From Salinivenus iranica (GTDB lineage: Bacteria; Bacteroidota; Rhodothermia; Rhodothermales; Salinibacteraceae), in the NCBI GenBank assembly GCA_002894665.1, contig NCRB01000005.1, positions 1 through 64,000 of the forward strand: a stretch of DNA of 64,000 nucleotides. The letters run 5' to 3'. The translations under genes and the position numbers were made by a program. Positions 1-64,000 of the stretch are shown here, piece by piece. A model generated the notes under the pieces. It searched no databases and was not told the origin of the DNA. It worked only from the letters and a program-made list of their open reading frames with translations. The first letter of the stretch is position 1. Every line of letters starts with the position of its first letter.

Positions 1-31
1 GCGTAGTTCCCTCCCCCATCCGCTCCCGCCC

Positions 32-940
32 GTGTCTGGCTCGTTTCCCGCCACCGGCCTTCCGCCCAGCCTTCAACACCCCACCGTCGCCACGCTCCTG
101 CGGCAGTGCTTGGCCGAGGACGGCTCTTCCTCGGGCACGTGGCCTCCGGTAGACAAGCCCCTCGCCCGGAGCGACGTGACGAGTGCGGCCACGGTCCCCG
201 CCGAGGCCCCCCTGCGGGGACGGCTGATTGCCAAAGCGGACGGCGTCGTCGCGGGCCTTCCCCTTGCCCGGACCCTCTGCCGGCTGGTGGACACGGACCT
301 CACCGTGACGGCCCATCGCACGGACGGCGCCGTCGTCTCCGCCGGCGACCTCGTGGCCACCCTCGAAGGCCCGGGACGGAGCCTCCTCACCGCCGAGCGT
401 CCCGCCCTGAACCTGCTGGGCCACCTGTCGGGCATCGCCACCCTCACCCGCCAGTACGTAGAGGCCGTGGCCCACACCGACGCTGCCATCCTCGACACCC
501 GAAAGACCGTGCCCGGCCTGCGACGGCCCAACAAGTACGCCGTGCGGCAGGGCGGCGGCACCAACCATCGGATGGGCCTCTTCGACATGGTGCTGATCAA
601 AGAAAATCACATCGACGCGGCGGGCGGAGTCGCCTCGGCCCTCCAACAGGCCCGCAACACGCATGGGGACCAGTACCCCATTGAGATTGAGGTGACGTCC
701 CTCGATGAACTTGACGCGGCCTGCCCCCACGCCCCCGACATTGTGCTTCTCGACAACATGGACGTACCCACGATCCGGACGGCCGTGGCGCGCGCCCCCG
801 ATTCCATCCCCCTGGAGGCCTCCGGCGGCATCACCCTCGACGCTCTGCCCGCGGTGGCGGAGACAGGCGTCGACCGCATCTCGGTGGGCGCCCTTACGCA
901 CTCGGCCGCCGCCCTGGACCTCAGCCTCCGCACCGACTGA
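32..940 (+). CDS. nadC: nicotinate-nucleotide pyrophosphorylase (carboxylating)
   Basis: Converts quinolinate and PRPP to nicotinate mononucleotide, CO2 and PPi in de novo NAD synthesis; cytoplasmic. The 302-residue product is of normal family length and carries the quinolinate phosphoribosyltransferase signature DTRKTVPGLR, followed by KYAVRQGGGTNHR and the Lys/Glu pair in LIKENHI. The C-terminal barrel has the phosphate-binding EASGGI segment. The start is a GTG at 32; no ATG lies sensibly upstream. nadA follows 46 bp downstream on the same strand, so the two probably form a nadC-nadA unit; nadB is not in the window. A stop in the first six bases may be the tail of a preceding gene. Confidence 0.95.
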   Translation: MSGSFPATGLPPSLQHPTVATLLRQCLAEDGSSSGTWPPVDKPLARSDVTSAATVPAEAPLRGRLIAKADGVVAGLPLARTLCRLVDTDLTVTAHRTDGAVVSAGDLVATLEGPGRSLLTAERPALNLLGHLSGIATLTRQYVEAVAHTDAAILDTRKTVPGLRRPNKYAVRQGGGTNHRMGLFDMVLIKENHIDAAGGVASALQQARNTHGDQYPIEIEVTSLDELDAACPHAPDIVLLDNMDVPTIRTAVARAPDSIPLEASGGITLDALPAVAETGVDRISVGALTHSAAALDLSLRTD

Positions 941-986
941 CCGTCCCGCCTCGCACTCCCCCCGACCGATCCTTTCTTCCCTCCCA

Positions 987-2069
987 ATGCGACACGAGAC
1001 CGCCCGCCTCACCACTCCCACCGCCCTGCGCGACGTGCTGGCCGAACGACTGGAAGACCAGCCCAGCGACCGCGAGCTGCAGGAGAAGGCCGAACTAGCC
1101 GCAGAGATCAACCAGCTAAAACAGGAGCAGGACGCCGTCATCCTGGGCCACAACTACATGGAGCCAGCCCTCTTCCATACAATCCCCGACTATACCGGCT
1201 CATCGCTGGAGCTGAGCCGGCGGGCGGCCGAGGCCGAAGCCGACACGATCGTCTTCTGCGGCGTCCGCTTCATGGCCGAGACCGCCAAGATCCTGAACCC
1301 GAACAAGACGGTTCTCCTGCCCGCCGAGGAGGCCGGGTGCTCTCTGGCCGAAAGCATCAGCGCGGCGGACGTGCGAAAGCTGCGCGAGCGCTACCCCGGC
1401 GTCCCGGTCGTGACCTACGTGAACACCTACGCCGACGTGAAGGCCGAGAGCGACATCTGCTGCACCTCCAGCAACGCCGCCGCCGTCGTCGAGTCGCTCG
1501 ACTCGGACACCGTCATCTTCATTCCGGACGAGTACCTGGCGAAGAACGTGGCGCAGCAGACCAACAAGGACATTCTCTTTCCCCAGAAGCGGCAACACAA
1601 GGACGCGGAGGCCGCGCCGGCGGGGGGCGACGGCGCGCCGAGCGATCCCGACCTGATCGGGTGGGAGGGCCGCTGCGTCGTCCACGATATGTTTCAGGTG
1701 GAGGACATCGAGCAGGCCCGTCAGGAGCACCCCAACACGGTGGTGCTCGCCCATCCCGAGTGCAGCCCCGAGGTCGTGGAGGCGGCCGACCACTCGGGCA
1801 GCACCTCGTCGATGATCGATTACGTCGAGAACACCGACGCGGAAAGCTATCTTTTGCTTACCGAGTGCTCGATGGGGGACAACATTCTGGGCGAGAACCC
1901 GGACAAAAACCTGCTGCGCATGTGCTGGCAGCGATGCCCCCACATGAATCAGATTACGCTCCAGGACACCCGGCGCAACCTGGCGGCGGGGCAATACGAG
2001 ATTGATGTCGCGGAGGACACGCGGCGACGGGCCCTCGCGGCCGTTGAACGAATGCTGGACATTGGATAG
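987..2069 (+). CDS. nadA: quinolinate synthase
   Basis: Condenses iminoaspartate with dihydroxyacetone phosphate to quinolinate, the substrate of the adjacent nadC product. The frame is open further upstream inside nadC, but the ATG at 987 gives a normal-length protein of 360 residues. Three cysteines positioned to ligate the [4Fe-4S] cluster are visible in VFCGVRFMAETAKIL, DICCTSSNAA and LTECSMGDNI, and the N-terminal ILGHNYMEP segment is typical. Compared with the usual family sequence there is a charged insertion (about residues 196-220, KRQHKDAEAAPAGGDGAP) before the conserved CVVHDMF. That is probably a surface loop of the halophilic type. Confidence 0.95.
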   Translation: MRHETARLTTPTALRDVLAERLEDQPSDRELQEKAELAAEINQLKQEQDAVILGHNYMEPALFHTIPDYTGSSLELSRRAAEAEADTIVFCGVRFMAETAKILNPNKTVLLPAEEAGCSLAESISAADVRKLRERYPGVPVVTYVNTYADVKAESDICCTSSNAAAVVESLDSDTVIFIPDEYLAKNVAQQTNKDILFPQKRQHKDAEAAPAGGDGAPSDPDLIGWEGRCVVHDMFQVEDIEQARQEHPNTVVLAHPECSPEVVEAADHSGSTSSMIDYVENTDAESYLLLTECSMGDNILGENPDKNLLRMCWQRCPHMNQITLQDTRRNLAAGQYEIDVAEDTRRRALAAVERMLDIG

Positions 2070-2101
2070 CGCCCCCCTTCTTTTCCTTTCGCTTCTGAGC
2101 C

Positions 2102-2728
2102 ATGCTTCCCCGCTGGGGTGTCCCCTCCCTCCTCGTTGCCGCGCTGTGCCTCCTCGGCACCGTCGATGCCGTCGCCCAGTCGTCGGACGCCGTGCAGGCC
2201 TTCTCTGCCGATTTGCACTCGGCCCAGCGGGGCCACCTGTGGCGCGTAGCGGCCTGGGGCGGAGCCAACGTGCTCGGCGGGCTCGCCCTGGTCGGGGCCT
2301 CGTCCCGCACCGGGGCGTCCGCGGCGCGGTGGAACGCCGGGGCCATGTCGGCCGGGTGGGGTGCCGTTAACATCGGCATCGCGGCGGTCGGCCTCGCGAC
2401 TGCCGCGGACACCGCCCTCACGGACCCGGCGGCCGCCCTCGCGGCGGAGCGTCAGTTTCACGACATCCTGCTCTTCAACCTGGGCCTGAACGTGGCGTAC
2501 TCCGCCGTCGGCGGCACCATGCTCGCGGCGGGCTACCGGGGCATCGATGCGGCGGCCCGCTGGCGGGGGTTCGGGAGCGCCCTCATCCTGCAGGGCGTCG
2601 GCCTCTTTGTGCTGGACGGCATCGCCCTCCTGGCCTCGCGGGCGCGCCTCTCGTCCCTGCTCGATGCGACGGCGGCCCTCTCCGTTCACGTGGCCCCCAC
2701 GGGCGCCGCGCTGTCGGTGTCGTTTTAA
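2102..2728 (+). CDS. small membrane protein of unknown function
   Basis: A 208-residue protein with an N-terminal signal-like segment (residues 1-25, ending VDAVAQ) and about four hydrophobic, Gly/Ala-rich segments separated by short polar loops. I do not recognise a catalytic motif. It begins 32 bp after nadA on the same strand, so it may be co-transcribed, but nothing ties it to NAD synthesis. Its stop lies 25 bp from the stop of the convergent glycosyltransferase gene. Codon use and GC-rich third positions match the neighbours, supporting a real gene. Confidence 0.8.
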   Translation: MLPRWGVPSLLVAALCLLGTVDAVAQSSDAVQAFSADLHSAQRGHLWRVAAWGGANVLGGLALVGASSRTGASAARWNAGAMSAGWGAVNIGIAAVGLATAADTALTDPAAALAAERQFHDILLFNLGLNVAYSAVGGTMLAAGYRGIDAAARWRGFGSALILQGVGLFVLDGIALLASRARLSSLLDATAALSVHVAPTGAALSVSF

Positions 2729-2753
2729 CCCCTGCGGCGGACGCGCCCGGGTC

Positions 2754-3770
2754 CTATCGCAGGACGCGCCGCATCCGGGTCCACGTGTCGCGGGCCCGCA
2801 CCTGCACGCTTCGTCGCAGTCGACGCCGCACGAACGGACTGTGGACCACCCGGCGGGCGAGGGCGCGGCGGTGGCCCGGCACGGAGGCCAGAATTTCGAC
2901 CATCCGCTGGTCGAGCACATCGGCGAGGGCCGCGTCGTCGTACCCCCCCTGCGCTCGGTTTTGCGCCGTCAGCGTGTCGACCCATTCAATGCAGTCGTGC
3001 ACGTCTGCTTCCGATTCCAGGTGGTACCCGGCGGGGCGGCAGAGCGCCGAGTGCAGTTGTTGCTGCCGGGCCGTGGGGGCAAGGCCCAGGCCCCGAAGCT
3101 GCGCCAGTGACACAGGGGCGATGGCCTCCTGCTTGGCGCGGGTGTCCTCCTCCCGGTCCTCCGGCACAAAGTGGTGATTCAGAAGCACGTCGGGCTGGTT
3201 GGCAAACCGGGCCGTGTGGAGGACCTGGGTCCACATCTCGTAGTCCTCAACGTAGTGCTCGGGGACGAACCGAATCGCCTGCTGCTCCAGAAACGCTCGG
3301 CGCACCATGGCGGTGGCCCCGTAGACGGCACAACTGATCAAAAACTCGGCCTGAATGTGGGGGTGGTCGGGGCGCGGGCGCCACACCTCGGATCGGGGGC
3401 CGCCCATCGTGCGGAGCGCCGACCCGAGAATGTCGACGTCCGGGTGGGCCTCCAGGAAGGCCACCTGCGCGTCCAACCGGTGCGGGACCGCCTCGTCGTC
3501 GCCATCCATGAACGCCACGTACGTGCCCCGCGCCCGGTCCAGCGCGTGGTTCTTGGCCGCCGCCCGCCCCCCGTTGGGGTCGAGCCGGAGGACGTGGAGC
3601 CGAGGATCGTGAACCTCTGCCAGCCGGGCCGGGGTCGCATCCGTCGAGCCGTCGTCTACGACGAGGAGTTCGAAGTCGGAGAACGACTGGGCAAGAATGC
3701 TGCGGACGGCAGCCCCGACCCGTTGTTCTTCGTTGAAGACTGGCAGAACGACACTGACGAGCGGCGACAT
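2754..3770 (-). CDS. family 2 glycosyltransferase
   Basis: An inverting GT-A glycosyltransferase, probably adding a sugar to a surface polysaccharide or lipid; acceptor and donor cannot be read from the sequence. The start is placed at the ATG at 3770 (MSPLVSVVLPVFNEE); an in-frame ATG at 3791 would add seven residues. The GT2 fold is clear: VSVVLPVFNEE, the nucleotide-binding VVDDGSTD, and the metal-binding MDGDDE. A C-terminal ~100-residue arginine-rich tail ends the 338-residue protein. No other polysaccharide gene is adjacent. It is divergent from the phosphofructokinase gene. Confidence 0.88.
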   Translation of the reverse strand: MSPLVSVVLPVFNEEQRVGAAVRSILAQSFSDFELLVVDDGSTDATPARLAEVHDPRLHVLRLDPNGGRAAAKNHALDRARGTYVAFMDGDDEAVPHRLDAQVAFLEAHPDVDILGSALRTMGGPRSEVWRPRPDHPHIQAEFLISCAVYGATAMVRRAFLEQQAIRFVPEHYVEDYEMWTQVLHTARFANQPDVLLNHHFVPEDREEDTRAKQEAIAPVSLAQLRGLGLAPTARQQQLHSALCRPAGYHLESEADVHDCIEWVDTLTAQNRAQGGYDDAALADVLDQRMVEILASVPGHRRALARRVVHSPFVRRRLRRSVQVRARDTWTRMRRVLR

Positions 3771-4053
3771 GGCACAAACGAACCGGGGCAAGGGAGGGGA
3801 CCGGCGGGGCCTCCGCCGAGGGGACTGGAGATCAAAGAGTACAGCCCGGATCGTCGACGGTCATCATCCTTTCTGCTCGTCCGATCCCGTACGTTCGACC
3901 GACCGCCGACGTCTCCTTGTCCCCTACAGCCCGGCCGACGACGTCGACACCACACGGAGTTTTCGGATGAGGCCGCCCGAATGCCTTGCAGAGCAGTTTC
4001 CCAGTGGTCATTATAACATTCTCTGTTTTCTCCTGATCGTCTCGCCTCTCTGC

Positions 4054-5178
4054 ATGACTTCCCACCCGATGCGCGTCGGCGTTCTCACAGGCGGGGGCGA
4101 CTGCCCCGGCCTCAACGCCGCGCTCCGTGCCGTCACGAAAACCCTCATCCTGCAGCACAACTCCGAGGTCGTGGGCATCCGCGACGGCTACCACGGCCTC
4201 ATCTCCCGCAACATTCAGTCCCTCTCGTACCAGGACGTCAGCGGCATTCTCACGCGGGGCGGCACCATCCTGGGCGCCAGCAACAAGGCCAACCCCTTCA
4301 ACTACCACCCCAGCGGCGGCGCCGACGTCTCTGCCAAGGCCGTCAAGACGTACCGCGACCTCGACCTCGACGCCCTGGTGGCCATTGGGGGCGACGGCAC
4401 CATGTCCATCGCCAACCGCCTCTCGGACCTCGGCCTCAACATCGTGGGCGTGCCCAAGACCATCGACAACGACCTGGTGGGCACCGACCGCACCTTCGGC
4501 TTCGACACCGCGGTGTCCATCGCCACGGAGGCCATCGACCGCATTCACACCACGGCCCAGAGCCACCACCGCGTGATGATCGTGGAGACCATGGGCCGCT
4601 ACTCGGGCTGGATTGCCCTACACGCCGGAACGGCCAGCGGCGCGGACGTCATTCTGATTCCTGAGGTTGAGTACGACGTGGAGGCCGTGGCGGAGGTGTG
4701 CGAGGAGCGCGAGCAGGGCGGCCAGCGCTTCACCATCATCGCCATCGCGGAAGGAGCCAAACCGATTGGGGGCGAACGGGCCGTGCGCGAGCGCATCGAG
4801 GCGAGCACCGACCCCGTGCGCCTGGGCGGCATCGGGCGCGTGCTGGCGGAGCAACTCAAGGACGAAATCAACAGTGAGGTGCGCACCACCATCCTCGGCC
4901 ACATGCAGCGCGGCGGCACCCCCACCTCGTACGACCGCAACCTCGCCACCATTTTCGGGACGCGCGCCGCCACCCTCGTCGCCGAACAGCACTACGATGT
5001 GATGGTGGCCCTCCAGGGAAATACATTCACCCAGGTTCCCCTGTCCGACGTCGCGGACAACATTCGGAACGTGCCGCTCGACGACCCGCTCATCCAGGCG
5101 GCCCGGCAGGTCGGAACCTCGTTGGGCGTCTCCGACTTCGACCGCGAGGTGGAGACGGCCCCCTCGTCGGCCGAATAA
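4054..5178 (+). CDS. pfkA: 6-phosphofructokinase, ATP-type by key residue
   Basis: Phosphorylates fructose 6-phosphate in glycolysis. Translation from the ATG at 4054 gives 374 residues; an ATG at 4069 (MRVGVLTGGG) is an equally good start. Visible motifs are GGGDCPGLN, GGDGT (residues 112-116), PKTIDND (134-140), MGRYSGW and GHMQRGGTP. The Gly at the position equivalent to E. coli Gly104 favours ATP as donor, while the Lys equivalent to position 124 (PKTIDND rather than PGTIDND) is typical of the PPi-using and group III branches. The predicted donor is therefore ATP within a PPi-like clade. The NAD(P)-binding protein gene follows 21 bp downstream. Confidence 0.92.
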   Translation: MTSHPMRVGVLTGGGDCPGLNAALRAVTKTLILQHNSEVVGIRDGYHGLISRNIQSLSYQDVSGILTRGGTILGASNKANPFNYHPSGGADVSAKAVKTYRDLDLDALVAIGGDGTMSIANRLSDLGLNIVGVPKTIDNDLVGTDRTFGFDTAVSIATEAIDRIHTTAQSHHRVMIVETMGRYSGWIALHAGTASGADVILIPEVEYDVEAVAEVCEEREQGGQRFTIIAIAEGAKPIGGERAVRERIEASTDPVRLGGIGRVLAEQLKDEINSEVRTTILGHMQRGGTPTSYDRNLATIFGTRAATLVAEQHYDVMVALQGNTFTQVPLSDVADNIRNVPLDDPLIQAARQVGTSLGVSDFDREVETAPSSAE

Positions 5179-5199
5179 CCACTCCTGTCCCTCTCCCCC

Positions 5200-6117
5200 A
5201 TGCGCGTCTTCCTCACGGGGGCCTCCGGGTACGTGGGCTCCTACATCTTACGCACGCTGCTGGCCCGCGGCCACACCCCGCGCTGCCTGGTTCGGGGATC
5301 GGCGGCCGACCTGGCGGTGACGGACCCCGCCATCGAGCCCGTGCAGGGCGACGTGACGGATCCCTCCTCGTTCGCCGGCGCGTTCGACGGCTGCGACGCC
5401 GTCATCCACCTCGTAGGCATCATCGACGAGCGGCCGGCCCAGGGCGTCACCTTCGAACGGCTGCATGTCGAGGGCACGCACCACGTGGTCGCGGCGGCCC
5501 AAGAGGCCGGCGTCGACCGGTTCGTTCACATGAGTGCCAACGGGGCCCGCCCGACCGGCGGCACGGCCTACCAGCGGACGAAGTGGGAGGCGGAACAGGT
5601 CGTGTCGGGGGCCGCGTTCGCGCACTGGACCATCTTCCGCCCCGCCCTTCTCTTCGGGCGTCCGGACCCGGACCGGCCCGAGTTTTCCTCGCGCCTCCTG
5701 CGCGACCTCATCCGCCCCTTCCCCCTCCTCCCCGTCTTCGGCGACGGCACCTACGAGCTGCAGCCCGTGCACGCCACCGACGTGGCCGACGCCTTCGTGC
5801 AGGCCCTCACGCTTGAGGCCGCCCACGAACAGATCTACGTCGCCGCCGGGCCGGACCGCCTGCCCTACGTCGACGTGCTCGACCGGATCGCCCGGGGCGC
5901 GGGACTGGAGCCGAAGCCCACGGTGCACGTGCCACTGCCCCTCGCCCGCCTGGGTGTCTCCACCGTCGGCCGGCTGGGCCTCCTCCCCATTTCGCCCCCC
6001 CAGTTCGAGATGCTGGTCGAGGGCAACACCGGCGACGCGTCCGCCTTCCTCCGGGACTTTGGCCTCTCGCCCCGGCGCTACACCGTCCCGAACCTCCGGT
6101 ACCTGGAATCGATGTAA
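5200..6117 (+). CDS. NDUFA9-like NAD(P)-binding epimerase-family protein
   Basis: A 305-residue atypical short-chain dehydrogenase/epimerase. It has an N-terminal Rossmann motif GASGYVG (residues 7-13), a conserved DAVIHLVG segment and a YQRTK pair resembling the catalytic Tyr-x3-Lys. Proteins of this shape are related to complex I accessory subunit NDUFA9 and to NmrA-like or sugar-epimerase proteins; the substrate is unknown. The start ATG at 5200 lies 21 bp after pfkA and the stop is 31 bp before the Nif3 gene, suggesting one transcription unit. Confidence 0.85.
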   Translation: MRVFLTGASGYVGSYILRTLLARGHTPRCLVRGSAADLAVTDPAIEPVQGDVTDPSSFAGAFDGCDAVIHLVGIIDERPAQGVTFERLHVEGTHHVVAAAQEAGVDRFVHMSANGARPTGGTAYQRTKWEAEQVVSGAAFAHWTIFRPALLFGRPDPDRPEFSSRLLRDLIRPFPLLPVFGDGTYELQPVHATDVADAFVQALTLEAAHEQIYVAAGPDRLPYVDVLDRIARGAGLEPKPTVHVPLPLARLGVSTVGRLGLLPISPPQFEMLVEGNTGDASAFLRDFGLSPRRYTVPNLRYLESM

Positions 6118-6148
6118 GCTTCCTCTTTCACCAACCTGTTCCCTGTCC

Positions 6149-7282
6149 ATGGCTTCCGCCCCCGCCATCGCCGACATTGCCGACGCCCTCGAAGCCTGGG
6201 CCCCGCCCGGCTCGGCGCAGGACTACGACAACGTGGGCCTGCAGGTGGGCGACGCCGCCCGCTCGGTCGACACGGCCCTGCTGGCCCTCGACGCAACCCC
6301 GCAGGTGCTCCAAGAAGCCCACGCGCACGACGCCGACCTCGTCGTCACCCACCACCCGCTCCTCTTCCGTCCCCTCGACGGCGTGACGACCGACAGCTAC
6401 GTGTCCAATCTGGCCCTCCGCTTCGCCGAGGCGGAGATCGGGCTCTACAGCATCCACACCAACCTCGACGCGGCCCCCGACGGGGTGTCCTTTGCCCTCG
6501 CCGACCGGCTCGGCCTCACCGACGTTGGGTTTCTGGACGGGTTCGAGGAGACCCTCTACAAGCTCGCGGTGTTCGTTCCCGAGGGCGCCTTCGATGCCGT
6601 GCGCGAGGCCCTGGCGGACGCCGGCGCGGGCCGGATTGGGGACTATGAGGCGTGCGCCTTCTCCGTGGCGGGCACCGGCTTCTTCACGCCCGGCGACGAC
6701 ACGGACCCGCACATCGGCACGGCCGGGGGCGACGTGGAATCCGCCGACGAGCGGAAGCTGGAAGTAGAGGTCGCCCGCTGGAACCTGGGCCCGGTGCTCG
6801 GCGCGCTGGAGGCCGCCCATCCCTACGAGGAGGTTGCCTACGACCTGTACCCTGTGCACCAGAAAAACACCCGGGCCGGACTGGGCGCCCTGGGGCACCT
6901 CCCCGCCCCCGAACCGCTCCCCGCCTTCCTCGACCGCGTGGCCGACCGCCTGGACGCCGAGAGCCTCCGCTACGCCGGCACCGACGACGCGTCCGTCGAG
7001 CGGGTTGCCGTCTGCGGCGGGGCCGGCAGCGACTTTATCGGCACGGCCCGTAGCGCCGGGGCCGACGCCTACGTAACCGCCGACGTCACGTACCACGAGT
7101 TCTTCGACGTGCTGGGCCGGGACGGCACCCCCGACATGGCGCTCGTAGACCCCGGCCACTACGAAACCGAAGCCCTCACCGAGGCCCTCCTGCGCGACTG
7201 GCTCGCCGACCGCTTTGCGGGCGTAGACTGGCGGCGCACCGACACGCGAACCAGCCCCATGCGCACCCACACCCGCCCCTAA
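6149..7282 (+). CDS. Nif3-like dinuclear metal-centre protein (NIF3/YqfO family)
   Basis: A 377-residue member of the Nif3/DUF34 family, hexameric proteins that bind two metal ions and are sometimes annotated as GTP cyclohydrolase I type 2 without firm support. Metal ligands are visible in VVTHHPLLF (about residue 70), in YSIHTNLD and near the C-terminus in DVTYHEFFD and LVDPGHYETE. A central insert of about 120 residues contains AHPYEEVAYDLY, as in the longer YqfO-like members. The frame is open well upstream, but the ATG at 6149 begins family-like sequence (IADIADALEAWAP). Function remains uncertain. Confidence 0.9.
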   Translation: MASAPAIADIADALEAWAPPGSAQDYDNVGLQVGDAARSVDTALLALDATPQVLQEAHAHDADLVVTHHPLLFRPLDGVTTDSYVSNLALRFAEAEIGLYSIHTNLDAAPDGVSFALADRLGLTDVGFLDGFEETLYKLAVFVPEGAFDAVREALADAGAGRIGDYEACAFSVAGTGFFTPGDDTDPHIGTAGGDVESADERKLEVEVARWNLGPVLGALEAAHPYEEVAYDLYPVHQKNTRAGLGALGHLPAPEPLPAFLDRVADRLDAESLRYAGTDDASVERVAVCGGAGSDFIGTARSAGADAYVTADVTYHEFFDVLGRDGTPDMALVDPGHYETEALTEALLRDWLADRFAGVDWRRTDTRTSPMRTHTRP

Positions 7283-7284
7283 GT

Positions 7285-7316
7285 CTGCCCTACAATCGTT
7301 CTCCGATGTATCTTTG
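7285..7316 (+). promoter_or_regulatory. candidate Bacteroidota-type promoter
   Basis: TATCTTTG at 7309-7316 followed by C matches the TAnnTTTG -7 element used by the primary sigma factor of Bacteroidota. A CTG at 7285-7287, one mismatch from the TTG -33 element, is spaced 21 bp upstream. It lies in the 143-bp gap between the Nif3 gene and the coiled-coil gene starting at 7426, leaving a leader of about 100 bases. Confidence 0.5.
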
Positions 7317-7425
7317 CACGAAATGGAAGGATCCCGGAACAGAGGTACGAACTTTCGTTCCCCCGGAATGTACTCATTAAATGGCGTTCACCGGCGTTCG
7401 AACGATTCCAACACCCACATAATTT

Positions 7426-8202
7426 ATGGCAACGGCCCAGAAAAAACGACCCTCCGTGGAGGACCAACTTCGCGCCTTGGTCCGGCTGCAACACATCGAC
7501 AACCGCATCGACCAGATTCACAAGCTGCGCGGCGACCTGCCCGAAGAGATTCGGGACCTTGAGGACGAGAAGGCCGGTCTCGAAACGCGCCTCGAAAACT
7601 ACGAGGAGGAGATGCAGGAGAGCAAGGTCGCCAAGCGGCAGGCCGAGCTCGACATCAAAGAGGCCGAGGGCCTGATCGACAAGTACGAAGAGCAGCAGCT
7701 CGAAGTCCGCAACAACCGCGAGTACGACGCGCTCACGAAAGAGATCGAGAGCCAGAAGGAGCGCATCGAAGAGGCCGAGGAAACGATCGAGGAGTCCGAA
7801 GAAACGATCGAGTCTCGCGAAGCGGCCATCGAGGAGACGCAGGAGCGGCTCGACGAACTCGAGGAGGTGCTCGACGAGAAGCGCGCCAAGCTGGAAGAGG
7901 TGCGCCAGGACACCGAGGAGGAAGAATCCAAACTCGGAGAGATCCGCGAGGAGGCCGAGGAGGAGGTCGGCTCCCGCTACCTGAAAGCCTACTCGAAGCT
8001 CCGCGATCGGCTCCGCGACGGACGCGCCGTCGTCCCCCTCAAGCGCGGCGCCGCCGCCGGCTTTGCCGTGCCGCCGCAGCGACAGGTCGAGATTCGCAAG
8101 CGAAAGAACATCGTCGCCTGCGAGCACACCGGCCGCATCATCGTCGATCAGGACCTATACAACGAAACGATCGACGAGATGAAAGAGAAGGTCGACCTCT
8201 AA
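7426..8202 (+). CDS. coiled-coil protein with degenerate C4 zinc ribbon (DUF164-like)
   Basis: A 258-residue protein made almost entirely of a long, very acidic antiparallel coiled coil (about residues 15-190, Glu/Lys/Arg-rich heptads). A short C-terminal module aligns with the zinc-ribbon end of DUF164/CdsZ-like proteins. In the usual family that module has two CxxC pairs; here only one cysteine survives (C232 in VACEHTGRII) and the first pair is replaced by AAAGFAVPPQ. Zinc binding by the canonical site is therefore unlikely. Family members are thought to act in secretion or RNA-related roles, without a settled function. rnpB lies directly downstream. Confidence 0.85.
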   Translation: MATAQKKRPSVEDQLRALVRLQHIDNRIDQIHKLRGDLPEEIRDLEDEKAGLETRLENYEEEMQESKVAKRQAELDIKEAEGLIDKYEEQQLEVRNNREYDALTKEIESQKERIEEAEETIEESEETIESREAAIEETQERLDELEEVLDEKRAKLEEVRQDTEEEESKLGEIREEAEEEVGSRYLKAYSKLRDRLRDGRAVVPLKRGAAAGFAVPPQRQVEIRKRKNIVACEHTGRIIVDQDLYNETIDEMKEKVDL

Positions 8203-8211
8203 GCCTCTCCC

Positions 8212-8246
8212 AGCGTGCAGACGGCCCCCGGCCGCTGCGCTTTTTT
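8212..8246 (+). terminator. rho-independent terminator after coiled-coil gene
   Basis: AGCG..CAG..CGGCC pairs with GGCCGCTGCGCT with two small bulges and a CCC loop, followed by six T residues at 8241-8246. It separates the preceding gene from rnpB. Confidence 0.65.
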
Positions 8247-8279
8247 ATTTGCGGTTCCCCGGCCAGCGCACGAACCTCG

Positions 8280-8297
8280 GAACGCCTTCGGGCGTTC
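8280..8297 (+). other. UUCG-capped hairpin just 5' of rnpB
   Basis: GAACGCC-TTCG-GGCGTTC is a perfect 7-bp stem closed by a stable UUCG tetraloop, ending about 10 bases before the first strand of the RNase P P1 helix. It may be part of the 5' leader of the precursor; there is no U-tract. Confidence 0.5.
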
Positions 8298-8305
8298 GAT
8301 GAGGT

Positions 8306-8732
8306 GAGTGTGCAGGTTTGGATGTCGCTCCGTCGGTCCCGCCCCCCTCGGGCCGGCGGTGAGGAAAGTCCGAACACCACAGGGCACCGTGCTTCCTAAC
8401 GGGAAGGCGTGTTGGCGTAGGCCAACGCGACGGCACGTGCAACAGAGAGCAGTCCCGCCACGGCCTCGGCCGCGGTAAGGGGTGAAAGGGTGCGGTAAGA
8501 GCGCACCGGCGCTTCGGGTGACCGAAGCGGCCCGGCAAACCCCACGGGGTGAAAGGCCAAGTCGCACCGGGCGCCGGGTCCACCGGCGCGGAGGTGGCCC
8601 GCCAACCATCGGTGCAGGTAGGCCGCTCGAGGCGGTCGGCGACGACCGTCCCAGATAGATGACGTCCGTCCTGTGTCCGTCGACGCGGCGTCGGCACAGA
8701 CGACCAAATTCGGCTTACCGACCTGCACACCC
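8306..8732 (+). ncRNA. rnpB: RNase P RNA, bacterial type A
   Basis: The catalytic RNA of the tRNA 5'-maturation enzyme. Its ends are set by the P1 helix: GTGTGCAGGT at 8308-8317 pairs perfectly with ACCTGCACAC at 8721-8730. The universally conserved core GAGGAAAGTCCGAACACCAC is at about 8361-8380, followed by CAGGGCA. Other conserved pieces are GGTAAGGGTGAAA-like segments near 8475 and AGATAGATGAC near 8655. ACAGACGACCAAATTCGGCTTAC lies near 8696-8718, just before the P1 strand. The size of roughly 425 nt fits type A. It is flanked by a hairpin upstream and a terminator downstream. Confidence 0.95.
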
Positions 8733-8743
8733 CGCGTATACAC

Positions 8744-8783
8744 ACGAACGGCAGCCTCCAGACGGGGGCTGCCGTTCGTCATT
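8744..8783 (+). terminator. terminator of rnpB
   Basis: ACGAACGGCAGCC (8744-8756) and GGCTGCCGTTCGT (8767-8779) form a perfect 13-bp stem with a 10-base loop, followed by CATTTT. The U-tract is short, but the stem is very strong and sits 12 bases past the RNase P 3' strand. Confidence 0.75.
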
Positions 8784-8850
8784 TTGGTCGTACGTGGGCG
8801 CCGGGAGCGCCGCGCGGCGCCTGCCTCCTCCCCTCTCGGTCGGGGGGGCG

Positions 8851-9258
8851 CTAGTTATTTCCCGAGGCGCCGCCCTGCTGTCCACTGCCGCCCTGCCCGC
8901 CCTGCGTTCCGCCCCCTCCCGGAAGCGGCGCGGCGTCCTGTCCCCCGCCCGGCGACTGGGACGGCTGCTGTTGCTGCGTTTGGCCCTGCTGCTGGGCCCG
9001 CTCCTGAATCACGCTCCGCTGCTCCTCCTCGGTGCCCACGAAGAAGTTCATCACCACGCAGAGCGTAATGAAGATGGTGCCGAGGGTCCAGGTTGCCTTT
9101 TCCAGCGTGTCCGGCGCCTGACGCGTCCCCAGCACCTGTCGGGCTCCGCCACTCTGCGCGATGCCGGACAGGCCGCCCCCCTGGCCGCTTTGGAGAAGAA
9201 TCACCAGAATGAGCACCGCCGCGATAAGAGCGACGAGCACAACTGTAAACGTGAACAT
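8851..9258 (-). CDS. secG: preprotein translocase subunit SecG
   Basis: Small membrane subunit of the SecYEG translocon. Two transmembrane helices are visible (about residues 3-22 and 52-72) around the conserved cytoplasmic loop LLQSGQGGGLSG..GGARQVLG. The start is set at the ATG at 9258 (MFTFTVVLVAL); an ATG at 9291 would add 11 residues. The core ends near residue 75 and is followed by an unusual tail of about 60 residues. That tail is rich in Gln and then in Gly/Pro/Gln, is probably disordered and is not part of canonical SecG. The neighbours are unrelated housekeeping genes. Confidence 0.9.
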   Translation of the reverse strand: MFTFTVVLVALIAAVLILVILLQSGQGGGLSGIAQSGGARQVLGTRQAPDTLEKATWTLGTIFITLCVVMNFFVGTEEEQRSVIQERAQQQGQTQQQQPSQSPGGGQDAAPLPGGGGTQGGQGGSGQQGGASGNN

Positions 9259-9347
9259 AACGCTGCGGTCCGCTTCTGTGAGAACAATCAACGCGTCCGG
9301 TCGGCGTGGCGCACGTCCCGGAGCCCAATAGGAAAATCTGAGTGTGT

Positions 9348-9905
9348 CTACGATGCAGGTCCCGTATCGTTCGCGTAGGCCGCGGCGTAGACGAGGGCTG
9401 TAATGGTCTTCATGTCTTTCAGTTCGCCCTGCCGGGCCCGCCGCACCGCTTCGGTAAGGTCCATGGGGACGACCTCCACGAACTCACCCGCGGCCAGATC
9501 TTGCTCGCCCCGCTCCAGTCCGTGGGCCGCAAACACGTGAATGCATTCGTTGCTGTACCCGATACACGGATACGCCGCCCCCAGTCGCTCGAACCGGTCC
9601 GCCCGCCACCCGGTCTCCTCCTCGAGCTCCCGCGCCGCAACCTCCGCCGGCGCCTCGTGGGAGGCATCAAATTTTCCGGCCGGCACCTCCAGAAAGGTGC
9701 GGCGCGGCGGGTAGCGAAACTGCCGGATCAGAAGCGTCCGGCCGTCCTCAAAAATCGGCACGATGGCCGACGCGCCCGGGTGGTCGATCCATTCGCGGAC
9801 CGAGGTGCCCCCATCGGGGAGGCGCACCTCATCCCGAAACGCCTTGAGCAGTACACCGTCCACCAGTTGTTCGGAGGACAGTTGGGTTTCTTCGAGCGAG
9901 GACAC
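9348..9905 (-). CDS. Nudix hydrolase, ADP-ribose pyrophosphatase type
   Basis: Probably hydrolyses ADP-ribose or a similar nucleoside diphosphate sugar. The 185-residue protein has the ADPRase-like lead-in EVPAGKFD and a Nudix box ending in ARELEEETGW. The spacing between the first Gly and Glu is one residue longer than the consensus (G-x6-E-x7-REL-x-EE-x-G). The downstream AYPCIGYSNE segment fits the ADPRase subgroup. It is encoded minus-strand between rsmE (upstream) and secG (downstream), with 75-90 bp gaps. Confidence 0.85.
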   Translation of the reverse strand: MSSLEETQLSSEQLVDGVLLKAFRDEVRLPDGGTSVREWIDHPGASAIVPIFEDGRTLLIRQFRYPPRRTFLEVPAGKFDASHEAPAEVAARELEEETGWRADRFERLGAAYPCIGYSNECIHVFAAHGLERGEQDLAAGEFVEVVPMDLTEAVRRARQGELKDMKTITALVYAAAYANDTGPAS

Positions 9906-9980
9906 GAATCGGAAAGGGACTTGGAAAAAGCGACCGACTGAACGGGACGGGGGAGGGCGTGCTCCCCGTGTGCTCGTTTT

Positions 9981-10721
9981 TCATACGTCAGGATTCGATC
10001 CGCCCAATCCCGGGCTGTAAACCGCCGCCGCCACCGCCAGGAGCCCGGCCGTCTCGGCCCGAAGGCGCCGTCCCCCGAGGGACACCACGTCCCACCCGGC
10101 CGCCCGGGCCGTCGCCACCTCGGATTCGTGGAAGCCCCCCTCCGGCCCCACAAGCGCGAGGACAGACTCCGGATGCGATCCGGCCCGCAACGCACCGTGC
10201 AGGGTGTTCTCGGCCCCGGCCCCGTGACACACGAACCGCCGGTCCGCGACGGCATCCTCGAGCACCTCGTCCATCGTGCGCGGCGGCGCAAGGGTCGGCA
10301 GTCGACTCCGGCGGCACTGCTTGAGCGCGGCCACCATGACCTTTCGCACACGCTCACGGCGGAAGGTGTCCGTTTCGACGTGGGCGGTGCGGAGGGGAAC
10401 GATTCGCCGCACCCCCAGCTCCACCGCCTTTTCGGCAAACGTCTCGAACCGCTGCCGCTTTTTGAGAAGGCCGAGCCCGACCGTCACGTCTACCGCCGGC
10501 TCCCCTACCTCCCGGCGTCGCTCCACGATGGTCCCGACGAGCTTGTCATTGCTTGCGTGCTGGACCTCCACCCGATACCAGCCGCCCTCCCCATCCACGA
10601 CCGTCAGCTCGTCTCCGACGGCGGCACGCAGAACAGCCCGGGCGTGGCGCGCCTCGTCGTCGGGCAACACCACGCGGGATCCGCGAATGGCAGAGGGCGG
10701 CGCGTAGAAGTTCGTCGTCAT
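9981..10721 (-). CDS. rsmE: 16S rRNA m3U1498 methyltransferase
   Basis: A SPOUT-class methyltransferase that N3-methylates U1498 of 16S rRNA. The open frame extends to 10913, but MTTNFYAPP from the ATG at 10721 is the family-like start, giving 246 residues. An N-terminal PUA-like domain (about 1-75, containing DEARHARAVLRA) is followed by the knotted catalytic domain. That domain has ALVGPEGGFHESE and the terminal LGGRRLRAETAG, where the methionine-binding knot forms. Its start lies 57 bp downstream of the Omp85-type gene's stop. Confidence 0.93.
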   Translation of the reverse strand: MTTNFYAPPSAIRGSRVVLPDDEARHARAVLRAAVGDELTVVDGEGGWYRVEVQHASNDKLVGTIVERRREVGEPAVDVTVGLGLLKKRQRFETFAEKAVELGVRRIVPLRTAHVETDTFRRERVRKVMVAALKQCRRSRLPTLAPPRTMDEVLEDAVADRRFVCHGAGAENTLHGALRAGSHPESVLALVGPEGGFHESEVATARAAGWDVVSLGGRRLRAETAGLLAVAAAVYSPGLGGSNPDV

Positions 10722-10777
10722 GGACACGGTCTCCTGGTGCAAAACAGAACACATGCGAATCACGGGCGGGCGCGGCC

Positions 10778-12577
10778 CTACAACTGGACTGACAGCCCCA
10801 CGTGCACACGCCCCTCGGCGGGCGAGGCCACCTCCGGGTTTAGTGCGTAGCTGGCGCGCACCTGGCCAATGCCGGTATGGACCTGCACCCCAACCCCGTA
10901 CCCGGGCCGCCACGACTGCCGGCGCTCCGCCTCCTGGAGGGCCGGACGGCGAAGGTAGCCCAGATCGCCAAAGGCATACGCATAGGACCGCCGGTCGAGC
11001 AGGAGCCGGTACTCGACCAGCGCGCGGGCGGTCACATTGCCGAGGAAACGGTCTTCATCGTACCCCCGCAGCGAGGTGGCCCCGCCAAAGCGGAAGAGGT
11101 CGCTCCGGTCGTACGTGTCGCTTCGGAGCACGGACGCGTCTGCCCCGAGCGCCACGACCTGCCGCCCCGCGACGGGCCAGTACGTGCGCACCGTGGCGTG
11201 CAGCCGCTCCTGCCGCAATTCCCGCGAGGTGCGTGTCGTGTCGCCCGCCGCCGTCCGCCGCCGCAGGGTGCGCTCCGTCCGCCCCTGCTCCACGTGCACG
11301 TCGAGCCGAAGGCCGCGGCGGGGGGTAACCGGGCGGGCCCGGCTCTCGTAGCGCACCCCGACTCCATAGAAGAAGGTGCGCGACCGCGCGATGCGCTGCC
11401 GGTCGCCCCGCAGCTGGGTGCCGGCCGGGCCCGGCTGCACGACCTCCCGGCGCAGGCTGCCGACCAGCTCCAGCCCGCTGTCGAACCGGTACCCGACCTC
11501 TCCCCCGTAGCGCCGCTTGCTGAAGGTGGAGTCGCGCTGTTCGCCCCGAAAGTCGGCCTGCACTCGGAGGGGCAGGCCGAGCACAAACGGATCGGACACG
11601 ACAAGGTCGAAAAGGCTCGCGCGGCCCGGGCGCCGATCGAGCGTCAGGTCCACGCGCCGACCGCCCCCGAACAGGTGCTCCAGCAACAGATGGCCGCTCC
11701 CCACAACCTGCCCCTGCTGGCCGGGACTGGCCCCCGGCAAGTACCCGAGTGCAAGATCAAACGACCCGGGCGGGGCCTCCTCCACCGGAATTCGAAGGGT
11801 GGCCCCCCCGTCCGGCCCCACCCGCAGGTCGGGCGTCCCCACGTCCCGAAAGAGCGCGCTCTGCGCCAGCCGCTCCCGAATCGCCTCCGGATCGTAGTCG
11901 GTGAGGGACGCCCCAACGGGCAGGTCGGCGAGATGCGCCAGCAGGGCCGGAGTGGTCCGGGTCTCCTCCTCGGCGGGCACAACCCGTTTCAGCCAGAGGG
12001 ACGGCCCTTCGTCCACACGGAGGATCAGGCGGAGCTGCGGGCGGGCCGTAGAGTCGATCGCGGCCCGGTCGACGTGAATCTCGGCCAGCGGGTGCCCGGC
12101 CCGCTCGTATCGATCGAGCAGCGCCTGGATGTCGGCGTCGAGCACGTCGGGCACCAGCGGGTCGCCCTGCTCGGTGTTCAGGAGCCGACGCAGCTCTGCG
12201 GTTGGCACTGCCTCCGCTCCGTCAACCCGAATCGACGCGAGGGTGACCTGCGGCCCGCGGTGGGCGTGAACCCGCACGGTCGGCGACGGCCCGCTCGTGT
12301 CCACGACGGCAGAATCGATGCGGGCGTAGTAGTATCCGTTCTTTCGCATCCGGCGCAGCGTCCGCTGGGCGACGGCCCGGACGCTGTCGACCGGCGCACT
12401 CGGACGCGCCCCCGGCCAGTCGACCCGCTCCCCCTCCACTCGCAGCGCCCAGGTTGGCGCTTCGGACGGGGTGCCGGCGGCGCCGCTCTGGGCTCGCACA
12501 GGGCACGGCCCCGCGCCCATCGCAAGGAGCAACACGGCCCCGATCGTCGGGTATAGAATGGTGTGCTCACTGCTCAT
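10778..12577 (-). CDS. Omp85/BamA-family outer-membrane protein
   Basis: A 599-residue secreted protein with a signal peptide (residues 1-30, ending PVRAQ), two or so POTRA-like domains (about 45-210) and a C-terminal 16-strand-type barrel. The Omp85 L6-loop hallmark is present as LRGYDEDRFLG, and the barrel is rich in alternating aromatic/Arg strands. It is shorter than BamA (which has five POTRAs) and resembles TamA-like or surface-antigen D15 proteins that insert or transport outer-membrane components. The C-terminal residue is Leu rather than the usual Phe/Trp. Function within the superfamily is undetermined. Confidence 0.82.
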   Translation of the reverse strand: MSSEHTILYPTIGAVLLLAMGAGPCPVRAQSGAAGTPSEAPTWALRVEGERVDWPGARPSAPVDSVRAVAQRTLRRMRKNGYYYARIDSAVVDTSGPSPTVRVHAHRGPQVTLASIRVDGAEAVPTAELRRLLNTEQGDPLVPDVLDADIQALLDRYERAGHPLAEIHVDRAAIDSTARPQLRLILRVDEGPSLWLKRVVPAEEETRTTPALLAHLADLPVGASLTDYDPEAIRERLAQSALFRDVGTPDLRVGPDGGATLRIPVEEAPPGSFDLALGYLPGASPGQQGQVVGSGHLLLEHLFGGGRRVDLTLDRRPGRASLFDLVVSDPFVLGLPLRVQADFRGEQRDSTFSKRRYGGEVGYRFDSGLELVGSLRREVVQPGPAGTQLRGDRQRIARSRTFFYGVGVRYESRARPVTPRRGLRLDVHVEQGRTERTLRRRTAAGDTTRTSRELRQERLHATVRTYWPVAGRQVVALGADASVLRSDTYDRSDLFRFGGATSLRGYDEDRFLGNVTARALVEYRLLLDRRSYAYAFGDLGYLRRPALQEAERRQSWRPGYGVGVQVHTGIGQVRASYALNPEVASPAEGRVHVGLSVQL

Positions 12578-12597
12578 TGCTGCGTTTCCCCTGCTGC

Positions 12598-12975
12598 ATG
12601 TCCCGACCCATCGTCGCTACCGCTGCCTTCGGGATGTGCCTCTGCCTGCTCGGCGCGGCGTCGTCCCGTCCGGCGCTCCGAACGGTCGAACCCGCGCCCG
12701 AGCCGTGGGTTGCACAGCCTTCCCTCCCCGACACCCTCGAGGCCCGCGTCGTTGCCGGGGAGACGTTGATCCACACGCTGCCGGGCGGCGACGAAAACGG
12801 CGCCGCGTCCTACCGAATGCTCCGCGGCCCCGCCCTCAGCGGCGTCGCCGGGCGCTCCCTCACCTGGATCACGCGCGGGGTCGCGCCGGGGACCTACCGG
12901 CTCCGCCTGCAGGCCCAACGGCCCGATGCCGCCCCCGACACCCTCGTCCTGCGCGTGGAGGTCCAGCCCTCCTAA
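12598..12975 (+). CDS. small exported protein of unknown function
   Basis: A 125-residue protein with a signal-like N-terminus (residues 1-22, a hydrophobic stretch with two Cys) and a soluble part rich in Pro and Arg. The C-terminal half (PGTYRLRLQAQ...LVLRVEVQ) looks like a single beta-sandwich strand pattern. No family recognised. The ATG at 12598 lies 20 bp from the divergent Omp85-type start, and the stop is 38 bp before mutY. It could be a lipoprotein, but no proper lipobox is present. Confidence 0.6.
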   Translation: MSRPIVATAAFGMCLCLLGAASSRPALRTVEPAPEPWVAQPSLPDTLEARVVAGETLIHTLPGGDENGAASYRMLRGPALSGVAGRSLTWITRGVAPGTYRLRLQAQRPDAAPDTLVLRVEVQPS

Positions 12976-13013
12976 TCCGCACCCGCCGCTTTTTCCCGAC
13001 GCCTCCCCCACTC

Positions 13014-14138
13014 GTGTCTCTCGACGCCCTCTCCCCGACCGACCGCCAGCGCGACGCCTTCCGCACCAGGCTGCTCGACTGGTACGACCAGCACAAGCGC
13101 TCGATGCCCTGGCGCGACACCGACGATCCGTATCGCATCTGGGTCTCGGAGATCATGCTCCAGCAAACGCGCGTGGACACGGTGCGCGACTACTACCCTC
13201 ACTTCCTGGAGGCCTTTCCCACGGTGGAGGCCCTCGCCGCCGCCGACCGCGACACCGTGCTGAAGTACTGGGAGGGCCTCGGCTTCTACGCCCGGGCGCG
13301 CCACCTCCACGAGGCGGCCCAGACGGTCGTAGACGAACACGACGGCACCGTGCCCGACACGATGGACGCCATCAAAGAGCTCAAGGGCATCGGCCCGTAC
13401 ACCGCCGCGGCCGTGCTCTCCATTGCCTACCAAAAACCGCACGCCGTCCTCGACGGCAACGTGACGCGCGTGCTATCGCGCGCGTTCGCGGTCGAAGAAG
13501 ACGCCACCTCCACCGCCGCCCAAAACGCGCTCCGGACCCTCGCCAATGACCTGCTCGCCCCGGACCAGCCCGGCGACTTCAACCAGGCCCTCATGGAACT
13601 GGGGGCGCTGGCCTGCACCCCGAGCACGCCCCTCTGCGACCGGTGCCCGCTGCAGGAGGTGTGCCAGGCCCACGCGGCCGGCACCGAGGAGGACTACCCC
13701 ATCACGCCCGAGTCGACGCCCGTGCCCCACCACGACATCGCCGTCGGCCTGGTCTTTACCGACGACGGGGACCGCCTCCTCATCCAGCGCCGCCCGGACG
13801 ACGGACTGCTCGGGGGGCTCTGGGAATTTCCCGGCGGCAAGCAAGAGGACGGCGAATCCATGGAGGCCGCCTGCGCACGGGAGGTGAAGGAGGAGCTCGG
13901 CATCGACGTGGCGGTCGAGGAGCCCTTCTACACCCTCTCCCACGCGTACTCTCACTTCAAAATCACCCTCCACGCCTTCCGGTGTCGCATCGACGAGGGC
14001 ACGCCGGAGGCCCGCGAGGGGCAACCCTTCCAGTGGGTCGGACTCGACGAACTGGACGACTACGCCTTTCCGCGCGCCAACCGGCGCCTGATCGAAGAAC
14101 TGGAGCGCCGCCAGACCGAGCCGTCCCTGTTCGATTGA
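13014..14138 (+). CDS. mutY: A/G-specific adenine glycosylase with an intact Nudix C-domain
   Basis: Removes adenine mispaired with 8-oxoguanine. The start is a GTG at 13014, giving 374 residues. The helix-hairpin-helix glycosylase domain shows catalytic Glu46 in SEIMLQQTRV and Asp147 in LDGNVTRV. The [4Fe-4S] motif is C201-x6-C208-x2-C211-x5-C217. The C-terminal domain (about 238-360) has the 8-oxoG-recognition-like SHAYSH segment. Unlike classical MutY it also has a complete Nudix box (G275-x5-E281-x7-R289-E290-V-x-E293-E294-x-G296-I). It may therefore also hydrolyse oxidised nucleotides. Confidence 0.94.
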   Translation: MSLDALSPTDRQRDAFRTRLLDWYDQHKRSMPWRDTDDPYRIWVSEIMLQQTRVDTVRDYYPHFLEAFPTVEALAAADRDTVLKYWEGLGFYARARHLHEAAQTVVDEHDGTVPDTMDAIKELKGIGPYTAAAVLSIAYQKPHAVLDGNVTRVLSRAFAVEEDATSTAAQNALRTLANDLLAPDQPGDFNQALMELGALACTPSTPLCDRCPLQEVCQAHAAGTEEDYPITPESTPVPHHDIAVGLVFTDDGDRLLIQRRPDDGLLGGLWEFPGGKQEDGESMEAACAREVKEELGIDVAVEEPFYTLSHAYSHFKITLHAFRCRIDEGTPEAREGQPFQWVGLDELDDYAFPRANRRLIEELERRQTEPSLFD

Positions 14139-14146
14139 AGCCCCTC

Positions 14147-14677
14147 CTACTCGACCCCCTCAGCCTCAACCGCCTGCACGCCGCCGGAGCCGTCGGACGC
14201 ATCGTTCCCGAAGAGCGACGCCCCAATCGCCCCGCCGATCGCCCCGAAGATGGCATAGAGCACAATGTTGAACAGCAGGCCCCCGATGAACATCATCATG
14301 CTTCCCTCCCCCTGAAGCTGCTGCATCATCTCCGGGGACATCCCCTGCTGCCCCTCCATGCCCTGCATCCACTGTTCCACCATGTCCCGCGAGATGGTCT
14401 GCGAATCCAGCCCCAGCGGACGCAGCGCCCGGTCGAACAACGGCCCGAGCACCGCGCCTCCCACTCCGGCCAGCGACCCAAGAACCGCACCGTCCGCCGC
14501 GGTCAGGGCCGGGCTCTTGCCCGCGGCCGACGCCCGGGTGGTGTACTGCTGCGTCGCCACGACCCCGCCGATGATGACGCCGAGACAGCAGATGACGTTG
14601 ATGAAGCTCAGGTACGACGTGCTCAGAATACCGATCACGACCGCACCGACGAGAATGGACTGCTGACGTGGAGTCAT
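14147..14677 (-). CDS. small two-helix membrane protein, unknown
   Basis: A 176-residue protein from the ATG at 14677 (MTPRQQSILVG). It has hydrophobic segments near residues 7-40 and 60-80, then a Met/Gln-rich middle (about 105-125), and a final hydrophobic Gly-rich helix (about 128-155). The layout suggests a DUF4199-like or similar integral membrane protein, but I recognise no family with confidence. It converges on mutY with only 8 bp between the stops, and its start is about 100 bp downstream of the DUF2085 gene's stop. Confidence 0.65.
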   Translation of the reverse strand: MTPRQQSILVGAVVIGILSTSYLSFINVICCLGVIIGGVVATQQYTTRASAAGKSPALTAADGAVLGSLAGVGGAVLGPLFDRALRPLGLDSQTISRDMVEQWMQGMEGQQGMSPEMMQQLQGEGSMMMFIGGLLFNIVLYAIFGAIGGAIGASLFGNDASDGSGGVQAVEAEGVE

Positions 14678-14779
14678 AGACGAAACCAGTCGACGTGATG
14701 AACGGGCGGGACGCCGAGTCCGTGGCGCCCCAGGCGCTGTCCGCAACCTATAGAACAAGCGTCGCAACCGAAAGGCCAC

Positions 14780-15283
14780 TCAGCCTCCGCCGGCCGACGA
14801 GGGGGCTGCCCCCCAGGACGTGAAGATCCGGTCGACCACCAGGCCGCCGCCCCCCAGTCCGGCCAGGAATCCCGTGAGGCCTCGGCTCAGGGGAACGCTC
14901 TCCCACAGGCCCAGCACGGGGAGCGCCCAGTCCACCCCAGCCGGCACGAGAACCAGTGCGAGCGGAAGCAGCCCCCACGCCCGCACCCGGTGCCACATCG
15001 TCCGGCCCCAGCGGGTTGCCCCGCTGCCCAAGGCGAGCCCCACGTAAATGCCGAGGCATCGATCGCAGACCGCGAGTTGCACCCCGTGGAGGTGGGGCGA
15101 CCGATCCGGCAGCTGGTGACATACGGACGAAAAGCCCTCCATGAGCACGGCGCGCAGCGACGGCGACACGACGGGCGGAAGCAGGACAACGACAACCAGG
15201 CCCCCGAAGAGGGCCACGCCTGCGAGCCACGCCCCCGTAGGAAACGACCCGTGCGGGTAGTCGGTGCGATCGGGGCTGCTCAT
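14780..15283 (-). CDS. DUF2085 membrane protein
   Basis: A 167-residue integral membrane protein with about four hydrophobic segments. It has the cysteine-rich hallmark of DUF2085: CHQLPDRSPHLHG (about residue 55) followed by LAVCDRCLGIYVG (about residue 72). The family is common in Bacteroidota and its biochemical role is unknown; the conserved CHQ and CxRC residues suggest metal or redox chemistry at the membrane. It is divergent from the groES operon. Confidence 0.85.
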   Translation of the reverse strand: MSSPDRTDYPHGSFPTGAWLAGVALFGGLVVVVLLPPVVSPSLRAVLMEGFSSVCHQLPDRSPHLHGVQLAVCDRCLGIYVGLALGSGATRWGRTMWHRVRAWGLLPLALVLVPAGVDWALPVLGLWESVPLSRGLTGFLAGLGGGGLVVDRIFTSWGAAPSSAGGG

Positions 15284-15421
15284 TCGCCTGTGTTATGTTG
15301 TGGACGGACGGCCGTTGCCCGGTTGGGGGCGCCCGGCGTCCTGACAGTCGCTAAACGATCTTCACCACTCTCGTGCCTTCGACTGGAACACAGCCCCCCC
15401 GCTCATGTTGCCTATACCGGC

Positions 15422-15456
15422 GTTGTTATCACTCACCACGGGCGAGTGATAACAAC
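15422..15456. promoter_or_regulatory. CIRCE-like operator (HrcA-type) upstream of groESL
   Basis: A perfect 13-bp inverted repeat (GTTGTTATCACTC and GAGTGATAACAAC) with exactly nine bases between the arms. It contains TTATCACTC-N9-GAGTGATAA, which is the classical CIRCE operator TTAGCACTC-N9-GAGTGCTAA with one symmetric change (G-C to T-A in each arm). Its centre is about 65 bp upstream of the groES ATG, where a HrcA repressor would block transcription at normal temperature. No hrcA gene is in the window. Confidence 0.85.
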
Positions 15457-15503
15457 TGCGAATTCTCATCTGCACATCACTCACAAGTCCCCCCGAACGC
15501 ATT

Positions 15504-15794
15504 ATGACGAACATCAAACCTCTCGGCGACCGCGTCGTCGTCCAGCCGAAACCGGCGGACGATAAGACCGACAGTGGTCTCTACATCCCGGATTCGGCGA
15601 AGGAAAAGCCGCAGAGGGGCACCGTCAAGTCAGTTGGCCCTGGCCGCGTCGAAGACGGCAGTAAGATTGACATGACGGTCGAGGAAGGACAGGAAGTCCT
15701 GTACGGCAAGTACGCCGGCACCGAGGTGACGCTCAACGGTGAGGAGTACCTCATCATGCGTGAGAGCGACATCTTCGGCATCATCGAAGAGTAG
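15504..15794 (+). CDS. groES: co-chaperonin GroES
   Basis: The heptameric lid of the GroEL chamber. The 96-residue length is normal. Conserved pieces are [12 protein letters not shown] at the N-terminus, the mobile loop region with [15 protein letters not shown], and [11 protein letters not shown] plus the terminal [13 protein letters not shown]. groEL follows 75 bp downstream on the same strand, and the CIRCE-like palindrome upstream indicates heat-shock control of the pair. Confidence 0.98.
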
Positions 15795-15833
15795 CCTTCC
15801 GCGACGACCGCGGTTGCGGACACCCTGTACTGA

Positions 15834-17555
<1,722 letters not shown>

Positions 17556-17608
17556 CGCCACCCGGTCGCACCGGCGCGCCTTTTGGCGCACTACCGACCG
17601 ACCCAATG

Positions 17609-17653
17609 CGCCGCCCTTCTCCGGTGTCTTCCGGAGAGGGGCGGCGTTTTTTT
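17609..17653 (+). terminator. terminator of the groESL operon
   Basis: A 16-bp stem (17609-17624 with 17631-17646, one G-T wobble) with a six-base loop is followed by seven T residues at 17647-17653. Confidence 0.9.
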
Positions 17654-17695
17654 ATTTTGGACCTGCTTTTTCGCCCTTCCTTTCCTACCGGCTCT

Positions 17696-18898
17696 CTACT
17701 GCACCACCGTGACCCTGCGGGTGACTGCACGCCCACCGTCCGACAATTGCAAGACGTACACCCCACTGGCCAACCCACTCACGTCCAGTTGATGCTCGTG
17801 CCGGCCCGCCTCGGCGGTTGCTTCCAACGACCGCACCCGGCGTCCCACTACGTCATAGAGACGAAGCGTCACCTCTCCTCCGACCGACTCGGGGACCCCG
17901 TAGCGCACCGTCGCCCGCTTGCGGGCCGGGTTCGGGTAGGTGTTCAACAACTGCAGTCCCGCCGGCCTACCGCGTGCCACCGTTACGGGATCGGTCACAT
18001 GCACCGTCCCATCGATGTCCTCTTGCCGCAGGCGGTAGTGCACCGAATCGGCCGCGTACGGCAGATCGGCGTCCGTGAACCGGTACGTCCGCGCCGCCGA
18101 GGTCGTCCCCTCCCCCTCTACGAAGCCCACCTCCGTCCACGCACTCTCCCCCCTGCGCTCCCCTATACGTCGTTGTACCTTGAAGCCCGCGTTGTTCTGC
18201 TCGGAGGTGGTCTGCCAAGTCAATTGCACCCCGTCCTCCGTGGTCGCGCCCTCAAACGCCGCCAGTTCCACCGGGAGGGGAGTTGAGTCTGCACCAAGCG
18301 TCCATCGGCTAAACGCGGAGATGCTCTCCAACGTGACGGTGTTGCTCCCCGTTGGATCGGTGACGCGGCTGTCTGCCCCCATTTTGTCCCACGTCGAGCC
18401 TCCGTCCTCAGACTTGAAGAAGACCAGGTCCGATTCTACAAGGCCATTCAGTTCGTCGTCGTGGTACGTGTGGGTGAGGGTCGCATCAAGCCCGTCGTTG
18501 TTCTGGGAAGGGCTGATCTCGTAGTATCGGGCAATGCCCTCGTTGCCGCCGCCGGTCTGCACGGCGTGGCCGCGGGTCACAGTCACCTTCCCGAGATCCG
18601 CCGAGGCGCTGATGACGGCCCCCAGACCGGCGGGGTCGGCCTCGCTGGGACTCTCGAGGGCGCGGGTGGCGGTGAGCGTGCCGCCGGTCACGCGCCCGGC
18701 ACCGCTCTCCTGCAGGCGAGCGGTCGCCCCGGCGTCGCCCAGGTCCATCTGGCCGCCCTGCAGATCGAGGACGGTGCCGTTCTGCACCTGCAGGGTGGTG
18801 CCATGCTGCACTTTGAAGGCCTGCCCATGGGCCGGTTCAACGGTGAGGACGACAGCAAGAAAAAGCGCGAGAAGGAAATACGGCCATCCGCATTGCAT
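17696..18898 (-). CDS. secreted protein with T9SS type A sorting domain
   Basis: A 400-residue exported protein from the ATG at 18898 (MQCGWPYFLLALFLAV); an ATG at 18940 would add 14 residues. After the signal peptide, short repeated phrases (TLQVQNGTVLDLQGG) suggest the start of a beta-helix or adhesin repeat. A middle beta-rich domain and a fibronectin-like domain (LAAFEGATTEDGVQLTW) follow. The C-terminal ~80 residues (YPNPARKRATVRYGVP ... ASGVYVLQL) form the sorting signal that directs type IX secretion and surface attachment. Its start is 46 bp downstream of the fibre gene's stop, so the two are probably one operon. Confidence 0.85.
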   Translation of the reverse strand: MQCGWPYFLLALFLAVVLTVEPAHGQAFKVQHGTTLQVQNGTVLDLQGGQMDLGDAGATARLQESGAGRVTGGTLTATRALESPSEADPAGLGAVISASADLGKVTVTRGHAVQTGGGNEGIARYYEISPSQNNDGLDATLTHTYHDDELNGLVESDLVFFKSEDGGSTWDKMGADSRVTDPTGSNTVTLESISAFSRWTLGADSTPLPVELAAFEGATTEDGVQLTWQTTSEQNNAGFKVQRRIGERRGESAWTEVGFVEGEGTTSAARTYRFTDADLPYAADSVHYRLRQEDIDGTVHVTDPVTVARGRPAGLQLLNTYPNPARKRATVRYGVPESVGGEVTLRLYDVVGRRVRSLEATAEAGRHEHQLDVSGLASGVYVLQLSDGGRAVTRRVTVVQ

Positions 18899-18944
18899 GA
18901 GAACAAACGCGTTGGTGACGGGAAGTGATGTGCAGGCCACCAGC

Positions 18945-20717
18945 TTACGCAGCTACGTGGCGCCAGAGCAGCCCGCCCCCAAAGCCCCCAAGTGCCAGGA
19001 GCACAGCGAGAAGCGAGGAGAGGCCCCACCCCGCCGGCAGCGCACCGGGGGTGTTCTTGGTTCCCTGTAGGGTCGCCACCTGCTCGGCAAGCCGGTCCTG
19101 TCGCTCTGTGATCATCTCCAGGGACTGGACACGCCCCCTCAACGAGTCGATGGTTGCCTGCTGCTCCTGGAGGCCCTTCACGAGCACCGCCGTCAGCTTC
19201 GGGTAGGCCAGCGACAACGTGCCGTCGGATCCTTCGCTCACCAGTTTCGGAAACTCTTTGCGTACGTCCTGCGCGATGAGGCCAAGTTGCCCGCCGGACG
19301 GATGTGTGTTCTGGTCCTTGAACTGGTAGCGTACGGGGCGCAGCCGCAGGAGCTTGTCCAGTGTGCCGGCCCCGAGGGGGTCGATGCCAGTCTTCAGGCG
19401 ACGGTCGGAGAAGGTGTCGTGGCTGGAGGCGATGGCGCTACCGTCTTCCTGGACGACGAACGCGTCGGAGCGACCGTCGGGCGAAGGCCCGTCCCCATTC
19501 CCAACAACGAATAAACTGTTGTCCGCCGACGTGTTGGCGCTGTTGTACCTGCCGATCGAGAGGGACTGGTCGGTGGCGGCAGTCGTCTGTAGCCCCATCG
19601 CCGCGGCATCGCGCCCGCTGGCGAATGCCTGCGTGCCAGCTGTCAGGGTCGCCCGTCCCTCGGCGACCGTCTCAATGCCCATCGCTGTGGCGGCGTTGCC
19701 GCTGGCATACGTCCGTTCGCCCGCCGCCATCGTAGCCAGACCATTGGCCTCCGTGTCCACCCCAAACGCAGAAGAGTAGTCTCCAATCTTTGCTGCATTC
19801 CACTGTGTGCCGTCAAGGATCTTTCCAACCTGTCCCGCACGGAAGGCTGCTTTTTCGGGGTACCACATCATCCGCGTACCTGCCCCTTCGGTCGGGATGG
19901 TGCCACCGTCGAACGTGCCCGGAGCCACCATCCCATTGTCATTCGTAAAGTCGAACGCCCCATTTTCGTTGACCGGGACGACGTCCTTGTTCTCGTCCAG
20001 AATGGTTCCATCCGGCAAGACGAACCCGCCCTCTCCGCTCTCGATCGGTCCCGACGCCATTAACCTGCCGTCCTCCTGAAGGACCAGCGCATCCGAGCGG
20101 GAGGTGCAGCTGGCTACGGACGCTGTTCCGTTGCCTATGGCGAAAAGCGTTCCATCATTCGTCTGATTGGCGTCATTGCATCGGCCCGAGGTCAGAGAGC
20201 GCGGCGTAGCGGCCACCGTCCGGAAGCCCATTGCGGTGGCGGTCTGGCCACTGGCGTGCGTTCCGCGGCCCAGGGCGGTGGCCTCCAGCCCGTCGGCCGT
20301 GGTGACCGCCCCGAACGCCGTTGCATTCGGCCCACTGGCGACCGTCCCCTCTCCGATTGCAATCGCGGCAAAGCCACTGGCCAACGGGTCCTCCCCAAAC
20401 GCCAGGGACAAGTTTCCAACGTTGTCCTCATTCCAGTTGTCTTCCGTTCCCGTCTCCGTCCCGACCTGCCCGGCGCGAAAGGCCGCCTTGGCCGGATACC
20501 ACATCAGGCGCGTGCCGCCGCCCTCCACGGGAATGGTGCCGGTGCCAATTTCCCCTGGCGCGAGCAAGCCCCCATCCACATTCGACTGGAAAACCACGGT
20601 CCCCTCGCTGTCCTTGACGGTCGTTGCGGGCGTCTGAGCGGCGGTCTCGGCCGGCGCCAGCATCAATCCAGCGGCCAAGAGTACGAGAGTGGTAAAGCCT
20701 TTCCAAACTTGCAGCAT
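18945..20717 (-). CDS. YadA-head fibre with S74 self-cleaving chaperone domain and C-terminal membrane helix
   Basis: A 590-residue protein from the ATG at 20717. It has a signal peptide (1-28). Two copies of a ~170-residue module follow (about 42-220 and 255-430); each opens with a segment ending MWYPxKAAFRAGQVG and continues into YadA-head 14-mer repeats (ALGRGTHASGQTATAMG). A peptidase S74/intramolecular chaperone domain (434-520) has the Ser437/Lys442 dyad in SDRRLK and then GLIAQDVRKEFP. A coiled coil (515-550) and a Gly-rich hydrophobic helix (563-586) end the protein. S74 domains drive trimerisation and then cut themselves off. Having a membrane helix after the domain rather than a YadA barrel is unusual in bacteria. 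Confidence 0.85.
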   Translation of the reverse strand: MLQVWKGFTTLVLLAAGLMLAPAETAAQTPATTVKDSEGTVVFQSNVDGGLLAPGEIGTGTIPVEGGGTRLMWYPAKAAFRAGQVGTETGTEDNWNEDNVGNLSLAFGEDPLASGFAAIAIGEGTVASGPNATAFGAVTTADGLEATALGRGTHASGQTATAMGFRTVAATPRSLTSGRCNDANQTNDGTLFAIGNGTASVASCTSRSDALVLQEDGRLMASGPIESGEGGFVLPDGTILDENKDVVPVNENGAFDFTNDNGMVAPGTFDGGTIPTEGAGTRMMWYPEKAAFRAGQVGKILDGTQWNAAKIGDYSSAFGVDTEANGLATMAAGERTYASGNAATAMGIETVAEGRATLTAGTQAFASGRDAAAMGLQTTAATDQSLSIGRYNSANTSADNSLFVVGNGDGPSPDGRSDAFVVQEDGSAIASSHDTFSDRRLKTGIDPLGAGTLDKLLRLRPVRYQFKDQNTHPSGGQLGLIAQDVRKEFPKLVSEGSDGTLSLAYPKLTAVLVKGLQEQQATIDSLRGRVQSLEMITERQDRLAEQVATLQGTKNTPGALPAGWGLSSLLAVLLALGGFGGGLLWRHVAA

Positions 20718-21152
20718 GGCGTCGGGTCCGTCGGTTCGTCTGGGGTGTGCGAGTGACCTTGCCTGCGGAGCCTGTCCCCGATGAGATTCGTACCCGCGGG
20801 GGCCACAGGCCTCATGAATCCGAGGCCTCCTCAGACTCCGGCGGCGCGGGAAGACGTGCCCGGAGAGCTGACAGAAGCATCGATAACACCCCCGATGCGT
20901 CGCCGTGCTCATCCGTTCCGCTTTCTCGCCCCTCGGAGGCAAGTGCCTCTTCTTTCGTGTCCTTCCCGTTTCCACGGTCGTCTCCGCCTTCCGTACCGGA
21001 ACCCGAGGCTGAAGAGATCATGGGCCGAGGCGACCGACGAAAAGGGGCGGAGCACCGTCAACCCCGCCGATGCCTCCGTCAACAAGGCCTTGGGGCCCCA
21101 GCAATGCTTATCCGAGCGTTGCAATCCCTTCGGCTGACGTTTCGTCCTGCCC
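20718..21152. other. 435-bp intergenic region between fibre and regulator genes
   Basis: No convincing gene is seen. It should carry the promoter of the minus-strand fibre operon, but no clear TAnnTTTG element was found. A minus-strand frame at 20812-21021 could encode a 69-residue very acidic peptide. Its third codon positions are less GC-biased than those of neighbouring genes, so it is not called. Confidence 0.4.
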
Positions 21153-24100
21153 TCAACTTGCGTTCGCTGCATAGGTAGAGGGCGTGACGCCCACCTCACT
21201 CTTGAACGTCTGGCTAAACGATGAGAGCGACGTGTAGCCCACGGCATAAGCTACCTGTGTGGCGGGTTCTCCATCGCGCAGCAGCACCCGGGCCTGTGTA
21301 AGACGCACCTCGCGCATGAGGGCCGACGGCGTGATGCTGGCCTCTTCTTTCAGTTTGCGGTATAGCGTAGACCGGCTCATCGCCATCACATCCGCCAGGT
21401 CGCTCACCCCGAAGTCCGGATCCGTGAGGTGTTCGCGAACGGCTTCCCGGGCCTGCTTCTCCACCGGGCCCCGATCCGGTTCATCACAATCATCCTTCTT
21501 GAGCTCCACACGCAGGCGTCGGCGCAAGCGCTCTTGGAGTGTAAAAACCCTTCCCACCCGCTGCCGCAGCACATTTGCGTCGAAGGGCTTGGTAACGTAG
21601 TCGTCGGAGCCCACCCGGAGCCCCGTCACCTCGTCTTGGGTCTCAGCCCGGGCCGTGACCATAATGATTGGAATCACGGCCGTGTCCGGGTCATCTTTCA
21701 GTCGGCGTGTCATTTCGTGGCCGTCCATGGCCGGCATCATCACGTCTGCCAGAATGACGTCTGGTAGTTCGTTCCGGGCGACCACCACGCCCTCCGCTCC
21801 GTCGACCGCCTCCAGTACGGTAAACTCGGGTTCGAACACCGAGCGGACGTACCGACGTACGTCGGCATTGTCGTCCACGATCAGTACAGTCTTCGACCGT
21901 TCTCCTCGGTGGCCGTGTGGAGATTGACCGCCGGTCCCAGAGGCCGTACCGGTGGACGAGGCAGGCTCCGTGGGGGACGCGGACCGGCGAGCGGGAGAAG
22001 GAGAACGAGCATTGCTCGCCGAAACAAACTCAGCGGTGGACGTTCCGTTTTCGAGCGAGGCATCGGCGGTCGGAGCCGCGTTGGGGCCATCGGCGAGTTG
22101 GTCGTCCCCCAGTGCGTCGCGGCCGCGGGGGAAGCGGACGACAAAGGTAGTGCCCTCTCCCTCGGTGCTCTCGACGGTGAGCGTCCCGCCGTGCAGTTCG
22201 ACCAGGTCCTGGGCGAAGGCGAGCCCAATGCCGGCACCTTCCCGGTCCGTCGTCTTTTCTTTCTCGACCTGCTGGAAGCGGTCAAAGATCCTCGCCTGCT
22301 GATCCTCCGGAATGCCCGGGCCGGTGTCGGAGACGGTGATCTCGACCGCGTCGGGATCGCCCACGACCGTCACGGTAACGTCTCCTCCCTCGGGGGTGAA
22401 CTTGATTGCGTTCGACAGCAGGTTGCCCATCACGTGCTCGAGGGCCTCCTGATCGACGTAGACCGGGGGGGCGTTCGCCTGCTCTCCCTCGCCTGCCGCT
22501 GTCGCGTCCACGGTGAGCGCAAGGCGGTGCCGCTCCGCAAGGGGTTCGAAGCGACGGATCATGCGCGACACGGCGTCGCCAAGATCGGTTGGCCGCGCAT
22601 CGAGTTCGTAGGCTCCAGCGTCCATCCGGGCCAGGCCCAGGATCTGTTCAATGAGACGCCGGAGACGAGCGGTGTTCCGTTCGGCGATTGCAAGTTGCTC
22701 GCCCTGCTCCCGAGGCTCCACATCGCCTCGCTGCAGGGCCTCCCGCACCTCTCGAACCGGACCGTGGATAAGGGTAAGTGGGGTTCGGAACTCGTGGCTT
22801 AGATTCGCAAAATAACGGTCTTTAGCCGCGTCCAGCTCTTTCAGCTTTTCGGCCTGCGTGGCAAGTTGCTCGTTTTTTTGTCGGAGCTGCTCGGTACGCT
22901 CCGCAACGGCCTCTTCCAACGCGTCCTGGCGCCTCTGGAGCCGACGGGTGCGCCACTGCACAGCCCCGCCTATGAGGGCCAGCCCCAGCAGCCCATACAG
23001 GCCGTAGGCCCACCACGTACGGTACCAGGGTGGGTGAATCGTAAAGGCATAACGGGCCGCCCGTGTGGTGTCGCCGTAGGCCGTACGGGCCCGCACCAAG
23101 AACACGTGGTGTCCCACCTCCAACTCGGGGAATTCACGCGCCGTTCGGGTCGTCCACGCCGACCATTCGGACTCCCGTTCCTCCAATCGGTGTTGGTATT
23201 CGACATTTTCCGGCGCCGCGAATGTTGGGCTGCTGTAGGCAATCCGGATGTTTTTCTTCGCGAAGGGAAGGCTGGAAACGGGACGGGTCGCGGCGTTGGC
23301 CGTAAGGAGTGAATCGACCCCGAGTTGCTCTACTTCGCGGAGGCGAGTCGGCGGGGAAACGGGAGTGCCGTCCGCCCCGGGCACGTAGCGCACGAGCCCT
23401 TGCTGCGTTCCGATCCACTGGACATCCCCTTTCTGTTCGAGAAACAGCACATTTGGAGATGTCCCCTGGAGTCGACGGAGCGCCCCCGGTGCCCACGCCC
23501 AGGTGCTGTCCTGCCGGCGCCACCGACCCGGCCCCCGGCTCGTCACGCCCCACATCCGGCCCCGCGCATCCAGTTGCGGTCGCACAATTCCCCCGGCCGA
23601 GGCCGGGGCGGGGGCCTCCACCGAATCGATCGGAACAAACGGCGGGTCCGCCCCCGGCACAAAGTCCATGAGCCCGTCGTGGGTCCCAACCACGACGCGG
23701 CCGTGCCACCGGATCGGGTCGACGCGATCGGAGGGCAGGCCGTGCGCCGTGCCAAACCGATCGACAACCGTGGAATCGTCCCCCACGAACCGTGCCCGAT
23801 ACACCCCGTCGAAGCTGGTGCCAACCCAAAGCGACCCGTTCGGCCCCTCAGCCAGGGTGCGGACTTCGGTGTTGAGATTCGGAATGCGATCGTCGACGAC
23901 CCACCCCTCCTCGGTCCGGTCCACGATGCGCACCCCGCGGCCCGTCGCCGCGTAGATGCGTGAGGTGTCCACTCGGGAGCGACGCAGGCCGTAGACGTGA
24001 TCGGCCTCAAAGAGGCGGCGCACGGTGCCGTCGGGCCGACGCACATTGAGCCCCCGCCTCGTCCCGATCAGCAAGTCGTCTCCGACGGAAAGCAGGGCCC

Positions 24101-25346
24101 AACTCTGCGTGTTCACTGTTGACCCGCCAAATGTTGCCGCCGAGTCGCGTGCCGGGCGCAGGCGATACGTGTCGTTGTTGGTGGCAGCGAAGAGGGTGTC
24201 CCGGTGTCGCACGACGTCGTTCACACGCCCCTCCAGCCCCTCCGCCTCTCCGTACCGGGTGTAAGGCGCCCCCAGGTCGTAGCGCACAAGTCCCCCGTCG
24301 AGCATCGTCCAGAGCCCCCCCTCCAGATCCTCATGCACCCCGAGCACGGGCTTGTCGCGGGCCGACAGTCGACGACGAAGCGATCCGTCCGGACCCAGGA
24401 GAAGGACCCCGAAGTCGATGGTTGCGATTGCAATCGATCCGTCCGACAGCACCCGTCCCCGCTGCGTCCATGCCTCGTCCAACACGTCGTCGATGTCGGT
24501 TTCGAACCGCCGGAACTCCGCCCCGTCCCGCACAAAGAGTCCCGAATGCGTGCCAATCACCACGCCGTGTTGCGGATGCGGCCGGACAAAGATGACGTCC
24601 CGATCCGCAAACGCGTCCCCGCCGGGCACGGCCTGCAAGGAATCGTTTTGAACGGTCATCAGGCCGCGGTCGAGCGCGCGGATGAAGAGCGAATCGCGGG
24701 CGACGCCGGCCATGCCGAATTCATCTTCGGGCGGGGCCCACGAGTCCATCGTCCTACGGTCCGGGTCCCAGCGAAAGAGGCGCCGGGCCGACACGAAATA
24801 CACCCCGTCGCTCGCGACCTCGGTGCGCCACACGTCCGTGAACGACTGGTGGGCCTCCGGTACATGATCGAGGAGCGACACGTGCCGGAGGCGACCTGTT
24901 GAGTCGCGCCGGAGCCCCCCAAAGTCGCGCTGCGCCCCCACGTAGATGCGGCCCTCCTCGTCGGCGGTGATGGAGCGGGCAATGCTGCGATTCGCCGTGG
25001 GGGTCCGACGCCACTCCCGGCCGTCGTAGGTGAGGATGCCCTCTGTGTTGGCCACGTGGAGCAGCCCGCTGGAGTCCTGCGCCGCGTCCCAGTTCTGCTT
25101 GTGTCCCCCGTGCGTCTCCGCTCCAATGTAGCGGCGGGGCAATCGGCCGGCCTCGGGTGCGTAGAGCGCCTGTGCGGAGGCGACGGGAGCCCCCGTCGTA
25201 TCCACCGGCGGCAAAGCGTGCGTCGGATGGGCGTCCGCCGTGAACAATCCCCCGCCCCCGAGCAGCAGCACGAGGACCAGGAGGCACCCACCCCGCCAGT
25301 GTGCCGTTCTCTTCCCTGAGCGGTAAAGCTCCATGAGCGTGCGCAT
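21153..25346 (-). CDS. hybrid two-component system regulator (HTCS)
   Basis: A one-protein sensor-to-DNA regulator of 1397 residues from the ATG at 25346 (an ATG at 25382 is possible). Order: signal anchor (about 20-38); periplasmic double beta-propeller of Reg_prop repeats (about 85-670); Y_Y_Y immunoglobulin-like domain (about 690-775); a transmembrane helix near 785. Then come a histidine kinase with His851 in LSHEFRTPLTLIHG and ATPase boxes NLLSNAIKF and DTGPGIP, a receiver domain with Asp1201 in ILADVMMPAMDG, and a C-terminal AraC-type helix-turn-helix. In Bacteroides such proteins sense glycan fragments and switch on glycan-use genes. Here the only neighbours on this strand are the fibre and sorted-protein genes. 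Confidence 0.93.
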   Translation of the reverse strand: MRTLMELYRSGKRTAHWRGGCLLVLVLLLGGGGLFTADAHPTHALPPVDTTGAPVASAQALYAPEAGRLPRRYIGAETHGGHKQNWDAAQDSSGLLHVANTEGILTYDGREWRRTPTANRSIARSITADEEGRIYVGAQRDFGGLRRDSTGRLRHVSLLDHVPEAHQSFTDVWRTEVASDGVYFVSARRLFRWDPDRRTMDSWAPPEDEFGMAGVARDSLFIRALDRGLMTVQNDSLQAVPGGDAFADRDVIFVRPHPQHGVVIGTHSGLFVRDGAEFRRFETDIDDVLDEAWTQRGRVLSDGSIAIATIDFGVLLLGPDGSLRRRLSARDKPVLGVHEDLEGGLWTMLDGGLVRYDLGAPYTRYGEAEGLEGRVNDVVRHRDTLFAATNNDTYRLRPARDSAATFGGSTVNTQSWALLSVGDDLLIGTRRGLNVRRPDGTVRRLFEADHVYGLRRSRVDTSRIYAATGRGVRIVDRTEEGWVVDDRIPNLNTEVRTLAEGPNGSLWVGTSFDGVYRARFVGDDSTVVDRFGTAHGLPSDRVDPIRWHGRVVVGTHDGLMDFVPGADPPFVPIDSVEAPAPASAGGIVRPQLDARGRMWGVTSRGPGRWRRQDSTWAWAPGALRRLQGTSPNVLFLEQKGDVQWIGTQQGLVRYVPGADGTPVSPPTRLREVEQLGVDSLLTANAATRPVSSLPFAKKNIRIAYSSPTFAAPENVEYQHRLEERESEWSAWTTRTAREFPELEVGHHVFLVRARTAYGDTTRAARYAFTIHPPWYRTWWAYGLYGLLGLALIGGAVQWRTRRLQRRQDALEEAVAERTEQLRQKNEQLATQAEKLKELDAAKDRYFANLSHEFRTPLTLIHGPVREVREALQRGDVEPREQGEQLAIAERNTARLRRLIEQILGLARMDAGAYELDARPTDLGDAVSRMIRRFEPLAERHRLALTVDATAAGEGEQANAPPVYVDQEALEHVMGNLLSNAIKFTPEGGDVTVTVVGDPDAVEITVSDTGPGIPEDQQARIFDRFQQVEKEKTTDREGAGIGLAFAQDLVELHGGTLTVESTEGEGTTFVVRFPRGRDALGDDQLADGPNAAPTADASLENGTSTAEFVSASNARSPSPARRSASPTEPASSTGTASGTGGQSPHGHRGERSKTVLIVDDNADVRRYVRSVFEPEFTVLEAVDGAEGVVVARNELPDVILADVMMPAMDGHEMTRRLKDDPDTAVIPIIMVTARAETQDEVTGLRVGSDDYVTKPFDANVLRQRVGRVFTLQERLRRRLRVELKKDDCDEPDRGPVEKQAREAVREHLTDPDFGVSDLADVMAMSRSTLYRKLKEEASITPSALMREVRLTQARVLLRDGEPATQVAYAVGYTSLSSFSQTFKSEVGVTPSTYAANAS

Positions 25347-25459
25347 GCGTACACCACCGGGCCTGTGCAGGGGTGTGAGCACCTATTCCCTCCCTACCCT
25401 GTTCGCACCCATATGATATTAGAGCCGTTACCGATGGCGGCCTCCTGAGTTCAGCGGGG

Positions 25460-28219
25460 CTACCTCGCCGAAGTATCGAGGGGTTTCACGGCCTTCACCA
25501 TGTCCTCGGCCGGGTCCTCGCTCCGCACGATTTGGAAGTCGAGCTTCTCGCAGACGCGCTGCATGGCCTGGTTCTGCTGTAGGATGTCGGCCGTGATGCG
25601 GTCCAGCCCCTCGTCTTTGCCCACCTGCACGAGGCGGTGTAGAAGCTCGGTTCCCACCCCCTCGCCCTGGTACTCGTCGATGACGAGCATCGCGAACTCG
25701 GCTTCGTTGCGGCCCGGCTGCTGCGTGAGCCGCCCGACCCCAATGATCCGCCCGTCCGCATCCTCGGCCACCAGGGCCATCTCCCGATCGTAGTCGATGA
25801 AGCAGATGCGCGCCAGGCGCTCGTGGGCCACCCGCTGCTCCAGCTTCATGAGGCTGGCGTAGCGCAGGTAGACGCTCCGCTCGGAGAGCCGCTCGTGGAA
25901 GGTCACGAGCTTGGGCTCATCCTCGGGCCGGATGGGCCGCACGGTCACTTCCTCTCCGTTCAGCATCGTATGGGTGCCGATGTACTGCCGCGGGTACGGC
26001 CGGATGGCGGGCGTGGGCAGATCGTCCTCGTCCGTTGAGTAGGGATGGAGCACCACCCGGGCGTCCAGGGCCAGCAGTCCGTCCTCGCCGGGCCGGGCCA
26101 GGAGCGGGTTGACGTCGATCTCTTTCACCCGCGGCTGCTCCACCACCAGCTGACTAAACCGCACGAGCATCGCCTCCAGGGCGTCGAGGTCCACCGGGTC
26201 GCGCCCCCGCACGCCCTCCAGCGCCTCGTAGATGTCGGTCTGCTCCATCATGCGTCGCGCAAGCGTGGTGTTGAGCGGGGGGAGGCCGAGCGCCCGGTCC
26301 TTGTATACCTCCACCAACTGGCCGCCGGACCCGAAGAGCAACACGGGACCGAACTGTTCGTCCATGCTGCTCCCGATGATGAGCTCGTAGCCGTCCGTGC
26401 GGTCGATCATCGGCTGCACCGTCACCCCGTCGAAGCCGTCGGCGGTCACGTTGCTCTCAATCGTACGGAAGGCGTCCGCAACGGCCTCGTCGGTGCCAAG
26501 GCCCAGCTTGACGCCGCCGACGTCCGACTTGTGGGTAATGGACGTGGAGTGGATCTTGACGGCGACCGGATAGCCAATCTCCTGGGCGGCGGCCACCGCC
26601 TCGTCGGCCGTTTCGGCGATGCGCGTCTCCACCGTCGGGATGCCGTAGGCCGAGAGCAATCGCTTAGAGGCGTACTCGGTCATGAGCACGCGCCCGCTCT
26701 CGTGGGTCTCCTCGACGATGTTGGCGGCCGTGTCGCGGTCCGGGATGCCTTCCTCATCGGCCGGCAGGCTGGGCGTCTCGTAGAGGGCGCGCAGGTTGTA
26801 GCTGTAGCGCCACATGTGGTTGAAGACGCGCGCCGCCGTGTCGGGGTAGGCAAAGGTGGGCAGCCCCGCCTCGTTCAGAATCTTCTCGCCGGTCGCCACC
26901 GCGTCGCCCCCCATCCAGCTCGCGAGGATGGGCTTCCGGTTGTCGCGGGCGTAGGGGCGCAGGTGCTCGGCCGTCTTCGTCGGCTCCGTCATGGCCTGGG
27001 GGGTGAGCACCACGAGCAGGCCGTCGCTGTTTTCATCGTTCGCCGCCACCTCGAGCGACTTCGCGTAGCGCTCCGGGTCGGCGTCGCCCAGAATGTCGAC
27101 GGGGTTGCTGTAGCTCCAGGCCGCGGGGAGGATGTCGTTGAAGTCGTCCAGGGCCTCCTCCGACAGGGGGGTGAGCTCGCCCCCGCCCCCAATCAGCGCG
27201 TCCGTCGCCAGGACGCCGGGCCCGCCGGCGTTCGTGAGGATGGTGAGGTTGCGGCCTTCGGGGCGGGGCTGCTTGCCCAGCACCTCGGCCATGTAGAAGA
27301 GGTCGTTGATGTCGTCGACCCGCAGCACGCCCGACCGGCGGAAGGCCGCGTCGAGCACGTCGTCGCTGCCGGTGAGCGTACCGGTGTGGGACGCCGCCGC
27401 CTCGGCCGCCGCGTCGGTACGCCCCGCCTTAATGACGATAATCGGCTTGCTCTGCGCCACGTCGCGCGCCGCCGACAGGAACGACCGGGCGTTGCCGATC
27501 GACTCCATATAAAGGACAATGCTGTCCGTCTTCGGGTCATCGCCCAGGTACTCGATCATGTCCCCCCAGTCCACATCGAGCATCGACCCGATGGAGACGA
27601 ACGCGCTGAAGCCCACGTTCTCGCGAAAGCTCCAGTCGAGGATGGACGTGAGGAGGGCGCCACTCTGACTCACAAAGGCGACGTTGCCCTCGTTGGCCAT
27701 CGCGCCGGCAAAGGTCGCGTTCAGGCCATTGGGGGGGCGCATCACGCCCAGACAGTTCGGCCCCACGATGCGGATGTTGTAGTCGCGGGCGATTTGCCGG
27801 ATGTCCCGTTCCAGCTCGGCCCCCTCCTCCCCCACCTCGCGGAAGCCGGCCGAGACGATGATGAGTCCCCGAATCCCAGCCTCCCCGCACGCCTCCACGA
27901 TGCCGGGCACCGTGGGCGCCGGCGTGGCGATGACGGCCAGGTCCACGTCCGCCTCAATGTCCGACACGCTATCGTACGCCTCGATGCCCAGCACGCTGTC
28001 GCGCTTCGGATTTACCGGATAGATGGTTCCGCCAAACGGATTGCTCACAAGGTTCCAGAGCAGCGTGCGGCCCACACTGCCGGGCGACTCGCTTGCCCCA
28101 ACCACAGCAACATTTTCGGGGCGGAAGATTGCGTCGAGCGGCTGGCGACCCGATGCGATAAGGTCGTAAGATGGATCGCTCGTAGGAGTCGTATCGGACG
28201 ATGCCGAAGAATCGGCCAT
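25460..28219 (-). CDS. ADP-forming acyl-CoA synthetase fused to GNAT acetyltransferase
   Basis: A 919-residue fusion. The CoA-binding domain (about 25-155, [12 protein letters not shown]), two succinyl-CoA-synthetase-like domains with the phospho-histidine His278 in [10 protein letters not shown], and an ATP-grasp domain (about 500-720, [19 protein letters not shown]) are all present. A C-terminal GNAT domain (about 750-900) has the acetyl-CoA loop [10 protein letters not shown]. The architecture is that of E. coli Pat/PatZ-type protein acetyltransferases. In those the synthetase half is often inactive, whereas here the His is kept, so it could make acetyl-CoA and ATP as well as acetylate lysines. 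It stands alone, divergent from the methyltransferase gene. Confidence 0.9.
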
Positions 28220-28468
28220 AGGGGGACGAGGTGATGTGAATGGAGGGACAAAGCGCTAGATGGGGGTGCGCCCTAAAGGGTAAAAAGATACTGGCCCGGA
28301 GCGGTTCATTTCAATTCCGCCCCCCGGCCCCACACGATTTTGCGAAACCTCCCCACAGCGCCCCCTCCTTCCGGGCCGGAAACCAAGAGGCGGGAACTAA
28401 AGTGCGCCGGTGCTCCTTTTCCCGGACGGACTTTTTCTTTTTTACTTGAACGGGCCTCCCCTCCACCT

Positions 28469-29104
28469 ATGTCCCGCGTCCTTCCGATTTTTGCGCTAAG
28501 CCTCCTGGTGGCGACTGCCCTCCCGCTGTCCGCGAGCGCCCAGGCGCCCGACACGGCGCCCTCGGATTCGATCGAGAAGGACGCGCCCTACGTGGCTACG
28601 CCCGATCGGGTCGTTCGGCAAATGCTGGAGGCCGCCAACGTATCGAGCGACGACGTCGTCTTCGATCTTGGGAGCGGGGACGGGCGCATCCCCATCATGG
28701 CCGCCCAGGAGTTCGGCGCGCGGGCCGTCGGCGTCGAAATTGACCCCGACCTGGTCGAGAAAGCGCGTGCAAACGCAGAAGACGCCGGCGTGTCCGACCG
28801 GGTCGAGTTCCGACAGAAGGACCTGTTCGAGACCGACCTCAGCGAGGCCACCGTGGTGGCCCTGTACCTGTGGCCCGAAATCAACGTGAAGCTGCGCCCG
28901 AAGCTCCTCCGCGAGCTCGATCCAGGGGACCGCATCGTCTCGCACGACTTCCGGATGGGCGACTGGGAGCCGGACCAGAAGATCGAGATGGGCGGGGATG
29001 GACCCACGAACCTGGAGCTCGTCTTCGTCTGGACCGTGCCCGAAGCGGTTCCTGAGCGGCTCCTCCAAACGCCCGACACGACGGACACGCCCGACATGGA
29101 GTAG
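28469..29104 (+). CDS. class I SAM-dependent methyltransferase with a signal peptide
   Basis: A 211-residue protein from the ATG at 28469. Residues 1-25 form a good Sec signal (MSRVLPIFALSLLVATALPL, ending ASAQA). The rest is a compact Rossmann methyltransferase with motif I VFDLGSGDGRIPI, motif II VGVEIDPDLV and a motif IV-like position in VVALYLWPE. The substrate is unknown. A periplasmic location is odd because SAM is cytoplasmic, so the hydrophobic N-terminus may instead be a membrane anchor. Upstream is a 249-bp divergent gap; a strong hairpin follows the stop. Confidence 0.85.
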   Translation: MSRVLPIFALSLLVATALPLSASAQAPDTAPSDSIEKDAPYVATPDRVVRQMLEAANVSSDDVVFDLGSGDGRIPIMAAQEFGARAVGVEIDPDLVEKARANAEDAGVSDRVEFRQKDLFETDLSEATVVALYLWPEINVKLRPKLLRELDPGDRIVSHDFRMGDWEPDQKIEMGGDGPTNLELVFVWTVPEAVPERLLQTPDTTDTPDME

Positions 29105-29107
29105 CCT

Positions 29108-29145
29108 GCGGGCGACGGGGCCGTCCGCCCCGCCCGTCGCCCCGC
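29108..29145. terminator. bidirectional terminator-like hairpin
   Basis: GCGGGCGACGGG (29108-29119) pairs with CCCGTCGCCCCGC (29133-29145) with one bulged base, between two convergent genes. No U-tract follows on either strand. Confidence 0.45.
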
Positions 29146-29157
29146 CGGACGAGCGGC

Positions 29158-30846
29158 TCAGTAGAACAGGTCGTCCATCTCCTCGTCCGGATCGGCGTCG
29201 CCGTCGGAGCCCCCCATCGTGGCCGGATGGGCCCGCAACGCGTCGTAGAAGTCCTGATCGTAGGTGCGCGTCTTAACGACGATCGGCATGGGCACGGCGT
29301 GGCCCAGCAGGAGCGCCTGCTGCTTCGCGTCGAGGGAGGCCAGAATCTCGCGCAAACTTGAGGCGTCGCTCGTGCCCACGAGGGCCGCGCCGATGTCCTT
29401 GTCGTCGCTCAGCTTGGCGACCATCTTGGTGCCGATCTGGCTGACCACCTCCTCGTCGATCGCGCTCGGCCGCTGGTCCACCACCAGCAGGCTCACAAAA
29501 AACTTCCGCATCTCGCGGGCAATCTTGCCGAAGGGCGTCTCCTGCGCAATGTCGGGCGACAGAAATTTGTGCGCCTCCTCAATCGTGATCATGAGGGGGC
29601 GCGGCTTGTCGGCCTCGTTTTTCGTCTGCCGGTAGCGGTTCGTCTTCTGCTCGTAGGCCCGCCGGATGCGGCGCGTGAGGGCGTTGGCCACCAGCAGGTA
29701 CACCCGCAGGTCGTCGTACCGCCCAAACTCCAGCACCACCGACGTCCCCCCTTCCAGGTTTTCGAGCAGCGCGTCGAGGACGTCGTAGTCGTCCGGCGAG
29801 GGCCGCGTGGTAAAGAAGTCGTACTCCTGGAACGGCGCGAGCTTGCGGCGCAGCGCCTCGATTGAATTCTTGTGCGCACCGGTCTCGTCCGCCAACCGCT
29901 CGAAGTCATCGGTGGACTGCGCCTCCAGGAGCGTCGTGAGCCACTGGTCGCCGTACTGATTTCGGAGGAGGTAGCTGCTCTCGGCGGCGGTGGCGTTCAG
30001 GTTGAGGGTGTCGCGCAGCGGCAGGATGTCCGCCGGCTGGATCTGGTCGGCGTGGAGGTGCACCTCGTGGTCCGGCGTGTGGCCGCGCTGGCGGGTGGTG
30101 GACGGATCGAGCGAGAAGAGGCTCACCCTGCTCGGAAACAGGTCGCGCAGCCCCTTCACGAACTGCGCCTGCCCGTTCTCCCCCTCCGCCTGGCTCCCAT
30201 AGCCGTACTCCGAGTGCATGTCGAACACGAGGTTCACGGCCCGCCCCGTCACGATCGTCCCCGCAAGCAGCAGGCGCGTGAGGAAGGTCTTGCCGGTCCC
30301 CGTCTTGCCGAAAATCGCGTTCGAGCGCTCGGCAAACTTCGAGAGGTCAACGCAGACCGGGCTCTCTTCCATGCCGATGGGGTGGCCGACGTGGAAGTAG
30401 GTGCGCCCATCGCCATGCGTCTCGTCCCCGAAGACGCGCGCCACGTCGTCGGCCTCGGCCTGCGCCACGGGCGAGAAATGAGCGGGGATCGTCTTGACCG
30501 ACGCCGGCTCCTCCTCCGTGAGCTCCGGATGGTCCGTGTTCGGCATCATGAGCATCGGCTTCAGCTGCACCGTCACGTAGGTGCCGCTGCCCTGCATCAC
30601 CTCGCGGAGGAGGTCGTCGGAGGGATCGGGCGGATTGAGCAAAATCTGCTCGTTGGCCGCCTCGATCTCCACGTCCGTGATCATGCAGAAGAAGTCGTGC
30701 TTCTCCCCCTGAATGACCACGAACGTGCCTGCCACCACGTCCTCGACCGACTCGCTCGGGTCGAGCTTCATCTCGATCCCCTCGTTCAGCGACCCATGCG
30801 TGATGACGCCGATGTGCTCGGAACGAAAAGGAGAGTCCTCAAACAT
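29158..30846 (-). CDS. HerA/DUF87-type ATPase
   Basis: A 562-residue P-loop ATPase of the HerA/FtsK superfamily, as used in DNA-end processing or translocation. A HAS-barrel-like N-terminal domain (about 5-100) is followed by the RecA-like core. That core has Walker A GKTGTGKT (180-187), Walker B LMITIEEAHKFL and a DQRPSAIDEEVVSQ sensor segment. No nurA nuclease partner is adjacent, so it may be one of the stand-alone members. The start ATG is at 30846; the next minus-strand gene upstream encodes a small membrane protein. Confidence 0.88.
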   Translation of the reverse strand: MFEDSPFRSEHIGVITHGSLNEGIEMKLDPSESVEDVVAGTFVVIQGEKHDFFCMITDVEIEAANEQILLNPPDPSDDLLREVMQGSGTYVTVQLKPMLMMPNTDHPELTEEEPASVKTIPAHFSPVAQAEADDVARVFGDETHGDGRTYFHVGHPIGMEESPVCVDLSKFAERSNAIFGKTGTGKTFLTRLLLAGTIVTGRAVNLVFDMHSEYGYGSQAEGENGQAQFVKGLRDLFPSRVSLFSLDPSTTRQRGHTPDHEVHLHADQIQPADILPLRDTLNLNATAAESSYLLRNQYGDQWLTTLLEAQSTDDFERLADETGAHKNSIEALRRKLAPFQEYDFFTTRPSPDDYDVLDALLENLEGGTSVVLEFGRYDDLRVYLLVANALTRRIRRAYEQKTNRYRQTKNEADKPRPLMITIEEAHKFLSPDIAQETPFGKIAREMRKFFVSLLVVDQRPSAIDEEVVSQIGTKMVAKLSDDKDIGAALVGTSDASSLREILASLDAKQQALLLGHAVPMPIVVKTRTYDQDFYDALRAHPATMGGSDGDADPDEEMDDLFY

Positions 30847-30951
30847 GATGGCATCGGATCAGGCAGAGTCGGCGCGGATGCGGAGGAATCGTCTCTCGGA
30901 CCGGGCGGCCACGGACGCGAATCGGAGGTGGAGGGGCCTCCCCCGGCCCTT

Positions 30952-31221
30952 TTAGGCGCCTCCGCTCCCCCTCGTCCCGCGGTCGTGTGTGCCCGCCGGA
31001 GCGGGGCCGTCGCGAGGAGGGCGCTCGGTGGCCCGGCGGGTGAGGAACAGCCCAAGGGCCACCAGCAGGATTTCGCCGATGAGCCCGAAAACGAAGCGGC
31101 GCGTCATGCTCTTAAGGACACGGGGCAGAAACCGGACGGCGGCGTAGAAGCCGAGAATGCCGAGCAGGCCCTGGACGAGACGGGTGATCCAGTCGGGAGC
31201 GTTGGAGGTAGAGAAAGCCAT
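30952..31221 (-). CDS. small membrane protein, hypothetical
   Basis: An 89-residue protein with two hydrophobic helices (about 15-34 and 44-62) separated by Arg-rich turns, and a polar Gly/Pro/Arg tail. No family recognised. It lies between herA-like and rlmN genes on the same strand with gaps of about 105 bp. The composition of the hydrophobic part argues that it is real, but the evidence is only an open frame with membrane-like periodicity. Confidence 0.5.
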   Translation of the reverse strand: MAFSTSNAPDWITRLVQGLLGILGFYAAVRFLPRVLKSMTRRFVFGLIGEILLVALGLFLTRRATERPPRDGPAPAGTHDRGTRGSGGA

Positions 31222-31268
31222 AGGAAGAAGCGACTCTGAACGAAATGGACATGCATAGAACGGTGCTT

Positions 31269-31322
31269 ATTGAAGATCGAGAATCGGGAATCGCATTTGC
31301 TCCCCCGAACTCGATCTTCAAT
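31269..31322. repeat. AT-richer 13-bp inverted repeat
   Basis: ATTGAAGATCGAG (31269-31281) and CTCGATCTTCAAT (31310-31322) are perfectly inverted with a 28-base spacer, and a second short ATTCTCG copy overlaps the right end. It lies immediately downstream of rlmN (minus strand). It is conspicuously less GC-rich than its surroundings and lacks a U-tract. Confidence 0.6.
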
Positions 31323-31332
31323 TCTCGACCCT

Positions 31333-32442
31333 CTACCCACCTTCCTCGTCATTCGCCAGTTGCCCACAGGCCGCGTCGATGTCCTGCCCCCGGCTCCGAC
31401 GCACGGTCACGGTCACGCCTTCCTGCACAAGCACTTCGACAAACCGGTCGAGTTGCTCTTCGGAGGTGCGCTCGAAGTTGAGGCCCTCGACCGGATTGTA
31501 CATCAGCAGGTTCACCTTGCTCGGGGCCCAGCGCGTGATCTCCGCCAGGTTGCGGGCGTCCGCCTCGCGGTCGTTGACGCCCTTGAAGAGGCAGTACTCG
31601 TACGTGATCTGGCGGCCGGTCGTGCGAGAGTAGTACTGAAGCGCCTCCTTGAGCGCGGGGAGGCTCGTCTTTTCGGCCTCGTTCACCGGCATGATGCGGC
31701 TGCGCGTCTCGTTGTCCGGCGCGTGGAGCGACACCGCGAGGTTGGTTCGCCGCTGGTCGTCGGCCAGGTCTTTGATGCGACGGGCAAGGCCGACGGTGGA
31801 CACCGTGATCTTCTGCGCGGAGAGGTTGAGGCTGTCCTCGTCCGTGAGGATGTCGATGCTGTCGAGCACCGCGTCGTAGTTGAGGAGCGGCTCCCCCATG
31901 CCCATGAACACGACGTTCGTCACGGGCCGCCCGAAGCAAGCCTCGGCGACCTCGTTCATGTGCCACACCTGGTCGAAGATGGCGCCCGGCGTCAGGTTTT
32001 CGCGAAAGCCCATGCGGCCGGTCGCACAGAACTCGCACCCCATCGCGCAGCCCACCTGGCTCGACACGCAGACCGTGAGCCGATGGGCCTCCCCGCGCTC
32101 GTCGATGGCCGGGATCAGGACGGTTTCGGCCTGGCGCCCCGAGGGCAGCCGAAAGAGCGTCTTCACCGTCTGGTCGGCGGCCTGCTGCTGCTCGACGACC
32201 TCAATGGCTTCCACGGTGGCGTCGCGCCGCAGGCCCTGTCGCATCCGCTTCGGGAGGTCCGACATCAACTCGAAGTCGGACACGCCTTTTCCGTAGATCC
32301 AGTGAAAGAGCTGCTCGCCCCGGTAGCGGGGCGCGCCGTGCGCGGCGACAAACTCCTCCAGACCCGCGCGGTCCATGGTTTTGAGGTCCACGCGGTCGTC
32401 CGCAGTGCCGACAGTATGGGAGGCGGTGGGTGCGTTGGGCAT
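31333..32442 (-). CDS. rlmN: dual-specificity RNA methyltransferase RlmN
   Basis: A radical-SAM enzyme that methylates C2 of A2503 in 23S rRNA and A37 of some tRNAs. The frame opens further upstream, but the ATG at 32442 (MPNAPTASHTVG) gives 369 residues, the normal length. The radical-SAM cluster motif is CAMGCEFCATG, followed by VVFMGMGEPLLN. The methyl-carrying cysteine is near the C-terminus in DIDAACGQLA. The N-terminal part has the family-typical RGEQLFHWIYGKG. It is the third-to-last gene of a long minus-strand series. Confidence 0.95.
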   Translation of the reverse strand: MPNAPTASHTVGTADDRVDLKTMDRAGLEEFVAAHGAPRYRGEQLFHWIYGKGVSDFELMSDLPKRMRQGLRRDATVEAIEVVEQQQAADQTVKTLFRLPSGRQAETVLIPAIDERGEAHRLTVCVSSQVGCAMGCEFCATGRMGFRENLTPGAIFDQVWHMNEVAEACFGRPVTNVVFMGMGEPLLNYDAVLDSIDILTDEDSLNLSAQKITVSTVGLARRIKDLADDQRRTNLAVSLHAPDNETRSRIMPVNEAEKTSLPALKEALQYYSRTTGRQITYEYCLFKGVNDREADARNLAEITRWAPSKVNLLMYNPVEGLNFERTSEEQLDRFVEVLVQEGVTVTVRRSRGQDIDAACGQLANDEEGG

Positions 32443-32509
32443 AACAGAGGGTCGAACGCTCCACCCTCTTCCGACGTTTCGCCGGGCGGCGATGCGGGGG
32501 CGACTGCCC

Positions 32510-33142
32510 TTATCCCTCCGCCAGCATCGGGGTGAGCGCAAAGAGCAGGAGGAACGCGAGCCCCACCCCCACGATGGTGAGCACCACATGCACCCACCGG
32601 CGGTCCGTCACAATGAGCAGGCCGTAGGTGGCCACGAAGGGGAGGCTTGTCCGCGTGGCCGACCAGAGGGCGCCCGGAATGGACGCGCCTTGCTCGGCCG
32701 CGTGCTGAACGTGCGCGACGACGGCGAACAGGACGACAAAGACGATGGCCGTCCCGAAAAAGAGCATCCGGTGCGACTCCGAGAAGTAGTACGCTTTCAG
32801 GTCGAGGTGCTCCTCCCCCTCCGGCGGAAACGAAAGCACGTCCTCTTTCCAGTCGATGTCCGGCAGGGCAAACGCACAGAGCAGGTATAGGCTCAGCGAC
32901 GTGAACAGGATGAGCATGAACGCGACCGGGCTCCGCCACACCTCCGCTTTCAAGAAGTCGAAGAAGCCCCACCAACAGGCCACGACCATCAGGAGGGCCG
33001 CGACGCTCCAGGTGAGGGGGAGCCAGTGCCAGCGCACCGACTGGTCCGGATTGATGAGATACCGAACGCTCTCCGCGAGGTCAGTCACCCCGAGCCCCAC
33101 GACGATGGAGACGAGAACGGTGAGGTACTCGAGGATGGACAT
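32510..33142 (-). CDS. integral membrane protein, unknown
   Basis: A 210-residue protein from the ATG at 33142 (MSILEYLTVLVSIVVGLGV) with about six transmembrane segments. An acidic loop lies near residues 95-115. The N-terminal LTVLVSIVVGLGVTDL pattern is common in a family of bacterial membrane proteins without known function. It lies 58 bp downstream of the ABC permease and 67 bp upstream of rlmN on the same strand; a link to the exporter is possible but unproven. Confidence 0.75.
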   Translation of the reverse strand: MSILEYLTVLVSIVVGLGVTDLAESVRYLINPDQSVRWHWLPLTWSVAALLMVVACWWGFFDFLKAEVWRSPVAFMLILFTSLSLYLLCAFALPDIDWKEDVLSFPPEGEEHLDLKAYYFSESHRMLFFGTAIVFVVLFAVVAHVQHAAEQGASIPGALWSATRTSLPFVATYGLLIVTDRRWVHVVLTIVGVGLAFLLLFALTPMLAEG

Positions 33143-33200
33143 GGCCCGGCGTGCCGTTGCAAGAGGGATGCACAACGGATACGAGCCGTCCCGCCGACGG

Positions 33201-34007
33201 TTACGTGCGGAAGAAGGGCTGCCGCACCTGCCACACGGCCAGGGCGAGCATGAGCGCCGCAAAGGCAGTCGTGACCAGGAGACACACGACGGGCCCTGCC
33301 AGGGTGGCGGCCTCCGTTCCGGTGTAGAGCCCGTGCCGGAGCCCGCTCACCGCGTAGGACACCGGGTTCGCCCACACGAGCGCACGGAGCATGGGGGCGG
33401 CCCCCTCCACCGGAAACATGGCCCCCGACAGAAACCAGAGCGGGAGCAGGACGAGGTTCATGACAGCGTGAAAGCCGCGCGTGGTGTCCATCCGCCAGGC
33501 GATGGCAAACCCGAGGGCCGTAAACCCGATCCCCGTCAGCACACAGATCCCAGCGACCAGGGCCATCCCTTCGAGGGTAGGGCGGACCCCAAGAAGCGGG
33601 AGGGCCAGAAGAAACAGCAGCGCCTGGCCCGTCGCCAGGACGGTGCCCCCCAGCGCATTCCCCAGCACCAGGGCCGTCCGGGACGTAGGGGCGACCATCA
33701 CGGCCTGGAGGAACCCCGAGGTGCGCTCATCCACCACCGAGATCGTGGAGAAGATGGCGGTAAAAAGCAGGACGAGCGCCAGAATGCCGGGAAACAGAAA
33801 CGCCACGTATCCCCCCTCCACCTCCATCCCCGCCGGCGGGCGAAAGGTCCCCTGGAATCCCAGCCCCAGAAGCACCCACAGGGCCAGCGGCTGCGCAACG
33901 GCCCCAAGCACACGGCTCCGGTCGCGCACAAACTTCAGAATTTCACGGCCCGTCAGGGCGCCAATGGTGCGGAGAACGTGCATCGCGACGTACGGTCGAG
34001 CAGACAA
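33201..34007 (-). CDS. ABC-2 type transporter permease
   Basis: Membrane half of an ABC exporter. The 268-residue protein has six hydrophobic segments and the ABC-2 layout: an N-terminal cytoplasmic helix (GREILKFVRDRSR) followed by PAGMEVEGGYVAFLFPGI. The conserved ERTSGFLQAVMVAPTSR amphipathic segment is in the middle. An ATG at 33983 (MHVLRTIGAL) is an alternative start. It lies 47 bp after the ATPase gene. The substrate is unknown; the neighbouring heme A genes suggest a role in respiratory-chain biogenesis, but this is only context. Confidence 0.88.
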   Translation of the reverse strand: MSARPYVAMHVLRTIGALTGREILKFVRDRSRVLGAVAQPLALWVLLGLGFQGTFRPPAGMEVEGGYVAFLFPGILALVLLFTAIFSTISVVDERTSGFLQAVMVAPTSRTALVLGNALGGTVLATGQALLFLLALPLLGVRPTLEGMALVAGICVLTGIGFTALGFAIAWRMDTTRGFHAVMNLVLLPLWFLSGAMFPVEGAAPMLRALVWANPVSYAVSGLRHGLYTGTEAATLAGPVVCLLVTTAFAALMLALAVWQVRQPFFRT

Positions 34008-34054
34008 GAAAACGGGACGGGAAAAAAACCTACGGGGACAAGGGGCCTGCGGAG

Positions 34055-35026
34055 TCAGGAAGACTCGTCCGGCGAGCCTCCGCGGGCGAGCACCCGCCCT
34101 CGGGGCGCCTCCGGAGACGTGCCGGCATGGACCATGAACACGTCTTCCAGCGTCGGGGTGCGAATAGTGGCACTCTGAATGTACTCGCCAAATGCCTCGT
34201 ACAGCGACGCCAGGAACGTAGGAGGGTCCGGCGGTGCTACCTGCACACGCGCTCCGACGAGGCGGGTCGATACGCCAAACTGCGCCTCAATGCGGTCCCG
34301 GAGCGCGCGCGGCTCATCGGCGTCCAGCCACAGCGTTTCTTCGCCGAGTTTCCCCTTCAGGGTCGCCGGGGACCCATCCGCCACGAGGGCCCCCTCCGAC
34401 AGAATCCCGACGCGGTCGCAGCGCTCGGCCTCGTCCATCAAGTGGGTGGCCATGAGGAGCGTGGTGCCCTCCGCCTCCTGGAGGCGACGAAGCGCCCTCC
34501 AGAACGAGCGGCGGGCCGCCGGGTCCAGCCCCGTCGTCGGCTCATCAAGAAGCAGCAGGCGCGGCCGGTGGAGCAGCCCGCGGGCCAGGTCCACCCGCCG
34601 ACGCAGTCCGCCGGACAGCTCCTCCACCGGGTCGTCCGCCCGCTCGGCCACATCGAACCGGGCCAGCAGCTCGTCGATCCGGTCCTGGAGGGCCGCGCCG
34701 CGCAGGCGATAAAGCGCCCCCTGGAACCGAAGGTTTTCGCGCACCGTGAGCCCCCCATCCAGCGCTGCCTCCTGAAAAACCACCCCGAGCGCCTGGCGCA
34801 CCGCCACAGGATCCAACGTCGTGTCCGTCCCAAACACACGGGCCGTGCCGTCCGTCGGGGGCATCAGGGTCGAGAGAATCCGGAAGAGCGTCGTCTTTCC
34901 ACTGCCATTGGGACCGAGCAGGCCGTACAGCCGCCCGGCCTCCACGCGCAGCGACACATCGCGGAGTGCGGTGTGCTCTCCGTACCGATGCGTAACCCCC
35001 TGAATGTCGACGGCGGGGTCAGCCAT
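34055..35026 (-). CDS. ABC transporter ATP-binding protein
   Basis: Nucleotide-binding subunit of the ABC-2 exporter. The 323-residue protein carries Walker A GPNGSGKTT, the signature LSGGLRRRVDLARG, Walker B LLLLDEPTTGLDP and the switch histidine in MATHLMDEAE. The C-terminal ~90 residues form the regulatory extension common in drug/polysaccharide exporters of the DrrA type (ending EDVFMVHAG). Gene order heme A synthase, heme O synthase, ATPase, permease on one strand with short gaps suggests a single operon. Confidence 0.93.
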   Translation of the reverse strand: MADPAVDIQGVTHRYGEHTALRDVSLRVEAGRLYGLLGPNGSGKTTLFRILSTLMPPTDGTARVFGTDTTLDPVAVRQALGVVFQEAALDGGLTVRENLRFQGALYRLRGAALQDRIDELLARFDVAERADDPVEELSGGLRRRVDLARGLLHRPRLLLLDEPTTGLDPAARRSFWRALRRLQEAEGTTLLMATHLMDEAERCDRVGILSEGALVADGSPATLKGKLGEETLWLDADEPRALRDRIEAQFGVSTRLVGARVQVAPPDPPTFLASLYEAFGEYIQSATIRTPTLEDVFMVHAGTSPEAPRGRVLARGGSPDESS

Positions 35027-35084
35027 AAACGGGCAATCGAGTCTAGAGAAACAAAAGAAGCGAGCGGCGTCCCCTCCGCCCGAG

Positions 35085-36038
35085 TCAGATCCACCAGTCG
35101 GCCAGCAGAAGCACCGTGAGGGCCGGCACGTAAAGGACCGAGGCCTTCAGTACGCGGCGGGCGTTTCGGCCGGTCCGCTCTCCGTAGAACACGAGCGTCG
35201 TCCACAGGAACCAGAGCCCGACCGGCAACACCCCAAGGCCGTAGAGCCATCCCGCGGCCCCCACCAGCGTCGGAACCACACTCAGCGGAAGGAGAAGCAC
35301 GCAGAAGCCGACCATCTGCCGCGCCGTCGAGTCCCCTTCCGGCTCCACCACCGGAAGCATCGCGTAGTCGCCGCGGGCATAGTCCTTTCGGTACATCCAG
35401 GCCAGCGACAGGAAGTGGGGCATCTGCCAGCACGCCAGCACCCCAAACACAGCCCATCCGCCCGCGCCCAGCGATCCGGTCGCCGCCGTGTATCCCCCCA
35501 GGGCCGGGAGCGCGCCCGGCACCGTCCCAATCAGGGTATTCCACTTCGTCACTCGCTTCAGCGGCGTATACACGAACAGATAGAGCACCGCCGTGAGCGC
35601 CGCGATGACGGCCGTCAGGACATTCACGAGGGGACACAGAAGCCCCACCGACGCGCACACCATGAGCACGCCCACCGTGCGGGCCCGCGCCGGGGACACC
35701 CGGCCGGCCGGAAGCGGGCGCGACGTCGTGCGTTTCATCTGCGCGTCGTATCGGCGCTCCAGCACGTGATTCAACATGCCGACCCCTCCCGCACAGAGGG
35801 CAACCCCAATCATCGTCCAGAACAGGGTCCAGCCGTCCAGCCCCGCCGGCGACCCCACAAGAAACCCCGCAAACGCCGACAGGGTGACGACGGACGAGAT
35901 TTCCGGCTTGGCCATCTCCAGGTAGTCGCGGAGCACCGCCGTCACGGATCGCGATGGCGACCGAACGCCCCCGGCCTCTCGCGCCACCGACACCGCGGCC
36001 GGGGCGTCCGATGAGGAGCGTTCAGGAGCGTTCGACAT
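35085..36038 (-). CDS. ctaB: protoheme IX farnesyltransferase (heme O synthase)
   Basis: Adds a farnesyl group to heme B to make heme O for cytochrome oxidase. The 317-residue integral membrane protein has about nine helices and the UbiA-type prenyl-diphosphate-binding motifs: NHVLERRYDAQMKRT with the following SRPLPAG (about 100-125), and YRKDYARGDYAMLP in the second half. The acidic N-terminal 40 residues are an extension. It lies 48 bp downstream of the heme A synthase gene. Confidence 0.95.
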   Translation of the reverse strand: MSNAPERSSSDAPAAVSVAREAGGVRSPSRSVTAVLRDYLEMAKPEISSVVTLSAFAGFLVGSPAGLDGWTLFWTMIGVALCAGGVGMLNHVLERRYDAQMKRTTSRPLPAGRVSPARARTVGVLMVCASVGLLCPLVNVLTAVIAALTAVLYLFVYTPLKRVTKWNTLIGTVPGALPALGGYTAATGSLGAGGWAVFGVLACWQMPHFLSLAWMYRKDYARGDYAMLPVVEPEGDSTARQMVGFCVLLLPLSVVPTLVGAAGWLYGLGVLPVGLWFLWTTLVFYGERTGRNARRVLKASVLYVPALTVLLLADWWI

Positions 36039-36086
36039 AGAGGAGGAGAGTGCAGAGTGGGAGCACGTGCAGGGGCAGCGGAGGAA

Positions 36087-37073
36087 TTACGACCTGTTCG
36101 CAAGTACAGGCTCGGAAGGCAACGAACGAGCCCGTCCGTCAGACGATTCTGCGAGCTGCGGGCGCGCCACCAACAGGGTCGTAACGATCGACATTCCGAA
36201 CAGGAGCGCCCCGACGACCAGGTGCCCCACCGTCAGCAGAACCGGGGCGAGGCTCAGGCCCGGCTGGGCCTGCTCGTAAAGCATCACGACGAGGGCCGCG
36301 AGCCCGAGGGCAAACTGCAGCCCCATCGTCCCGAGGAGCCCCCAGGCCGCCCGGCGCACCACGGGATTCTCGTCAAAGTGTTTTTCCGCCATCACAAACG
36401 CAGCCCCCACCAGCCCGACCACCACGAACGCCCCCGTCACGTGGACGGCCGTAAACCCGCCCGAGATCCCTCCCCCCGCATGCCGGAGCAAGGCCCCGAG
36501 CACAATCTGGATGTACACCGTCGCCGTTGTGGCGTAGGTGACCCAGCGCAGCCAGCGCGCCTTGTCCGTGTCCGCAAGGACGCCACGCCCCTTCTGCCAC
36601 GTGTCGGTCGTAAACAGGGTCATTGCCACAAGAACGGCGAAAAACAGTTGCGCCACGCAGGCATGCACCGCCGCCAGGTCAATCGACACCCACAGCACAC
36701 GCAGCCCGCCCAGGATGCCCTGTGCGATAACCAGGACGACCGCGGCGACGCCGAGCCATCGCATCCACCGGCGCGGGTCGGCCCACCAGGTCCACCCGGC
36801 CAGCACCACCGTCATCATCCCCACCAGGCTGGCAATCAGCCGGTGCCCGTGCTCGGCCAGGTACGCGGGCACGGCCCACCACTCATCGACCGGGTTGATG
36901 AGGTTGTACGACCCGAGCGAGGTGGGCCAGTCCGGGAACGCCATGCCGGCCCCGATGCTCGTCACAACCCCCCCCCAACAGATGAGCAGAACGGTGGTGA
37001 ACACCGTAAGTCCGGAAAAGCGACGACGCCATCGCCGCTCGGTCGTCGAATGTGCTTCGTTGGGAAACGCCAT
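36087..37073 (-). CDS. ctaA: heme A synthase (COX15/CtaA)
   Basis: Oxidises the heme O methyl group to formyl, making heme A. The 328-residue membrane protein has eight predicted helices. Heme-ligand histidines sit in helices such as AEHGHRLIASLVG and AAVHACVAQLFF, with later ones in AVHVTGAFVV and LTVGHLVVGALL. The N-terminal helix carries CWGGVVTSIGAGMAFPDWP, as in the family. It is the first gene of the minus-strand ctaA-ctaB-ABC run and is divergent from the phosphohexomutase gene across 171 bp. Confidence 0.93.
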   Translation of the reverse strand: MAFPNEAHSTTERRWRRRFSGLTVFTTVLLICWGGVVTSIGAGMAFPDWPTSLGSYNLINPVDEWWAVPAYLAEHGHRLIASLVGMMTVVLAGWTWWADPRRWMRWLGVAAVVLVIAQGILGGLRVLWVSIDLAAVHACVAQLFFAVLVAMTLFTTDTWQKGRGVLADTDKARWLRWVTYATTATVYIQIVLGALLRHAGGGISGGFTAVHVTGAFVVVGLVGAAFVMAEKHFDENPVVRRAAWGLLGTMGLQFALGLAALVVMLYEQAQPGLSLAPVLLTVGHLVVGALLFGMSIVTTLLVARPQLAESSDGRARSLPSEPVLANRS

Positions 37074-37244
37074 GCGCCGCAGGGGGAGAGTGAGGACTGT
37101 ATTTTCTCCTGATTTTTGGCACGGCAGGGGGCCTTCCCGGTTCCATTAAGAGGGCGCGAACGGAACCATCTGGGAGCCCTTCGCTACCCTGCGACGTCCC
37201 GTCACCCCGGGCCTTTTCGACCTTTTCCCGAACAGCCTGCGTCC

Positions 37245-38657
37245 ATGTCTTCCTCCGGTACGCTCATTGCCTCCATCTCCGGCATCCGTGGCATCGTAGG
37301 GGACGGCCTCGACCCCTCAGTGTTGGTGCGGTACGCCGGCGCCTATGGCACGTGGTGCCGCGAGCGCGCCCAGGCCCTGGGGCGGCGGCCCGCCGTCGTT
37401 GTTGGGCGGGACGCACGGACCACGGGCGACGCCTGCGCCCAGATCGTGGCGGGCACGCTGCGCGGCATGGGGTGCGACGTACTCGACGTGGGCCCAGCGC
37501 CGACGCCCACCGTCGAGATGGGGATTCTGTTCGAGAAGGCCATCGGAGGGATCGTGCTCTCGGCCTCCCACAACCCGGAGGAGTGGAACGCCCTGAAGCT
37601 GCTCAACGAGTCGGGCGAATTCCTGACGCCGGAGCAGGGACAGGCGGTGATCGACCGGGCCGAGGCCGGCACCGCCGCGCCGGTCCGTCACGACGAGATG
37701 GGAACGTACGCGACGAAAAGCGTCATCGGCCCCCACATCGACGCCATCCTGGGGCTCGACCTGATTGACCCGCACCGGATTGCCCGTCAGAACTTCACGG
37801 TCGCCGTGGACGGGGTCAACTCGGTCGGCGGGGAGGCCCTGCCGCGCCTCCTCCATCGCCTGGGCGTGGCCGAGGAGAACATCCATTGCCTGAACTGCGA
37901 ACCGACCGGTCGCTTTGCCCACCCGGCCGAGCCCCGCCCCGCCCACCTCACGGAACTCGCCGCAACCGTGCCCGAGGTGGGGGCCGACCTGGGACTGGCG
38001 GTGGACCCCGACGCCGACCGCCTCGCCCTGGTGGACGACGAGGGGACCTTCATTCTCGAGGAGCTCACACAGGTGCTGGCGGCCGACTTCGTGTGGGGCC
38101 ACCGATCCGGCCCGTTCGTTACCAATCTGTCCTCCTCCCGCGCCATCGACGACGTCGCGGCCCGCCACGGCCAACCCGTCCACCGCTCCGCCGTCGGCGA
38201 AATCAATGTGGTCCAGCGCATGAAGGCGGTCGACGCCGTGCTGGGGGGCGAGGGCAACGGCGGCGTCATTCTGCCCGACCTCCACTACGGCCGCGACGCC
38301 CTCGTGGGCACCGCCCTCCTCCTCCAACACCTCGCCGAAACGGGACGCCCCCTCAGCGCCCTGCACGCCGACCTCCCGCAGTACGCGATGGCAAAGGACC
38401 AGCTGCCCCTCCCCGACCAGTCGCCGGACCGCCTGCTAACTGCACTGGCCGAACAGTACGCGGACGCGGACACCTCCACCATCGACGGCCTCAAGATTAG
38501 CTTCTCCGACTCCTGGGTTCACGTGCGCCCCTCCAACACCGAGCCCATCCTCCGCGTCTACACCGAGGCGCCCACCGACGCCGACGCGCAGGCCCTCGCC
38601 GATCGCTTCAAGGACGAGCTCCAGGCCCTGCTCGAGTCGCTCGACACCCCGGCGTAG
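37245..38657 (+). CDS. phosphohexomutase, phosphoglucosamine/phosphomannomutase type
   Basis: Interconverts sugar 1- and 6-phosphates, probably glucosamine or mannose phosphate for cell-envelope precursors. The ATG at 37245 gives 470 residues. Visible are the entry ISGIRGIVGDGL, the phosphoserine loop SASHNPEEWN, the metal-binding DPDADR and the sugar-specificity loop GEGNGGV. The phosphate-binding RPSNTEPILR is at the end. The GEGNGG loop resembles archaeal-type GlmM/PMM rather than the GEESGG of the second mutase at the window end, so the two probably have different substrates. The PYP-partner gene starts 133 bp downstream. Confidence 0.9.
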   Translation: MSSSGTLIASISGIRGIVGDGLDPSVLVRYAGAYGTWCRERAQALGRRPAVVVGRDARTTGDACAQIVAGTLRGMGCDVLDVGPAPTPTVEMGILFEKAIGGIVLSASHNPEEWNALKLLNESGEFLTPEQGQAVIDRAEAGTAAPVRHDEMGTYATKSVIGPHIDAILGLDLIDPHRIARQNFTVAVDGVNSVGGEALPRLLHRLGVAEENIHCLNCEPTGRFAHPAEPRPAHLTELAATVPEVGADLGLAVDPDADRLALVDDEGTFILEELTQVLAADFVWGHRSGPFVTNLSSSRAIDDVAARHGQPVHRSAVGEINVVQRMKAVDAVLGGEGNGGVILPDLHYGRDALVGTALLLQHLAETGRPLSALHADLPQYAMAKDQLPLPDQSPDRLLTALAEQYADADTSTIDGLKISFSDSWVHVRPSNTEPILRVYTEAPTDADAQALADRFKDELQALLESLDTPA

Positions 38658-38735
38658 CGCCGCACGTCCGGTGTAACGGTTGCGGAATTCGGTCGCTGAG
38701 CAGGAACGGTTGTCCGGGCTCGCTGATTTCACGGA

Positions 38736-38744
38736 GTGATAACT
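38736..38744 (+). promoter_or_regulatory. GTGATAACT motif before the PYP-like gene
   Basis: GTGATAACT occurs 46 bp before the ATG at 38791. The same nine bases recur at 40398-40406 just before the ligase gene, and eight of the nine form part of the groESL palindrome arm. It may be a promoter -10 element or a regulator half-site. Confidence 0.3.
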
Positions 38745-38790
38745 GTTTGCTCAACCCAATGTGAGGGTTGCCACCCACCCTCTCCCTGCG

Positions 38791-39828
38791 ATGACTGAGT
38801 CCCCCGACCGGCCCGACGACTCCTGGTACCAGGACCAATGGGAGGACCTCATGGACCTCCTGTCGGTGTCGGAGCCGCAGGCGGTCGTGCCCCGGATGCG
38901 AACCCTGCAAACGGCACTCTCGCACTCTAACTTCAGTCGCTTTGAGGACGCCCTGCAGGCGATGAAGAGCATGGAGGCCCAGCTGGACGACCTCTACACC
39001 GAAAAAGCCTCCACCGCCCGGGCCGCCGCGGAGGAGGACGAACACGACCCGGATACGTACGAGCAGCTTCAGTTCCTCCTGGCCCGCGAGGACAAGCTGC
39101 AGCGGGCCCTCGGCGTACGCTCGCCCGATGCCGTCGTAGAGATGGTGGAAGGCCTGACCGACCAACTGGATGTGCTGTACGCCGAACGCGACGCCGACGC
39201 CCCCCCGTCCCCGGACGCCTTCCTCGACGGTTCTAACTCCCAATCTGAGCGGACGCAGGCGGAACTGGACGCCTCGGACCCCGACGCCGTTCTTGCGATG
39301 GTCCGCCGCCTTTCCGAACAGCTCGATGCGCTGTCTGCCGACCGAGAACAGCTGGCCGCGCACGGGATCGACGACCTCGACCATGCGCTCGAGCTGATCG
39401 ACCGTGTGGAGGACCAACTGGTGGATCTGTACGCCGAGCGCCGTCGTCACACGGTGGACGACCCGCTGCTCCCACCTCACACGCTCCACCGCCTCGACGA
39501 AATGGACGACGACGCCCTTGATGCCGTGCCGGCGGGCGCCCTCCGTGTGGACGACGACGGCATCATTCAACGCGCCAACCGCGCGGCCCTTCAGTGGCCC
39601 GGCTTCTCGGCCGATCGCACCGACGCCCTGGCCGGCCGCCCATTCGACGACCGCGCCGCGCCCGGATCCGATACCGCTCTGTTCCGCCGCTCCCCCGAGG
39701 ACGACGCCCCCGCCACCACCTGCTTCTTGTACACCTACGCAGGAGCGGACACTACCACGACCCTGCTTGTTCAACTGTACCACCCCCAGGATGCGTCCGG
39801 CGACTGGATTCTGTTTCGGCCGACGTAG
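38791..39828 (+). CDS. repeat/coiled-coil protein with chromophore-less PYP-like domain
   Basis: A 345-residue protein, start placed at the ATG at 38791 (a GTG at 38761 would add ten residues). About residues 45-218 hold four helical repeats of a 29-residue unit centred on QLDxLYAE(R/K), namely QLDDLYTEK, QLDVLYAER, QLDALSADR and QLVDLYAER. Residues 237-345 align along their whole length with the PYP encoded next door: LDAVPAGALRVDDDGIIQ against LNAVSFGIIRIDDDGVVQ, and GDWILFRP against NNWILVQK. The chromophore cysteine is replaced (APG292 for APC101) and the chromophore Glu is absent. It cannot be a normal PYP; a partner or output protein is inferred. Confidence 0.85.
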   Translation: MTESPDRPDDSWYQDQWEDLMDLLSVSEPQAVVPRMRTLQTALSHSNFSRFEDALQAMKSMEAQLDDLYTEKASTARAAAEEDEHDPDTYEQLQFLLAREDKLQRALGVRSPDAVVEMVEGLTDQLDVLYAERDADAPPSPDAFLDGSNSQSERTQAELDASDPDAVLAMVRRLSEQLDALSADREQLAAHGIDDLDHALELIDRVEDQLVDLYAERRRHTVDDPLLPPHTLHRLDEMDDDALDAVPAGALRVDDDGIIQRANRAALQWPGFSADRTDALAGRPFDDRAAPGSDTALFRRSPEDDAPATTCFLYTYAGADTTTTLLVQLYHPQDASGDWILFRPT

Positions 39829-39875
39829 TGGATCGCCGTCTTTCACACTTCCCCCTCACTCATCCCCCCGACCCT

Positions 39876-40346
39876 GTGTCTGAGAACGACGCACAGCATA
39901 CGCCCGACGACGCCTCGGTCCTCGACTCGGATCCGGCGGAGTCGTCTGAGGAGCCCGCAGATGGCCTTTCCGCGGACGATCTGCAGTTTGAGGACGACGC
40001 TCTCGGCGAGAAGCTCCGGCACGTCCCCGAAGAGGAACTCAATGCCGTGTCGTTTGGCATCATTCGGATTGATGACGACGGGGTCGTGCAGTTTTTCAAC
40101 GACTATGAGTCCAAACTGAGCGGCGTCCCCCCGGAGGAAGCCATCGACCGCAACTTCTTTACGCAGGTGGCCCCGTGTACGAACAACCGCCTGTTTTGGG
40201 GCCGCTTTAAGCGAGGGGTGCGGCGGGGCGACCTCGACGAGGTATTCACCTACACGTACACCTACAAGATGCGACCGACGCTCGTGGACGTGCACCTGTA
40301 TCGCGACGAGGCGGGCAACAATTGGATTCTGGTCCAGAAGTATTAA
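39876..40346 (+). CDS. pyp: photoactive yellow protein
   Basis: A blue-light photoreceptor of the PAS fold that binds p-coumaric acid by a thioester. The start is the GTG at 39876 (no in-frame ATG), giving 156 residues: an acidic N-terminal extension of about 31 residues, then the 125-residue PYP domain. Chromophore Cys101 (Cys69 of Halorhodospira halophila PYP) lies in NFFTQVAPCTNN, and Glu78 (Glu46) is kept. Tyr42 is replaced by Phe74, Thr50 by Ser82 and Arg52 by Val84. In Halorhodospira the Y42F mutant is blue-shifted with an extra intermediate form. The gene lies 47 bp after the PYP-like gene and 74 bp before the ligase gene. Confidence 0.95.
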   Translation: MSENDAQHTPDDASVLDSDPAESSEEPADGLSADDLQFEDDALGEKLRHVPEEELNAVSFGIIRIDDDGVVQFFNDYESKLSGVPPEEAIDRNFFTQVAPCTNNRLFWGRFKRGVRRGDLDEVFTYTYTYKMRPTLVDVHLYRDEAGNNWILVQKY

Positions 40347-40397
40347 CGTGTCGGTGTCGCTCGCGCACGGTGCGCCGCGCACGGTACTTTTTTCTGT

Positions 40398-40406
40398 GTG
40401 ATAACT
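40398..40406 (+). promoter_or_regulatory. GTGATAACT motif before the ligase gene
   Basis: Second copy of the nine-base motif found at 38736-38744, here 14 bp before the ATG at 40421 and followed by a CTCCTTTTTT pyrimidine run. Its position within a 74-bp gap suggests an internal promoter or regulatory site. Confidence 0.3.
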
Positions 40407-40420
40407 CTCCTTTTTTCTCA

Positions 40421-41971
40421 ATGCGGATGAACGGCACCTCGGACTCGTCGGAGTCGACCGGCCTTCCCCAGACGTCGGATGCCCCCGACGCCGTGGCGGC
40501 CGTCCGAGCGGCCCTGGATCAGTGCCCCCCGCCCACGTCCACACCGGCCCCCGCCTCGCCCAACCCCTGGCACGACCTGCTCCACGACCGCCTCTGCGAC
40601 GAGCCGCTCCCGGCCCTCATCGCGGACGACACCATCACCCCGGCCGCCTCCCTCTGGACGGGCTCCCGCCTCTGGGTCGATACGTTCCGCGCACACGACC
40701 TGCAGCCGGGCGACCGGCTCGTCCTCAGCCTTCCGCCCTCCACAGCCTTCGTTCAGATCCTCGTCGCCGCGCTCTGGGAGCAGCTGACGGTGGCGTTCGC
40801 CCCGCCGGACACGGACGCCGAGTCTCTTCTCTCTCCGCTCGACGCCCGCGCCGCGGTGACGCCCGACGACGGGCCCCACGCCTGGGCCTCCGACGAGCTC
40901 GCCGGTCCGCGCTCCACCCCCGAGGCCCTGCGGTCCCCCCGAGAAGAACCGACCCCTGACGTCCGCTTCCTGCTCCGGACCTCCGGCACCCACCACGGAC
41001 GCTGGGTCGCCCTCTCGGACCGCAACGTGCTCTCCGTGCTGGCCAGTCACCTGCCGCACCTCGCGCTCCGCAACGCCCGGGTGCTCTCCGTTCTTCCCTG
41101 GACCCACGCCTTCGGGCTGGTCCTCGACCTCCTGCCCGCCCTTCTGGCAGACGCCGAACTGATCCGGGACCCCGACGGGGGACGCAACCCTGACGGACTG
41201 GTGTCCCTGCGGGACGCCTGGGGCACCACGCACCTGTCGGCCGTCCCCCTCACCATCCAGCGCCTGCTCGACCACTCGGCGGGCCGGGCCCTCGTGCGCG
41301 ACCTGCAGGGCGGGATTGTAGGCGGCGCGCCGGTATCTGCCCCCCTCGCCACCACCCTCACCGACACCGCACTGCGGGCCGGGTACGGACAAACGGAAGC
41401 CTCGCCCGGCATTGCCCTTGGGGCGCGCGGCGAGTGGGGCCCCCACTACCTGGGACACCCGGTCGGCTGCAACGTCACGATTGCGGACGACGGAGAACTG
41501 CTGTTTGACGGCCCAAATGCCTGCGTGGGCTACTGGCGCGACGGCCGCCTCGAACGCCTCGACCCGACCCGCACGGTCCATACGGGGGATCTGGTGGAGC
41601 ACGGTGACGACGGCCTTATCTTTCGGGGGCGGAAGGACGCGTCCTTCAAACTCTCCAACGGCCGCTTCGTCCCGGCCGGCGTCCTGGAGTCGACCCTCAA
41701 GACGACGTACGCCACCCTTCGCGATGCGCTGCTCTTCACCCCCGACGGCGACAACGTCGCAGTCGCCCTCTGTCCCCAGTCGCCCACCGCCGAGGTGCCC
41801 GACCTGGACGCCCTCCGAGCAACCCTTGGCTCGCTTGGCAGCCGCCTCGTCTGGCACACCACGGTGGCCCCGGAGGCCTGGCAGACGCAGTCCAAGGGCA
41901 CCGTCGACCGCCGCGCGATGAGTGCCTCTTTGTCGGAGGCCTACCGCTCCAAAACTCCTTCGTCGCCCTAG
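40421..41971 (+). CDS. AMP-forming ligase, candidate p-coumarate:CoA ligase
   Basis: A 516-residue member of the adenylate-forming family, start at the ATG at 40421 (a second ATG at 40427). The phosphate loop is atypical (TSGTHHGRW at 187-195, without the usual Gly-x-Pro-Lys). The other core motifs are clear: YGQTE (322-326), TGD (388-390), GRKD (403-406) and the catalytic Lys492 in SKGTVDRR. A variable ~45-residue Pro/Ser-rich N-terminus precedes the domain. In other PYP-bearing bacteria a p-coumarate:CoA ligase activates the chromophore. Position between pyp and an ammonia-lyase supports that role here, though substrate specificity cannot be read from sequence. Confidence 0.82.
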   Translation: MRMNGTSDSSESTGLPQTSDAPDAVAAVRAALDQCPPPTSTPAPASPNPWHDLLHDRLCDEPLPALIADDTITPAASLWTGSRLWVDTFRAHDLQPGDRLVLSLPPSTAFVQILVAALWEQLTVAFAPPDTDAESLLSPLDARAAVTPDDGPHAWASDELAGPRSTPEALRSPREEPTPDVRFLLRTSGTHHGRWVALSDRNVLSVLASHLPHLALRNARVLSVLPWTHAFGLVLDLLPALLADAELIRDPDGGRNPDGLVSLRDAWGTTHLSAVPLTIQRLLDHSAGRALVRDLQGGIVGGAPVSAPLATTLTDTALRAGYGQTEASPGIALGARGEWGPHYLGHPVGCNVTIADDGELLFDGPNACVGYWRDGRLERLDPTRTVHTGDLVEHGDDGLIFRGRKDASFKLSNGRFVPAGVLESTLKTTYATLRDALLFTPDGDNVAVALCPQSPTAEVPDLDALRATLGSLGSRLVWHTTVAPEAWQTQSKGTVDRRAMSASLSEAYRSKTPSSP

Positions 41972-41980
41972 GTCGCCCTC

Positions 41981-43483
41981 ATGTCTGCCTCGCCCCTTCT
42001 CCTCGGCCCCGACGCCTCCCTCACCTGCGAAGCGGTCGACCGGGCCGCCCGCCGCCCAGCCCCGAAGGGGTCGCTCACGACCGCCGCGGACGAGGCCCTT
42101 CCGCGCTCGCGCGACGCCCTCGCCGACGTACACGAGCGTGGGGACGAGATCTACGGCCTCACGACCGGGTTCGGCCCCCTCCTCGACCACTCGGCCGCGG
42201 AGGACGCCTCCGCCCAGAGCGACCAGCTGCTCGCCCACCTGAGCACGGGGAGCGGGGAGTGGGCGGCGCCCGACATCGTGCGGGCGATGGTCCTGTCGCG
42301 CCTGCAGTCGCTGGCGCAGGGCCACTCCGGAATTCGTCCCTCGACCGTCCGGTCCCTCCTTCGTCTGCTGAACGCGGCGCCGCCGCCCGCCGTCCCCGAA
42401 ATCGGATCGCTCGGGGCAAGCGGCGACCTGACCCCGCTGGCCCACGCGGCCCGGGCGTACACCGGCCAGGGGCACATGCTGGCAGAGAACGGAACGCTCG
42501 TGGACGCCGCGACCGCCCTGCAGGACGCCGATCTCACGCCCGTCTCGCTCGACGCCCGCGACGCGCTTGCGTTCGTGAACGGCACCGCGTTTATGACGGG
42601 GACCGCCGCGCTGGCCCTCGCCCGGGGGCGCCGCCTGCTGGAGCGGGCCGAGGCCCTCACCGGATGGGCCTACCGCCTGCTCGGGTGCTCGCTGGAGGCC
42701 CTCGCACCGCGTCTCCACGCCGCCCGCGGCCACGACGGCCAGCAGGCAAGCGCCGCCGCCATCCGGGCGGAGGCAACCCGCCATGGGGCCGCCGAGCAGG
42801 ACGATCGCCCGCTCCAGGAAGTGTACTCCCTTCGCTGCGCCCCGCAGGTCCTCGGCGCCGCCCGAGATCAGTTTCGATACGCCCGGAATCAAGTTGAAAC
42901 AGAGCTGAACGGGGTGACCGACAACCCCGTGATCGATCCCGAGGGGCCCGCGGCCCTGCACGGCGGCAACTTTCAGGGGCAGCAGATCGCCTTTGCCGCC
43001 GATGCGCTGAACGAAGCCCTCACCCAGATCGGAGTGCTGGCCGAGCGTCAACTCGATGTCCTGCTCTCGCCCGACCAGAACGGAGGGGCGCCGCCCCTCC
43101 TCGCCTGGACGCCGGGCCCCACCAGCGGCCTCGCCGGCGCGCAGCTTACCGCCACGGCCCTGGTGGCCGAGCTCCGACAAAACGCACAAATGGCGGCCAC
43201 CTCGTCGATCCCGACCAACAACGACAATCAGGACGTCGTGTCGATGGGGGCCCTGGCCGCCCGCACGGCCCACGAACAAACCGAGCGCCTCGCCCCAATC
43301 CTGGCCGTCCTCGGCCTCAGCCTCGCCCAGCTCACCCACCTGCGGGCCGCCAACCGCGCCGACGGCCCCGCGCCTCCGCCCCCCGACTGGATGCCCTCCG
43401 TAGAGCCGATCGTGGAGGACCGGCCCCTCCGCGCCGAGATCAACGCCCTCGCCCAAGAGTGGCGCCTCCCCGCCCCCTCATAG
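41981..43483 (+). CDS. aromatic amino-acid ammonia-lyase, probable tyrosine ammonia-lyase
   Basis: Removes ammonia from an aromatic amino acid with the self-made MIO cofactor; for tyrosine the product is p-coumarate. The 500-residue protein has the MIO triad Ala146-Ser147-Gly148 in GSLGASGDLTPLAH, catalytic Tyr58 in YGLTTGFG and the family segment YSLRCAPQVLG. The selectivity pair is His86-Leu87 (LLAHLSTG), the combination found in tyrosine ammonia-lyases; histidine lyases have Ser-His and phenylalanine lyases Phe-Leu at this place. The ATG is nine bases after the ligase stop. No other histidine-degradation gene is nearby, arguing against HutH. Confidence 0.88.
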   Translation: MSASPLLLGPDASLTCEAVDRAARRPAPKGSLTTAADEALPRSRDALADVHERGDEIYGLTTGFGPLLDHSAAEDASAQSDQLLAHLSTGSGEWAAPDIVRAMVLSRLQSLAQGHSGIRPSTVRSLLRLLNAAPPPAVPEIGSLGASGDLTPLAHAARAYTGQGHMLAENGTLVDAATALQDADLTPVSLDARDALAFVNGTAFMTGTAALALARGRRLLERAEALTGWAYRLLGCSLEALAPRLHAARGHDGQQASAAAIRAEATRHGAAEQDDRPLQEVYSLRCAPQVLGAARDQFRYARNQVETELNGVTDNPVIDPEGPAALHGGNFQGQQIAFAADALNEALTQIGVLAERQLDVLLSPDQNGGAPPLLAWTPGPTSGLAGAQLTATALVAELRQNAQMAATSSIPTNNDNQDVVSMGALAARTAHEQTERLAPILAVLGLSLAQLTHLRAANRADGPAPPPPDWMPSVEPIVEDRPLRAEINALAQEWRLPAPS

Positions 43484-43497
43484 CCCAACCATCCGAC

Positions 43498-43998
43498 ATG
43501 CCATCGCCCACATCTCGTCCCGCCCCCGGCCCGAACCAGGAATCCGTGTGGGACTACCCGCGCCCGCCGGCCCTGAAGCCAGAGGAACGGCGCATCCGGG
43601 TCGTCTTCAACGATACGGTCCTCGCCGATACGACCGAGGCCCTGCGCGTGCTCGAAACGAGCCACCCGCCGGTCTACTACCTCCCGCCCGCCGACGTGGC
43701 GATGGAGCACCTTCAGCGGGAGTCGCGGACCTCAATGTGCGAGTTCAAGGGGCGCGCCGTGTACTACACGGCCACGGTCGGGGACCGCTCGGCCCGGCAG
43801 GCCGCATGGGGCTACCCAAACCCCACCGATCGCTATGCGGCCCTCGCGGATCACCTCGCCTTCTATCCCAGCAAAATGGACGCGTGCTTTGTGGGCGAGG
43901 AGCAGGCTCGCGCTCAGGAGGGCGACTTCTACGGCGGCTGGATTACCGACGACATCGTGGGCCCGTTTAAGGGCGGGGCGGGCACGATCGGCTGGTGA
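43498..43998 (+). CDS. DUF427 domain protein
   Basis: A 166-residue protein from the ATG at 43498, 14 bp after the lyase stop. It shows the DUF427 pattern: ESVWDYPRPP near the start, VVFNDTVLADTTEALRVLETSHPPVYYLP in the middle, then CEFKGRAVYYT and YPSKMDACFVGEE. The family is widespread, often one or two beta-barrel-like domains, and has no assigned activity. Its tight placement at the end of the PYP gene row suggests co-transcription with the photoreceptor genes. It converges with the trans-sulfuration gene, 15 bp away. Confidence 0.85.
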   Translation: MPSPTSRPAPGPNQESVWDYPRPPALKPEERRIRVVFNDTVLADTTEALRVLETSHPPVYYLPPADVAMEHLQRESRTSMCEFKGRAVYYTATVGDRSARQAAWGYPNPTDRYAALADHLAFYPSKMDACFVGEEQARAQEGDFYGGWITDDIVGPFKGGAGTIGW

Positions 43999-44013
43999 CG
44001 CCCCGACCGCCCC

Positions 44014-45201
44014 TTACACCGCCGCGAGCGCCCGGTCGAGGTCCGTGCGCAGGTCGTCGATGTCTTCGACGCCCACCGACAGGCGGATGAGCGAGTCGGT
44101 GAGGCCGATCTCGCGGCGTTCCTCCGGCGGAATCGAGGCGTGCGTCATGGACGCGGGGTGCTCGATGAGGCTCTCCACGCCGCCCAGGCTTTCGGCCAGC
44201 AGGAACACGTCGGTGCCCGAAAGCACCGTCTTGGCGGCCTCTATCCGGTCGTCCGTCAGTTCAAATGAGATCATTCCCCCAAAGTCCTCCATCTGCCGGG
44301 CGGCGATGTCGTGCCCCGGATGGGAGGCGAGGCCGGGGTAACGCACGCGCCCCACCTTGTCGTGGTCATCCAGAAAGTCCGCGAGGCGGCGCGCATTCTC
44401 ACAATGGCGCTCCATGCGAAGGTGAAGCGTCTTGGTGCCCCGGAGGGCGAGAAACGAATCCATGGGACCGGGCGAGGCGCCGGCGCTTTTGACCTGGAAG
44501 CGGAGGGCCTCCGCCCACTCATCGGAGTCGGTGCAGACGGCCCCGAGGATGAGGTCGGAGTGGCCGCCCAGGTACTTCGTCGCAGAGTGAAGCACCAGAT
44601 CGGCCCCCAGGGACAGCGGCTGCTGCAAAAAGGGCGACGCGAAGGTGTTGTCCACGGCCACGTCGGCATCGTTCGCCGCGGCTAGGTCGCAGAGCGCCTC
44701 GATGTCGGCGATGCGCATGAGCGGGTTCGTGGGCGTCTCGACCCAGAGGAGTTCGGTCTCGGGCCGCAGGGCCGCCTCGGTCGCCTCCAGGTCCGTCATG
44801 TCGACGAACGTAAAGTCCAGCCCGTAGGGCTCAAACACCTCTTTGAAGAGGCGGAAGGTCCCCCCGTACAGGTCGTTCGTCGTCACCACGTGGTCCCCCG
44901 GGCGCAGCCCGCCCTTCAGAATGGCGTCGATGCCGGCCACGCCCGAGGCGAAGGCAATGCCGTGCTCCGCATTTTCGAGGCCCGCCAGATTGCCCTCCAG
45001 GGCCGTGCGGGTGGGATTGCTCACCCGGGAGTACTCGTAGCCTTTGTGCTCGCCGGGGGCGGACTGGGCGAAGGTTGAGCTCTGATAGATGGGCGTCATG
45101 ACCGCCCCGGTGGCCGGGTCCGGTTCCTGCCCGGCGTGGACGGCGCGCGTGCCGAACCCCGACGGGATGTCGTGGTCGGCGGAGGCGTCAGAAGTAGACA
45201 T
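44014..45201 (-). CDS. PLP-dependent trans-sulfuration enzyme (cystathionine gamma-synthase/lyase)
   Basis: A 395-residue Cys/Met-metabolism enzyme from the ATG at 45201. The cofactor lysine is Lys209 in HSATKYLGGHSD, with the phosphate-binding ASGVAGIDA and the active-site NDLYGGT region. It ends in the family-typical RLSVGVEDIDDL. Whether it runs as cystathionine gamma-synthase, gamma-lyase or beta-lyase cannot be settled from these motifs. The start is chosen over an in-frame ATG at 45261 because family similarity begins with GFGTRAVHAGQ. The upstream gap contains a strong hairpin. Confidence 0.9.
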   Translation of the reverse strand: MSTSDASADHDIPSGFGTRAVHAGQEPDPATGAVMTPIYQSSTFAQSAPGEHKGYEYSRVSNPTRTALEGNLAGLENAEHGIAFASGVAGIDAILKGGLRPGDHVVTTNDLYGGTFRLFKEVFEPYGLDFTFVDMTDLEATEAALRPETELLWVETPTNPLMRIADIEALCDLAAANDADVAVDNTFASPFLQQPLSLGADLVLHSATKYLGGHSDLILGAVCTDSDEWAEALRFQVKSAGASPGPMDSFLALRGTKTLHLRMERHCENARRLADFLDDHDKVGRVRYPGLASHPGHDIAARQMEDFGGMISFELTDDRIEAAKTVLSGTDVFLLAESLGGVESLIEHPASMTHASIPPEERREIGLTDSLIRLSVGVEDIDDLRTDLDRALAAV

Positions 45202-45267
45202 GATGCGTGGGTGCTGTAAGGGGTGTACTGAGAAGGAATTCGTTCCGATAGGAAGCCCCAACGACCA

Positions 45268-45295
45268 GAGCCCGGACCCTGCAGGGCCCGGGCTC
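45268..45295. terminator. GC-rich hairpin between TPR and trans-sulfuration genes
   Basis: GAGCCCGGACCC-TGCA-GGGCCCGGGCTC, a 12-bp stem with one mismatch. It sits 50 bp downstream of the TPR lipoprotein stop in its reading direction and has no U-tract; a terminator is likely. Confidence 0.5.
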
Positions 45296-45345
45296 GCACG
45301 GTCGGATCGAATGGGGAGTCCCGGCCAGAGGGGGGGGGGAAGGCG

Positions 45346-46605
45346 TTAGTTCCCGCCGCCCGGCTCCTGCTCCTCCGTCATCTCTTCGGCTCGCCCTTCT
45401 TCAAAGCCGGCGCACTGCTCCACGTCGGCGGCCTTGTCCGTTTGCTCCGTCTGCACGTACGCCTGGAAGAGGGCACGGCAGGAGTCCTCCAGGTAGCCGC
45501 TCTCGCCCTGCTGGCTCAGCTGGCGGGCCCGCTCGAGGGGCGGAATCGCATTCTGGAAGGCCTGCTGCCGCTGCTTGGCCAGCGTCCGAATCTGCTGGCT
45601 CTCCTGCTCCGTCGCCTCACGGTCCTCCTCCCGTACGCGGTCTTCAATGGTCGCGATGCTGTCGTTTGTCGCCACCGCCTTGTTGACGTACGCCGCGCCC
45701 AGGTTGTATTGCGCCTTCGCGTTGTCGGATTCAAGGTCCACGGCCGCCTGCAGCTGCTCAATGGCTTCGTCGAGGCGATCCGCGCTGAGAAGCATGGAGC
45801 CGTAATTGTAGCGGTACGTGGCGTTGTCCGGATTCTCCTCCACCTCCTGGCGGTAGGCCTCCATGGCTCGTTCGGTGTCGCCCGACTGTTGGTAGGCGTT
45901 CAGCAGAAGGGAACGCATCTCTTCATTGTCCGGGTGCACCTCAGTGCCCTTCTCCAGCAGCGAGATGGCGTCGTCCATCCGGTCGTTCGAGATGTACAAC
46001 CGGCCGAGGATGGCGTAGGCGTTCGTGTCGGCCGTATCGGCCGCCTCCATATACCGCTCCAGGACGGGGATGGACTCTTCCCGTTCGCCCAGGTTAATGC
46101 GGGCGTACGCTTCGTTCAGGTGCGTGCTGGCCGAGTCCGGGTACGTCGCCCCGGCGGCCCCAAACGACAGCGCCGCCACCCGAAAGGCCGTCGTGTCTCC
46201 TTCCTGCTGGGCTCGGTTAAAGGCGTTGGCTCCACGCTGGAATTCATTGAAGTACGCGAGCTGGCGGCGTCCCTGAATGTCGCTCCGCGCCTCCGGGTTG
46301 AACTGGATGGCCTGCTCCTCTGCCTCTCGGGCGCGGACCCAAAGCTCGCGGTACTCGTCCGGGGCCATCGTGGTGTCGGACATCTGGCGGAGCACCTGTG
46401 CCCGCATCTGGTAGGCCGATACATTGGCCGAATCCTGTGCGAGGGCCGAATCAATGTTGGCCAGGGCGCGCTCGTAATTCTCTTCCTCCATGGCACTCTC
46501 AGCCGTACTCATGTAGGGATTGCCGCCTGAGCAGCCGGCCATGGTAGCCAGAACCAACGCAGCGGCAAGCAGCGAGGCGAAAAAAGGGCGTCGTGTCGTC
46601 ATCAT
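45346..46605 (-). CDS. TPR-repeat lipoprotein
   Basis: A 419-residue exported lipoprotein. Residues 1-25 are a signal peptide with the lipobox LATMAGC, so Cys25 should be lipid-modified. The mature part is a chain of tetratricopeptide repeats (about 30-330), several with the classic pattern, for example LEKGTEVHPDNEEMRSLLLN and YNYGSMLLSADRLDEAIEQL. A Glu/Gln-rich stretch and a final disordered acidic tail follow. Such proteins act as scaffolds at the outer-membrane or periplasmic face; no specific partner is visible. Confidence 0.87.
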   Translation of the reverse strand: MMTTRRPFFASLLAAALVLATMAGCSGGNPYMSTAESAMEEENYERALANIDSALAQDSANVSAYQMRAQVLRQMSDTTMAPDEYRELWVRAREAEEQAIQFNPEARSDIQGRRQLAYFNEFQRGANAFNRAQQEGDTTAFRVAALSFGAAGATYPDSASTHLNEAYARINLGEREESIPVLERYMEAADTADTNAYAILGRLYISNDRMDDAISLLEKGTEVHPDNEEMRSLLLNAYQQSGDTERAMEAYRQEVEENPDNATYRYNYGSMLLSADRLDEAIEQLQAAVDLESDNAKAQYNLGAAYVNKAVATNDSIATIEDRVREEDREATEQESQQIRTLAKQRQQAFQNAIPPLERARQLSQQGESGYLEDSCRALFQAYVQTEQTDKAADVEQCAGFEEGRAEEMTEEQEPGGGN

Positions 46606-46921
46606 GGGTTCAGAATCGGTCCAAAAAAACAGGTCGTGTGCGTGACGGTCGTCTGTGGGGCCTCGGCCGGGCAGGGCCTCATGCCCTGCGTCACGCTCGG
46701 TCCTGCAATACAGCCCAGTGCCCCGGATGAGCGTGCTTTATACTGCTCGCAATCTATAAGGCAGCACCAGCCGATGCAAAATCGATCACGTCATGCCTTC
46801 GTGAACTCAGAACACCGTCGGTGTTTCCCGTTGTAACTGAGCGCCGGGATTTCTTTCTTGGAAGCGCTATCACCTGTTCCTGCCACTCGGCCTGTGGCTT
46901 TTCCCCAACCCGTCTCCCTCC
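46606..46921. other. 316-bp divergent intergenic region
   Basis: No gene is seen. It separates the minus-strand TPR gene from the plus-strand gene at 46922 and should hold both promoters. The only structure noticed is an imperfect inverted repeat at 46733-46767 (GTGCT-TTATA with TATAA-ggc-AGCAC), more AT-rich than its surroundings. Confidence 0.5.
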
Positions 46922-47926
46922 ATGGAGTCTACCGACCCCGCCGACACGCCGCTCCCCCCCAGCCTCCAAGCCCTCCTCCACGAGATCGTGGACTACGCCG
47001 GTCTCTTCCCGCCGGCCGACCTGTCGCTCCGTCGGGCCCTCCAGAACTACGCCGACTACCGAGAAGAATCGGAGGCGTGGATGCTGTCCCGCTTCGTGCT
47101 CCCGGTCCGCCGCCTGCCGGACCTCAGCCCCTTCCACCGCTCCTTCTCTACCGGTGCCCCCTACCAGTTTTCGGTCCTCGGCACGGGGGGCGACACCCCG
47201 GACACCTTCCTCGATGCGCTCGGGCGCGACCTGGACGTGATCGACGCCTTCGACGAGGAATATGGCGGGCGGGCCACAGTGGACCTCATGGAGGTCCCCC
47301 TCCCCACGTCGCTCATCGGGAGTTCCCAGGCGGATCTCCGCTCCTTCTTCGAAAGCGTACACCAGCGACTGGTGGCCGACGGCACCGCGCAGCTCGACTT
47401 TTTCTTCGAGGTCTCGACCGAATCGGACACGATTGAAGGGCTCCGCCCCCTCTGCGCCGCCGTCGCCGGGCACAACAGCCGACAGGCCGTGCCCGCCCGT
47501 TCCACGCTCGGCCTGAAGCTCCGGTGCGGCGGAGCCGAGCCCAGCGACATTCCCAGCGTCGAACAGGTGGCCGCCCTCATCGTGGCCTGCCGCGACGCCG
47601 GCGTCTCGTTCAAGGCCACGGCGGGCCTTCACCACCCCCTCCGCCACTACGACGACGGATTCGACACCGAGATGCACGGCTTCCTCAACATCTTCGGGGC
47701 CGCCGCCCTCGCCGCGGAGCACGGGCTCGACGCCGACGACCTCATTCCCGTCCTGCGCGACGAGGACGCGACCAACTTTCAGTTCCTGAAGGAGCGTTTT
47801 GCCTGGCGGAACGCCGCCGTCCCCCTCGACGGCATCGAACACGCCCGAAACGCCCTCGCCCTCTCCTTCGGCAGCTGCAGCTTCGAGGAGCCGATCGACC
47901 ATCTGCGCGACCTCGACCTGCTGTAG
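46922..47926 (+). CDS. conserved-looking protein of unknown function upstream of fahA
   Basis: A 334-residue soluble acidic protein with no signal peptide. The pattern of alternating strands and helices, with conserved-looking patches STLGLKLRCGG and VSFKATAGLHHPLRH, recalls a TIM-barrel-like enzyme. A Lys in FKATAGLHHP could be functional. I recognise no named family. Its stop is 42 bp before the fumarylacetoacetase start on the same strand, so a role in tyrosine or homogentisate breakdown is plausible, but this is inference from position alone. Confidence 0.75.
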   Translation: MESTDPADTPLPPSLQALLHEIVDYAGLFPPADLSLRRALQNYADYREESEAWMLSRFVLPVRRLPDLSPFHRSFSTGAPYQFSVLGTGGDTPDTFLDALGRDLDVIDAFDEEYGGRATVDLMEVPLPTSLIGSSQADLRSFFESVHQRLVADGTAQLDFFFEVSTESDTIEGLRPLCAAVAGHNSRQAVPARSTLGLKLRCGGAEPSDIPSVEQVAALIVACRDAGVSFKATAGLHHPLRHYDDGFDTEMHGFLNIFGAAALAAEHGLDADDLIPVLRDEDATNFQFLKERFAWRNAAVPLDGIEHARNALALSFGSCSFEEPIDHLRDLDLL

Positions 47927-47968
47927 CCTCCCGCCCTTCTCACACACCAACACGACCCTCCTCCCTAC

Positions 47969-49246
47969 ATGGCTGACTCGTCCCTCACCTCCTTCCTCGA
48001 CGGGGCCGACCAGAGCCCCTTCCCCATCCAGAACCTGCCGTACGGCGTGTTCGTGCCGCCGGCCGCCTCGTCGCCCCGCGTAGGCGTCGCCATTGGCGAC
48101 CACGTGCTCGACCTCGCCGTGCTCCAGGAAGAAGGCCACTTCGAGCACCCCGACGTGCAGGCCGCCGAGCCGTTTTCGGAGGCCACGCTCAATACCTTCA
48201 TGGGCCTCGGGCAGGACGCCTGGTCGGCCGTGCGCGAGCGGCTGCAAACCCTCCTCCGCGCCGACACCGCCGATCTGCGAGACGACGCCGCCCTCCGCGA
48301 GCGGGCCCTCCACGAGCGCGCGTCCGTCACAATGCGGATGCCCGTCGACGTGGGTGACTACACCGACTTTTATTCCTCGGAGCACCACGCCCGCAACGTG
48401 GGCTCGATGTTTCGCGACCCCGAAAATGCCCTGAAACCGAACTGGAAGCACCTGCCGGTGGGCTACCACGGACGCGCCAGCAGCGTCATCCTGAGCGGCG
48501 AGGACGTGCGACGCCCCTGCGGCCAGACGCGCCCCGACGCCGACCAGCCCCCGGTGTACGGCCCCTCCCAGCTGCTCGACTTTGAGCTCGAGGTGGGCTT
48601 CTTCGTCGGGCCCGGCAACCCGCGCGAGACGCCCATCCCCATCGAGGAGACGCCGCAGCACATCTTCGGCTTCTGCCTCGTCAACGACTGGAGTGCTCGC
48701 GACATTCAGGGCTGGGAGTACGAGCCGCTCGGGCCGTTCCTCGGCAAGAGCTTCGCCACCTCTATCTCGCCGTGGATCGTGCCGACGGCGGCCCTGCTGC
48801 CCTTCCGCGTATCGGGGCCGGAGCAGGACCCCGCCCCGCTCGACTACCTGCAGCAGGACGCGGACTGGACCTTCGACGTGGCCCTGGACGTGGGCCTCCA
48901 GACGCCCTCGATGGACGCCCCGCACACCGTCTGCGAAACCAACTTCCGCCACATGTACTGGACCGTGTGCCAGCAGCTGGCCCACCACACCGTCAACGGC
49001 TGCAACGTGCGCCCCGGCGACCTCATGGCCTCCGGCACCATCAGCGGCCCCACCAAGGACAGCTACGGAAGCATGCTGGAGCTGTCGTGGCGCGGGCAGG
49101 AGCCCGTGGAGCTCCCCGGGGGCGAGACGCGCTCGTTCCTGGAGGACGGCGACCACGTGGTGATGCGCGGACACGCGGACGGCGACGACTATCAGATCGG
49201 GTTCGGATCGGTCGAAGGCACCGTCCGTCCCGCCTCCTGTCAGTAA
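47969..49246 (+). CDS. fahA: fumarylacetoacetase
   Basis: Hydrolyses fumarylacetoacetate to fumarate and acetoacetate, the last step of tyrosine degradation. The 425-residue length matches the family. An N-terminal SH3-like domain (about 15-120) is followed by the catalytic domain. Visible are DYTDFYSSEHHA with metal and catalytic residues, GYHGRASSV, the metal-binding FELEVGFFVG and LVNDWSARDIQGWEY. FLGKSFATSISPWIV and the late DLMASGTISGP also match. The other genes of homogentisate breakdown are not in the window. Confidence 0.95.
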   Translation: MADSSLTSFLDGADQSPFPIQNLPYGVFVPPAASSPRVGVAIGDHVLDLAVLQEEGHFEHPDVQAAEPFSEATLNTFMGLGQDAWSAVRERLQTLLRADTADLRDDAALRERALHERASVTMRMPVDVGDYTDFYSSEHHARNVGSMFRDPENALKPNWKHLPVGYHGRASSVILSGEDVRRPCGQTRPDADQPPVYGPSQLLDFELEVGFFVGPGNPRETPIPIEETPQHIFGFCLVNDWSARDIQGWEYEPLGPFLGKSFATSISPWIVPTAALLPFRVSGPEQDPAPLDYLQQDADWTFDVALDVGLQTPSMDAPHTVCETNFRHMYWTVCQQLAHHTVNGCNVRPGDLMASGTISGPTKDSYGSMLELSWRGQEPVELPGGETRSFLEDGDHVVMRGHADGDDYQIGFGSVEGTVRPASCQ

Positions 49247-49290
49247 AACGCCCCCTCCGCGGCAGAACTGGCGAACCGTCAGGCGACTCG

Positions 49291-49330
49291 AAACTGTGGC
49301 AGAGCCCGGACAGAGGCGATTGCCACATTT
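49291..49330 (+). terminator. weak hairpin after fahA
   Basis: TGTGGCA (49295-49301) and TGCCACA (49321-49327) form a 7-bp stem with a 19-base loop followed by TTTT. It is a plausible but weak terminator in the 275-bp gap before hsp20; no heat-shock operator was recognised in that gap. Confidence 0.3.
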
Positions 49331-49521
49331 TCCGTCCGGCAAAGACGGTATTGCCATCTCGTCGGGCGCCCCGCCGTTCTGACAGTTTTGCGTGGCCTCG
49401 GGTCCGAACTGGTACGGGTGTTGTAACAAAGAATGAGCGAGTGCTTGCGCGAGGGCCGGCGGCCACGGGCCGTCGCCTCGCTCTCGTTCCGTTCTTCTTC
49501 TGAATTGATTCCCACCCTCCC

Positions 49522-49965
49522 ATGACTGGTATCACCCGCCGTACCCGCAACCTTGGCGACCTTCAGCGCGAAATCGACCGCCTGTTTGGCCGCTTCTCCC
49601 CCTCGCGGGATCAGGACGGCGACCGCTCGTCGCGGCAGTCCGTCTGGGCCCCGCGCATGGACCTCCTCGAGACCGAGGGGGCGTACCGCATCCGCCTCGA
49701 CGTGCCCGGCATGAGCAAAGACGACCTGACGATCAACTATCAGGACAACGAGCTCACCGTGAGCGGCGAGCGCACGAACGACCGACCCGGGGATGATGCC
49801 GAATTCGTGCGCGTCGAGCGCCCGTTCGGTCACTTCCACCGCGCCTTCACGCTTCCCCAGACGGTAGACGCGGCCGGCATTGAGGCCACGTACGAGAACG
49901 GTGTGCTGACCATCTCGGTGCCGAAGACGGAGGACGTGAAGCCCCGCCAGATCGAGATCCAGTAG
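49522..49965 (+). CDS. small heat-shock protein Hsp20
   Basis: A 147-residue alpha-crystallin-type chaperone that holds unfolding proteins. The N-terminal arm (about 1-40) is followed by the alpha-crystallin domain (about 42-135) with APRMDLLETEGAYRIRLDVPG, the beta-strand pair around NELTVSGER and the hallmark ATYENGVLTISVPK. A C-terminal I-x-I-type tail (RQIEIQ) supports oligomer formation. It stands alone with its own terminator. Confidence 0.95.
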   Translation: MTGITRRTRNLGDLQREIDRLFGRFSPSRDQDGDRSSRQSVWAPRMDLLETEGAYRIRLDVPGMSKDDLTINYQDNELTVSGERTNDRPGDDAEFVRVERPFGHFHRAFTLPQTVDAAGIEATYENGVLTISVPKTEDVKPRQIEIQ

Positions 49966-49995
49966 TCTGCCCCCACGAGACCTCGTGGACGTTCA

Positions 49996-50033
49996 ACGCC
50001 CCCGGCCGCATTGATCGGTCGGGGGCGTTTTTT
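49996..50033 (+). terminator. terminator of hsp20
   Basis: ACGCCCCCGGCCG and CGGTCGGGGGCGT form a 13-bp stem (one G-T wobble) with a seven-base loop, followed by a run of T residues to 50033. Confidence 0.9.
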
Positions 50034-50066
50034 GTGACGCGTCCCCTGCTCGGAACCTCTGCCTGT

Positions 50067-50732
50067 ATGCCGGCTTCTCGGTGGATGCCCATGCCGCTCC
50101 CTGTTTCGTTCCTCGACCGGCTCTCTTCGCGCCTCCAGCGCCCCCTCCCCGGCCACGAGGCGCACCGCCGCATGGCCCCGCGCTACGAGCTGCGACGGGA
50201 CGCCCTCTCGGTAGACGATCGGCATTGCCGGGAAGCCGCCGTGCTGGCCCTCCTCCTGCCCTCCGACGACCTCCCGTCGGTGATCCTCACGGTGCGGCGC
50301 GACGACCTGCCGGACCACGGCGGGCAAATCTCGTTTCCGGGGGGAGAGCGCGAGGACGAGGAATCGCTCCGCGACACGGCGCTCCGGGAGGCCCACGAGG
50401 AAATTGCCCTGGCCCCGCAGTCCGTCCGCCTCCTGGGCGGGCTCACGCCCCTCTACATTCCTCCGTCCAACTTCTGCGTCCACCCGTTCGTGGGGGTCGT
50501 CGATCCCGCCCCGCCGCTGCGCCCCACCGACCGGGAGGTGGCCGAGGTGCTCCACGCGCCGCTCCATCACCTGCTAGATCCGAACACACGCGTGGTGGAG
50601 ACGTGGAGGCTACACGATCAGGCGGTGGAGGTGCCGTACTACGACGTGGCCGGCCGCACAGTGTGGGGCGCCACGGCGATGATGCTGGCCGAACTGCTGG
50701 CCCTCGTCGAGGAGGCCGCCCCTCCAGAATAG
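50067..50732 (+). CDS. Nudix hydrolase, CoA pyrophosphatase type
   Basis: Probably cleaves CoA or its derivatives. The start is placed at the ATG at 50067 because a GTG at 50034 abuts the hsp20 terminator. The 221-residue protein has the CoA-Nudix lead GGQISFPGGERE and a Nudix box G-x5-E-x7-REAHEE. The usual terminal Gly of the box is Ala (EEIAL). The following RLLGGLTPLYIPPSNFCVHPFVG fits the NUDT7/CoA branch. It converges with otsB. Confidence 0.85.
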   Translation: MPASRWMPMPLPVSFLDRLSSRLQRPLPGHEAHRRMAPRYELRRDALSVDDRHCREAAVLALLLPSDDLPSVILTVRRDDLPDHGGQISFPGGEREDEESLRDTALREAHEEIALAPQSVRLLGGLTPLYIPPSNFCVHPFVGVVDPAPPLRPTDREVAEVLHAPLHHLLDPNTRVVETWRLHDQAVEVPYYDVAGRTVWGATAMMLAELLALVEEAAPPE

Positions 50733-50740
50733 CCAGTTGC

Positions 50741-51439
50741 TCAAAGATACCGACGCAGATAATCGGCCACGGCGTCGGGGCCCGCCAGGCGATGACTGGC
50801 GCTCGTCGTCCCCTCCCCCACCTTGACCGTGACGGCCGCCCGGTCGAGGGCCTGTAGGGACTCGAACGCATCCTCGTCCGTCGTGTCGTCGCCCAGGTAC
50901 ACCGGCGTGGCGTCTGGGTGCTCCCCCGCGATGCGTTCGACGGCCGTTCCCTTCGTAAGCCCCGCCGGGCGGAGCTCGACCACCTTTTTGCCCCACACGG
51001 CGTCGAGCGCGTCGGGAAGGTCGGCGAGCCAGTCCGCCAGTTGCTCCCGTGCGGCCTCTTCGTCGTCCACCGCGCGGTAGTGGACCGCAAAGGTCTGGTT
51101 TTTCTCTTCCACCTGGAGGCCCTCCAGGGCGGGGACGGACGTTCGGAGGCGCCGCAGGGCCCGCACCGCCTCCTCGGGCAGGAGCTGACGCGCCTCGCCC
51201 CCTACGGTCCCCTCCTGCGCCCCATGCAGGCCGATGGCCCGATACGGGCGGTCGAGAAACTGCGAGAGGGCCTCGATGTCGCGCCCCGTGACGATCCACA
51301 ACGGGTGCTGCGCCTCGAGACGCCGAAGCAGGTCAGGAATGTCCGGGTGCGGCACGGCCGCGGACGGGTCGTCCACGATGGGCGCCAGGGTGCCATCGTA
51401 GTCGAGGAAGAAGAGGGGGCGATCGACGACGGGGGGCAT
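50741..51439 (-). CDS. otsB: trehalose-6-phosphate phosphatase
   Basis: Dephosphorylates trehalose 6-phosphate. The ATG at 51439 (MPPVVDRPLFFLDYDGT) gives 232 residues. This is a HAD phosphatase with the catalytic DYDGT (residues 13-17), the motif II region WIVTGRD, a Lys in KGTAVERI and the acidic YLGDDTTDEDAF metal site. The cap domain contains LHGAQEG. It starts 43 bp downstream of the otsA stop on the same strand. Trehalose would act as compatible solute or reserve alongside the KCl strategy inferred for this organism. Confidence 0.93.
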   Translation of the reverse strand: MPPVVDRPLFFLDYDGTLAPIVDDPSAAVPHPDIPDLLRRLEAQHPLWIVTGRDIEALSQFLDRPYRAIGLHGAQEGTVGGEARQLLPEEAVRALRRLRTSVPALEGLQVEEKNQTFAVHYRAVDDEEAAREQLADWLADLPDALDAVWGKKVVELRPAGLTKGTAVERIAGEHPDATPVYLGDDTTDEDAFESLQALDRAAVTVKVGEGTTSASHRLAGPDAVADYLRRYL

Positions 51440-51482
51440 GGCCGGGCGGGGGGTGAAATGAACCGGAGGACAGGATCGCGGC

Positions 51483-52847
51483 CTACCGGTGGAGCGCCTC
51501 CAGGAAGCCGTCGGCCCAGTTGTGGACATCGAGCGTCTCGATGGTTCGCTTGAGGCCCCGCAGGCGCTCGACTTTTTCCTCGTGGGGCATCTCCAGCGCC
51601 GTCTTGATGGCCCGGGCGAGCCCGCCGTGGTCGTAGGGGTTGACCTGCACGGCCTCGGGGAGCAGATAGGCCGCTCCCGTGAGCTCCGAGAGAATGAGCA
51701 CGCCGTCCTGCGTGGCGGTCACGAACTCCTGCGTCACCACGTTCATGCCGTCGCGGAGGGGCGTGATGAGCGCCGCGTCGGCGGCCCGGTAGAAGGCACA
51801 CAGCTCGTACTGCGTGTAGGTGCGGTAGCGGTAGTTGACCGGCACCCAGCTCTCCTGCGCAAACCGCCCGTTGATGCGTCCCACCACCTCGTCCACCTCC
51901 CGGCGAATCTGCTGGTAGGATTCGAGCTCCGTGCGGCTCGGCGTGGCAATCTGGAAAAAACTGACCTTTCCGTGGTACTCCGGATTTTCCTCCAGAAACT
52001 TCTCGAACGCCAGCATCCGCGAGCGAATGCCCTTCGTGTAGTCGAGCCGGTCGATGCCGATCACGACATAATCGGTGCCGAGGCGGTCCCGAAATTTCTG
52101 CGCCTCCTCCTCGATGGACGGGTCGTGCGCCATGCTCTTGAACCGCTCCACGTCGATGCCAATGGGATGGGCCTCGGCGCGGATCTCTCGGCCCTCGTAG
52201 TGGATGACGTTGCCCTCCACCTCGGCGTCGAGCAGCGTCTCCGCGCTCTCCAGGAAGTTGTCCACGTACTCCTCTACGTGAAAGCCAATGAGGTCGCAGC
52301 CCAACATGCCGCGCAGCAGCTCGCGCGACCACGGAAGGATCCGAAAGACCTCCATCGCCGGCCAGGGAATGTGCCAGAAATGGCCGATGGTGACATCGGG
52401 CCGGTCCTCGCGGATATAGCCCGGCGAGAGCATCTGGTGGTAGTCCTGAATCCAGATGGTCTCGTCGCCGCCCTCCTCCGTTTCTTCGAGGACGGCGTCG
52501 GCAAAGCGCCGGTTCACCTGCCGGTAGGTTTCCAGGAACGCCTCGTTCAGCTCCAGGTGCTGAACGAGGTAGTGCGACAGGGGCCACAGAATCTGATTGG
52601 CCATCCCGTAGTAGTAGCCGTCGAGCTCTTCCGTGCTCAGGGGCACGCGCCGCACCACAAAGTCGGGGTCGTCGGCGGGGTACTCTTGTCGCTCCGGCAG
52701 ATCGGGGTCTTCTCCCATGCCAACCCACACGCCGCCCTGCTCTTCCAGAACAGGCAGCAGGGCCGTGGTGAGGCCGCCAACGGAGGTTTCCCACCCGTCA
52801 TCGGTTTGTCGAATGGGCACCCGGTTCGCTACGACGGTGAGACTCAA
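51483..52847 (-). CDS. otsA: trehalose-6-phosphate synthase
   Basis: A GT20 glycosyltransferase joining UDP-glucose and glucose 6-phosphate. The start is uncertain: family similarity begins at MSLTVVANRVPI, which would use a TTG at 52847 and gives 454 residues. The frame runs up to 52991, and an ATG at 52958 is possible but adds a non-family stretch. Visible motifs are VWVGMG, IWIQDYHQMLSPGY, GHFWHIPWPAMEVFRILPW, GIDRLDYTKGI, TPLRDGMNVVTQEFV and LSELTGAAYLLPEA. The C-terminus ends at the family boundary, so the phosphatase is a separate gene rather than a fusion. Confidence 0.92.
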   Translation of the reverse strand: MSLTVVANRVPIRQTDDGWETSVGGLTTALLPVLEEQGGVWVGMGEDPDLPERQEYPADDPDFVVRRVPLSTEELDGYYYGMANQILWPLSHYLVQHLELNEAFLETYRQVNRRFADAVLEETEEGGDETIWIQDYHQMLSPGYIREDRPDVTIGHFWHIPWPAMEVFRILPWSRELLRGMLGCDLIGFHVEEYVDNFLESAETLLDAEVEGNVIHYEGREIRAEAHPIGIDVERFKSMAHDPSIEEEAQKFRDRLGTDYVVIGIDRLDYTKGIRSRMLAFEKFLEENPEYHGKVSFFQIATPSRTELESYQQIRREVDEVVGRINGRFAQESWVPVNYRYRTYTQYELCAFYRAADAALITPLRDGMNVVTQEFVTATQDGVLILSELTGAAYLLPEAVQVNPYDHGGLARAIKTALEMPHEEKVERLRGLKRTIETLDVHNWADGFLEALHR

Positions 52848-53019
52848 AGCAAAAGAAACGGGTCGCGTGAGAAAGAAGCGGTAGGGAGAGCTTTCTACAA
52901 TACAAAACGGGCCCGGTCCGTTGTATCCCACTCCCCTCTCTTCACAAAAGCATATCATTCCGGACAACCGATGGCAAGGCCCGTCCGGCATCTCCCCCTT
53001 GCAGTGGCCGCCCCCCCCC

Positions 53020-53895
53020 TCACCGGCCCGCCGCGCGGAGCACGGCCTGGGCCCGGTCCGGACGGTCGGTAATCAGGCCGTCGACCCCGAGCGCGATCAG
53101 GCGGCGCATCTCGTCAGGGTCGTTGACCGTCCACGGAATCAGGGCCAGGCCGCGGGTGTGCACGGCGGCCACCAGGTCCGCATCCACGAGCCCTGCGTGG
53201 GGACTATAGATCTCGGGCCGAAAGGACAGCGCCCCCAGGGCCGGCCCGATCTCTTCCTCCCTAGTCTCCTCCACAAGGAGGGCCACCCGTCCCCCGGTCC
53301 CCTGCCGGTGGACTTCTTCCAGAACACGTGGGTCGAAGGACTGAATCGTTGTGCGGGGCGCGACGCCTTCCTCCGAGACCACCGCCCCCACGCCCTGGAC
53401 AAACGCCTCGGGGGCGGGATGAAACGTCCCGTCCCACTCGGGCCGGCTCTTCACCTCGATGTTGTAGAACACCGGGGGGCGATCGTGCGTCTCCACGTAC
53501 GCCTCCGCCAGGTCGAACACGTCGCGGAGGCGCGGCTTCGACGCCGATTGCGGGGCCTGTTCCGGAAAGTCGGGATGCCGCAGGCGTCCGCAGTCGTACG
53601 ACGCCACCCGGTCGTAGTCCATCGCGTAAATGCTGTGCGCCCGCTCGTCGGACGCCGCAATGCGCTCCCCCGCCGGCGTCCGGCAAATGTGGGCGGCCAT
53701 CCAGGGCTCGTGGGACACGACGATCGTCCCGTCCCCGGCCACCACCACGTCCATCTCCAGCGTCGTCACGCCCAGTTCCAGCGCGCGCCGGAAGGCCGGG
53801 AGCGTATTCTCCGGGGCCAGGCCGCGGCATCCCCGGTGTCCCTGCAGGTCGAACCCTTCGGGCGTGCGGATGGAATGGGGGGCGTTGGGCGGCAT
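53020..53895 (-). CDS. glycerophosphodiester phosphodiesterase
   Basis: Hydrolyses glycerophosphodiesters from phospholipid turnover to glycerol 3-phosphate and an alcohol. The 291-residue TIM-barrel protein has the catalytic QGHRGCRGLAPENTLPAF, the metal-binding TLEMDVVVAGDG and the second histidine in VVSHEPW. The C-terminal WTVNDPDEMRRLIALGVDGLITDRP is typical. No signal peptide is present, so it is probably cytoplasmic. The 263-bp gap upstream is shared with gyrA. Confidence 0.93.
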   Translation of the reverse strand: MPPNAPHSIRTPEGFDLQGHRGCRGLAPENTLPAFRRALELGVTTLEMDVVVAGDGTIVVSHEPWMAAHICRTPAGERIAASDERAHSIYAMDYDRVASYDCGRLRHPDFPEQAPQSASKPRLRDVFDLAEAYVETHDRPPVFYNIEVKSRPEWDGTFHPAPEAFVQGVGAVVSEEGVAPRTTIQSFDPRVLEEVHRQGTGGRVALLVEETREEEIGPALGALSFRPEIYSPHAGLVDADLVAAVHTRGLALIPWTVNDPDEMRRLIALGVDGLITDRPDRAQAVLRAAGR

Positions 53896-54158
53896 GGCAC
53901 GAACGGACCGGCGGAAGCGACACGTTTGGAGGAGAAAGGCCTGACGCCCACACCCACGCCCGCCCGCCTCGTTCCCGACCCGCGGGGGCCGGGCGGCAAA
54001 GGGACCCCGCCGCTCGTTTCAAGAGCGTGCAGAGAGTCGGTCAATCCCGCCGGATCGGTAGCACTTGGGCCTCTCACTTTCTACGTTGACGTTACTTCCC
54101 GCGCGAGCGCAGGCGCGATCGGTCTCGTAGGTCTCCTCCACAAACGCCTCTTCGGAGC

Positions 54159-56882
54159 ATGGAAGCGGACGATAGCCGCGTCATTCCCATCAACATCGAG
54201 GACGAAATGAAGTCCTCGTACATCGACTACTCGATGTCGGTCATCGTGAGCCGGGCGCTGCCCGACGTGCGCGACGGCCTGAAGCCGGTGCACCGCCGCG
54301 TGCTCTACGGCATGCACGAGCTCGGCCTCACCCAGGGCGCCAACTACAAGAAGAGCGCCCGCATTGTCGGGGAGGTGCTCGGGAAGTACCACCCCCACGG
54401 CGACTCGTCGGTGTACGACACGCTGGTGCGCATGGCACAGCACTTCTCCATGCGCTACCCGCTGGCGGATGGACAGGGCAACTTTGGCTCGGTCGACGGC
54501 GACTCGGCGGCGGCCATGCGGTACACCGAGGCCCGCATGACGCGCATCGCCGAGCAAATGCTCCAGGACATCGGCAAGGAGACCGTCGACACGCAGGAAA
54601 ACTTCGACGGCACGATGGAGGAGCCGACGGTGCTGCCGGCGGCCTTCCCCAACATGCTCGTCAACGGGGCCGACGGCATCGCCGTGGGCATGGCGACCAA
54701 GATCCCGCCGCACAACCTGGGCGAGACGATCGACGCCACGGTGGCCTACATCGACGATCCGGACATCGAGATCGACGAGCTGATGGAGCACCTGCCGGCC
54801 CCCGACTTCCCGACCGGCGGCATCATTTACGGCTACGCCGGGGTCTACGAGGCCTACCACACCGGGCGCGGCCGCGTGGTGATGCGCGCGAAGATGCACG
54901 AGGAGGACGTGCAAAGCGGGCGGCGCGCCCTGGTGGTGACTGAACTGCCCTACCAGGTCAACAAGAGCCGCGAGGTGGAGCGCATCGCCGACCGCGTGCG
55001 CCAGGAACGCATTGAAGGCATCGCCGACCTGCGCGACGAAAGCGACCGCGACGGCCTCCGCATCGTGATCGAACTGAAGCGGGACGCCAACGCCGAGATC
55101 GTCAAGAATCAGGTCTACAAACACTCGCGCCTGCAGGACACCTTTGGCGTCAACATGGTGGCGCTGGTCAACGGGCGGCCCCAGGTCGTCAACCTGAAGG
55201 ACGCGATCCGGCACTACGTGGAGCATCGCCACGAGATTGTGGTGCGCCGCACGAAGTACGACCTGCGACAGTCGCAGGACCGCGCCCACATTCTGGAGGG
55301 CCTCACGCTGGCGCTCGACCACCTCGACGCCGTCATCGCCATCATCCGCCACTCGCCCGACACCGACACCGCCCGCCAGAGCCTGCGCGAGGGCCGCTAC
55401 CCGGACACGCTCCGCGAGGCGGACCTGCGCGAGCTCAACGTCCCGCTCACGCCCCCTGTCGAGGCCGACCGCGAGCAGGACACCGTACAGGAGCTGTTGG
55501 GCGACGAGTACGAGGAGCTCGTCCAACAGCCCGAAGCGGGCCACTGGCTCACGGAGGACCAGGCCAACGCCATCCTGCGCCTGCGGCTCAGCCGCCTCAC
55601 GGGGCTGGAGCGCGAGAAAATCATCGGCGAGTACGAGGACATCATCGACGAGATCAAGCGCCTCCAGCACATCCTGAACAGCAAGGAGCGCCGGATGGAG
55701 CTCATCAAGGAAGAGCTGCTGAAGGTGAAGGAGCGGTTCGACGACGAGCGCCGCACGATGATCGACAAGACCGGCGGCGACGACATCATCATCGAGGACC
55801 TGATCGAGCGCGAGCACGTGGTGGTCACCATCACACACCAGGGCCTCACCAAGCGCACACCCATCGACACGTACCGGACGCAGGGGCGCGGCGGGGTTGG
55901 CATGCGCGGCACCGGCAAGCGCGACGACGACTTCATCGAGCACCTCTACGTCTGCCACTCGCACGACGTCCTGCTCCTCTTCACCGACAAGGGCCAGTGC
56001 TTCTGGCTGCGGCCGTTCGAGATTCCGGAGGGCAGCCGCACGGCGAAGGGCCGCTCCATTCGCAACCTCATCGACATCGACCGCGACGACCGCGTGCGGG
56101 CCGTCATCAGCGTCGGCAAGGAGAACTTCGAGGACGAGGCCTTCCTCAACAGTCACTACGTGCTGGCCGCCACGCGAGAGGGACAGGTCAAGAAGACGGC
56201 GCTGGAATCCTACAGCCGCCCGCGCCGCGGCGGCATCATCGGCATGAAGGTGGAAGACGACGACCAGCTCATCGAGGCATCGCTCACCGGCGGCGACAAC
56301 ACCGTCGTGGTGGCCTCGTCGGGCGGGCGCGCCGTGCACTTCCACGAGGAGGATGCCCGCCCCATGGGCCGCAACACCGCCGGCGTGCGGGGCATGCGAC
56401 TGCCGGGGAACCAGACGATGGTGGGCATGATTTCCGTCTCGCCCGACCGGCGCGAGGCCCTCGACGTGCTCGCCATCGCCGAGAACGGCTACGGCAAGCG
56501 CACTCCCCTCACCGACTACCGCGTGCAGAGCCGCGGCGGCAAGGGCCTCATCACCCTCAACCGCACAGACCGCACCGGCGACCTCGTGTCCCTCAAGGGC
56601 GTGGCCGGCGACGAGGACCTGATGATCATCACCGAGAACGGCATCATGATCCGCACGCGGGTGGAGGAGATCAGCCAGATGGGCCGCAACACGCAGGGCG
56701 TGCGCGTCATCAACCTCAAGGACGGCGACGCGATTGCCGACGTCAGCTGCGTGGCACCCGATGCCCTGGCGGCTCCGGAGGCGGACGAGGAGGACGAGAC
56801 AGACGAGGCGGCCGACGCCACGGTCAGTAACGGCGAGTGGGACGAAGAGGCCGCCTCCGATGCCGTGGACGACGCGGAGTAG
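54159..56882 (+). CDS. gyrA: DNA gyrase subunit A
   Basis: The DNA-cutting subunit of gyrase. In the 907-residue protein the active-site tyrosine is Tyr122 in AMRYTEARM. The quinolone-resistance region reads [17 protein letters not shown], with Ser83 and Asp87 in E. coli numbering both of the sensitive type. The C-terminal beta-pinwheel has six blade-like repeats and begins with a divergent GyrA box, QGRGGVG instead of QRRGGKG. A long acidic tail (about the last 45 residues) follows. With that box missing two basic residues, a topoisomerase IV ParC assignment should be kept in mind, but overall length and the box position favour GyrA. Confidence 0.9.
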
Positions 56883-56916
56883 TCCCGCCATGGCCTCCGT
56901 CCGACGCTAAAGCCGC

Positions 56917-56949
56917 GCGCAGCCCCGAACGCCAATCGGGGCCCTGCGC
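56917..56949. terminator. bidirectional terminator between gyrA and the protease gene
   Basis: GCGCAGCCCCGA and TCGGGGCCCTGCGC pair across a seven-base loop with a two-base bulge; the hairpin sits in the 66-bp convergent gap. No U-tract is present. Confidence 0.5.
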
Positions 56950-59585
56950 TATCGGACGTGAATCGCCTGCACCGTCTCCGTGAATTCGGTGCCGTCCGCT
57001 CCCTGCCCGATCACGCGGAAGAAGTACACCCCACTGCCCAGCGCCCGAAGCGTGCGGGCGTTGAGCCGAATGGACTCGGAGTCGGTGATCGTTCGCTCCA
57101 GCGTAGGAATCGCCACGCGACGCCCCAGCGCATCGAACACCTGAATCTGCACGTCGACCTCGCGGCCCTGGAGGTCTTCGGGCAGGGTCACGGAAACCCG
57201 TGCCTGTTGGCGAAAGGGGTTGGGAGCCACCGACACATCCACCCCGTCCGCTCGGAGGACCGTTCGGAGCGTGCTCTGGGCGAGCACCCGGTCTTCGGGG
57301 GACCCGTCCCCGTCGGTATCTACGCGCTCCACCGCCGTCACGCGGAACTCATGCTCTCCGGGCGTGAGGCGCTCCACCGTGCGGCTGTACTCGCCCGCTC
57401 CCTCCGTTGCAAACCGATCCTGTTCTGCAAATCCACCATCGAAGAAGCGGCGCTCGACGACGAGCTCATCCACATTCTCATCGCCGATCTGTCGCCACCG
57501 CAGGGTCACGGTGCCGTTGCCGGATGACACCGACACATCGTCCGACTGAAGGTTGGCAATCTGAACGCCCGAGGGCGTAGGCACGGCCTGGTTGGCCTGC
57601 ACGAACCCGTGGCCGCTCCAGGGGTCGACCCCCGACGCAATCTCGACGAAGTCGCCCTCCCGGTTCTGTCGGACCGTCACGTCGGCCGCCGTCGACTCCA
57701 GGCGGTCGTACACCTCCACAGGGGAAAGATCCGGACGGGCACTGCGAATCAGCGCCCCAATCGCCGCGATGTTGGGCGCCGCCGCCGAGGTGCCGAAGAA
57801 GTTCGGATGGGGATCGGCGTCCACGCCGTCGAAAAAGTCGTCGTCGATGTCATTTCCAAAGAACGTATTATCGATGCCGTCCGCGCCGGTCACATCGGGC
57901 TTTTCACGATCCTCCGTGGTCGGATTCCCATTCTGGTCGAACCGGATCTGAATTCCCCCCTTCGAGGAAAAGGGCTCCAGCGCCGCCGGATCGGAATTGG
58001 AATTGTACTCCGCGGTGTTATAGAACGGCGCGGCGGCCACCGCCATCGCGCCCTCGGCCATCGGGTGCCCAAAGAGGGTGGGTCCGAGCGTGTCGTACTC
58101 CTCAACCGTAAAGTCACTTCCCGAGTAGACGTACTTGATTTCGTCCGGATCGGGACCGGCGGCCTTCTCGATCACGAGGTCGAGCGACTGGGCGCTGCCG
58201 GTGCTGTTGGTGTACTCCATCGTCTCGGACGGCACCCCGGTGGCGATGTTGTCGGTGCTCGACTCCGCGACAATTTCACCGTCCTGGTCGACCAGCGCAA
58301 TGTCGAGATCCGTATCGGCTCCCGACGACCCCTCCACCTGTGCCGACGGATCGGTCCACTGAAACGAAAACACCTGAAAGGTGCCGCCGGACTCTACCGT
58401 AATCCGCTGCTCCGTATCGGTCGATAGGGTCGAGCTGTCGAAGTCGTGGCGCGTGGAATTGCTGCTGATGACCCCGGGCTCCCCCGAGTTGCGGAAGGGG
58501 GCCTCGTACGACTCCTGCCCGTTGTTGCCCGCAGACGAGAAGTACGCCGCCCCGTCGCTGGTTACGACCTCGTCGACGGCGTTCGATACGGGGCCATCCT
58601 GATAGAACGGCTCGCTGCTGTAGCCGACGTCGTCGACAATCACGCCGCAGCCGGCCGCGGCGAGTTCCCGGATGCCCTCCGCAAAGTTGCCTACGCCCCC
58701 GAACGCCGTGTGGAAGCCCAGCGTAGCACCCGGGGCAATGTCGTGGATGAGCTGGAGCATGGCACGCCCCTCGTCGGTGGGGGACGGGTCGCTCCCGTCG
58801 TAGTCCGCAAGCACGTCGACCGGTGCCGTTCGCCCCTCCGGGTTGCCTTCGCCCGGCAGGTCCCCGGACTCCACATCGTCGGAGGCCGAAGTGATGGTCC
58901 CGCTCGCCGTATCATAGCTGTCAGAGAGCCCGCACACCTTTTCTCCGGCCCCATCGACGCCCTTCTCCATCCGGGCCCGGAATGCTCCGTGAGACGTGTC
59001 CGCCTCCGACTCCACGCTCCCGACGTGGACCCGCATGTACGACGGGAGCATGCCGCGCAGCGAGGCGAGTTGTGCCGCCTCTTCGAGCGCCCCAATCGGA
59101 AGGCGCCCCGACACCACGGCCCCGGTCGTAGCCCCGTCCTCCAGCCCGAGGGCCCGCAGGTCGTCAAGCAGGGTGGCAACATCCGTCGCGGCGACCGCGT
59201 CCACGACCACCGTGCGCCCGTCCGCCGCGACCGGCGAATACACCCGGCTCTCCCCGCGGGCCGGGTCCGATGGGCCCTGCACACTCGCCTGGCGCGACCG
59301 GTCTCCCCGGAGCGACTGCACCGCGGCCCGGCCGCCCGCCTCGTGCTGATGGTAGAGCAGCGCCAGCTCGGTCCCAAGCCGCGACATGGGGCCATTCTTG
59401 GTCGCGTCGTCCGGCCCTCGGAGCGCCTGGCGGGCCGCCCGTCGCACCTCGTCCGACACCGCCTCTACCGAAAGCATTCCCACCGACTTCGTCGCAAAGC
59501 CCTCCGTCTGCGCCTGCGCCTCCGCCGGCCCCAGGAGTCCAAGAGCAAAGACGACCGCCATGCAAAAAGACCCAACGCGAAGCAT
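56949..59585 (-). CDS. secreted subtilisin-like protein with T9SS sorting domain
   Basis: An 878-residue exported protein: signal peptide (1-25), a prodomain-like region (to about 205), a subtilase-like domain (about 210-660), a fibronectin-like domain (about 680-770) and a C-terminal type IX sorting domain (about 785-878, VAPNPFRQQARVSV). The nucleophile Ser600 is in FFGTSAAAPN, the Asp in CGLSDSYD (222) and the oxyanion Asn in SSAGNNGQ. The catalytic His position is occupied by Glu272 in TDEGRAMLQL. It may be an altered protease using Glu like sedolisins, or inactive. It is followed by another sorted protein 42 bp upstream on the same strand. Confidence 0.85.
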   Translation of the reverse strand: MLRVGSFCMAVVFALGLLGPAEAQAQTEGFATKSVGMLSVEAVSDEVRRAARQALRGPDDATKNGPMSRLGTELALLYHQHEAGGRAAVQSLRGDRSRQASVQGPSDPARGESRVYSPVAADGRTVVVDAVAATDVATLLDDLRALGLEDGATTGAVVSGRLPIGALEEAAQLASLRGMLPSYMRVHVGSVESEADTSHGAFRARMEKGVDGAGEKVCGLSDSYDTASGTITSASDDVESGDLPGEGNPEGRTAPVDVLADYDGSDPSPTDEGRAMLQLIHDIAPGATLGFHTAFGGVGNFAEGIRELAAAGCGVIVDDVGYSSEPFYQDGPVSNAVDEVVTSDGAAYFSSAGNNGQESYEAPFRNSGEPGVISSNSTRHDFDSSTLSTDTEQRITVESGGTFQVFSFQWTDPSAQVEGSSGADTDLDIALVDQDGEIVAESSTDNIATGVPSETMEYTNSTGSAQSLDLVIEKAAGPDPDEIKYVYSGSDFTVEEYDTLGPTLFGHPMAEGAMAVAAAPFYNTAEYNSNSDPAALEPFSSKGGIQIRFDQNGNPTTEDREKPDVTGADGIDNTFFGNDIDDDFFDGVDADPHPNFFGTSAAAPNIAAIGALIRSARPDLSPVEVYDRLESTAADVTVRQNREGDFVEIASGVDPWSGHGFVQANQAVPTPSGVQIANLQSDDVSVSSGNGTVTLRWRQIGDENVDELVVERRFFDGGFAEQDRFATEGAGEYSRTVERLTPGEHEFRVTAVERVDTDGDGSPEDRVLAQSTLRTVLRADGVDVSVAPNPFRQQARVSVTLPEDLQGREVDVQIQVFDALGRRVAIPTLERTITDSESIRLNARTLRALGSGVYFFRVIGQGADGTEFTETVQAIHVR

Positions 59586-59627
59586 ACGAGAAGCGTGTTG
59601 TGATCGTGTCTGTGGTGAGGCCCATCG

Positions 59628-61559
59628 CTACCGGACGACGAGCATATTTTGCGTTTCCGTGATGCCGCTTTCGCCCTGCACTCGGAGCACGTACAGCCCA
59701 CTCCCCCACGTGTCGGCGTCAATGGTAATCCGGGTGGGGACGTTCGCGTCCACGGTCCGGTCTTCCGAGTACATACGCTGGCCGAGAGAGTTAAACACCT
59801 CCACCGTCACCGACTGTGTCTCACGGGCCGTCAGCTCGAAGGTCGCCCGGTCGCGGACGGGATTTGGGTAGGGCCCCAGCGCGTACACGTCGCCGTCGAA
59901 ATCAACCTCCACGTCCTCCGACGCACTCACGATGGAATTCCCCTGCCCGTCCTCCGCCCGCACGCGGTACTGGTAGCGGCCCGGCGTCTGCCGCTCGGCC
60001 GTATAGCTCGTCTGATTGGTCGTCGTCACCGGCCGAAACGACCCGCTCGTCCCCAGCCGGCGCTCCACCCGGTAGCGCACGGACGACGGCGTGCCCGGCG
60101 GCTCCGTCCACGAGAAGGAGACAGTGCCCCGCCCCTGCTCGTCCCGCCCCGCGACTTCCGTCGCCACGTTGTCCACGTTGACCGTGTCCCGTACCGTTTC
60201 GAGGGAGGTGCCCTGCGACCCATCCGAGCGCACCCAGCGGAGCCGGAAGGAAAACACCCCGAGGCCGAGGCTGTCCAGCGTGACCGACGGCTCCTCTAGC
60301 GAGGAGGCGTCAATCTCCCGGATCGTCTCAAACTCGCCGTCAAAGTACATCCGATCCACGAGGTACTCATCAATGTTGGCATCCGCCCCTACGCTCCACG
60401 AGAGCGTGCGGCTGCCGTCGGCCGTATTCGCCGACTGTAGGTCCAGCGCAAAGACGTCGCGAAAGAACTGTTGACATCCCGTGCCGAGGGGCCACCCCAT
60501 GTCCTTCATTTGCCCACACACGACGGCGCCGGGGAGCCGATTGGTCTCCGCCGTCCCGATTTGCGGGGTCATAAGGGCGTTCGGGGACTCCGGGGGGTAG
60601 GCCGACTCGTCCAGATGCGCAATGCTTGATCCGGCCTGAAAAAAGAGCGGGGCGTACATCATCGGAGGAACGGGGCCGTCGCCCTGCTCCGCCCCCCGGA
60701 TCGCCTGCTCCCCATCGAAGAAGAGACGGTCACTCGTCAAGGCATCGCCGAGGGCCTCCGACGGATTGGGAAACTGGTCCTCGTTCGTCAGAACACGAAT
60801 TGGGCTACTCGGGGGGTCCTCCACAAGGAGACGCCCAAACGGCCCGGGCGACCGTTCCTCGCCGTCGATCTGCCCATCACTGTCAAAATCAAGCCCGTAC
60901 CCCCCCGTCCCGTTGTTGTAGTTGAAGACGTCGACGTAATTGAGGCCGTGGGTAATTTCGTGCAGGACCACACTCGTAAAGTCGATGGTGCCGGCCGGGG
61001 CGGGCCCCTCCCCGAAGTGCCAGTCGCTCCGCTGACTGTTGAATCGGGCAACCATGTCAAACCCGCCCTCCGATTGGTCGGTCCCGGTCAACGCATCCAG
61101 GAGCGGAAATCCGATAATGGTATCGCCGCTGCCGTCATCGTTCGTGTCGATCAGACCGAGCCGTGGCCCCGCGGCCCCCAACGTATTCCCCCCAAGCGGC
61201 TCCCACTCCGCGTTCAGTCGAATGGGCACCGGCGAGGAGATGTGTGTCTCCCAGATGTCCACCGCCCGCTGGAATGCCGCCTGGGCATCCGCCGGGAAGG
61301 AGTCACTGTAGGTCACCTCGATGGTGGCCGTCTGATTGGCGGGCGCCCGCTGAAGGGCCCCTTTTGGAAGGCGTTCGACGAACATGTCTAAATCAAGCTT
61401 CCGCAGCCCGCAGTCCTGGTAGGTGGCCAGGGCCTGCTCGTACGACATGCGATCGACCACATCCCAGGACGCTGGTTGAGCCGCGGCTGGAGGTGCCCCA
61501 AACACAAACAAACACAAGCCGATGCACAGTGCCGTGGCGGTTCGAACAAAAGAAATCAC
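59628..61559 (-). CDS. secreted metalloprotease-like protein with T9SS sorting domain
   Basis: A 643-residue exported protein. After a signal peptide (1-28), a domain of about 350 residues contains a zinc-protease motif: His200-Glu201-x2-His204 in VVLHEITHGLNYVD with Asp210 at the spacing of the third metzincin ligand. Next come two fibronectin-like domains (about 365-550), rich in Thr and Arg, and a C-terminal type IX sorting domain (about 560-643, YPNPVRDRATFEL). An HEITH core with acidic halophilic surface points to a surface or extracellular protease. No related regulatory gene is nearby. Confidence 0.83.
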   Translation of the reverse strand: MISFVRTATALCIGLCLFVFGAPPAAAQPASWDVVDRMSYEQALATYQDCGLRKLDLDMFVERLPKGALQRAPANQTATIEVTYSDSFPADAQAAFQRAVDIWETHISSPVPIRLNAEWEPLGGNTLGAAGPRLGLIDTNDDGSGDTIIGFPLLDALTGTDQSEGGFDMVARFNSQRSDWHFGEGPAPAGTIDFTSVVLHEITHGLNYVDVFNYNNGTGGYGLDFDSDGQIDGEERSPGPFGRLLVEDPPSSPIRVLTNEDQFPNPSEALGDALTSDRLFFDGEQAIRGAEQGDGPVPPMMYAPLFFQAGSSIAHLDESAYPPESPNALMTPQIGTAETNRLPGAVVCGQMKDMGWPLGTGCQQFFRDVFALDLQSANTADGSRTLSWSVGADANIDEYLVDRMYFDGEFETIREIDASSLEEPSVTLDSLGLGVFSFRLRWVRSDGSQGTSLETVRDTVNVDNVATEVAGRDEQGRGTVSFSWTEPPGTPSSVRYRVERRLGTSGSFRPVTTTNQTSYTAERQTPGRYQYRVRAEDGQGNSIVSASEDVEVDFDGDVYALGPYPNPVRDRATFELTARETQSVTVEVFNSLGQRMYSEDRTVDANVPTRITIDADTWGSGLYVLRVQGESGITETQNMLVVR

Positions 61560-61645
61560 GAGATTTGAGAGGTGTCAACGAAGGAAAAGCGTACAAAACG
61601 GGTTCTCATTCATGACCGACGCGCCACGTACCCGAGAAGAAGCAG

Positions 61646-62350
61646 CTACGGACGCCCAAAATGATAGGCGAGACCAAGGGATAACGGCAACACTGTAACA
61701 GCATTCTCTTTTCCGCCCGGCAAACTTCCGGTGACCCGAAACTCCCCGTCGAGATGCAACCCGCCGGCGAGGTGTACGGAGGCCCCAAGGCCCACGTCGC
61801 CCCCCGCATCCGTCACCTCAATGTCCGAGAAGTCCACCTGTCGTGGGTCGTTCACGAAATTGACCGTGGCCCCATCCATTGTCGTGTGCACGACGCCAAG
61901 CCCCACGAGCAGATACGGTTCGATGCGCCCGAGGGAGGTCAGGACGATTCGGCCCTCCAGTGTCAATGCCCGCAGGCGCCCATCCAGAGAGTTGGAGAGC
62001 GTGCAGTCCACACTGCAGCCCGCTGTGAGGTCCGCCCCGTCGCCCTCAAACCGCGACTCCTGGGCGCGGAGGCGCACCCCAAGATCGAAGTTGCTGGAGA
62101 TCCCCCGAACAAAGCCCGCCGATACGTACACGTGACGCCCAAACGTGGTGCTTACATCCGCCTCCACCTCCTCAGAATCTTGCGGGTCCTCAAAGACTCC
62201 AGAATACGTCACCTCGGTGACGGCCGGGGCCCAGCCGCCGCCGGCCCCGATCCGGATCTGTTGCGCCTGGGCGGAGTGGTGGTGTGAGAGGGTGGGGAGC
62301 AAAAGACCGGCGCCGAGAAGACAACACCCGAGGACCTGCAGGATGCGCAT
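61646..62350 (-). CDS. outer-membrane beta-barrel protein
   Basis: A 234-residue protein with a signal peptide (residues 1-30, ending AQAQ) and a string of amphipathic strands, ending in LGLAYHFGRP. It probably is a small eight-stranded barrel of the OmpA/OmpW type. Two cysteines in TAGCSVDCTLSN could form a surface-loop disulfide. Its function is unknown. It is the most upstream of three minus-strand envelope genes with gaps of about 85 and 70 bp. Confidence 0.75.
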   Translation of the reverse strand: MRILQVLGCCLLGAGLLLPTLSHHHSAQAQQIRIGAGGGWAPAVTEVTYSGVFEDPQDSEEVEADVSTTFGRHVYVSAGFVRGISSNFDLGVRLRAQESRFEGDGADLTAGCSVDCTLSNSLDGRLRALTLEGRIVLTSLGRIEPYLLVGLGVVHTTMDGATVNFVNDPRQVDFSDIEVTDAGGDVGLGASVHLAGGLHLDGEFRVTGSLPGGKENAVTVLPLSLGLAYHFGRP

Positions 62351-62573
62351 AGACTCAGACAGTGCAGGTGTAAGGAAGCGAACGATTTATCCGACTTCCC
62401 TTACGCAGCCTGGTCCCACTCGTTCGCGCCCTGGCGCGCCCGATCTCGCCTTCCTCCCGTGGGGAGCACGCGCTCAGCGCCGGATGGCTTTTTCGGGTGC
62501 GGCTCCCTTATCTTATGGGCGGCCCTCGCGGGTCGCTCACCGTCATGTCCCACTCTGACTGGAGCCCTCTCCC

Positions 62574-64000
62574 ATGTCCGACTCCTCAATTGCATTCGGC
62601 ACCGACGGCTGGCGCGCCGTCATTGCCGACGATTACACCTTCGAGAACCTCACCCGCGTTGCCCACGCCACGGCCACGTGGCTGCACGACGACTACGGCG
62701 ACACCCCGAGCGTCGTACTGGGGCACGACCCCCGCTTCCTGGGCCGCTCCTTCGTCGAACGGGCCGCCCAGGTCCTCGCGGCGGCGGGCGTGCACGTTAC
62801 CTTTGCCGACACGATGGTGTCCACCCCCGCCGTGAGCTGGGCCACACAGGCGATGGGGGCCGACGCCGGAGTGGTCATCACCGCCAGCCACAACCCGCCC
62901 GAGTACAACGGCTACAAGATCAAGGCGCACTTCGGCGGGCCCGCGCCCCCGCCCATGATTGCCGCCGTGGAGGACGCCATTCCGTCGGCCTCGGCCCTCC
63001 CCGACACGCTCCCGCCCTTCGACGACCTGACGTCGGACGGCCACGTTGCCCTCCACGACGTGCGCTCCGGGTACCTGAACGCCCTCCACGAGACCCTCAA
63101 CATCGACGCAATCACGGCGGCCGACTTCACCATCGCCCACGACGCGATGTTCGGCGCCGGACAGGACCTCGTGATCGACCTGCTGGGCGACGACAAGGTC
63201 CATCCGCTGCGGCACGACCTGAACCCGGGCTTCCACGGCGTGGCCCCCGAGCCCATCGCCGACCGGCTGCAAACCCTCTCGGACACGGTGGCCGCGGACC
63301 CGGACTGTGCCGTGGGCCTCGCCAACGACGGCGACGCCGACCGCATCGGCATGGTGGACGAGAACGGGGACTTCGTCAGCTCGCACCGGCTCCTCGCCCT
63401 GCTCGTCAAATACCTCCACGAGGAGCGCGGCCTTTCGGGCTCCGTGGTCAAAACCTTTTCCACCACCCACATGCTCGACCGCATGGCCGAGCAGTACGGG
63501 CTCCCGCTGGAGACCACCCCCATCGGCTTCAAGCACATCGCCACCAAAATGGCCGAGGGCGGCGTGCTCGTGGGCGGCGAGGAATCGGGCGGCATCGCAG
63601 CCGCCGGCCATATTCCTGAGCGCGACGGCATCTACATCGGCCTGCTCATCGTGGAAATGATGGTGGAGCGGGGCAAGCCCCTCTCGGCGCTCGTGGACGA
63701 ACTGCTGGAGGAGTTCGGCCCGCACTACAACTACCGCGACGACATTCACATCCGCGAGGACCAGAAGGCCGACGTGCTAGACCGCCTCGACAACAAGGGC
63801 GGGCTCGACACGGTGAACGGCCACGAGGTGACGGAGGTGCAGACGCTCGACGGCTTCAAGCACGTGACCGACAATGGATGGCTCCTCATCCGCCCCTCCG
63901 GCACCGAGCCGGTGCTGCGGGTATACTCGGAAGCCGAGTCGCCCGAGGCCGCAGAGGCGCTGGTGAAAGATGCCTCTCGTCAGCTCGGCCTCGACGAGTG
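62574..64000 (+). CDS. phosphoglucomutase/phosphomannomutase, cut by window end
   Basis: A second phosphohexomutase, 475 residues visible from the ATG at 62574. The frame stays open to the last base; the window ends on TG, which may be the first two bases of a TGA stop. Motifs are FGTDGWRAVIADDYT, the phosphoserine loop TASHNPPEYNGYK, the metal site NDGDADRIG, the sugar loop GEESGGIAAAGHI and the phosphate-binding RPSGTEPVLR. The GEESGG loop is typical of bacterial phosphoglucomutase/phosphomannomutase and differs from the mutase at 37245. The closing sequence LGLDE is near the normal family end. Confidence 0.9.
   Translation, partial: MSDSSIAFGTDGWRAVIADDYTFENLTRVAHATATWLHDDYGDTPSVVLGHDPRFLGRSFVERAAQVLAAAGVHVTFADTMVSTPAVSWATQAMGADAGVVITASHNPPEYNGYKIKAHFGGPAPPPMIAAVEDAIPSASALPDTLPPFDDLTSDGHVALHDVRSGYLNALHETLNIDAITAADFTIAHDAMFGAGQDLVIDLLGDDKVHPLRHDLNPGFHGVAPEPIADRLQTLSDTVAADPDCAVGLANDGDADRIGMVDENGDFVSSHRLLALLVKYLHEERGLSGSVVKTFSTTHMLDRMAEQYGLPLETTPIGFKHIATKMAEGGVLVGGEESGGIAAAGHIPERDGIYIGLLIVEMMVERGKPLSALVDELLEEFGPHYNYRDDIHIREDQKADVLDRLDNKGGLDTVNGHEVTEVQTLDGFKHVTDNGWLLIRPSGTEPVLRVYSEAESPEAAEALVKDASRQLGLDE

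Follow-up and report, generated by a model that had tools for sequence, protein, structure and literature searches.

The window analysed here is a 64,000-nucleotide stretch of Salinivenus iranica (contig NCRB01000005.1). It holds a gene for a helical-repeat protein with a dark PYP-like domain, which we named HPYP, followed after a gap of 47 bp by pyp. For the HPYP gene, an alternative GTG start at 38761 would give 355 aa; the ATG start (345 aa) was preferred because it agrees with the conserved N-terminus of the relatives. The features of the locus are the following:

38791-39828, + strand, HPYP gene, 345 aa, helical repeats followed by a C-terminal PYP-like domain (ORF and codon-usage gene call)
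38866-39441, + strand, five helical repeats, residues 26-217 (iterated repeat profile; helices and short loops in AlphaFold models)
39052-39201, + strand, most conserved repeat module, residues about 88-137, DTYEQLQFLLAREDKLQRALGVRSPDAVVEMVEGLTDQLDVLYAERDAD (invariant columns common to 11 type A proteins; recognisable in type B)
39466-39819, + strand, dark PYP-like domain, residues 226-343 (profile matches, AlphaFold2 model, Foldseek, alignment with PYP)
39574-39576, + strand, Ala262 codon, Tyr42 position (alignment)
39586-39588, + strand, Ala266 codon, position of the chromophore-bonding Glu46 (alignment)
39598-39600, + strand, Pro270 codon, Thr50 position (alignment)
39664-39666, + strand, Gly292 codon, position of the chromophore Cys69 (alignment)
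39876-40346, + strand, pyp, 156 aa, with Cys69 present, Phe at 42 and Ser at 50 (TIGR02373, E 8e-31)
40370-40395, + strand, terminator-like stem and T run, 3' of pyp (pattern scan only)
40427-41971, + strand, AMP-binding enzyme, likely p-coumarate:CoA ligase, pCL (PF00501, E 1e-20; adjoins pyp and TAL)
41981-43483, + strand, aromatic amino acid ammonia-lyase, likely TAL (PF00221, E 4e-134)
43546-43998, DUF427 gene, downstream of TAL

Given the terminator-like stem that the pattern scan placed after pyp, HPYP and pyp may form their own transcript. The window is very close to its counterpart in Salinivenus lutea, where HPYP is 97% identical (dS about 0.05-0.1) and evolves under purifying selection (omega 0.18).

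The sequence-only reading had proposed a chromophore-less PYP domain fused to helical repeats, and the comparisons bear this out. Residues 234-341 align with the neighbouring PYP at 29% identity over 116 columns (E 1e-9, as a single comparison), HPYP matches the TIGR02373 'photo_yellow' profile with E 2.4e-5 and 24.4 bits, and its domain matches solved PYPs with E 6e-4. The curated TIGR02373 cut-off of 143 bits is missed by HPYP and likewise by the adjacent true PYP (106.6 bits). When profiles were compared with each other, the dark-domain family matched PYP with a probability of 99.9% (E 1.2e-37). The AlphaFold2 model, built from 26 homologues, reached a pLDDT of about 80-88 across most of the dark domain. 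Its top 37 PDB matches in Foldseek were PYP structures or the Ppr PYP domain (best E 9e-8), and these matches gave a TM to target of 0.66-0.80. By this prediction, the domain almost certainly adopts the PYP/PAS alpha-beta fold rather than a non-PAS one. The earlier alignment of the last ~109 residues with PYP stands as homology; its boundaries, given as 237-345, move to about 226/234-343.

In PYP, Cys69 forms the thioester bond to p-coumaric acid. The window HPYP has Gly292 at this position, as had been read from the sequence, and the Glu that was said to be gone is replaced by Ala266 (Glu46 position); the alignment adds Ala262 for Tyr42, Pro270 for Thr50 and Asp320 for Met100. The residues that mark a chromophore-binding PYP (Cys69; Tyr42 or Phe, plus Glu46) are therefore absent from the window HPYP. 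The main alignment comprised 26 HPYPs, and Cys69, Tyr42, Thr/Ser50 and Met100 were each kept in none of them and Glu46 in one; Cys69, Glu46 and Met100 were all kept in 31 of its 31 PYPs. The 27th HPYP, the G519 copy from a third family of the order, has Ser at 69, hence Cys69 is found in 0 of 27 HPYPs. The scaffold positions Gly37, Phe62, Pro68, Phe75, Gly77, Phe92, Tyr94 and Trp119 are conserved at 92-100% in the HPYPs, and dN/dS of the dark domain is 0.05-0.19 where estimable. As judged from these sequences, HPYP is light-blind by design rather than by decay.

The pocket itself carries Ala, Leu or Val at 42, Gly, Ala, Ser or Asp at 69, mostly Ala at 46, and a nearly invariant HPYP-specific Pro50 (92%). 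Small or hydrophobic side chains now stand in place of its polar residues and Pro50 has become conserved; the cavity has thus been rebuilt, not simply lost. This is what would be seen if HPYP were a neofunctionalised sensor, with a PYP-like domain that forms homodimers or takes up a different small ligand and acts on its own, sharing the operon and perhaps the response with PYP without touching it. The variation at positions 42 and 69 is, however, unlike one conserved ligand site, and we consider such a sensor rather unlikely.

The N-terminal 225 residues of the window HPYP are made of helical repeats. The unit has roughly 30 residues and, from the iterated repeat profile, the consensus LGVSDPDEALEMVRSMEEQLEALYEEREA; it occurs five times in the window protein and up to 21 times in longer relatives, and the PYP-like domain is always single. 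In the AlphaFold models, the repeats appear as helices strung together by short loops, with pTM of 0.38 and 0.22 (the latter for the N-terminal model), values at which the helix packing is not confident. Searches of Pfam, NCBIfam and the PDB returned no convincing match for the repeats, just generic or weak coiled-coil similarity, and no recognised output domain (chemoreceptor/MCP, histidine kinase or GGDEF) was found in HPYP with Pfam and NCBIfam.

The relatives were surveyed by reading about 20 kb around each match, which resulted in 27 HPYPs of up to 1173 aa in 15 genomes from three families of the order. A search for the pair in other genomes, suggested by the sequence-only reading, was productive: in 22 of the 27 cases, distributed over 14 genomes, HPYP immediately precedes a pyp gene of the same strand. 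The gaps are mostly 22-271 bp; a single gap of 537 bp probably reflects a late start call for pyp. A single genome keeps up to three or four HPYP copies. Three HPYP genes (one in G012, two in G015) have no adjoining pyp, which speaks for a sensor that signals alone. In two genomes, a further and divergent HPYP (L036:10535-11605; L042:10058-11230) is encoded after pyp, which thus has a dark paralogue on either side. Longimonas has a second pyp with no HPYP beside it.

The Salinibacteraceae loci fall into two recurrent types. Type A usually lies beside a phosphosugar mutase gene, includes pCL and TAL, and encodes an HPYP of 345-560 aa. Type B encodes an HPYP of 760-1170 aa beside a small, divergently oriented gene, mostly together with an OmpR-type regulator; type B pairs of HPYP and pyp have no pCL or TAL alongside. 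In each of the two genomes of other families (G056 and G519), one pair is accompanied by pCL and/or TAL, a pattern suggestive of a single ancestral pair and a later duplication. Position 42 of PYP is Phe in type A loci and mostly Tyr in type B loci, and the two loci may accordingly differ in the tuning of colour or kinetics.

That type A loci also encode pyp, pCL and TAL would likewise suit a maturation or stability factor, a PYP-specific chaperone that keeps hold of apo-PYP or hands it to the p-coumaroyl-CoA pathway, and a protein resembling its client could capture folding intermediates. However, type B pairs have neither enzyme gene beside them, the S. ruber group has no dark domain, and in H. 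halophila, pyp, pCL and TAL suffice for holo-PYP (also stated in PMC12826048). We regard this role as improbable.

Several further arrangements were observed around the loci. Nearly every type A locus has a DUF427 gene after TAL (or pCL), including those that have lost pyp. Tandem pyp genes follow a long HPYP in L040, L041 and L045, and in L040 and L045 the tandem is followed by c39, a helical protein that has no PYP domain. In G009 (C13:79443-79648), fragments of a third pyp occupy two overlapping frames and probably represent a frameshifted copy. An unnamed, conserved gene of about 150 aa, c2, lies divergently beside type B pairs and adjoins TerC (L043:6293-6754; L149, G000 C64:22413-22829). 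We considered c2 as a component of the system; it may be a mere neighbour, as it persists where the HPYP-pyp pair is lost. A PAS histidine kinase gene adjoins type A pairs in three genomes, and a multi-PAS histidine kinase with an OmpR-type regulator lies between the type A and type B pairs in L041:6145-10829 and L040:3327-7838. The PAS histidine kinase or the OmpR-type regulator is a possible output of HPYP-pyp, as a weak lead. No chemoreceptor was recognised among the neighbours searched.

In the maximum-likelihood tree, the 25 Salinibacteraceae dark domains formed one clade (support 95/94), and all 26 dark domains can group as one clade (86/93) apart from the Salinibacteraceae PYPs and the PYPs of other phyla. 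The dark lineage is therefore old and arose probably once. A recent duplication of the adjacent pyp was rejected by this tree, which places the dark domain as an old sister lineage, and a pseudogene was rejected by dN/dS and intact frames. The earlier description of HPYP as a linked paralogue of PYP is borne out by the conserved pairing, and the dark domain is under purifying selection; the description needs qualifying in that the domain is no recent pyp copy and PYP persists without HPYP in the S. ruber group. In the window copy, the segment that follows Gly292 is shortened and the similarity to PYP is lower than in most other copies, as would be expected of a decaying, functionless pyp duplicate. 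Such decay is nevertheless very improbable for an old monophyletic family that is under purifying selection and keeps up to three or four copies per genome.

Across 245 genomes of the class, the repeats occurred together with PYP in 21, the repeats without PYP in none, and PYP without the repeats in three, although these counts are not phylogenetically independent. The absence of the repeats from every PYP-less genome argues against a sensor independent of PYP. A search of 395 genomes of the phylum found, outside the order, solo PYPs only, and no dark domain was found near PYP loci of other phyla among the loci returned by the PYP-alignment search. The mirror tree of HPYP against PYP gave r 0.43 (Mantel 3/5000); partner swaps within genomes were equal or better, the true pairing ranking 8 of 128, so that the correlation does not separate true from swapped partners and was given no weight.

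Losses were found at both loci. In the genome of the window, HPYP and pyp are both lost from locus B and the flanking genes are kept. The six S. ruber-group genomes have lost pyp, TAL and the dark domain from locus A, where a 97-aa, two-repeat gene remains between the phosphosugar mutase and pCL genes (L056:9474-9767, also in L052, L054, L058, L060 and L063; 73-99 aa). This gene is what remains of HPYP, and it is under purifying selection (omega 0.07-0.14). The remaining pyp of this group is at locus B, with no HPYP there. A remnant selected without the domain favours a scaffold in which the repeats are functional and the dark domain is a passive cap that just dimerises or positions the rod, and so does a repeat number that varies from 5 to 21 beside an unvaryingly single domain. 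Against it, the dark domain too evolves under purifying selection (omega 0.05-0.19) and is retained wherever HPYP adjoins pyp, and we judge a passive cap to be unlikely.

Because HPYP is co-inherited with pyp, its membership in the PYP pathway is well supported, and we consider it likely that HPYP acts there. Whether it is a dedicated partner, with the dark domain as the docking site for PYP and the rod as the output element, we put at an even chance, and a direct PYP-HPYP complex as the signal relay at even or a shade below. PAS domains commonly pair, like with like. A kept PYP scaffold with a lost pigment site is the expected look of the constitutive half of a hetero-photoreceptor. In the partner mechanism, HPYP and pyp would be co-expressed or co-transcribed, and light-activated PYP, or dark PYP that light releases, would dock on the dark domain via a PAS-PAS contact. 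Docking or release would alter the attached helix string, which would oligomerise or bind the next component. HPYP would then be the light-blind half of a hetero-photoreceptor, i.e., a signalling adaptor, a role that the sequence-only reading had put forward as a possibility alongside heterodimerisation with PYP.

We counted in favour of the partner reading the PYP fold, the loss of the chromophore residues on a kept scaffold with its own Pro50, the HPYP-pyp linkage, the clade, selection, co-occurrence, the joint loss at locus B and the selected remnant of the S. ruber group. Counted against it were PYP without a dark domain in the six S. ruber-group genomes, the second pyp of Longimonas standing alone and the three unpaired HPYPs; moreover, the joint loss at locus A could be a single contiguous deletion. 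The fuller proposal is that HPYP is a light-blind PYP partner of an undescribed kind, forming a light-dependent hetero-PAS complex with a repeat rod of variable length, and that the ancestral pair was duplicated into A (with Phe42 PYP) and B (mostly Tyr42) to give parallel light channels per cell. We hold it tentatively, at clearly less than an even chance.

Few photoreceptors have been studied as much as PYP, yet two surveys (PMC9664959, PMC12826048) treat the way in which its signal is passed on as an open gap. HPYP is a concrete candidate partner: it is encoded beside pyp, has a dark PYP fold, is selected, and has repeats that were met only in genomes with PYP. Culturable hosts are available in Salinivenus lutea and Longimonas halophila. 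In the usual model species, S. ruber, the dark domain has been lost naturally, and work on its PYP may have missed HPYP because the whole group lost the domain.

Among known systems, the PYP family TIGR02373, whose clade B includes Salinibacter and Leptospira (PMC9664959), shares the PAS subfamily and fold with HPYP, which is encoded with a true PYP, pCL and TAL. In contrast to these PYPs, HPYP lacks Cys69, Tyr42, Glu46 and Met100, carries the domain C-terminal to repeats and forms a separate clade. The same 2022 survey describes PYPs with a substituted Cys69, chiefly methylobacterial Ppr and a 'PYP_like' branch, which were proposed to be neofunctionalised. They have lost the chromophore cysteine, as has HPYP; however, by that description many of them are in phytochrome or histidine kinase proteins, whereas the HPYP domain is on a helical-repeat protein beside an intact PYP. 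The survey text further reports that chemoreceptors without a sensory domain adjoin Leptospira PYPs. These pairs, and Campylobacter CetA/CetB (PMC9664959), follow the same two-gene logic of a soluble PAS sensor and a neighbouring partner, although HPYP lacks an MCP signalling domain and any other known type of output domain.

The 2025 survey (PMC12826048), which covers Cys69-containing homologues only, includes multidomain fusions that, like HPYP, have a C-terminal PYP in a larger, largely helical protein, e.g., MCP-PYP. Its operon table lists GGDEF/EAL, HK, pCL, TAL and BLUF partners and no HPYP-like one. In the main-text passages of the two surveys that were compared, no dark PYP on a helical-repeat protein beside pyp is described. 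Compared with these systems, HPYP represents a PYP-family PAS domain turned putative partner and encoded beside pyp.

Follow-up and report, generated by a model that had tools for sequence, protein, structure and literature searches.

A PYP operon in Salinivenus iranica with a predicted chromophore pathway and a repeat protein as candidate PYP partner

Does the pyp gene of Salinivenus iranica sit among the genes that supply its chromophore, and does the same locus hold a partner through which PYP could signal? The latter question is of general interest: papers of 2022, 2025 and 2026 describe the signalling partner or signal chain of PYP as largely unknown (PMC9664959, PMC12826048, PMC13250908). 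We analysed a window of 64,000 nucleotides (the whole stretch of DNA, positions 1 to 64,000 of contig NCRB01000005.1). Its host is a near relative of Salinivenus lutea, and the locus is not that of Salinibacter ruber, as a preliminary description of this DNA had considered. The open reading frames bear out the row proposed there, namely pyp, ligase, lyase and DUF427 with gaps of 74, 9 and 14 bp, all on the plus strand. That description started at pyp; the cluster begins one gene earlier, at 38761, with a gene that we call PYPL. The features are as follows.

37245..38657, plus strand: putative phosphoglucosamine/phosphomannomutase-like gene, judged by its sequence; syntenic marker 5' of the cluster.
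38761..39828, plus strand: PYPL, starting at GTG 38761 or ATG 38791; helical repeat ('LY repeat') followed by a C-terminal PYP-like domain.
39064..39189, plus strand: best-conserved LY repeat unit, 42 aa, placed by alignment; whole-genome match 4.6e-19.
39876..40346, plus strand: pyp, GTG start; Cys69 and Glu46 present, natural Y42F.
40421..41971, plus strand: PYP-associated AMP-forming CoA ligase, predicted p-coumarate:CoA ligase, ATG start; PF00501 1.2e-20.
41981..43483, plus strand: MIO aromatic amino-acid lyase, predicted tyrosine ammonia-lyase (TAL); His86-Leu87, ASG triad; Lyase_aromatic 3.9e-134.
43498..43998, plus strand: DUF427 protein, PF04248 4.7e-35; conserved neighbour.

We read 38761-43998 as a blue-light-sensor operon, PYPL-pyp-ligase-lyase-DUF427, in which LY/PYPL accompanies the genes of a chromophore pathway, and assign this reading a probability of roughly 0.8.

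The pyp product matched TIGR02373 at 8.9e-31 with 106.6 bits, short of the cut-off of 143. As none of 244 genomes of the class passed this cut-off, that of S. ruber among them, the threshold evidently excludes this clade. Alignment placed the chromophore cysteine, Cys69, within VAPCT and showed Glu46 to be kept, with Phe instead of Tyr at position 42, a replacement present in about 9% of PYP homologues according to an extract of PMC9664959. Plasmid-borne PYP was seen in 13 distant records.

To what extent does the gene row hold among relatives? In 41 genomes searched, the complete row pyp-ligase-lyase-DUF427 was found in nine of the 19 that bear PYP, and is thus not a chance arrangement. An orthologue of the ligase occurred in 19/19 PYP-bearing genomes and 0/22 others, and a TAL-type lyase in 15/19 and 0/22, respectively, counts that are phylogenetically clustered within the family (five genera). 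Four genomes, including that of Salinibacter altiplanensis (99% completeness), combine PYP and ligase without a TAL-type lyase, implying that the lyase is not strictly needed. Relatives of the ligase, the lyase or both also adjoin pyp in other phyla. According to the preliminary description, the S. ruber PYP is reportedly not flanked by its biosynthetic genes, which is consistent with the DSM 13855 genome, since the orthologues there are scattered: the ligase lies about 185 kb from pyp and the lyase about 1.7 Mb, taking the shorter way round. This genome was identified by its plasmid, which agrees with NC_007678.1 at 100% across 20,000 compared bases. In S. ruber-type genomes, pyp is separated from PYPL, just a roughly 100-aa LY ORF stays beside the ligase, and the mutase-like gene likewise keeps its place next to the ligase. 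DUF427 remains beside the ligase where pyp and lyase have moved away. As a member of the pathway, DUF427 found no support, the window protein matching at 0/34 loci outside Salinibacteraceae.

The nature of the lyase bears directly on the pathway. Its His86-Leu87 pair, on which the tyrosine-type assignment had been based, was confirmed by aligning the enzyme with the Rhodobacter sphaeroides lyase 2o6y as well as with its own family, and the MIO-forming Ala-Ser-Gly triad (GSLGASGDLTPLAH) is conserved across the aligned family. 2o6y, deposited as a putative histidine ammonia-lyase (HAL) and which we take to be the R. sphaeroides tyrosine ammonia-lyase, was the best solved relative (286 bits), followed by tyrosine aminomutase (269) and then HALs (217 and below); for the HutH paralogue of S. 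ruber this order is reversed (HAL 410, 2o6y 220). His-Leu together with NQD/NQN-type motifs marks the window's lyase family, and Ser-His with QEDHVSM the HutH paralogues, as judged from 12 HutH rows, one of them a duplicate. Among 14 readable lyases next to pyp outside the order, eight carry His-Leu, two Gln-Leu and four Tyr-Leu.

Two rival accounts of the enzymes deserve weighing. One holds that the lyase is a histidine ammonia-lyase in a chance neighbourhood, and the NCBIfam scores would favour it, the HutH models ranking top at 382 and 371 bits. These scores fall far under the respective cut-offs of 524 and 539, though, and the window lyase carries His-Leu where HutH has Ser-His, and NQD instead of QED, without the QEDHVSM motif of HutH. 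It is the only PF00221 gene of its genome, in which no urocanase was found, leaving no histidine-degradation route through this enzyme. In the tree, the 12 HutH rows form a single clade (100/100), the window lyase groups with 20 other pyp-linked rows (98/96), and true HutH coexists with this lyase type in S. ruber. On residues, missing urocanase, tree and solved relatives we reject the HAL reading, to which we give hardly any credence. In the other account, lyase and ligase serve the synthesis of a pigment or secondary metabolite by providing p-coumaroyl-CoA, beta-tyrosine or a different aromatic, and the link to pyp is secondary. Matches below cut-off to the models for tyrosine 2,3-aminomutase (322.6 bits) and the flexirubin-type TAL FlxA (281 bits; cut-off 700) speak for it, as does the second place of aminomutases among solved relatives, and the lyase may, judging from its sequence, be an aminomutase instead of an ammonia-lyase. 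No NCBIfam equivalog cut-off was passed by the enzyme; the FlxA model was built for flexirubin TALs, so that missing its threshold does not exclude TAL activity. Set against a separate product are the absence of the ligase from those of the 41 searched genomes that have no PYP and the recurrence of both enzymes next to pyp in other phyla, and we consider this account improbable.

For the ligase, the proposed membership in a family that makes p-coumaroyl-CoA could not be upheld by sequence alone; the assignment is based on genomic association. The AMP-binding fold is recognised and motifs A3-A8 are alignable; the best solved relative is feruloyl-CoA synthetase, at only 1e-7, and the protein reached no NCBIfam equivalog. 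The canonical A10 motif is Gly-Lys, with the catalytic lysine; Lys-Gly occupies the position in the window ligase and in every family row covering A10. What ties the ligase to TAL and PYP is the common gene row, co-occurrence and fusion to the lyase: in one genome, a natural ligase-lyase fusion adjoins pyp and PYPL, and this single protein might suffice to furnish p-coumaroyl-CoA. By virtue of this association, the enzyme is predicted to be a p-coumarate:CoA ligase.

The suggestion that lyase and ligase build and load the PYP chromophore thus gains strong support from genomics, active-site residues and the natural fusion. We regard it as very probable that the locus encodes the chromophore pathway, with the activities and the loading step deduced from these data. 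Tyrosine would be deaminated by the lyase to p-coumarate, the ligase would activate this to p-coumaroyl-CoA, and the thioester would be handed on to Cys69 of PYP. The operon also draws attention to the orthologous chromophore genes of S. ruber, so that native holo-PYP could be reconstituted with Salinibacter-type genes alone.

What, then, is the gene upstream of pyp? The window's PYPL matched TIGR02373 at 2.6e-5 and yielded no Pfam domain. By alignment, it has Gly, Ala and Ala at the three chromophore positions, lacking Cys69, Tyr42 and Glu46; position 69 is Ser, Gly, Ala or Asp in 27/27 PYPL copies. An AlphaFold model consists of helices followed by a PAS fold, the best PDB matches of which are all PYP (target TM about 0.78); with a pTM of 0.37, the PAS domain alone is usable. 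For a small LY protein (locus L144), the model consists of a pair of helices followed by a tail of two strands (pLDDT 74, pTM 0.34). The LY repeat had no convincing family in Pfam (best E 0.005) or NCBIfam (best E 0.0003, to a model matched by 2/13), and a PDB search returned nothing better than E 0.24. It is under protein-level selection, a result from which three misaligned LY genes of the hold-out set are left out. Extracts of two PYP surveys make no mention of an LY repeat protein.

The 42-aa repeat recurs in small proteins adjoining pyp in several phyla. The counts of its distribution cover a single class with 244 genomes, a set of 29 named-locus genomes and a few members of each of three other groups. 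PYPL/LY occurred in 21 of the 244, all within the 24 that have a strong PYP (three have a strong PYP without LY). In the 29 whole genomes, 23 of 24 matches to the LY model lay at the pyp locus, with at most one match in 28 of them and two in the genome that has two pyp genes. This whole-genome specificity rules out a generic coiled coil as the cause of the matches. LY accompanied 11 of 12 hold-out pyp genes, and one LY-PYP fusion was found. Outside Salinibacteraceae, 7/34 loci are without LY, and clade-A-type alphaproteobacterial loci had none in 1.5 kb flanks (5/5 without).

LY/PYPL is likely to be, in one form or another, a functional partner of PYP, and may contact it physically. A role as signal relay specifically, with a putative output, is a more tentative proposal, held at slightly under even odds. 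The same caution applies to the fuller picture, in which LY would be the dedicated signalling partner of one PYP branch. In several phyla this partner would be a small protein, a helical hairpin encoded next to pyp; in Salinibacteraceae it would have grown into long PYPL repeat scaffolds, whose terminal PYP domain, devoid of chromophore, would pair with photoactive PYP. Light would change PYP, docked by the LY repeats and the chromophore-less domain of PYPL, and the signal would then pass through PYPL, the product of the gene just upstream.

Alternatively, LY/PYPL could be a chaperone or scaffold for loading chromophore onto apo-PYP. The gene directly adjoins pyp, the LY ORF of S. ruber-type genomes stays with the ligase and not with pyp, and a dead PYP domain could keep PYP close to the enzymes. 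However, LY also lies beside pyp where no ligase or lyase was detected in the fetched flanks, for example at L134, L139, L151 and L154, and some PYPL copies, with up to 17 repeat matches, adjoin second pyp genes distant from the enzymes; we hold this role to be unlikely, if well worth bearing in mind. PYPL could also be a degenerate pyp duplicate fused to a generic coiled coil, without a role for PYP, as the loss of Cys69 in every copy might suggest. The near-confinement of the repeat model to pyp loci, the selection acting on the repeat and the PYP fold retained in the AlphaFold model argue against such decay, which appears rather implausible. Should the partner reading be true, LY would represent a family of photoreceptor partners not described before, and might provide the first step that is still missing from PYP signal transduction. 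PYP is among the best-studied photoreceptors, and a family of small genes found with pyp in one phylum after another offers a concrete and cheaply testable partner candidate.

Several known systems resemble the locus in part. The R. sphaeroides lyase 2o6y, the best PDB match of the window lyase, shares the His-Leu pair and MIO triad, yet the similarity is about 286 bits only and the substrate of the window enzyme is a prediction. S. ruber, whose PYP is SRU_2224 (PMC6508672), belongs to the same GTDB genus and has pyp, ligase and TAL-type lyase, but its genes are scattered and its PYP has Tyr42 where the window PYP has Phe. A work cited by PMC9664959 names in its title a PYP-binding protein of R. 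capsulatus; LY/PYPL resembles it as a proposed PYP partner, a likeness drawn from that title and not from sequence. The Halorhodospira halophila operon, pyp-pCL-TAL in an extract of PMC12826048, has by description the same three functions in the order pyp, ligase, lyase, whereas the window adds LY/PYPL before pyp and DUF427 after the lyase, and its ligase family carries the Lys-Gly A10. MCP-PYP and PYP-phytochrome fusions couple PYP to output, according to the same paper; the PYP-like domain of PYPL differs from these in being without the chromophore residues.

The preliminary description had placed a row of pyp, AMP-ligase, lyase and DUF427 genes, with gaps of 74, 9 and 14 bp, in the window. 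An ORF check recovered all four genes and gaps as described, and family scans returned PYP, AMP-binding enzyme, aromatic lyase and DUF427. A further gene, absent from that description, ends 47 bp before pyp and has a PYP-like C-terminal end (2.6e-5 with TIGR02373, the PYP family model). We refer to its product, a helical repeat protein whose PYP-like domain lacks the chromophore residues, as PYPL, and to its 42-aa unit as the LY repeat.

38761-39828, plus strand, PYPL
39876-40346, plus strand, pyp
40421-41971, plus strand, AMP-ligase
41981-43483, plus strand, lyase
43498-43998, plus strand, DUF427

The nearest genome (G001) shares 99% identity in PYP and 98% in the lyase. Near the operon lies a fumarylacetoacetase gene (tyrosine breakdown; 47969-49246), preceded by one for a 334-aa protein without Pfam match (46922-47926).

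The repeat of PYPL was also found in small ORFs beside pyp in other groups. A model of six units, run over 12,598 ORFs taken from the window plus 98 loci (L numbers), matched only PYPL, pyp-adjacent ORFs, an LY-PYP fusion (L146) and the ligase-adjacent LY ORF of Salinibacter ruber-type genomes. LY was present in 27 of 34 loci outside Salinibacteraceae, with L158, L174 and L175 weak, and five of the seed units had been drawn from these 27; it was not found in L150, L153, L160, L162, L167, L170 and L171. By record title, the groups represented include Kapaibacteria, Ignavibacteria, Leptospiraceae, Planctomycetota, Gemmatimonadaceae and Deltaproteobacteria. A Phycisphaerales contig (L173:5188-7395) holds two pyp genes, each with an LY gene directly upstream.

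Across 244 genomes of the class (G numbers), a 42-aa LY model was positive in 21, all within the 24 strong-PYP genomes; those without a match were G148, G151 and G164. One group of LY matches in G194 (L177, G194:C51:24000-29324) sits at a contig end, away from that genome's known pyp locus. Among 29 whole genomes, 23 yielded 24 LY matches, all in an LY ORF at the pyp locus except that of G251. A hold-out of 12 pyp genes from 10 further genomes, which stood outside model building and include relatives of two seed genomes, gave an adjacent LY ORF at E <1e-8 in 11; the exception (L187), near a contig end, reached only 0.027. LY was found in none of five alphaproteobacterial loci of clade-A type (a type inferred from scores above the TIGR02373 cut-off), three multi-domain loci and 28 weak generic PAS loci (1.5 kb flanks). 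Selection on the LY protein shows in codon-position differences of 0.33, 0.24 and 0.65; searches of Pfam, NCBIfam and PDB returned no family that accounts for it.

Two kinds of PYP-like domain occur in the analysed loci of this class: 37 carry Cys69, and 27 belong to long proteins (PYPL) in which helical repeats precede the PYP domain. None of the 27 has Cys69 or Tyr42, and only one has Glu46; the predicted fold of the window's PYPL finds its best PDB matches exclusively among PYPs. PYPL mostly lies directly upstream of pyp; G015 and G012 have copies that adjoin no pyp, and in both G008 and G010 a second copy is located downstream. Second pyp loci (L073, L076, L047) have tandem pyp genes and PYPLs of 910 to 1225 aa with up to 17 repeat matches.

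PYP was detected in 19 of 41 genomes, the same 19 that hold the ligase orthologue (in G022 only as a piece at a contig end); 15 also encode a tyrosine ammonia-lyase (TAL)-type lyase at identities of at least 59%. None of the three was found in the remaining 22. Because the 19 genomes represent five genera of one family, these co-occurrences are not independent events. Independent support comes from ligase relatives (1e-10 or better), which 10 of the 34 loci belonging to other groups have within the pyp flank, and from a natural 1023-aa fusion adjoining pyp and PYPL in G206:

L118:5807-8878, minus strand, ligase-lyase fusion (AMP-binding ligase, residues 46-312; aromatic lyase, 486-930)

The preliminary description placed the ligase in the p-coumaroyl-CoA-making family; after family and solved-structure comparison, sequence alone does not suffice to call it a p-coumarate ligase. 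At motif A10, where Gly-Lys is usual for AMP-forming ligases, the PYP-associated ligases (window 40421-41971 and relatives) have Lys-Gly in every member covering it.

The full row pyp-ligase-lyase-DUF427 exists in G000, G001, G002, G008, G009, G010, G014, G016 and G018; contig ends break it in G021 and G022, and in G015 pyp and lyase are 1.26 Mb apart. S. ruber DSM 13855 (G003, listed under one genus with the window), G004 and G011 keep a block of mutase, LY ORF, ligase and DUF427, with pyp and lyase elsewhere. Memmi, in 2008, reportedly described the S. ruber pyp as not flanked by its biosynthetic genes; this statement, also made in the preliminary description, agrees with G003, where the genes are there but dispersed (match starts: pyp 2,756,922; ligase 2,941,902; lyase 925,471). 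TAL-type lyase was not found in G005, G006, G007 and G012, though PYP and ligase are present (completeness of G007, Salinibacter altiplanensis, loci L066, L062 and L082, 99%; of G012, 83%). This speaks for p-coumarate being obtainable by other means.

The operon lyase is the only gene of the aromatic lyase family (PF00221) in the window's own genome, where urocanase was not found by a search positive in control genomes. Its His86-Leu87, previously read as a tyrosine selectivity pair, does pair with His-Leu of the R. sphaeroides lyase 2o6y, which we take to be a TAL; chain 2o78, presumably a mutant, has Phe in the histidine column. Solved relatives scored 286 bits (2o6y), 269 (tyrosine aminomutase) and at most 217 (histidine ammonia-lyases, HALs), an order opposite to that of the S. 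ruber HutH paralogue (HAL 410, 2o6y 220). His-Leu occurs in 16/16 aligned members of the window lyase group within the order, the truncated G022 copy lying outside the alignment, and Ser-His plus QEDHVSM in 12/12 HutH rows, one a duplicate. In a tree built without the truncated L160, all 12 HutH rows form a single clade (100/100) and the window lyase groups with 20 further pyp-linked rows (98/96), with the pyp-linked lyases of L150, L175, L162, L120, L121, L152, L156 and L165 outside its group. Beyond the order, the pyp flank includes a lyase in 15 of 34 loci, and the 14 readable ones carry His-Leu (8), Gln-Leu (2) or Tyr-Leu (4).

In the PYP survey literature (PMC12826048, PMC9664959), no more than 7 among 113 predicted operons were found to hold a TAL gene. 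Literature searches around PYP partners, Salinivenus, Leptospira and Salinibacter TAL, judged by title or abstract start and with supplements and most subscription papers outside their scope, returned no publication on this system; its absence from print is not established.

Judged from gene content, tyrosine would be converted to p-coumarate, activated and loaded on Cys69, a route with good genomic support. Two natural fusions of LY with PYP domains, the LY-PYP protein of L146 and PYPL itself, speak for a joint function of these domains. We propose that PYP may dock either on the LY repeats or on PYPL's dead PYP domain; an output of such PYP-LY/PYPL signalling is likewise a proposal. Directly 3' of pyp, several groups encode a family of ~150-aa proteins, in L158 as part of a longer CheW protein:

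L152:10327-10776, ~150-aa family
L155:599-2269, ~150-aa family
L156:10355-10774, ~150-aa family
L158:2134-3663, ~150-aa family
L165:10395-10886, ~150-aa family
L167:10368-10862, ~150-aa family
L170:1507-2043, ~150-aa family
L171:10352-10819, ~150-aa family

The CheW domain (Pfam 1.3e-8) of this L158 protein, directly downstream of pyp, hints at a chemotaxis output in some lineages. Binding to CheW has been reported for Ppr, the PYP-containing kinase of Rhodocista centenaria (PMC2993699).
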